IMG/VR virus record: IMGVR_UViG_3300042543_000803
Location: 1-21,580 of that record
From: a virus
Reading direction: 5' to 3' (one strand)
Length of the DNA stretch: 21,580 nucleotides
The notes below the pieces were generated by a model that saw nothing but the letters and a program-made list of their open reading frames with translations, searched no databases and had not been told where the DNA came from. Of this stretch, positions 1 to 21,580 are shown piece by piece. A program made the position numbers and the translations under genes. The stretch's first letter is position 1, and each line of letters begins with the position of its first letter.

Positions 1-1
1 A

Positions 2-142
2 TCTGCTTATTATGTGCATAGATTTGATTTTCTAGTTGCTGGTGAATTACAAATAAAAGACACTATTGACGAAATGGTTTATGCCGTGCCGTTAAAAGAA
101 ATTAATTTATTAAATGAATTAGAAACAAATGTCAAATATTAA
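2..142 (+). CDS. Mu gp37-like protein (DUF1834-type), C-terminal part only
   Basis: The frame is open from the left edge to TAA at 140-142 and encodes 46 residues ending in NELETNVKY, so only the C-terminus is present. It overlaps the next gene by 14 bases, as compact tail genes do here. The residues alone do not identify it. The call rests mainly on gene order: in Mu-like phages the gene just before the DUF2635 protein and the sheath is gp37 (DUF1834), thought to act at the head-tail joining or tail completion stage. The visible residues are compatible with a small alpha/beta protein. The family assignment is an inference from position; the existence of a coding frame is much firmer, since it runs directly into an operon with the same spacing. 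Confidence 0.55.
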   Translation, partial: SAYYVHRFDFLVAGELQIKDTIDEMVYAVPLKEINLLNELETNVKY

Positions 143-317
143 GATAAAATTTAATCAAGATTTAAGAACTCCATTCGGTTTATTTGCAAAAGATCAAGAA
201 ATTGAAATTGAAGCAAAAAACGGAGTGCCTTTGCAACACTTTTGGCGGAATAGAATAAGAGATGCTGAAATTGACAATGCAATTGAAATTATTAACAACA
301 AAAAAGATAAAAAATAA
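129..317 (+). CDS. DUF2635 family protein (Mu gp38-like)
   Basis: This is a 62-aa protein directly before the sheath gene, the usual place and length for DUF2635 proteins of Mu-like phages. The N-terminal part looks like the family pattern: a short beta strand with basic residues, a 'RTPFG' turn, then a 'PLQHFWRNRIRDAEI' segment matching the typical 'YWRRRLRDGDV' C-terminal motif. The family has no established function and is presumed to be a small structural or assembly protein of the tail. The ATG lies inside the end of the upstream gene, and the stop overlaps the sheath start by one base (TAATG), which suggests translational coupling. Confidence 0.75.
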   Translation: MSNIKIKFNQDLRTPFGLFAKDQEIEIEAKNGVPLQHFWRNRIRDAEIDNAIEIINNKKDKK

Positions 318-1870
318 TGTCTGAATATCCTAAAATTTCTGTAAATATAGTTGGCGGTAAAACTCCAATTGCTCTTGATGAAAGATCAATATTAATTGTC
401 GGTCAAAAAACAAGCTCTGGTTCGGCTACTAGTGGCGAATTAAAATCAAAATTGCTAACTGCAACCGATTTTAATAATTATTTTGGTAAAAATTCACAAT
501 TAGCAATCGCTGGTAGAAGTCTTATTGAGGAATTATCAATTTCACAAAAAAGACCAAAAATTAGTGCTATTGGCTTGTCTGATTCAGGAAGTGGTGCTTT
601 TGCAACTGGAACAATAGCTTTTAGCGGAACTTCAACCGAAGCTGGCATAATTACAGTTTATATTGATAGTTTAAATAACGGCAAATATGAAATTGCAATT
701 GCAAACGGCGATACTGCGACTGTAATTGGATCAAAATTAGAAACCTTAATTACTGCAAATCTTTTTAGCCCTGTCTCTGCAATAAATACTTCTGGCTCTG
801 TTGCTTTAACCTCAATAAATAAAGGGGTTATTGGTAATAAAATTGGCTTAAAATATGAAGGTTCTGTTGCTGGAATAACAACAACAATAACTGCAATGGC
901 TAACGGCTCTGGGACTCCTTCGCTAACTGGCTTATTTGATGTTATTACTGGTCAAAGATTTACTTCTATTATTTACCCTGCCGAATTTGATATTACTGTT
1001 TTAACAAATTTACTTGAAAGTAGAGTAAATGTTGACAACGAAGTAATTGATGGTGTTGGTTTTATAACTGCAATTGATACTTATGCTAATCATAATTCTA
1101 CTGTTGATTTATTAAATAAAAAAACATTAATATATTTTGCAATTAATAAAATTAATACAACAAAACATAAAGGTGGTTCAATTTTTGAAAATCCACTTGC
1201 AATTACTTCTAAATTAGTCGCATTAAGAGAGTTAAGATTGACAACTGATGCTAATATATCAAGAATAATGTCAAATGGCGAAGCTCTGGGCGGTTATTAT
1301 AATGCTGCAATACCTTATGCTAATACTATAAGTCCTAATTTGCCAGCGATTGAAATTGGCAATGATTTCTTAAAAGAAGAGAGAGATGAATTAAAAAATT
1401 CTGGTGCAACTTGCCCTACAAATGCTGGATTTAATATTGATATAAATAAAGTATTTACAACTTATAAATTCAATAATCAAGGCGAGGTTGATAAAAGTTT
1501 CCAGAGTCTAAATAGATTTGATACATTGTCTATTGTAAGAGAATATTTTTTCAAATCATTAAAAAGAGATTTCGCACAGCATTCATTAACAACTGGCAAT
1601 ATCGTTGCTGGTAGAAAAATGGTAAATGCTGATAGTTTTGTCGCAACTCTTGGAGATTATTATATACAACTATCTGGGCTTAATAATATTAATAATAATT
1701 ATGCCTTACTAGTTGCTAGTAATGATGCACTTGAAGCTTTTAAAGATTATATTAAAAACAATATAGTTGTTAATATGTTACAAGGTAAAATTACAACAGA
1801 GATAAATCCGACCCTAGTTTCTCAATTAGAAGAAATATTTATAACACTAACTCCAAATAACGAGGCTTAA
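317..1870 (+). CDS. contractile tail sheath protein (Mu gpL-like)
   Basis: The sheath subunit polymerises around the tail tube and contracts to drive the tube through the host envelope. At 517 aa it is close to the roughly 500 aa of Mu gpL. The N-terminus (MSEYPKISVNIVGG, then a strand with 'ILIVGQK' near residue 25) and the segment 'GFITAIDTYANHNSTVDLLNKK' region near residues 245-268 are typical of Mu/P2-type sheaths. The C-terminal part (about 400-517), with 'NRFDTLSIVREYFFKSLKRDF' followed by a final mixed alpha/beta region, corresponds to the conserved domain that forms the sheath mesh. It starts on the stop codon of the DUF2635 gene, and the tube gene follows after 2 bases. The sheath-tube pair in this order is diagnostic of myovirus tails. 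Confidence 0.9.
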   Translation: MSEYPKISVNIVGGKTPIALDERSILIVGQKTSSGSATSGELKSKLLTATDFNNYFGKNSQLAIAGRSLIEELSISQKRPKISAIGLSDSGSGAFATGTIAFSGTSTEAGIITVYIDSLNNGKYEIAIANGDTATVIGSKLETLITANLFSPVSAINTSGSVALTSINKGVIGNKIGLKYEGSVAGITTTITAMANGSGTPSLTGLFDVITGQRFTSIIYPAEFDITVLTNLLESRVNVDNEVIDGVGFITAIDTYANHNSTVDLLNKKTLIYFAINKINTTKHKGGSIFENPLAITSKLVALRELRLTTDANISRIMSNGEALGGYYNAAIPYANTISPNLPAIEIGNDFLKEERDELKNSGATCPTNAGFNIDINKVFTTYKFNNQGEVDKSFQSLNRFDTLSIVREYFFKSLKRDFAQHSLTTGNIVAGRKMVNADSFVATLGDYYIQLSGLNNINNNYALLVASNDALEAFKDYIKNNIVVNMLQGKITTEINPTLVSQLEEIFITLTPNNEA

Positions 1871-1872
1871 AA

Positions 1873-2223
1873 ATGACTATATATGCAGATAAAGCAACAT
1901 TCTTAGTTAACGGCAAACCGCTAGCTTACACTGGCGACGCTCCTGAAATTATGGAAGGTAGACCTGAAATCACAACTGTTGGACAAGTTGGAGGTGCACC
2001 AGTGCATACTCCTGATTATTCAAAAGCTTATTCGGTTATTACATTGCAAGTTGTTTATTCGCAAGAAAATAAAAAACAATTACTTGAAATTGAAAATAAT
2101 AAAAATAATAATACTTGTTCTTATAGAGACCAGAAATTTACTGGTTGCATATTATTACCATTCGCTAAAAGCGATGGTAAGACAGTATCATTAACGTTCC
2201 ACGGCAATCCTTATTATGCTTAA
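1873..2223 (+). CDS. tail tube protein (Mu gpM-like)
   Basis: At 116 aa this matches Mu gpM (about 118 aa) and sits directly after the sheath. The pattern is that of the family: a beta strand with 'ATFLVNGKPLAYTG', a glycine-rich turn 'TVGQVGGAPVHTPDYSKA', a strand ending 'SVITLQVVYSQENKK', and a final 'KSDGKTVSLTFHGNP' strand. Tube proteins stack as hexameric rings inside the sheath to form the channel for DNA. There is an Asn-rich stretch 'NNKNNNT' near residues 75-81, encoded by AAT/AAA repeats. The stop overlaps the start of the chaperone gene by 8 bases. Confidence 0.85.
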   Translation: MTIYADKATFLVNGKPLAYTGDAPEIMEGRPEITTVGQVGGAPVHTPDYSKAYSVITLQVVYSQENKKQLLEIENNKNNNTCSYRDQKFTGCILLPFAKSDGKTVSLTFHGNPYYA

Positions 2224-2662
2224 AATATCATTACTTGATTCAATTAATGTAGCAATCAATATTGGCGGATCTAACACATTCGCTGATATTGACTGTTTAT
2301 ATTTAAAAGAACCAGCAAAAAACGAATTAGCTGATTTTTACTTCTATTTTAATGGAGAATTTATAAAAGAACTTCAATATTTTGTAAATAATAATAACAA
2401 TAATTCTCAAAAACAGGGTGAGGCAAGTTCAGAAGAATTGAAAGCTATGGTTAGCATTTGTTTATTTAATGATAAATTCTCTCAAAGAAAAAATAAAATC
2501 TATTCATTATTATCAAAAGTTGCTTTCAAAGATGAAGAATTAAAGCAATCAATTGATGAAACTGAAATTGATAAATTAGCATTAGAAGATTTACAGGAGC
2601 TAGTATCAAGTTTTTTGTCAAATTACTGGGTTGTCCGCTGGTTGAAGCAACTAGCGAAATAG
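2216..2662 (+). CDS. tail assembly chaperone, short form (Mu gp41 position)
   Basis: This 148-aa protein lies between the tube and the tape measure, where contractile- and long-tailed phages encode the tail assembly chaperone that coats the tape measure during tail assembly. The sequence has an N-terminal beta-rich part with an Asn-run near residues 57-62 and a helical C-terminal half rich in Glu, Leu and Lys. The reading frame ends at TAG 2660-2662, but the mRNA carries a -1 slippery heptamer at 2611-2617 in the right phase, so a longer product is expected (separate entry). Sequence resemblance alone is weak; the combination of position, size and frameshift site makes the call strong. Confidence 0.8.
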   Translation: MLKISLLDSINVAINIGGSNTFADIDCLYLKEPAKNELADFYFYFNGEFIKELQYFVNNNNNNSQKQGEASSEELKAMVSICLFNDKFSQRKNKIYSLLSKVAFKDEELKQSIDETEIDKLALEDLQELVSSFLSNYWVVRWLKQLAK

Positions 2663-2829
2663 ATTACCTAGCAAAATTAGACGAATACTATTTTAATATA
2701 TTATATTTTTGGAAAGGTGCTATAAGTATAGATTGGCTTGAAAAACAAACACCAGCAAAGATTTTATCAATAGTAAAAAATCAAAATAGAATAATAAAGG
2801 AAGAAAATAAAAATGTCTTTTCAAGTTAA
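2216..2829 (+). CDS. tail assembly chaperone, -1 frameshift product
   Basis: If ribosomes slip by -1 on T TTT TTG at 2611-2617, the next codon is GTC at 2617-2619. The new frame then stays open for 70 codons to TAA at 2827-2829, filling a stretch of 150 bases that would otherwise hold no gene. The fusion would be 204 aa: 134 codons read in the first frame, then an extension starting VKLLGCPLVEATSEIDYLAK and ending KNVFSS. It runs 17 bases into the tape measure gene. In lambda (G/GT), P2 (E/E') and Mu-like phages a minority fusion of this kind links the chaperone to the tape measure. The extension has helical, charged character and a 'YFNILYFWKGAISIDWLEK' segment resembling the C-terminal part of such chaperones. 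The frameshift is inferred from sequence, not shown. Confidence 0.8.
2595..2617 (+). promoter_or_regulatory. -1 frameshift site: internal Shine-Dalgarno plus T TTT TTG slippery heptamer
   Basis: The heptamer T TTT TTG occupies 2611-2617 in the phase X XXY YYZ, so both tRNAs can re-pair after a -1 slip. AGGAG at 2595-2599 lies 11 bases upstream, the distance at which an internal Shine-Dalgarno stimulates -1 slippage in E. coli dnaX. The same heptamer type is known from the P2 tail gene E. The open -1 frame downstream supports real use. Confidence 0.82.
2636..2656 (+). other. stem-loop downstream of the frameshift site
   Basis: CGCTGGTTG (2636-2644) pairs with CAACTAGCG (2648-2656) over 9 base pairs, one of them G-U, with an AAG triloop. 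The stem begins 18 bases after the slippery heptamer and ends just before the first-frame stop TAG (2660-2662). Such a structure can pause ribosomes. The spacer is longer than the usual 5-9 bases, so its role as a stimulator is uncertain. Confidence 0.55.
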
Positions 2830-4348
2830 AATAGTATATGATCTTATTGATAAAGTAAGCTCAAAAATACAAAAAATAAATTCTACAATAAATGCTAGTG
2901 CGGGCAATATTAAAGCGATGTCTAGCTCAATGTCTCAATCATTTTCATCATTTAGCAATTCTCTTAATAATAACTCAAATCAAATAGCAAATTCATTAAA
3001 TAAAGTTGGTAGTTCATTAAAAGAAGCGAGCGGTAAATTAGCTCCACTTTCGCTTGGGATTGGTGCTATTGGTTTTGGTGCATTAAAATCTACTGCTAAT
3101 TTTGAAACTCTTGCAATGCAATTAGAGTCGCTTGCTGGCAGTGCTGAGAAGGGTAAAATTATGTTTAATAATTTAGTCAAGCTTGGTGCTGAAACTCCAT
3201 TTGAGTTAGCTCCGCTGATAAAAGCAAATAACACAATGATGGGCTTTGGATTATCTAGTGAAAGTGCATTTGCTAATTTAAAAAGAATAGGCGATGTTGC
3301 CGCTATCACTGGCGGAGATTTACAGGGAGTTGCTCTTGCATTTTCTCAAACTTCGGCACAAGGCAGATTAATGGGGCAAGAAATTTTACAATTTATAAAT
3401 AATGGAGTGCCAATTATTGAAATGCTTGCTAAAACAATGAATAGACCAACTAGTGAAATAAAAAAACTAGTAGAGCAAGGTAAGGTTTCATTCCCGATAG
3501 TTGAAAAAGCTTTTATTGATGCAACTTCACAGGGCGGTAAATTCTCTGATGGTATGAAAAAACTAAGTGGAACTTTATCTGGTATATTTTCTACATTAAA
3601 AGATAATGTTAATATTGCTCTTGCTGATTTGGGAAAGGATATTGTTGAGACAACAAATTTAAAACAAACAATGAGAGATTTTGCTGGTTTTGTTGCAGAT
3701 CTTACAGATAAATTTAAATCATTATCGCCAGAGCTAAAACAATTTATAATTTATGGCGGAATGATTACTGTTGCATTGACCCCAATTCTATTTATTGCTG
3801 GTTCAATAGCAAGTGGTTTTGCAATAATGTTTAAGGGTGTTGTAATGTTAACAACTGGATTTTCATTATTACAAGTTGCATTGGCAGGAGCATTTAGGGC
3901 ATTGATTGCTTTTTCGGTGGCAAATCCATTTACTGCAATACTAGTAGCAACAACATTAATTTATCAATATTGGGGAGATATCACTTCTATTTTTGGTAGA
4001 GTTTCTAATTTTATTAAGCAAATTACTTTTGATGATTTTATTGTTGCTGGCGAGAAGATATTGCAAGTATTTTCTAATATATTTAAAACTATTCTTGATA
4101 TTTTAGGTAAAGTTGACTTGTTTAGTAAAATCGGTCAAATTTTTAGCGGTACAAAAGATTTTATTTTTGGCAATGGAGAAAAATCTAATCAAAATACAAT
4201 GCAACCGAAATTACAGTCTAGTAATCAAAATTTTAATGGTAATATCGCAGTTTCATTTAACAACACTCCTAAAAACACTACAATACAAAGTATGGTAGAT
4301 AATAGAGCTGTTGATCTTGGTATTAATTCAGTTTTTGCGACAAGATGA
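2813..4348 (+). CDS. tail tape measure protein
   Basis: The tape measure sets tail length and sits in the tube lumen. At 511 aa it is short for the family, and the usual scaling of about 0.15 nm per residue predicts a tail near 75 nm. Residues 1-75 form a Ser/Asn-rich helical start. Residues about 90-275 match the conserved tape-measure N-terminal domain (FETLAMQLESLAGSAEKG, then 'AETPFELAPLIKANN', 'GDLQGVALAFSQTSAQGRLMGQE'). Residues about 312-385 are strongly hydrophobic, as often seen where the protein may insert into the host membrane. The C-terminal tail is Asn/Gln-rich and polar. An AAGGA at 2797-2801 precedes the ATG by 11 bases. It follows the chaperone gene and overlaps the next gene by 4 bases (ATGA). 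Confidence 0.9.
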   Translation: MSFQVKIVYDLIDKVSSKIQKINSTINASAGNIKAMSSSMSQSFSSFSNSLNNNSNQIANSLNKVGSSLKEASGKLAPLSLGIGAIGFGALKSTANFETLAMQLESLAGSAEKGKIMFNNLVKLGAETPFELAPLIKANNTMMGFGLSSESAFANLKRIGDVAAITGGDLQGVALAFSQTSAQGRLMGQEILQFINNGVPIIEMLAKTMNRPTSEIKKLVEQGKVSFPIVEKAFIDATSQGGKFSDGMKKLSGTLSGIFSTLKDNVNIALADLGKDIVETTNLKQTMRDFAGFVADLTDKFKSLSPELKQFIIYGGMITVALTPILFIAGSIASGFAIMFKGVVMLTTGFSLLQVALAGAFRALIAFSVANPFTAILVATTLIYQYWGDITSIFGRVSNFIKQITFDDFIVAGEKILQVFSNIFKTILDILGKVDLFSKIGQIFSGTKDFIFGNGEKSNQNTMQPKLQSSNQNFNGNIAVSFNNTPKNTTIQSMVDNRAVDLGINSVFATR

Positions 4349-5517
4349 CATTTAATACAAAAAGATTTAAGAAAGCCTCTTTTAAAGGTGCTACATTTAG
4401 TTTTGATAGTTCGTCTGTTGGCGGCGGAATTAAATTTGCTGATCTTGATTATCCATCATCAAGAAGAGATGTAGAATTTATTGGTACAAAAAAAAAGGAC
4501 TTTACTATTCAATGCTATACAGATGGAAGCCGTAATTTTAAACAAAGAGATCAACTAATAAAAAAATTAGAAAATAAGAAAGCTGGAATATTAAAGCATC
4601 CATTACTGGGCAGTTTTTACTGTCAAGCAATCTCTTATTCAATGCAAGACAGTATACAGAAACTTGGCAAAACAGATTTTTCAATAGAGTTTAGGCAGAT
4701 AAGCAAAGAAGATACTATATTAAAAAAATCAAAAGGATTTTTAGCATCATTAAAAAGTAAAATACTTGGAGATTATGAAGCTGTTTTTGATAAAGCTTTT
4801 GAGTCTGTAAAAAATGCAAAAGAAAAATTTGATAGTGCCACTGAAACTTTACAAAATGTTGCTGAAAAGATTAATGATGTTGCCAACACTATTTCAAGTG
4901 CTGGTGATGGTTTTGGTGATTTTTCTACTGCGATTAATCAAGTTGTAGGCTCTGCTAATAATTTAGTGCAAAGTCCAAGGGTTTTAGCTAGTAACTTAAA
5001 AATAGCATTTCAAAATTTAGAAGTTGCATATAATAGTAGCAAAGATTTATTTAATGTCTGTAAAAATCTATTTAATATTAATGAAAAAGATAGGGATGCT
5101 GTTGGGAATTCTGCAAATTCAAATGCTATAAGAAATAATCAAGAAGAGATTAATAAGATGGTTCAAGTTTATGCAATTGCAACGGCAATAGCGAATTGTG
5201 TTGACATTGATTTTCAAAATACAGATGAAGTCAATAAAGTAATTAATGATATTGCTATTGATTTAAGTATTTATGACTCTGCGATAAAATCAAGCTTGAT
5301 ACAAATGCGAGCGGAGGCATTAAATATATTATACGAGCAATCAGTCAGTCTGCCAAATATCAATTTATATAATGTTGCTAAACCTATCAGCATTAATATT
5401 TTAACTTATTCAATTTATGGCTCTCTTGATAAAAAAGAAGCAATAAGAAAATTAAATATTATAAATGATGTAAAAGCCGTCTCTGGTCAAATCAAAATTC
5501 TCACTGAAAATGCTTGA
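4345..5517 (+). CDS. DNA circularisation / gpN-like tail-baseplate protein
   Basis: This 390-aa protein lies between the tape measure and the hub, as gene N (gp43) does in Mu. The N-terminal 100 residues carry the pattern of the 'DNA circularisation N-terminal' family: a Phe/Lys-rich start 'SFKGATFSFDSSSVGGG', 'YPSSRRDVEFIGTKKKDF', then 'RDQLIKKLENKKAGILKHPLLG' (this part recalls LysM-less baseplate adaptors that hold the hub to the tube). The middle, about residues 120-260, is predicted helical and Asn/Ala-rich, with heptad-like spacing. Despite the family name, the role in Mu-like phages is in the tail/baseplate. It overlaps the upstream gene by 4 bases and the hub gene by 8 bases. Confidence 0.8.
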   Translation: MTFNTKRFKKASFKGATFSFDSSSVGGGIKFADLDYPSSRRDVEFIGTKKKDFTIQCYTDGSRNFKQRDQLIKKLENKKAGILKHPLLGSFYCQAISYSMQDSIQKLGKTDFSIEFRQISKEDTILKKSKGFLASLKSKILGDYEAVFDKAFESVKNAKEKFDSATETLQNVAEKINDVANTISSAGDGFGDFSTAINQVVGSANNLVQSPRVLASNLKIAFQNLEVAYNSSKDLFNVCKNLFNINEKDRDAVGNSANSNAIRNNQEEINKMVQVYAIATAIANCVDIDFQNTDEVNKVINDIAIDLSIYDSAIKSSLIQMRAEALNILYEQSVSLPNINLYNVAKPISINILTYSIYGSLDKKEAIRKLNIINDVKAVSGQIKILTENA

Positions 5518-6550
5518 TGTTTATGTTAATAAAATAAAAGTTAATTATCTATCTGCCGAAGTTTCAAGGAGTATTGAAAGCTTTTGTGGTGCATTCTCTT
5601 TTGATTTAAAAGTTGGTATTGATTGCAAAAGAAATGATGAAGTTGATATATTTAGCAATTATGAGAGAGTGATGACTGGTATTATAGAAGATATATCAAA
5701 CCCGCGAGAAAAAGGAAATTTTTCAATAAGAATCAGTGGTAGGGATAGAACGGGAGTATTGATTGATAGTTATATGAAACCTAAACAATATAGACAAAAG
5801 AATTTTAATGCTTTGATAAGAGCTGTTTTGCAAGATAATAATTATAATTTTAAAATTATACAAGATGTTCCTGTTTTAAAACTTATTGATAAAATAGAAG
5901 ATGGTGGCAGTGAGAAGATATTTGATTTTTTAGATAGTTATGCAAAAAAAGCACAGGTTCTATTGTTAACAAATGAAAATGGTAATATTGTAATAACAAG
6001 AGAGGGTGGTGAGCTTGCTACCAATACACTTATTGATAGTAATATACTAAATTCTACTTTATCAGTTGATTCAAGCGAAAAATATAAATATATAGATGTT
6101 TATGGTTCGTTAAAAACAGAATATAATTCAAAAAGAACAAGCCAAAGAGCATCAATAATAAATAATCTTGCGACTGGCAATAAAAGAGTAATTATAAGAG
6201 TTGATAGTAATTCAAGCTATAAATCATTACAATCATTAGCGAATTGGTATAAGAATGTTAAAGAAGCAAAAGGTGCAAGATATGAATGTGTTGTTAGTGG
6301 CCATTATCAAAAAGGTTCACTTTTTGAAGAAAATTTATGGAAGCCTAATTCTATTGTAAATTTAATTGATGATGCAAGAAATATATCGGGAACATTTCTA
6401 ATTCAAGGAGTTAAATATAGAACTACTATTGAAGGTAATTATACAGATTTATCAATTGTTAATTTAGGAAGCTTTGGATTGCCACCTTTAAATACTTTGT
6501 TAAGCAAATTGATAACTGCTGGTAATAATCTTGGCAAAGCTTTTAGCTAA
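5510..6550 (+). CDS. baseplate hub protein (Mu gpP/gp44-like, gpD family)
   Basis: The hub forms the trimer that closes the tube and carries the spike. At 346 aa, it is near the length of Mu gpP (about 380 aa). The N-terminus (strand 'VYVNKIKVNYLSAEVSRSI', then 'FSFDLKVG') and the 'FSIRISGRDRTGVLIDSYM' segment near residues 65-85 are characteristic of gpD/gp27-type hubs ('GRDKTADLVDCS' in relatives). A 'RITREGG' type strand near residue 160 and the C-terminal 'LIQGVKYRTTIEGNYTDLSI' strand also fit. Its end overlaps by 8 bases with the end of the spike gene, which runs on the other strand. In Mu the spike gene follows on the same strand. Confidence 0.85.
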   Translation: MLDVYVNKIKVNYLSAEVSRSIESFCGAFSFDLKVGIDCKRNDEVDIFSNYERVMTGIIEDISNPREKGNFSIRISGRDRTGVLIDSYMKPKQYRQKNFNALIRAVLQDNNYNFKIIQDVPVLKLIDKIEDGGSEKIFDFLDSYAKKAQVLLLTNENGNIVITREGGELATNTLIDSNILNSTLSVDSSEKYKYIDVYGSLKTEYNSKRTSQRASIINNLATGNKRVIIRVDSNSSYKSLQSLANWYKNVKEAKGARYECVVSGHYQKGSLFEENLWKPNSIVNLIDDARNISGTFLIQGVKYRTTIEGNYTDLSIVNLGSFGLPPLNTLLSKLITAGNNLGKAFS

Positions 6551-7004
6551 CAGGACCGCTATTTGCCGTTCCGCTCATCACTGCTGAATGTGTATGATTT
6601 AAAAAGTTTTTACCTGTTATTGTTGCTTGCCCTGTTATTGTTGCATCATTATTAATAGTAATGTTGCCGTTTATTTCCAAGTCGCCCTCAATTTTTGTAT
6701 TTGTTGCTGTTATTGTTATGCTATTATCTTTTATCAAAATATTGGGCTGATTATCAAATCCTCCAACTTGAATTTGCCCGCTTTCTATTTTTGGCTGTTT
6801 TATTATGTTGATAGGACACACAAGCGGATAATCTTTTCCGCCATCCACATAAAATACTAAAACAAGAGAATTTTCTGTAATTTTAATATTTGAAAAAAAG
6901 CCATAAGGTAAAAATATTTGACCGAGCTGGATTTCTCCGCTACTTTTTTTGAATTTTACTTTACCGTCTTGGTTGACTGATATTATTTTTGCAATTTCGT
7001 TCAT
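6543..7004 (-). CDS. baseplate spike / cell-puncturing protein (Mu gp45, P2 gpV type)
   Basis: The protein (153 aa) is the needle tip that pierces the outer membrane. Residues 1-70 form an OB-fold-like beta domain (AKIISVNQDGKVKFK, then 'GDYPLVCPI'-like strand around 57-66). Residues about 85-130 show short repeating strands (INGNITINNDATITGQATIT) expected of the triple beta-helix. The C-terminus has the H137-T138-H139 motif that in related spikes (P2, phi92, Mu) binds an iron ion at the apex, followed by the common ending 'SGTANSGPVS'. The gene is on the minus strand between plus-strand hub and wedge genes, which is unexpected: Mu has gp44-gp45-gp46 in one direction. It therefore needs its own promoter. 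No clear Shine-Dalgarno precedes the ATG. Confidence 0.88.
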   Translation of the reverse strand: MNEIAKIISVNQDGKVKFKKSSGEIQLGQIFLPYGFFSNIKITENSLVLVFYVDGGKDYPLVCPINIIKQPKIESGQIQVGGFDNQPNILIKDNSITITATNTKIEGDLEINGNITINNDATITGQATITGKNFLNHTHSAVMSGTANSGPVS

Positions 7005-7029
7005 TTATTTATTTTTTTTATTTTGTTTA

Positions 7030-7058
7030 TTGACAAGTAAATTCATAATAATTTTATT
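7030..7058 (+). promoter_or_regulatory. possible promoter for the downstream wedge genes
   Basis: A perfect -35 consensus TTGACA occurs at 7030-7035 on the plus strand. A 17-base spacer leads to TTTATT at 7053-7058, only a 4 of 6 match to the -10 consensus. It could restart transcription of the operon after the antisense spike gene, or the hexamer may be chance. Confidence 0.25.
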
Positions 7059-7072
7059 TTTTTAAATTTCAA
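7045..7072 (-). promoter_or_regulatory. candidate sigma70-type promoter for the inverted spike gene
   Basis: On the minus strand TTGAAA (7072-7067) and TATTAT (7050-7045) are separated by 16 bases. Each matches the E. coli -35 and -10 consensus at 5 of 6 positions. The start of the spike gene lies about 40 bases further on. In DNA this AT-rich, chance matches are common, so this is only a candidate; what raises it is that the gene must be transcribed from this 80-bp gap. Confidence 0.4.
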
Positions 7073-7084
7073 TAATAAATATAT

Positions 7085-7513
7085 ATGATTGATATAGCTA
7101 TTAAGCAATTTGAATATGGTTTTGATATAGATTTTGAAAATGGCGATTTAGCTATTTGTAATGATTTAACTACTGCAATCTATATGTCAATCTTTTGCGA
7201 AAAAAGAGCCGATGAATCTCTTATTGAGAGAGCTGATTTAAGAAGAGGACATTTTACAAATATTTTTTATGATATTGAAGTTGGCTCTTTGTTTTGGTTA
7301 TATACCGAACAGGCAAAAGTGACAGAAGAAAACGCTGGCGAATTAGAAGAGACAATAAAGCAAGGCTTGGAGTGGTTAACTAATTTAAATTATGCTAGCG
7401 ATGTTGATGTTAATATAGAGATTAATAATAATAGTTATGTAATAGATGTTATTGTTAGCAATGTTTTTGACTCATCAAGAAAGAATTATAACTTTATTGT
7501 AAATGCCAATTAA
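7085..7513 (+). CDS. baseplate wedge protein gp46-like (GPW/gp25-related)
   Basis: A 142-aa protein that fits the Mu gp46 family in length and place. It starts with 'DIAIKQFEYGFDIDFENGDLAI', matching the family's opening strand-turn-strand, and has 'AIYMSIFCEKRADESLI' (the family usually shows 'Al.isLftdrRa'), 'LRRGHFTNIFYD' (typical 'RRGWwgD'), and 'GSLFWLYTEQAKVTEENAGELEE' (typical 'GSrLWLL.R.K.t.e'). The family contributes to the baseplate wedge together with the baseplate J protein. No Shine-Dalgarno is seen before the ATG. It is the first gene after the strand switch and overlaps the baseplate J gene by 11 bases. Confidence 0.88.
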   Translation: MIDIAIKQFEYGFDIDFENGDLAICNDLTTAIYMSIFCEKRADESLIERADLRRGHFTNIFYDIEVGSLFWLYTEQAKVTEENAGELEETIKQGLEWLTNLNYASDVDVNIEINNNSYVIDVIVSNVFDSSRKNYNFIVNAN

Positions 7514-8825
7514 TTTTAAAACAATACAAGAATATCAAAAATCAATAGCAAGTGCATTAATACTAAGTGTTAACAAAAATGCAACTATTGATAAACAGAT
7601 TGATCCAAATAGACCTAACAGTTTAGTGAAAGGTTTAGTAGACTCAATGTCAGCTGGTTTTGATGAAAATCAAGATATGATTAAACTTGTTTTGCAACAA
7701 TTATTCCCTCAAACTGCAACTGATGAATATTTGCAATTTTGGGGACAGTTATTCGGCATTAATAGAAAATCATCTACAAAAGCAACTGGTTTTATTGTTT
7801 TTACTGGAACTGCTGGGACTACAATAACAGCTGGAACTACAATACAAGATGCAAATGGGACTGAATTTATAACAGTAAATGATGCAACAATTATAACTAG
7901 CTCAATACAAGTTAGTATAACAAGAAGTGGTAATATTGCAACTGCCACAACAACTAGTGAGCATAATTATGCAACTGGTATGCAAGTTATTATTAGCGGA
8001 GCCAATCAGAGTGATTACAATAAAACTGCGACTATCAATGTTTTAAATAGCAATCAATTTTCTTATACAGTAGATAATTTGCCAACAAGTCCAGCGACAG
8101 GAACCATATTAGCAACTGCAACATTTGTAAATACTCAAATCATTGCCAGTGAGCTGGGCTATAATCCAATTACTGGAACACAGTTAGAATTAACAACTCC
8201 GATTGAAAATGTTGATGATGAGTGTTTTGTTGAAAGTGTTATTGATGGTAGTGATACAGAAAATGACGAAACATTAAGAGCAAGAATTATTGAAAGAACA
8301 AGTAATTTTACAGCACCTTTTAGCGAAGCTGGATTACCTGTTTTTATAAAAGAAAAAGTTGCAAATATAACAAGAATTTGGGTTAAAACTGCGACTCCTA
8401 GTGCCGGTTATACAACAATCTATTTTGTAAAAGATAAACAATTAAATATTATACCTACAAGTCAAGAATTGCTAGAAGTGAAGAATGCTATTATTGATAC
8501 AAAAACAGGAATTAAACCAGCAAATATGGGGAATGATTTAATTATTGTATCTGCACCAGTGCAAAAAACTATTGATTTTGTTTTTAGTTCAATTTCTCCA
8601 AACACGGCAGAAATGAAACAATTAATAAAAGATAATATAACTGATTATTTTAAATCAAAAGCAGTTGATCTGGGTAAAGATATTATTGCTAATGAGTACA
8701 TTGGCTTAATATATTCTACTATTGATAATGCTGGCAATAGACCACAATTTACATTATCAAGTCCTGTCGGCAATATTGATGTTGCTGATAATGAATTACC
8801 AATACTTGGGACTATTACAATATGA
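7503..8825 (+). CDS. baseplate J-like wedge protein (Mu gp47)
   Basis: This 440-aa protein is the major baseplate wedge component. The N-terminal 100 residues include 'FPQTATDEYLQFWGQLFGI', matching the family's 'tAtGeyLdrhA...Gi.R'. The centre has 'GSDTENDETLRARIIERT' (family 'GtDaEsdeaLR.Rll.r'), and the C-terminal half has the expected alternating strands, 'KEKVANITRIWVKTATPSAGY' and 'NEYIGLIYSTIDNAGN'. Residues about 135-207 form an inserted beta domain ('VSITRSGNIATATT ... VIISGANQSDYNKTA ... NSNQFSYTV'), a known optional insert in Mu-like gp47 proteins, related to a segment in the large fibre of this same window. It overlaps the gp46-like gene by 11 bases and the gp48-like gene by 4. 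Confidence 0.9.
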   Translation: MPINFKTIQEYQKSIASALILSVNKNATIDKQIDPNRPNSLVKGLVDSMSAGFDENQDMIKLVLQQLFPQTATDEYLQFWGQLFGINRKSSTKATGFIVFTGTAGTTITAGTTIQDANGTEFITVNDATIITSSIQVSITRSGNIATATTTSEHNYATGMQVIISGANQSDYNKTATINVLNSNQFSYTVDNLPTSPATGTILATATFVNTQIIASELGYNPITGTQLELTTPIENVDDECFVESVIDGSDTENDETLRARIIERTSNFTAPFSEAGLPVFIKEKVANITRIWVKTATPSAGYTTIYFVKDKQLNIIPTSQELLEVKNAIIDTKTGIKPANMGNDLIIVSAPVQKTIDFVFSSISPNTAEMKQLIKDNITDYFKSKAVDLGKDIIANEYIGLIYSTIDNAGNRPQFTLSSPVGNIDVADNELPILGTITI

Positions 8826-9382
8826 TAAGTCAATATGTTAGAAATGATAAAATACATATCAATAAAAACAATCCACAGAGCAATTGGTATAAATTGCTTG
8901 AAGGTTTATCGGTAGAATTTCTATTATTTGATAAAAAGATAAGTGATGTTAAATACCAATATAACATAAACAATACAATAGATTTAATTGAGGAATGGGA
9001 AGCGATGGTCGGTATTCCTGATGGCTGTATTCAAGTTGCTAAAACAATTGAGGAAAGAAGAAGAAATGTTTTATTCAAGTTGTCAAGTTATGAATGCACT
9101 ACAAAAACACAATTTGAATTTATTGCAAAAATACTTGGATATGATGTAACTGTTAATTCTGGATCTGAGCTAATGAGATTTCCATTGAAGTTCCCAATAG
9201 TTTTGGGAAATGCTAGTATAATGCCTTTTATCATTATTGTTAACATTGATAAAAAATATCAAAATACTGGATTTCCTTACTCTTTTCCAATTCAATTTAA
9301 AGCAAGTGTTAGCGATGTTTTATTCTGTTTTTTTGAGAGATTAAAACCAGCCCAAACTAAAATAATTTATAGATATGTCTAA
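8822..9382 (+). CDS. baseplate/tail protein gp48-like (DUF2313)
   Basis: At 186 aa this agrees with Mu gp48 (DUF2313) in length and place, between the baseplate J protein and the first fibre. Family signs are 'LIEEWEAMVGIPDGCIQVAKTIEERRRNV' near residues 55-80 (relatives: 'l.dwErelGLPd....taeeRr.aV'), followed by a conserved segment of sixty residues on 'TKTQFEFIAKILGYDVTV' (relatives: 't...f...a..lGy.v.i.E'), and a C-terminal strand before 'FFERLKPAQTKIIYRYV' (relatives: 'l...l.r..PAHt.v.f.y'). It probably links wedge proteins to the tail fibres. It starts at ATGA overlapping the stop of the J gene and overlaps the fibre gene by 8 bases. Confidence 0.85.
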   Translation: MISQYVRNDKIHINKNNPQSNWYKLLEGLSVEFLLFDKKISDVKYQYNINNTIDLIEEWEAMVGIPDGCIQVAKTIEERRRNVLFKLSSYECTTKTQFEFIAKILGYDVTVNSGSELMRFPLKFPIVLGNASIMPFIIIVNIDKKYQNTGFPYSFPIQFKASVSDVLFCFFERLKPAQTKIIYRYV

Positions 9383-10568
9383 TTTTAATACAGATAAAAT
9401 TGATGGTGTTAGCTTACTTAATGCTGACGAATGGAATCAGATACAAGATTTAGAAAATTTAATAACTTCATCAGGTCAGACACCCAATACATCATTAATC
9501 AATCAAATACCGCAGGCAGTAGCTAATTATGTTGCAATAGCTGATTGTTATACAGATAGTGGCACTGCTAATAATTATATATTAACTTCTATCAATACTT
9601 TTAAATCTCCCACTGCTTATGTGGATGGTATGAGAGTTAGATTTATTACTGCTAATGCAAATACAGGTGCTTCTACTGTTAATGTTGCAAATCTTGGCAC
9701 TAAAAATATTAAAAAAGAAGATGGAACAACTGATTTAACAGCTAATGATATACCTGCGAATAACGAGATAACTCTTATTTATAGAAATGGGGTTTTTAAA
9801 ATCGCTGGACTTTCAAGTGTGCAGAATACAAGTTCCACAACAAAAGGGATTGTTTATTACTCGCAACCAATCACAATTTCAAATAATACAATAGACTCTA
9901 ATAATGATATAGATTTCTCTGCTGGCAACTTCATTTTTAGTGATTTTAGCGGAGAAGCTACATTAACAGCGATGACAAAAAGATTAGATGCAAACTGGAC
10001 TGCTGGCACTAATCAAGGCGGTTTAGATACTGGCACAAAAACTAATTCTACTTGGTATCATTGCTATGCAATATATAACCCAACAACTGGTGTTAGTGAT
10101 GCGATATTCTCAACAAATGCGACGAGTCCCGTTTTGCCTAGTGGTTACACTAAATATAATTATAGGGGTTCCGTTCTTACAGATCTAAGTGGCAACATAA
10201 GAGCATTTACACAATATGGTAATTTTTTTGAATATAAAACTGCAATATTATCATATTCTGGTCCATTAACTACAACAGAGACATTTTTACAATTACCAGT
10301 TCCACTTGGAGTTATTTGCGAGTCAAGACTTTCATATAATGTCTCAGGTACTAGTCAGTCTAACTTGGGTATATTTTTTAGAAATCCAGCTTTAACATCA
10401 AGAAATAATACTCACAATTCACTTTCAGGAGTTGGAAGCACTCCTTATGACTTTGGAGTTCAGACTAATGTTATTACAGATCAATCATCTAGAATATATA
10501 TAAGTGCTAGCTATAATTTTACCCCTATTTCAATCAGCATTTTAGGCTATAAAAATTTTAAATTATGA
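9375..10568 (+). CDS. tail fibre protein, 397 aa
   Basis: Position after the gp48-like gene and domain content indicate a tail fibre. Residues 1-50 would dock to the baseplate (MSNFNTDKIDGVSLLNADEWNQ). Residues about 50-155 resemble a module found in many phage fibres: 'YTDSGTANNYILTS', 'YVDGMRVRFITANANTGASTVNVANLGTKNIKKEDGT' and 'NEITLIYRNGVFKI' are close to the widespread pattern in which a field of small strands ends in 'G.f.l'. Residues about 175-300 hold a second common fibre module with 'AGTNQGGLDTGTKTNSTWYH', 'YNPTTGVSDAIFSTNATSP' and 'SGNIRAFTQYGNFFEY'. The rest is a Ser/Asn-rich beta domain that may bind the receptor. It overlaps the following assembly-type gene by 4 bases. Confidence 0.85.
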   Translation: MSNFNTDKIDGVSLLNADEWNQIQDLENLITSSGQTPNTSLINQIPQAVANYVAIADCYTDSGTANNYILTSINTFKSPTAYVDGMRVRFITANANTGASTVNVANLGTKNIKKEDGTTDLTANDIPANNEITLIYRNGVFKIAGLSSVQNTSSTTKGIVYYSQPITISNNTIDSNNDIDFSAGNFIFSDFSGEATLTAMTKRLDANWTAGTNQGGLDTGTKTNSTWYHCYAIYNPTTGVSDAIFSTNATSPVLPSGYTKYNYRGSVLTDLSGNIRAFTQYGNFFEYKTAILSYSGPLTTTETFLQLPVPLGVICESRLSYNVSGTSQSNLGIFFRNPALTSRNNTHNSLSGVGSTPYDFGVQTNVITDQSSRIYISASYNFTPISISILGYKNFKL

Positions 10569-11095
10569 CAAAAATATACTTACAAAACCCTGAAAAAACT
10601 CAAATCACAGTTTTTGATAACGAAAATCAAATCGGCGATTTCTTTGCTAACTGGACAAAACCAACTCAAAAAGAAATTGATTTATATTTATTAGACAAGG
10701 TAAAAGCTAATAAAATTCAAGAATTAAAAGCGATAAGAGACGAAAAAAATATTGATCCTCTTACCAACTGCACTGCGAAGATACTAAACGATAATGGAAC
10801 TCTTGGTGCTGACACTGGATTTTTATTTTATGCTAATAGACATCCTAGCAATCCCGCATCTGATCCTAATGCTATTCTAACAGCCTGCATAATGTTTAAT
10901 CAAACAATTCCTTATTTTACAAGAGATTTGCAAGATAAAAAGATTTGCATTGCTTTAACTTCTGCACTAGCAAAAACAATTAGTGCCGAATTAGTCGAAA
11001 GAAATGGCGAGAATTATAAGCAATATGACAATCTTGTTGCTTTGGTAAATAAAGCAAATACTGAAACCGAAATTAATAATATAAATTGGAAATAA
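10565..11095 (+). CDS. putative tail fibre assembly protein (DUF4376-like), 176 aa
   Basis: This protein follows the 397-aa fibre with an ATGA overlap, the usual place for a fibre chaperone or cap. Residues about 45-60 form a basic helix, 'KVKANKIQELKAIRDEKN', of the sort that opens the DUF4376 region in fibre-assembly proteins, and the C-terminus 'LVALVNKANTETEINNINWK' matches the common ending in which a helix leads to a short 'I.NINW' motif. Between them 'GFLFYANRHPSNPASDPNAI' and 'TIPYFTRDLQDKKICIALTSALAKTI' are less conserved. The family assignment comes from pattern recognition. The function as a fibre assembly factor follows from the family and the neighbours. Confidence 0.6.
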   Translation: MTKIYLQNPEKTQITVFDNENQIGDFFANWTKPTQKEIDLYLLDKVKANKIQELKAIRDEKNIDPLTNCTAKILNDNGTLGADTGFLFYANRHPSNPASDPNAILTACIMFNQTIPYFTRDLQDKKICIALTSALAKTISAELVERNGENYKQYDNLVALVNKANTETEINNINWK

Positions 11096-11096
11096 A

Positions 11097-11693
11097 ATGA
11101 CAACAACATTAACAAATAGGGCTATTGTAGGTTTTACTGCTAAATACTTTTGGCAAGATAGTAAAGTTAAGATTATTATTGATTGCGATAATCCTCACAA
11201 TGTTATCGGTGAAGTGAAGGCATTTTTAAATAATTGCGAGGTTGTTGCAATTGAAGGTGAAACTTATATTAGTGATTTTTTTAATGGTGAGAAGAAATTT
11301 ACTGCAAAGACAACTAAGATATTAGAGACTGATTATTTTGATTGTAAAAACGGGTTAGCCGTTAAGAATATTGCAACTAATATTACTGGCTCATCAATTA
11401 CTTTTACAATTGCTAATACTTCTTATGATTTAACTGCTGGAACATATACATTTAAACTAACAAGTGATGTAGCATCTGTTTTTGATAATGCTAAAATTAG
11501 TTATCAAGAAAAAAATTTATATAATCTAGCTAATAAATCATACAACGGCAAGCCTGATATTTATGCTGAGATTACTGGAATGAATGAGTCAATTGATAAT
11601 CAACAATTAACATTTGAAAGCAATGCAACATTATCTCTCGTTGATATAGGAGCAAATACTAATATTCAATTAATAATTAAGAAAAATGACTAA
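11097..11693 (+). CDS. hypothetical beta-rich protein between the fibre genes
   Basis: I do not recognise a family with confidence. The 198-aa sequence is beta-rich and has no signal peptide or membrane segment. The segment near residues 100-130 ('ITGSSITFTIANTSYDLTAGTYTFKLTSD') has the shape of immunoglobulin-like or upper-baseplate domains, in which a value is followed by 'l.aG.Y.f.l'. It lies between two fibre modules, starts one base after the previous stop and overlaps the start of the large fibre by 8 bases. It is most likely a structural protein, for example an adaptor or linker that attaches the large fibre, but this is only inferred from position. Confidence 0.5.
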   Translation: MTTTLTNRAIVGFTAKYFWQDSKVKIIIDCDNPHNVIGEVKAFLNNCEVVAIEGETYISDFFNGEKKFTAKTTKILETDYFDCKNGLAVKNIATNITGSSITFTIANTSYDLTAGTYTFKLTSDVASVFDNAKISYQEKNLYNLANKSYNGKPDIYAEITGMNESIDNQQLTFESNATLSLVDIGANTNIQLIIKKND

Positions 11694-14600
11694 TTCTATT
11701 TTTGAAAAAGGCTTTACTACAAAAAGAGAAGTAAAAGATATTGTAAAGCAATCAATAACTGATCAAGTTGATATTGCAATAGATAATAGAAAAAATGTTT
11801 CTAATGGAATTGCTGGGCTAGATGCTAATGCAAAAATATTGCTGACTCAAATTCCGGGCGGTGTTAAAATTTTGCAATCACAACCTTGGAATGCTTATAC
11901 TAACACTCCCGATCTTTTAACAATACAAAAAGAAATTGGTTATTGCTGGATTGTTTCTATTGCTGGTAATACAAATTTAAGTGGTTATACTGACTGGCAA
12001 AGTGGCGACGAAGTTATTTATCTTGGTAGCAATAATTTTGTAAAGATTGATAATACTGATAATACTTCATTGCAAAAGACAGCTAATTTAAGTGATTTAA
12101 CAAATAATGCAACTGCAAGAACTAATCTTGATGTTTATTCTAAAACTGAAACTGACAATGCTTTAGATTTAAAAGCACCGAGAATTGATGGCGAGCCTAA
12201 TGGTTTTATTGATACTACTCAAATATCATTATCTTGGGACGAGGCAACAAGAACTTTAACAATTGCAAAAGTTGGTGACTCTTTTTCTTTTTATGCAAAT
12301 GGAGTTAAATATACTAAAACTGCTAATGAGTCAATAACAATATCTAATGATATTGGCAATCACTTTGTTTATTTTGATAATAATGGACTATTGCAAGAGA
12401 CGACAACATTTACTAGCGAATTAATATTAAGAAGATGTTATGTTGCTTTTATTTACTGGACTGGCACCGCATCTTTGCCTGATGCACAAATTGAAACTCA
12501 CGGATGTGAATGGGCTAGTGAAATACATTTACAACAACATTTAACAATTGGCACAAAATACGAAAGCGGACTAGCATTATCTTTAGTTGTTGATGGTATT
12601 GGAAATAGCAATTCTCATATTCAATTGACTGCTGGTAGTGGGATAATATGGGATGAAGACATAAAACATAATATCAATTCAAGAACAGCCACTCAAATAT
12701 TACCAATAATTTATAGAAGCGGAGTTAATGGTTGGGATGTTGATAAATCTGCTTCTTTTATTGCTAAAAAAGGTATTAATAGAGCTTATTACAACCAAAA
12801 TGTTAGTGGTAATTGGCAATTAACAGAGTTGGCTAATAATGATTATGCTGTTGGCTATATTTATGTTGCACCTTCAATAAGCTACCAATGGTTCGTTGTT
12901 ATGGGGCAACAGAGTTATAGCACTTTACCGAGTGCAAGGGACGGAGCTAGGAATGCACCGAGTTTAGGTAGCTTGCCATTGCAGGAGTTTAAGCTTGTTG
13001 GGGCAGTTATTTATCAAACTTCTGATAGTTATTCAAATAGTGCAAAAGCAAGAATTGTTAGTATTGATGGTATTACTCCATATGTTGATTGGAGACAATC
13101 AATTGCTATTGCTAATAATGCCAATATTTTATCTAGCGATATCGTTTATCTGCAAAATCAATTAGATATTGTTAAAGATAAGACGACAAACAAAAATATA
13201 AAAACTTGGTATATTTCTGGTGGAGTTAATGGCTCTGGCAGTGATCTAAATGACGGCTTCACTCCTAATAGTGCATTTTCAACTCTTGCTTATGCAAATA
13301 CAAAGCTGGGCAATACTGGTGAAATGTTAATTCATTTACCTTCTGCGATAACAGAAAGTGCCGAGTTTAGTCAATATAATATAGAGATTACTGGCTATAA
13401 TGCTTCTCATAGGGGAATTTGTGGAACAACTGGAACATACACTTCTAAGAATAATAATATTGGTTCGCAAACTTATTCTTATTTATCTCTTGGAAGTTTT
13501 GTTAAGTCTCCTCCAATAAGCGGAACTGCTGGTTATGTTAAATTGGTTGATGTAAATATTGCAACTTCTTACTCTGATTCTAGTAATGCAATAACCGATA
13601 ATTTTAACCTAGTTTTTAATGCAACAACTCCTATTTCAATAACTGGCTCTGGAATTAAGAATTTTTATAATCAAAGAGGTGGAATTTTTACTGTTAATAA
13701 TGCTGGTGCAAATGTCAATGTTATAACTAATGATTATATTTCTCAATTTACCCTAACCGCTGGTCTTATTTCAGTTAGAGATGCAATTATTTATATAGCA
13801 AGTGGCACAACATTTACAATTGGTACTAGTGGTGCAACTTTCATTGCTGAAAATGTTAGATTTTTATATCCTGATAACACAATTGCAAAAATTAATATCC
13901 CAATTGGTGTTAATTATTCATTACAAAACAATTGCATTTACGATAATGCCAATTCGACATTAAACGGCACTAATATATCAAGCTTATATACTGGTTATTT
14001 TGACAGCATAATTAACAATTCAATTATTTTAAAGTCTGCAACCGCCAATACAATATTGGCAACAAATACCAATAAGCAAATTCAATCGCTTACAACCGCA
14101 ACTTATCCTAGTTTAACAGAGTTATCATATGTAAAGGGGGTCACTTCTTCTTTACAAAGTCAATTGAGTGCAAAATTATCTAGTAGTGATAAAAGAGTTG
14201 GCACAAAAGAGATCGATGAGACAAATATTGGAGATAATAAGATTCAAGTTTATAATGCAAGCACTGGAAAACTAGAATATAGGAATAATACTGGTGGCGG
14301 AGGTTCTTCTCAAGATATACTTACTTATTTTATAAATGCTACTGATTTTGTTGTATCTGGTTCTGGTAACCTAGTAACATTGAATTGGAATGCCCAAACC
14401 GATGCTTCTCAATATAAAATTTATGTAAAAAAAATAGCTCTTGGCAATATAGATATAGTGCAAGATACTCCAGCGGCAACTATCAATAGTCCAAACTTAA
14501 CAACTAATATTGTTATAGAACAAGGAGTGACATACTCTTATGCTATTTTGGTTCAAAAAACTGCAAATATTCAAGATGATACTAAGGAATTTACAACACT

Positions 14601-16353
14601 TTCTGAAGTTTCAAATTTTAGTGTTGATAGTTTTGACTTATCTGCTGGCACAACTGCAACATTGACTTGGAGCTCTTTTATCAATGCAACGGAATATAGA
14701 ATACAATATCAAAGATCGGCAATTCTATCAAACCCAACAACAATATCTGGGATGACGACAACTTCTAGGACAATTACAGGATTGACTCCTAGCAATCCTG
14801 ACGATGCAAGCACTCCTTACTCTTTTAAAGTTCTTGCTTATAATTCTAGCGGTTCTATAATAGCCGAAAGCCCTACCATAACAAGACCTGTTTTTGCTAA
14901 TATTAATCTTAAATATTTCTACGATTCATCTTCAAGTATTGCGATAAATAGCATTACAAGAAGTGGTCCTATTGCCACAATTACAACTGCAACTACTAAT
15001 GGATTGAAACAGGCAGATGTTATTTCTATCAGCGGGACAACTACTCCTTTCAATGTTAATTTTGCACTTGTTAGAAGGATAATAAATAGTTCTCAATTTG
15101 AGATTATGTGCTCTGATTCTGGCTCATCTTCTTTTTCTGGCGGCAACTTAACTGTTTATCAAAATGCTTTTATAACTTGGAGTTATTATAAATTTTCTCA
15201 ATACTTAACTTCATTAGAAACTTCTACAAAAAAATTAATACCAATAAGAACTCACCTTTATAGCATTTTTGGTTTTGATAATGCTAGAATGATATTTAAT
15301 TCAACGAAATACTCTAATTCTGGAGATTATTATGCAGGTTGGTACTTAGTTAAAACACATTCTTCTTATCCATCTTTTCAAGTTTTGACAGACACTGATT
15401 TTAATTGTGCCTTATATTGTTTTGCAAATAATGGAGTAGCTACATTCTCTGATCAAAGAGAATTGTTTTTAGTGCCCGCTCAAACCGCTCAAGACGATCA
15501 TAGAAGTTATAAAGTCTGGAATGGAGGAAAACTTTATTTTGCTTCTATAAATACAAATAGTATTTCGCAATCAATATTTCAAGTAGTCAATAAAGATTTG
15601 ACTGTTAACCTTTCATTGTCAAGTATATCTCCTAGCCCTCCTAGTGCCGACTGTTTGCCTGCAACATTGTTATTGAGTGGCTTTATTGTGTGGTTCGATA
15701 ACAATAATCAAAGGTTAATAACAATGTATAAAGATGGAACAAGGCAAAATATATTTAATTATTCTACTCTTGGCTTAACAAATTTATATGGATTTTCAAC
15801 GAATATTGGTGGTGGAGTTGCAAATATTTCTCAAGAATGGTATGTGAAGCACGATAATGTAAATAAAATAATAATTGGTAATTTTGCAAATCCAAATATA
15901 GGTTGTTTTTTATTGCAATTTGATTTTGAAAACAATGCAATAAGTGTTTCATCTCCAATAAAAAGTAGTTTATCGGGCTATTCTACTGAAGAGAACTGTT
16001 TTGGATATGAATTAGTAACATTCTTCAATCTAACAAATAATAAAGTTGAAATATTAAGTTATTCGGCATCATCTCCAACTCCTGGTAGTTTATTAAAATT
16101 TAATAGAATAACTAATATTTTTAATGGTAATCCCGACAGTAATATTAGCACTTTCGATTTAACTGTCCCTGGTCAAATAGGACAAATAGGTTGGAATCCT
16201 GCCAATATAATAAAAGATGATGGATCTGTTTATTTCTTTGATTATGGTCACGATAATTCTGGACTTTATAGATATACTGGCGACGACGATGGTGCTGGTA
16301 TGGTTAAAATCAATGATATGTCCGTTCATACTAAGCTTTTAAATATAATATAA
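11686..16353 (+). CDS. large mosaic tail fibre / host recognition protein, 1555 aa
   Basis: The longest gene in the window. Residues 1-60 form a coiled-coil lead ('EVKDIVKQSITDQVDIAIDNRK', 'GIAGLDANAKILLTQIPG') typical of phage fibres. Residues about 125-165 carry the fibre repeat 'LQKTANLSDLTNNATARTNL'. Residues 165-500 are a beta-rich module with 'FYANGVKYTKTANESITIS'. About 506-780 look like a right-handed beta-helix opening with 'WYISGGVNGSGSDLNDGFTP'. At 808-835 'SLTELSYVKGVTSSLQSQLS' is a common trimerisation segment. A Gly linker at 870-875 precedes two fibronectin-III-like domains (about 883-975 and 976-1068). Residues about 1083-1160 repeat the 'SITRSG.IAT' module seen in the baseplate J protein. 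The last 390 residues are unrecognised, aromatic- and Ser-rich, possibly a propeller. Its gene is followed by an assembly-type gene after 5 bases. Confidence 0.85.
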   Translation: MTNSIFEKGFTTKREVKDIVKQSITDQVDIAIDNRKNVSNGIAGLDANAKILLTQIPGGVKILQSQPWNAYTNTPDLLTIQKEIGYCWIVSIAGNTNLSGYTDWQSGDEVIYLGSNNFVKIDNTDNTSLQKTANLSDLTNNATARTNLDVYSKTETDNALDLKAPRIDGEPNGFIDTTQISLSWDEATRTLTIAKVGDSFSFYANGVKYTKTANESITISNDIGNHFVYFDNNGLLQETTTFTSELILRRCYVAFIYWTGTASLPDAQIETHGCEWASEIHLQQHLTIGTKYESGLALSLVVDGIGNSNSHIQLTAGSGIIWDEDIKHNINSRTATQILPIIYRSGVNGWDVDKSASFIAKKGINRAYYNQNVSGNWQLTELANNDYAVGYIYVAPSISYQWFVVMGQQSYSTLPSARDGARNAPSLGSLPLQEFKLVGAVIYQTSDSYSNSAKARIVSIDGITPYVDWRQSIAIANNANILSSDIVYLQNQLDIVKDKTTNKNIKTWYISGGVNGSGSDLNDGFTPNSAFSTLAYANTKLGNTGEMLIHLPSAITESAEFSQYNIEITGYNASHRGICGTTGTYTSKNNNIGSQTYSYLSLGSFVKSPPISGTAGYVKLVDVNIATSYSDSSNAITDNFNLVFNATTPISITGSGIKNFYNQRGGIFTVNNAGANVNVITNDYISQFTLTAGLISVRDAIIYIASGTTFTIGTSGATFIAENVRFLYPDNTIAKINIPIGVNYSLQNNCIYDNANSTLNGTNISSLYTGYFDSIINNSIILKSATANTILATNTNKQIQSLTTATYPSLTELSYVKGVTSSLQSQLSAKLSSSDKRVGTKEIDETNIGDNKIQVYNASTGKLEYRNNTGGGGSSQDILTYFINATDFVVSGSGNLVTLNWNAQTDASQYKIYVKKIALGNIDIVQDTPAATINSPNLTTNIVIEQGVTYSYAILVQKTANIQDDTKEFTTLSEVSNFSVDSFDLSAGTTATLTWSSFINATEYRIQYQRSAILSNPTTISGMTTTSRTITGLTPSNPDDASTPYSFKVLAYNSSGSIIAESPTITRPVFANINLKYFYDSSSSIAINSITRSGPIATITTATTNGLKQADVISISGTTTPFNVNFALVRRIINSSQFEIMCSDSGSSSFSGGNLTVYQNAFITWSYYKFSQYLTSLETSTKKLIPIRTHLYSIFGFDNARMIFNSTKYSNSGDYYAGWYLVKTHSSYPSFQVLTDTDFNCALYCFANNGVATFSDQRELFLVPAQTAQDDHRSYKVWNGGKLYFASINTNSISQSIFQVVNKDLTVNLSLSSISPSPPSADCLPATLLLSGFIVWFDNNNQRLITMYKDGTRQNIFNYSTLGLTNLYGFSTNIGGGVANISQEWYVKHDNVNKIIIGNFANPNIGCFLLQFDFENNAISVSSPIKSSLSGYSTEENCFGYELVTFFNLTNNKVEILSYSASSPTPGSLLKFNRITNIFNGNPDSNISTFDLTVPGQIGQIGWNPANIIKDDGSVYFFDYGHDNSGLYRYTGDDDGAGMVKINDMSVHTKLLNII

Positions 16354-16358
16354 AAATT

Positions 16359-17201
16359 ATGAAATTTATTAAATTCGACACATATGGTATTCCTTGCGAA
16401 GTTATAGAAAATGATATAGATTTAGAGTTATTTTTCAAAAATAATTGTCCTCATTATAGAGTTCCTGACGATTATGATTTTGAGAATTTTAAATCAAGGT
16501 TTGTTTTAGTTGATGGAAAATTAAAAGAATTATCAAGAGAAGATTCTATTCAATATGAGTTATACAAAGCGAAGTCTGAGGAATTAATTAATGTTAAGAA
16601 AAATCTAATAACAGAAATTGACAATAGGTACAATTCTTGCTTACTGTTAACAATAGAAAATGGATTTAGATTTAGTGTTAATCTAAGAGATAAAAATGGA
16701 ACTGAACTTTTAAATATCATAAAAAGTTCCATTGGAAGTTATGTGGACGATATAAAAGGGAAGAAAACACAAACATTTTTCATAACAATTTTAGAAGCTG
16801 GCATTGAAAGACAAATACAGTGTTCTTGCCTTAATTGGTTGTGGCAATATATTTTTGAAGAGTTATTGACTTATGTTGTGTCAATGAAGCAATTAAAAGA
16901 TAATTACATTTTAGATATTAATTCTATTGATGATTACAATAAAATTAAAACCATTAAAAAAACATTTGATGATAATTTTATCTTCCCTAAAAAAGATGGT
17001 CTAAAAATTAATGTTTCAAAAACTATTAGCAAGTTATTGGATCTAATAAAAGATACCAATTCTCTGGGTCAACAAATTACGATTCCTAGTTATGTTAAAA
17101 ATGCAATAATTAATGTAAATAGAGAATTATTCAGGTATGTTGATAATAATAATATTATTCTAACAACAAGAGAAATATTAAAAAATAGTTGGTTTGAATG
17201 A
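16359..17201 (+). CDS. putative tail fibre assembly protein (DUF4376-like), 280 aa
   Basis: This gene begins 5 bases after the large fibre, as a fibre chaperone does. The first 60 residues, 'MKFIKFDTYGIPCEVIENDI' to 'YRVPDDYDFENFKS', look like the small N-terminal domain of fibre-associated proteins. Residues about 75-180 have the shape of the DUF4376 region: a long helix 'YKAKSEELINVKKNLITEID', a pair of strands 'LLTIENGFRFSVNLRDKNG' and then a helix. The C-terminal 100 residues (about 180-280) are not recognised. A second pair of fibre and small follower protein in this window (9375-11095) makes the role more believable. It overlaps the next gene by 4 bases. Confidence 0.5.
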   Translation: MKFIKFDTYGIPCEVIENDIDLELFFKNNCPHYRVPDDYDFENFKSRFVLVDGKLKELSREDSIQYELYKAKSEELINVKKNLITEIDNRYNSCLLLTIENGFRFSVNLRDKNGTELLNIIKSSIGSYVDDIKGKKTQTFFITILEAGIERQIQCSCLNWLWQYIFEELLTYVVSMKQLKDNYILDINSIDDYNKIKTIKKTFDDNFIFPKKDGLKINVSKTISKLLDLIKDTNSLGQQITIPSYVKNAIINVNRELFRYVDNNNIILTTREILKNSWFE

Positions 17202-17812
17202 AAATAGAGATATTATTTAATATAATTAAAAATGGCGATTTAATTGGCTTTCATTACAAGAAATGGTATTATTTTGTTGGTAAGATAATTAACTTTTTTT
17301 CTTATAAATTTAATCCGCTAAAAGAGAAGTTAATTAAAATTGAACATATTGGTATGATTTTTGATATTGTAAAACACAATGACTCAATATCATTTTCTTT
17401 TGGTGAGAGCCTTGGATCAGAGGGCGGTAAAAAAGTTAGTAGATTTTCAATTAATAAAAATGGCGATGAGTATTTAATAGATAGTAAATTTTTAAATAAA
17501 AATATTGATTATTATATAATACCTGCAAAACAAGAATTATTAAAAGATGAGAATATTTATGCTCGTAAATTTTGGGATAAAAAAGAAAAATATTCTGTTA
17601 TAAATGCAATGATTAGCCCAAATTGGAGCCAAAAGTTGTTAAAAATATTTATCAAGAATAGAAGTTTAGATAATCTTGACAATTTTTGTTCCGGTGAAGT
17701 TAATAGATTTTTCTTTGATATTGGTAGATGCGATAATTGTGATTTATTGCCAAGTCCAGCAGAAATCATTAATCAATCTTATGTTAATAAAGATAAAATT
17801 TTTAAGTTATAA
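17198..17812 (+). CDS. permuted NlpC/P60-like (YiiX/PF05708-type) cysteine hydrolase
   Basis: The motif order is that of the circularly permuted NlpC/P60 (papain-like) family of YiiX/YebB: 'GDLIGFHY' near residues 13-20, then His50 in 'EHIGMIFD', then Glu69 in 'SFGES' with a following Gly-rich stretch, and the Cys164 nucleophile in 'NFCSGEVNRFF', followed by 'LLPSPAEI' near 183-190. Such enzymes are cysteine hydrolases or amidases acting on peptide or acyl bonds; a phage member could trim cell-wall peptides, but the substrate cannot be read from sequence. There is no signal peptide. Its place between the fibre module and the membrane-protein cassette fits either a virion-associated enzyme or a lysis factor. 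It overlaps both neighbours. Confidence 0.72.
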   Translation: MKIEILFNIIKNGDLIGFHYKKWYYFVGKIINFFSYKFNPLKEKLIKIEHIGMIFDIVKHNDSISFSFGESLGSEGGKKVSRFSINKNGDEYLIDSKFLNKNIDYYIIPAKQELLKDENIYARKFWDKKEKYSVINAMISPNWSQKLLKIFIKNRSLDNLDNFCSGEVNRFFFDIGRCDNCDLLPSPAEIINQSYVNKDKIFKL

Positions 17813-18519
17813 TGATTAGGTCTTTTTGTAAAAAACTAAATTTAAAAAAAATATTTTATTTTGCAATTTATCTTGTATCAATATTTTTATTATACTTGCA
17901 AATTTGCTATATCTTGATGAAAGATCAGAACAAAGATAAGTTATTTGAATATTCCAATAAAAGAGAAATTGAAGTTGTTTTGCAAGACTTAGTAAAAGAG
18001 TGCGGAACTGGTTATGCTGTTGGATGGTGGAGAGCCGAAGAGATAAGTTTAACTTATAGAAATGTTGCATTATATAAGCAATTTTGCAATAATGATAAAT
18101 GTGAAGTCAAGTCAATAAAGCAATATAATAATTTTTATCAACAGTCGCACAAATTTGATTTTGAAACATTGTCATTTTTAAAACTAGTTTCATCAAAAAA
18201 AGATAAGCCAACAGTTTATGCTTGTAGAAATATTAAGAAATGCGAACATACACAAAAACCGATTTTTATGGAAATGATTATCGGAGCTAATGAAGGATAT
18301 AATAAAAGAGAATTTAATATTGATAGCGGTAGTAAGTTAAGAGAAGTATTTACTAAAACAAATTTCCCAATTTTTGATTTTACTTATGCAGTAATTCTTG
18401 ATAAACAAGAAGATGTTTATAATCTATTTCATATATCAAATTTAGATATAAATAATGTTAAATGCGATATTGAAACTGCAAGAATAAAACTTCAAGAATT
18501 AACGAGGGGGTTAGATTGA
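17812..18519 (+). CDS. hypothetical membrane-anchored protein, 235 aa
   Basis: I do not recognise a family. Residues about 14-35 (FYFAIYLVSIFLLYLQICYI) form one membrane segment after a basic N-terminus with seven Lys/Arg in the first 13 residues, so the bulk of the protein probably faces the periplasm, or else remains tethered at the inner face. The soluble part contains eight cysteines, including 'ECGTGYAVGWW' near 63-73, 'FCNNDKCEV' near 91-99 and 'CRNIKKC' near 138-144, which would suit disulphides outside the cytoplasm. The start overlaps the preceding stop (TAATG), and the stop overlaps the start of the next gene (TTGA). Its place suggests a role in lysis or in blocking superinfection, as an inference. 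Confidence 0.55.
   Translation: MIRSFCKKLNLKKIFYFAIYLVSIFLLYLQICYILMKDQNKDKLFEYSNKREIEVVLQDLVKECGTGYAVGWWRAEEISLTYRNVALYKQFCNNDKCEVKSIKQYNNFYQQSHKFDFETLSFLKLVSSKKDKPTVYACRNIKKCEHTQKPIFMEMIIGANEGYNKREFNIDSGSKLREVFTKTNFPIFDFTYAVILDKQEDVYNLFHISNLDINNVKCDIETARIKLQELTRGLD
18504..18518 (+). promoter_or_regulatory. strong Shine-Dalgarno deciding a TTG start
   Basis: GAGGGGG at 18504-18510 lies 5 bases before TTG at 18516-18518. It is one of the clearest ribosome-binding sites in a window where most genes have little or none. The TTG start overlaps the upstream stop TGA at 18517-18519, so coupling plus a strong site replaces an ATG. Confidence 0.6.
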
Positions 18520-18905
18520 TAGAAGCAATTGAATACATATTAAAAACATCTATACCATTTTTTAAGCAATATGGTTTTAATGTATTATGGCTAGTTTTTA
18601 GTAGTAATATCTTAATGTTTTTTAGTATAACTAGATATATAAAAACTATTCTTAATGAGTCTATGCAAGATTTTAAAAAGATCATTGAAAAAATTGACGA
18701 TAGAGTGCAAAAAGCAGAAGTAGAAATTAAAGCTCAATCTCAAAATTTTAACAGAGATATTCTTGCTCTTAATAGAAATTATGAAAATGTAAATAATAAC
18801 ATTGATATATTAGCTAAAAAAGTAGAAGAGAATACTGTTAGAATTTTACAAATTGAAATTGAAAATAACAATAAGAACAAAAAACGGAGTAACAATGGAA
18901 AATAA
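18516..18905 (+). CDS. membrane-anchored coiled-coil protein, 129 aa
   Basis: A single membrane segment at residues about 20-40 (GFNVLWLVFSSNILMFFSI) follows a short N-terminal stretch, and residues about 45-120 are a long predicted coiled coil with heptad-like spacing ('ILNESMQDFKKIIEKIDDRV' through 'NIDILAKKVEENTVRILQIE'). The C-terminal tail is polar and basic. The shape resembles inner-membrane spanins or phage proteins of unknown role near holins, but another spanin candidate follows, so I do not assign a function. The TTG start is supported by a strong ribosome-binding site at 18504-18510. The gene overlaps the holin candidate by 11 bases. Confidence 0.6.
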   Translation: MIEAIEYILKTSIPFFKQYGFNVLWLVFSSNILMFFSITRYIKTILNESMQDFKKIIEKIDDRVQKAEVEIKAQSQNFNRDILALNRNYENVNNNIDILAKKVEENTVRILQIEIENNNKNKKRSNNGK

Positions 18906-19182
18906 ACCTAGTTTTTTTAGAGGAATTGTAAGCGATGGCAAAGGCAATTATTCTAGCCGTAGATTTGCATTTCTAACATCAACATTTGCAATAATTGGAT
19001 TTGTTGTTTTTATGATTATCAAATACGAAAATAATGCTGATGTATTGCAAGAAGTAATTACTAACTATATGATTTATAGTGCCTTTCTTGGCGGTGTTGT
19101 TTCTATTGACAGTTTAGAAAAGATAACTAGTATATTTTCAAAGAAAAAAGTAGCAACAATCAAAACTAAAAATGATAAATAA
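18895..19182 (+). CDS. holin candidate, 95 aa
   Basis: Residues about 24-43 (FAFLTSTFAIIGFVVFMIIK) and about 55-72 (ITNYMIYSAFLGGVVSID) form two membrane segments; the 'YSSRRFAFLTS' lead into the first is common in small phage holin families, and the C-terminus is basic (FSKKKVATIKTKNDK). Holins open the inner membrane at the programmed time so that the endolysin reaches the wall. I chose the ATG at 18895, which has GGAG about six bases upstream, over a TTG at 18853 that would add 14 Lys- and Thr-rich residues and overlap the previous gene much more. Spanin and endolysin genes follow nearby. The holin role is inferred from topology and context. Confidence 0.6.
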   Translation: MENKPSFFRGIVSDGKGNYSSRRFAFLTSTFAIIGFVVFMIIKYENNADVLQEVITNYMIYSAFLGGVVSIDSLEKITSIFSKKKVATIKTKNDK

Positions 19183-19405
19183 ATTTTTTACAATTTTTGC
19201 TGGTATATTTACTTTTATTTTGGGTTTTTTTACCTCAAAAAAGATAAGTGATGCCGAGATTTTAAAACAACAAGTAAAACAATATGAAGAAAAAGAAAAA
19301 CAAAGAGAGAAGCTTGATAAAATCATTGCTGATGCCAATACTGTTAGCAATGATGATAAACGGTTGTGGCTTAAAAAACAAAGAGAAAGTCGTAATAGCA
19401 AGTAA
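19172..19405 (+). CDS. inner-membrane spanin candidate (Rz-like), 77 aa
   Basis: Residues about 4-20 (KFFTIFAGIFTFILGFF) form an N-terminal membrane anchor, and residues 24-75 a charged coiled coil rich in Lys, Glu and Gln (LKQQVKQYEEKEKQREKLDK). That is the layout of an i-spanin, which sits in the inner membrane and reaches across the periplasm to its outer-membrane partner. At 77 aa it is short compared with lambda Rz (153 aa). The partner gene begins inside it in another frame at 19284 and runs past its end, the classic Rz/Rz1 overlap. It overlaps the holin candidate by 11 bases. The pairing with a lipoprotein gene is the main support. Confidence 0.65.
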   Translation: MINKFFTIFAGIFTFILGFFTSKKISDAEILKQQVKQYEEKEKQREKLDKIIADANTVSNDDKRLWLKKQRESRNSK

Positions 19406-19550
19406 TGCTAGCTTCTGCCAAGGTGCAAAACCTTTTTATTCGTTAAACGAACCTTTTGAAGAAATTGTTTCAAATGAAATGCTTGATATAATCTATTTAC
19501 ACGATAAGAAGTATAATTGTTTATGTCTTAATATTAAAGAAGATTGTTAA
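19284..19550 (+). CDS. outer-membrane spanin candidate (Rz1-like lipoprotein), 88 aa
   Basis: The N-terminus is basic (MKKKKNKER), then hydrophobic (residues 11-25), ending in the lipobox 'INGC' with Cys28 as the lipid-modified residue. The mature part has 'SFCQGAKPFYSL', then a spaced 'EIVSNEMLDIIYLHDKKYNCLC', like the pattern of many phage Rz1-type proteins, where a Cys, a Pro and a final 'I..HN..y..lC' recur. O-spanins sit in the outer membrane and join the i-spanin to fuse the two membranes in the last step of lysis. The gene starts inside the i-spanin gene (122 bases of overlap) and continues 145 bases beyond it. This is longer than lambda Rz1 (60 aa). Its presence argues for a Gram-negative host. 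Confidence 0.72.
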   Translation: MKKKKNKERSLIKSLLMPILLAMMINGCGLKNKEKVVIASNASFCQGAKPFYSLNEPFEEIVSNEMLDIIYLHDKKYNCLCLNIKEDC

Positions 19551-20098
19551 TGAGTCCAGCAGATTTAATCTTGAAAGTATTGCCAGTTATACTATGCTCT
19601 TTTAATGTTTTGTTATGTTTTATAGCTTTTATAAAAATTACATTAAATAAAAGTAAAAAAATTAAAATAGAATATAATAAATATCTTGTTTTGATACTTA
19701 TATTATTTTTGATTGCGATAAGTTCTTATTATTTTATCATACAAATGAATTGGCTAAATAATAATAATGGTAATAAAATAGGAGAAGAAGATAAGCTTTG
19801 GAGTATATTAGAGTCATCATACTGGATATTTTGCTCTCTATCTCTTTTAAAATTGATATTATCAGTTGATAAAAAGCAAGATGCTAAATATGAGATATTA
19901 AATAATTTGAGAAAGACTACAATTCTAGTAAATCAAAATCATATTATAGAAGATATTGTAAAAGATGAGAAAAAATTTAAAATGAGTTTATATTTTATTG
20001 CTTTCATTATTTTTGCTTTTATTTTTCTAGTTTTGGCACTTCTTGGAAAACAAGATGCTTTTAATGTTTTGCAACCTGCAACTAATCTAATAAAATGA
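19550..20098 (+). CDS. hypothetical membrane protein with four predicted segments, 182 aa
   Basis: Membrane segments are predicted near residues 6-28 (LKVLPVILCSFNVLLCFIAF), 42-64 (LVLILILFLIAISSYYFIIQ), 86-105 and 145-165 (YFIAFIIFAFIFLVLALL). The loops are short and rich in Lys and Asn. No family is recognised. The ATG at 19550 was chosen because it overlaps the previous stop (TAATG), a pattern shared with other genes of this cassette; a TTG two codons earlier is possible. The gene lies between the spanin pair and the nuclease. It could be a second holin, an antiholin or a superinfection-exclusion protein; sequence alone does not tell. Confidence 0.55.
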   Translation: MSPADLILKVLPVILCSFNVLLCFIAFIKITLNKSKKIKIEYNKYLVLILILFLIAISSYYFIIQMNWLNNNNGNKIGEEDKLWSILESSYWIFCSLSLLKLILSVDKKQDAKYEILNNLRKTTILVNQNHIIEDIVKDEKKFKMSLYFIAFIIFAFIFLVLALLGKQDAFNVLQPATNLIK

Positions 20099-20241
20099 GT
20101 TTTGGAATTTTTTTAACATTAATGAAGTTTTTGGCGACGAATCCAGAATTAGTAAAACCAGAAAAAAAAGAAATAGTATTAATATCAACAGAAGAACAAC
20201 TTAGATTATGCGAAGAATGCGAAGTCGTTGGAGACGAATAA
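20095..20241 (+). CDS. small hypothetical protein, 48 aa
   Basis: This short gene starts at ATG 20095, overlapping the stop of the upstream gene (ATGA), and ends at TAA 20239-20241. It overlaps the beginning of the nuclease gene by 34 bases. The 48 residues begin 'MSFGIFLTLMKFLATNPELV', and the second half is acidic with a 'LCEECEVVGDE' ending (a C-x-x-C pair). The exact stop-start coupling on the upstream side makes it more credible than a random short ORF. No family is recognised, and the two Cys suggest a metal or disulphide possibility only. Confidence 0.5.
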   Translation: MSFGIFLTLMKFLATNPELVKPEKKEIVLISTEEQLRLCEECEVVGDE

Positions 20242-20702
20242 CTGAAATTCAAATGTTATTAGTTTTTGCAATATCACTAATAATATTTTTGGGAATAGGT
20301 AAAGCGATTGCTTGCGAAAAAGTTATTGAAGTAATTGACGGAGATACTTTTAAAACAAAGAATGATACAATAAGAATTTTAGGAATTGATGCTTTTGATA
20401 AGAAATTAAAAATTGCAGTAAAGCAAGCTGAATTTACTAATAAGCAAATTATAGATGTTATTGATTTGAGAGAAAGAGCTAAATCTTTTGCAAAGCAGTA
20501 TTTACTCAATCAATGTGTAGATTTAAAAGATGATTATAAAAAGAGAGATATATACAATAGACGACTTGCCTATGTGTTTGTAGATGGAGTAGATTATAGT
20601 AGTCTAATATTGCAAAATGAGCTTGCAATGGTTTATTGTAGCGATAGAAAAATTGCTAACTTCAAAAAATATCAACAACTTTCTAAATGGAAATGCAAAT
20701 AA
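20208..20702 (+). CDS. exported staphylococcal-nuclease-like (thermonuclease) protein, 164 aa
   Basis: The nuclease signature is clear from residue 38 on: 'VIEVIDGDTFKTKNDT' (Asp44 and Asp46 match S. aureus nuclease Asp19 and Asp21), 'IRILGIDAFD' (Arg56 as Arg35, Asp61 as Asp40), and 'YNRRLAYVFVDGVDYSS' near 116-132 (Arg118 as Arg87). The position of catalytic Glu43 is occupied by Asp64. The N-terminus is Arg-rich, then hydrophobic (about 16-33), ending 'AIAC', a possible signal peptide site with a Cys immediately after it (lipoprotein is possible but weak). The enzyme would hydrolyse DNA or RNA in the periplasm or after lysis. The first ATG is used here; ATG at 20217 and 20253 are possible alternatives. 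It overlaps the endolysin gene by 16 bases. Confidence 0.78.
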   Translation: MRRMRSRWRRITEIQMLLVFAISLIIFLGIGKAIACEKVIEVIDGDTFKTKNDTIRILGIDAFDKKLKIAVKQAEFTNKQIIDVIDLRERAKSFAKQYLLNQCVDLKDDYKKRDIYNRRLAYVFVDGVDYSSLILQNELAMVYCSDRKIANFKKYQQLSKWKCK

Positions 20703-21178
20703 CAGATTTAAAAAGAAAAAACTTTGGATTTAATGAATTTTTTGATTCAATTACATTAAAAGAGAATCAATTAGAATTTTATAAATTATCACAAGATATT
20801 CAAGAGCAATATCTTGAAAATGGGATGTTGCTTGCTGATAAGATGCAAGAATTAAGAGATAAGTTGGGATTGCCTATTGATATTAGCAGTGCTTGGAGAA
20901 GTCCATTATTAAATAAGATGGTTGGCGGAGCTAAAAAAAGTCAACACTTAATATTTCAAGCTTGTGACTGGCGACCAATTATTGATGGAGTTAAAGTTAG
21001 AGATTCTAACAAGTTAAAAGATATAGTCTTGAAAATAAAAGAACTAGGAATAACTGCGGATCAGTGTTTAGTAGAAGAAAGCTGGATACATTATTCTATT
21101 AAAAAAGATGGCAATAGAAATCAATTTGCTACATACTTCAAAAATAGTGCTGGTAAGAGAGTGTTAAAAGTAATATAA
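20687..21178 (+). CDS. endolysin candidate, peptidase M15 (PF08291-type), 163 aa
   Basis: This is a metallopeptidase of the M15 family that cuts peptide cross-links in peptidoglycan. Residues about 64-96 read 'DISSAWRSPLLNKMVGGAKK' then 'SQHLIFQACDW', the family hallmark (compare 'sgyRsp.lN..vGG...SqH..g.AaDi'). The zinc ligands should be His87, Asp94 and His135 ('ESWIHYSIKKDGNRNQ'). No signal peptide is seen, so export to the wall would depend on the holin. At 163 aa it is near the usual length of phage M15 endolysins. It overlaps the nuclease gene by 16 bases and its stop overlaps the next start (TAATG). The context with holin and spanin candidates supports the lysis role. Confidence 0.85.
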   Translation: MEMQITDLKRKNFGFNEFFDSITLKENQLEFYKLSQDIQEQYLENGMLLADKMQELRDKLGLPIDISSAWRSPLLNKMVGGAKKSQHLIFQACDWRPIIDGVKVRDSNKLKDIVLKIKELGITADQCLVEESWIHYSIKKDGNRNQFATYFKNSAGKRVLKVI

Positions 21179-21306
21179 TGTTGGAGATTTTAATTCAAAT
21201 ATTTATTTATTTCACGGCTCAATTTGGAGCTGATTATCTTAACGACAAAATAAAAGAAGATAAACAAGAGAAGAGTAAGCAAGAGAAATTAATTGAGAAG
21301 CAGTAA
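21178..21306 (+). CDS. small hypothetical protein, 42 aa
   Basis: This gene of 42 codons starts at ATG 21178, overlapping the endolysin stop (TAATG), and ends at TAA 21304-21306. The N-terminal 15 residues (LEILIQIFIYFTAQF) are hydrophobic, perhaps a short membrane anchor; the rest is a charged Lys/Glu/Gln helix (KIKEDKQEKSKQEKLIEK) that looks like a coiled coil. It resembles in shape a tiny membrane-tethered helper of lysis. The coupled start supports it as a real gene. It abuts a gene of the opposite strand with no spacer. Confidence 0.5.
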   Translation: MLEILIQIFIYFTAQFGADYLNDKIKEDKQEKSKQEKLIEKQ

Positions 21307-21579
21307 TTAATATTTTCTTAAATTTTCAATGATTTTTGGTGTTAGTTTTTTAATATTAATAAGTTTTTCTAAATAAAACTTACAATAATTTATACATTCT
21401 TTTATAGTGATTAATGTCTCTGGTTTTTTTTCAATAATCTTAATAATATTACTATCGCTTGTTTTTTTGTATAAAGCAAAATTTAGATTAAGTAAATTAT
21501 TGTCATCAATATTTGACTCAATATTTTTATAAGATATTACTAGAAAGTAGCCAAAAAAAGGTTTATCAAAATATATCTT
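21307..21579 (-). CDS. hypothetical protein on the minus strand, C-terminal part only
   Basis: On the minus strand a frame is open from the right edge to TAA (complement of 21307-21309), giving 90 residues: a start at 'KIYFDKPFFGYFLVISYKN', then 'NLNFALYKKTSD', ending 'PKIIENLRKY'. The gene is convergent with the 42-aa gene, and its stop begins directly after the stop of that gene. The residues are Ile/Lys/Asn-rich like the other proteins here, with a regular mix of helices and strands. No family is recognised. The reversal of direction suggests that the late operon ends here. Confidence 0.5.
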   Translation of the reverse strand, partial: KIYFDKPFFGYFLVISYKNIESNIDDNNLLNLNFALYKKTSDSNIIKIIEKKPETLITIKECINYCKFYLEKLINIKKLTPKIIENLRKY

Positions 21580-21580
21580 T

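Follow-up and report, generated by a model that had tools for sequence, protein, structure and literature searches.

A lysis module exchanged between unrelated virion types, with a candidate T-like membrane protein

Gene content of the region

The window, by which we mean the whole 21,580-nucleotide stretch of DNA that was analysed (IMG/VR virus record IMGVR_UViG_3300042543_000803), comes from an AT-rich phage with a probably Gram-negative host, and carries a crowded run of + strand genes (Table 1). A preliminary description had reported seven ORFs (A–G) at 17812-20241, overlapping by 1-122 bases, six of which carry either a membrane segment or an anchoring lipid, and both points were borne out, the latter by Kyte-Doolittle windows. 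The cassette that it described is real, but its borders were drawn too narrowly: the module extends from Z (17198) to I/J (~21306). The overlaps amount to 1 base for Z/A, 4 for A/B, 11 for B/C, 11 for C/D, 122 for D/E, 1 for E/F and 4 for F/G, with a further 34 or 25 bases for G/H depending on which H start is used, the true one probably being 20217.

Table 1. Genes and ORFs of the region, in window positions
Gene	Position	Strand	Features
Z	17198..17812	+	204 aa, soluble; opens the exchanged module
A	17812..18519	+	235 aa, 8 Cys; single-pass, TM 17-35, periplasmic domain
B	18516..18905	+	129 aa, TTG start; N-terminal TM and long charged, coiled-coil-like tail
C	18895..19182	+	95 aa from ATG (longer TTG start present); two TM segments
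D	19172..19405	+	77 aa; candidate i-spanin with one TM at the N-terminus and a charged part in the periplasm
E	19284..19550	+	88 aa; o-spanin, predicted lipoprotein, in another frame than D
F	19550..20098	+	182-aa four-segment membrane protein; optional
G	20095..20241	+	48-aa ORF without homologue; KD 1.10, marginal
H	20208..20702	+	Secreted or membrane-anchored staphylococcal-nuclease homologue; hydrophobic N-terminal segment
I	20687..21178	+	M15 peptidase endolysin without signal sequence
J	21178..21306	+	42-aa ORF; N-terminal hydrophobic stretch (KD 1.22 only), overlaps I stop

The ORF density of 17812-21306 exceeds chance: in 300 dinucleotide shuffles, + strand ORFs of 75 aa or longer averaged 0.05, whereas the region has 8, and those of 48 aa or longer averaged 1.12, whereas the region has 9; since the shuffles themselves yield 1.12 ORFs of the shorter class, G alone is not told from chance and may not be a gene. 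Hydropathy placed segments in A, B, C, D and the E signal, together with four segments in F; the second segment of C and the third of F (KD 1.52 and 1.28) are weaker. Promoter-like sites numbered 52 in this AT-rich DNA, compared with 39.1 on average after shuffling (sd 5.4), and terminator-like sites 1, compared with 1.0.

Four contigs reach the region: the window, G001, G013 and G022, of which G013 and G022 are close to each other here. I matches PF08291 (E=2.3e-13, 50.6 bits against a cut-off of 23.2) and the PHROG_894 endolysin family (E=4.8e-18). Peptidase_M15 proteins carry the zinc-ligand motif HxxxxxxD...H; H87, D94 and H135 of I are conserved in the window and G001 in the alignment, and in G013 and G022 by eye. 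Other M15 relatives (L012-L015) were set aside, their neighbour genes being unrelated.

The spanin role suggested in the preliminary description is supported by the match of E to the Rz-like spanins of PHROG_1275 in three of the four copies (E=2.7e-5 in the window, 1.2e-6 in G013 and 1.3e-3 in G022; none was found for the G001 copy), together with a D/E overlap conserved at 110-125 bases in all four contigs. By eye, the putative lipobox of E reads INGC in the window and G013, whereas in G001 and G022 the residue preceding the Cys is N. D, which is 37-42% identical to its G001, G013 and G022 copies, matches the Rz-like spanins of PHROG_8821 weakly (E=0.019 in the window, 0.013 in G001), and its hydrophobic segment falls below the 1.6 threshold in G001. 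The pair resembles the overlapped class of Rz/Rz1, with a TM-bearing i-spanin and an o-spanin lipoprotein in another frame, but is divergent, the i-spanin being only weakly recognised.

H, confined to the window among the four contigs, matches Pfam PF00565 (E=1.4e-7, 32.3 bits against a cut-off of 21), and tblastn against 50,697 phage records returned one archaeal provirus (E=2e-3). We take the catalytic residues of staphylococcal nuclease to be R35, E43 and R87; in the alignment IDAFD lies opposite VDTPE, giving Asp for the catalytic Glu, and the Arg positions look kept.

The lysis module is exchanged as one unit between unrelated virion types

The order Z, A, B, C, D/E, (F), I is common to all four contigs. 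The comparison across related phages that had been proposed earlier found homologues of Z, A-E and I in this order in each of the three further contigs, with F in two of four and H in the window only; G022 was retrieved using Z, and the presence of Z there is therefore by selection. G013 has a contractile tail of the window's type and a gpJ relative that shares 50% identity with that of the window, and G022 is podovirus-like, with families for a head protein, DNA ejection and internal virion proteins. Upstream of the fibre the gene content of G013 and G022 differs, whereas their DNA is 81-84% identical over a stretch that begins 10-16 bases inside Z and stops close to the end of I, and the module proteins are 73-84% identical, with the exception of E (41.5%). 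These contigs document a lysis module that has been exchanged as one unit between unrelated virion types; A and B, as parts of that unit, are thereby assigned to lysis.

Z, at which the exchanged segment begins, is 32-40% identical among the window, G001 and G013/G022 (79% between G013 and G022), with invariant residues H50 and C164, the latter in CSG. It is possibly a permuted papain-like (YiiX-type) hydrolase: a weak PDB match to the cysteine peptidase 3kw0 (E=0.064 with a 2-row profile) was lost with 4 rows, Pfam and PHROG searches gave no family above noise, and tblastn against the 50,697 phage records gave no match.

Host searches used the sheath, TerL and Z. None of 94 pattern matches to the sheath alignment in genome contigs was a relative. 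The TerL alignment found 26 loci in unrelated bacteria, with a best identity of 46%, from which no host was inferred; in the 10 genomes taken from these 26 loci neither the sheath profile nor the Z profile had a match (0/10 each), and the Z profile likewise found nothing in 385 genomes of the class of G010 or 397 of the phylum of G007; these negatives carry little weight.

Membrane proteins A, B, C and F compared with known lysis proteins

Holins are nearly undetectable by sequence search, and we infer all of the holin, antiholin and regulator roles considered below. Consistent with the preliminary description, A, B and F have no sequence family in Pfam and PHROG profile searches. PDB sequence-profile searches returned noise for A and F, no relatives came from scanning viral contigs with A or endolysin I as single sequences, and the G022 copies of A, F and C had no tblastn matches among the 50,697 phage records. 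For A, the 29 records returned from that set (E at least 0.7) were rejected, the matches lying over unrelated annotated genes, many of them DNA polymerase exonuclease, and a sub-threshold match to the SSB family phrog_7778 was dismissed as noise.

The membrane segment of A (KD 2.26) is preceded by a net charge of +5 and followed by +1, a layout kept in all four copies; C64 and C218 are invariant in these copies, with C138/C144 present in three. An AlphaFold model from the four sequences (pLDDT 59.3, pTM 0.54; 77 of 235 residues below 50) matched, in VIA-align, a GAF domain at Z 10.9 and T4 holin T at Z 10.2, 10.1 and 9.8 (6px4, 6pxe and 6psk), the alignment with 6px4_T covering 128 residues at rmsd 3.4, so that T ties with ordinary GAF domains in a model of pLDDT 59. 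In an earlier model from two rows (pLDDT 44) every Z was below 5, GAF and roadblock folds topped the list and T4 T was not among the matches listed. The BFVD matches of A include a Proteus phage protein, the class III holin of Stubb (E=4.8e-3). Homology between A and gpT was not found in sequence (hhalign probability 0.9%, E=0.064; BLASTP E=0.16), and no Cys of A matches by position the C175-C207 pair of T, the invariant pair in A being C64/C218. Because the sequence tests showed no homology to T, we limit the likeness of A to T to its topology and its predicted fold.

In topology, both A and T have a short basic cytoplasmic tail, one N-terminal TM segment that is N-in by charge and a periplasmic globular domain. 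T4 t comes after the tail-fibre genes 37/38, and A lies a few genes past the fibre; in T5-type phages T-like holins, one of them annotated as a D-alanyl-D-alanine carboxypeptidase, immediately precede the endolysin. The window's module differs in having B, C and F as additional membrane partners, and the phages that carry it resemble neither T4 nor T5. The periplasmic domain of T serves as the regulatory surface to which the antiholin RI binds (on T regulation, PMC11413866 and PMC12162936); no RI-like antiholin was identified.

B, whose position is kept in all four contigs, has an architecture that appears releasin/BhlA-like. Its G022 copy gave a sub-threshold match to the BhlA holin (E=0.0059, 17 bits against a cut-off of 22.6), and sub-threshold Pfam and PHROG matches of B were dismissed as coiled-coil noise. 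Mu gp25, with DUF2730, is the releasin described in PMC9239132. Like it, B has an N-terminal TM segment and a cytoplasmic charged, coiled-coil-like part, in a phage with a Mu-like contractile tail; unlike the Mu case, endolysin I has no SAR segment by hydropathy, and the DUF2730 profile found no match at E<=1 in any of the four copies of B.

C, at 83-95 aa in all four modules, has a conserved SS[RK]R motif and one strong and one weaker TM segment, making it a candidate small holin or holin regulator; Pfam and PHROG profile searches gave no match above noise and no holin family. By size and topology C equals A as a holin candidate. PMC13056207 presents LysF1a/LysF1b of F1 mycobacteriophages as a two-protein system of a two-TMD and a single-TMD protein; within one lysis cassette, the small two-TMD protein would correspond to C and the N-terminal single-TMD protein to B, a comparison by topology with phages of M. 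smegmatis (described as Gram-positive). ICP1 TeaA, which PMC7182436 places in the GTA_holin_3TM family, was rejected as an analogue since its layout differs.

The two copies of F, in the window and G022, are 37% identical (BLASTP E=3e-24) and both lie between E and I; F is not at this place in G001 and G013. In topology F recalls the P2 antiholin LysA, both having four TM segments and belonging to the lysis cassette of a phage with a contractile tail; F differs in its length of 182 aa and its place after the spanin and before the endolysin.

A proposed lysis mechanism and its alternatives

On balance, the probable reading is a self-contained lysis module in which a canonical endolysin and spanin are combined with A as a T-like timer and with two-TM and four-TM partners of holin/antiholin type. 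I, a cytoplasmic M15 peptidase, would cut peptidoglycan and D + E would make a spanin that disrupts the outer membrane; release and timing would be governed by the membrane proteins A, B and C and optionally modulated by F. Of these, A would be the most likely timer, with its short basic cytoplasmic tail, TM helix and disulfide-capable periplasmic GAF-like domain. C, with two segments, would act as a second holin or holin partner, B as a membrane-tethered cytoplasmic helper in the manner of the releasin Mu gp25 or of LysF1b from mycobacteriophages, and F, with four, as an antiholin-type modulator. A role in lysis timing, which the preliminary description had raised, is plausible given that A and B move together with the genes for endolysin and spanins and that the model of A resembles the periplasmic domain of T; homology of the cassette's genes to tail or housekeeping proteins was absent, and their membrane location is predicted.

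A tentative alternative makes C the real holin, two-segment and class II-like, with A as a periplasmic antiholin or sensor that restrains C and forms no hole. The presence of C in every module, with its strong and weaker segments, argues for this, as does the known pairing of a two-TMD with a single-TMD protein (PMC13056207), but C has no holin family match and the layout of A is that of the true holin T. Slightly less likely is a plain canonical cassette of divergent holin C, spanins and endolysin, in which A, B and F would be fast-evolving accessories with no special mechanism; in its favour, the endolysin and o-spanin families are ordinary and nearby small membrane genes are the rule, and against it stands the conserved periplasmic domain of 200 residues in A, whose cysteines include invariant ones and whose predicted fold is recognisable. 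It is improbable that A, F, G and H form a moron-type block for superinfection exclusion or defence that has landed in the lysis cassette by chance, with H destroying incoming DNA in the periplasm, for although F is optional and H is window-only, carries a signal for export and matches a nuclease family, A is exchanged with the endolysin and spanins in all modules seen, unlike an accessory block, and neither Pfam nor PHROGs gave a superinfection-exclusion match.

As an extension of the T-like reading of A to which we give little credence, A would represent a T-type holin family beyond the T4/T5 lineages, sensing a periplasmic signal to delay lysis (lysis inhibition) on a mobile module, and in the window phage H, an exported nuclease acquired along with it, would degrade periplasmic DNA, the proposed T4 inhibition signal, thereby resetting or overriding the delay.

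The movement of the module as a whole between two virion types marks the unknown genes as members of the lysis system and provides A, B, C and F as a short list for direct tests. Should A prove T-like, the range of regulated holins that carry periplasmic sensor domains would reach beyond the T4/T5 groups, and lysis inhibition would become testable in a new kind of phage.

Gene content and order of the membrane-gene cluster

The window, an IMG/VR contig of 21,580 bases, carries a Mu/P2-type contractile tail module with matches to sheath, tape measure, hub and wedge PHROGs, followed by fibre genes and then by the membrane-gene cluster. All seven overlapping open reading frames proposed there in the preliminary description (A to G) were found, with overlaps as stated. 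Across 17812-21306 we counted 8 same-strand ORFs of at least 75 aa and 9 of at least 48 aa, against means of 0.05 and 1.12, respectively, in 300 dinucleotide shuffles of that region; because of the latter value, G (48 aa) is the sole doubtful ORF among the seven.

Relatives were retrieved by scans with the sheath and the wedge protein J, mostly as short fragments. Four contigs reach the lysis region: the window, G001 (55.6 kb), G013 (15 kb; a search of 10 records with a profile of the 204-aa protein Z matched two, G001 and G013) and G022 (21.6 kb; retrieved by scanning with Z). All four share the order Z, A, B, C, D (candidate i-spanin) overlapped by E (o-spanin), and I (endolysin), with protein identities between the window and the other three of 37-40% for Z, 26-28% for A, 24-33% for B, 23-35% for C, 37-42% for D, 28-40% for E and 38-48% for I. 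The o-spanin gene runs directly into the endolysin gene in G001 and G013 (overlaps of 11 and 13 bases), while in G022 the two are separated by F, which overlaps each neighbour by 4 bases, and in the window by F, G and the nuclease homologue H. F is therefore an optional member of the module, and at this position G and H occur in the window alone among the four contigs.

Several further features of these contigs are collected in the table. The exported, beta-barrel-like proteins (that of G022 had no match in a PHROG search) are possible receptor masks or exclusion factors; the repeats in the G001 early region, as in protist symbionts, give a hint bearing on the host; and the reverse-transcriptase-like ORF is possibly a diversity-generating element.

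Coordinates of the cluster and of additional features in the window and related contigs
Feature	Contig or piece	Position	Strand
Seven overlapping ORFs, A to G	window	17812-20241	
Baseplate spike-like gene in otherwise plus-strand tail operon	window	6543-7004	-
Counterpart of the spike-like gene, tail operon likewise plus-strand	G001, L002	16199-16612	-
Exported protein resembling, by eye, a small outer-membrane beta-barrel	G001, L057	16686-17258	+
Exported protein resembling, by eye, a small outer-membrane beta-barrel	G022, L059	11689-12282	-
Ankyrin-like and DUF4116-resembling repeats (by eye), early region	G001, L057	14621-15076, 15504-16313, 19259-19705	
Reverse-transcriptase-like ORF, YVDDF motif, directly after fibre-like gene	L012	2357-3418	
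In-frame tandem repeat, ~six copies of ELQEIETQ, small gene before sheath	L003	about 1195-1340	

Endolysin, spanins and nuclease homologue

Protein I matches Peptidase_M15_3 (50.6 bits against a cut-off of 23.2) and endolysin PHROG_894, with conserved zinc ligands. Hydropathy revealed no signal or SAR-like segment in it, and I should therefore need a holin. The spanin role suggested earlier gains support from E, which matches the Rz-like spanin PHROG_1275 in three of four copies; the G001 copy gave no match. The D and E genes overlap, as in the commonest of three classes of two-component spanins (228/528) in the survey of PMC6139136. The o-spanin lipobox is clean in two of the four copies and irregular in two.

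H is homologous to staphylococcal nucleases and bears an export signal. Aligned to PDB nucleases, it has Asp at the position of the catalytic Glu, and its nuclease activity is uncertain for this reason.

Candidate membrane partners

For protein A (235 aa, single-pass), Pfam and PHROG searches with the window, G001 and G013 copies gave nothing or weak, unrelated matches. A first AlphaFold model from two rows was poor (pLDDT 44; best VIA-align Z 4.8), and four rows gave pLDDT 59.3 and pTM 0.54. With this second model, 135 of 999 chains reached a VIA-align Z of at least 8, with GAF domains on top (10.9) and the periplasmic domain of the T4 holin T placed 6th, 9th and 14th (10.2, 10.1 and 9.8). 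The score at rank 50 was still 8.8; by the tool's own guide, unmatched models typically top out at 7-8 and are down to 4-5 by that rank. In Foldseek searches no PDB entry came within E<=0.001, the best reaching 7.3e-3. They did pick up two proteins of uncultured phages (4e-6 and 7e-6), others with a GAF annotation and, at 4.8e-3, the class III holin of a Proteus phage.

A is not classed here as a member of the T family, since sequence homology to T was found neither by BLASTP (E=0.16) nor by hhalign of four A rows against eight T rows (E=0.064, probability 0.9%; two unrelated controls, 0.26 and 0.13). A is T-like in topology and, tentatively, in predicted fold. PMC11413866 and PMC12162936 describe the globular domain of T as its regulatory part, bound by the antiholin RI in a complex thought to be stabilised by periplasmic DNA; to tie H to this model, DNA being the inhibition signal, would be speculation.

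Layout and place suggest roles for B, C and F. B, with an N-terminal transmembrane segment and a charged tail, shares its layout with Mu releasin gp25 (DUF2730, whose profile B does not match; PMC9239132) and with LysF1b (PMC13056207). C (two segments, 83-95 aa) is like LysF1a (PMC13056207); N4 gp62, also with two transmembrane domains, was named a lysis regulator (PMC12642591). F has four segments and in this count resembles LysA, the antiholin of P2 as PMC11413866 describes it.

Exchange between virion types

The G013 tail is of the window's type: its J relative is 50% identical, and blastn aligns pieces of the tail genes at 65%. G022 carries podovirus-type head, DNA-ejection and internal virion families. 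The DNA of the two nevertheless matches at 84.5% (L049 against L059) and 81.5% (L056 against L059), starting 10-16 bases into Z and extending over most of E, with a further match of 82.2% across I. When L049 and L056 were compared with L059, the one other match (70%) covered the end of the fibre and the gene that follows. The alignment breaks within E at the place of F, and E alone among the proteins has diverged (41.5% identity, against 73-84% for the others). Between L056 and L059 the o-spanin loses its similarity in the C-terminal part, precisely at the point of F gain or loss, as if E and F had been replaced together. G013 stops 52 bases past I, so the contig does not show the right border of the exchanged block.

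On the simplest reading, the genes from Z to I are inherited together as one lysis unit, and it is mainly for this reason that A and B are called lysis proteins. Judged on titles and abstract starts, none of the open papers listed for class III holins with a GAF domain, phage nucleases or M15 and spanins in lysis cassettes, or the exchange of lysis modules among Mu-like phages describes this module. The cluster is a lysis module in which an ordinary endolysin and spanin are joined by a set of unrecognised membrane partners, the most interesting of which is A.
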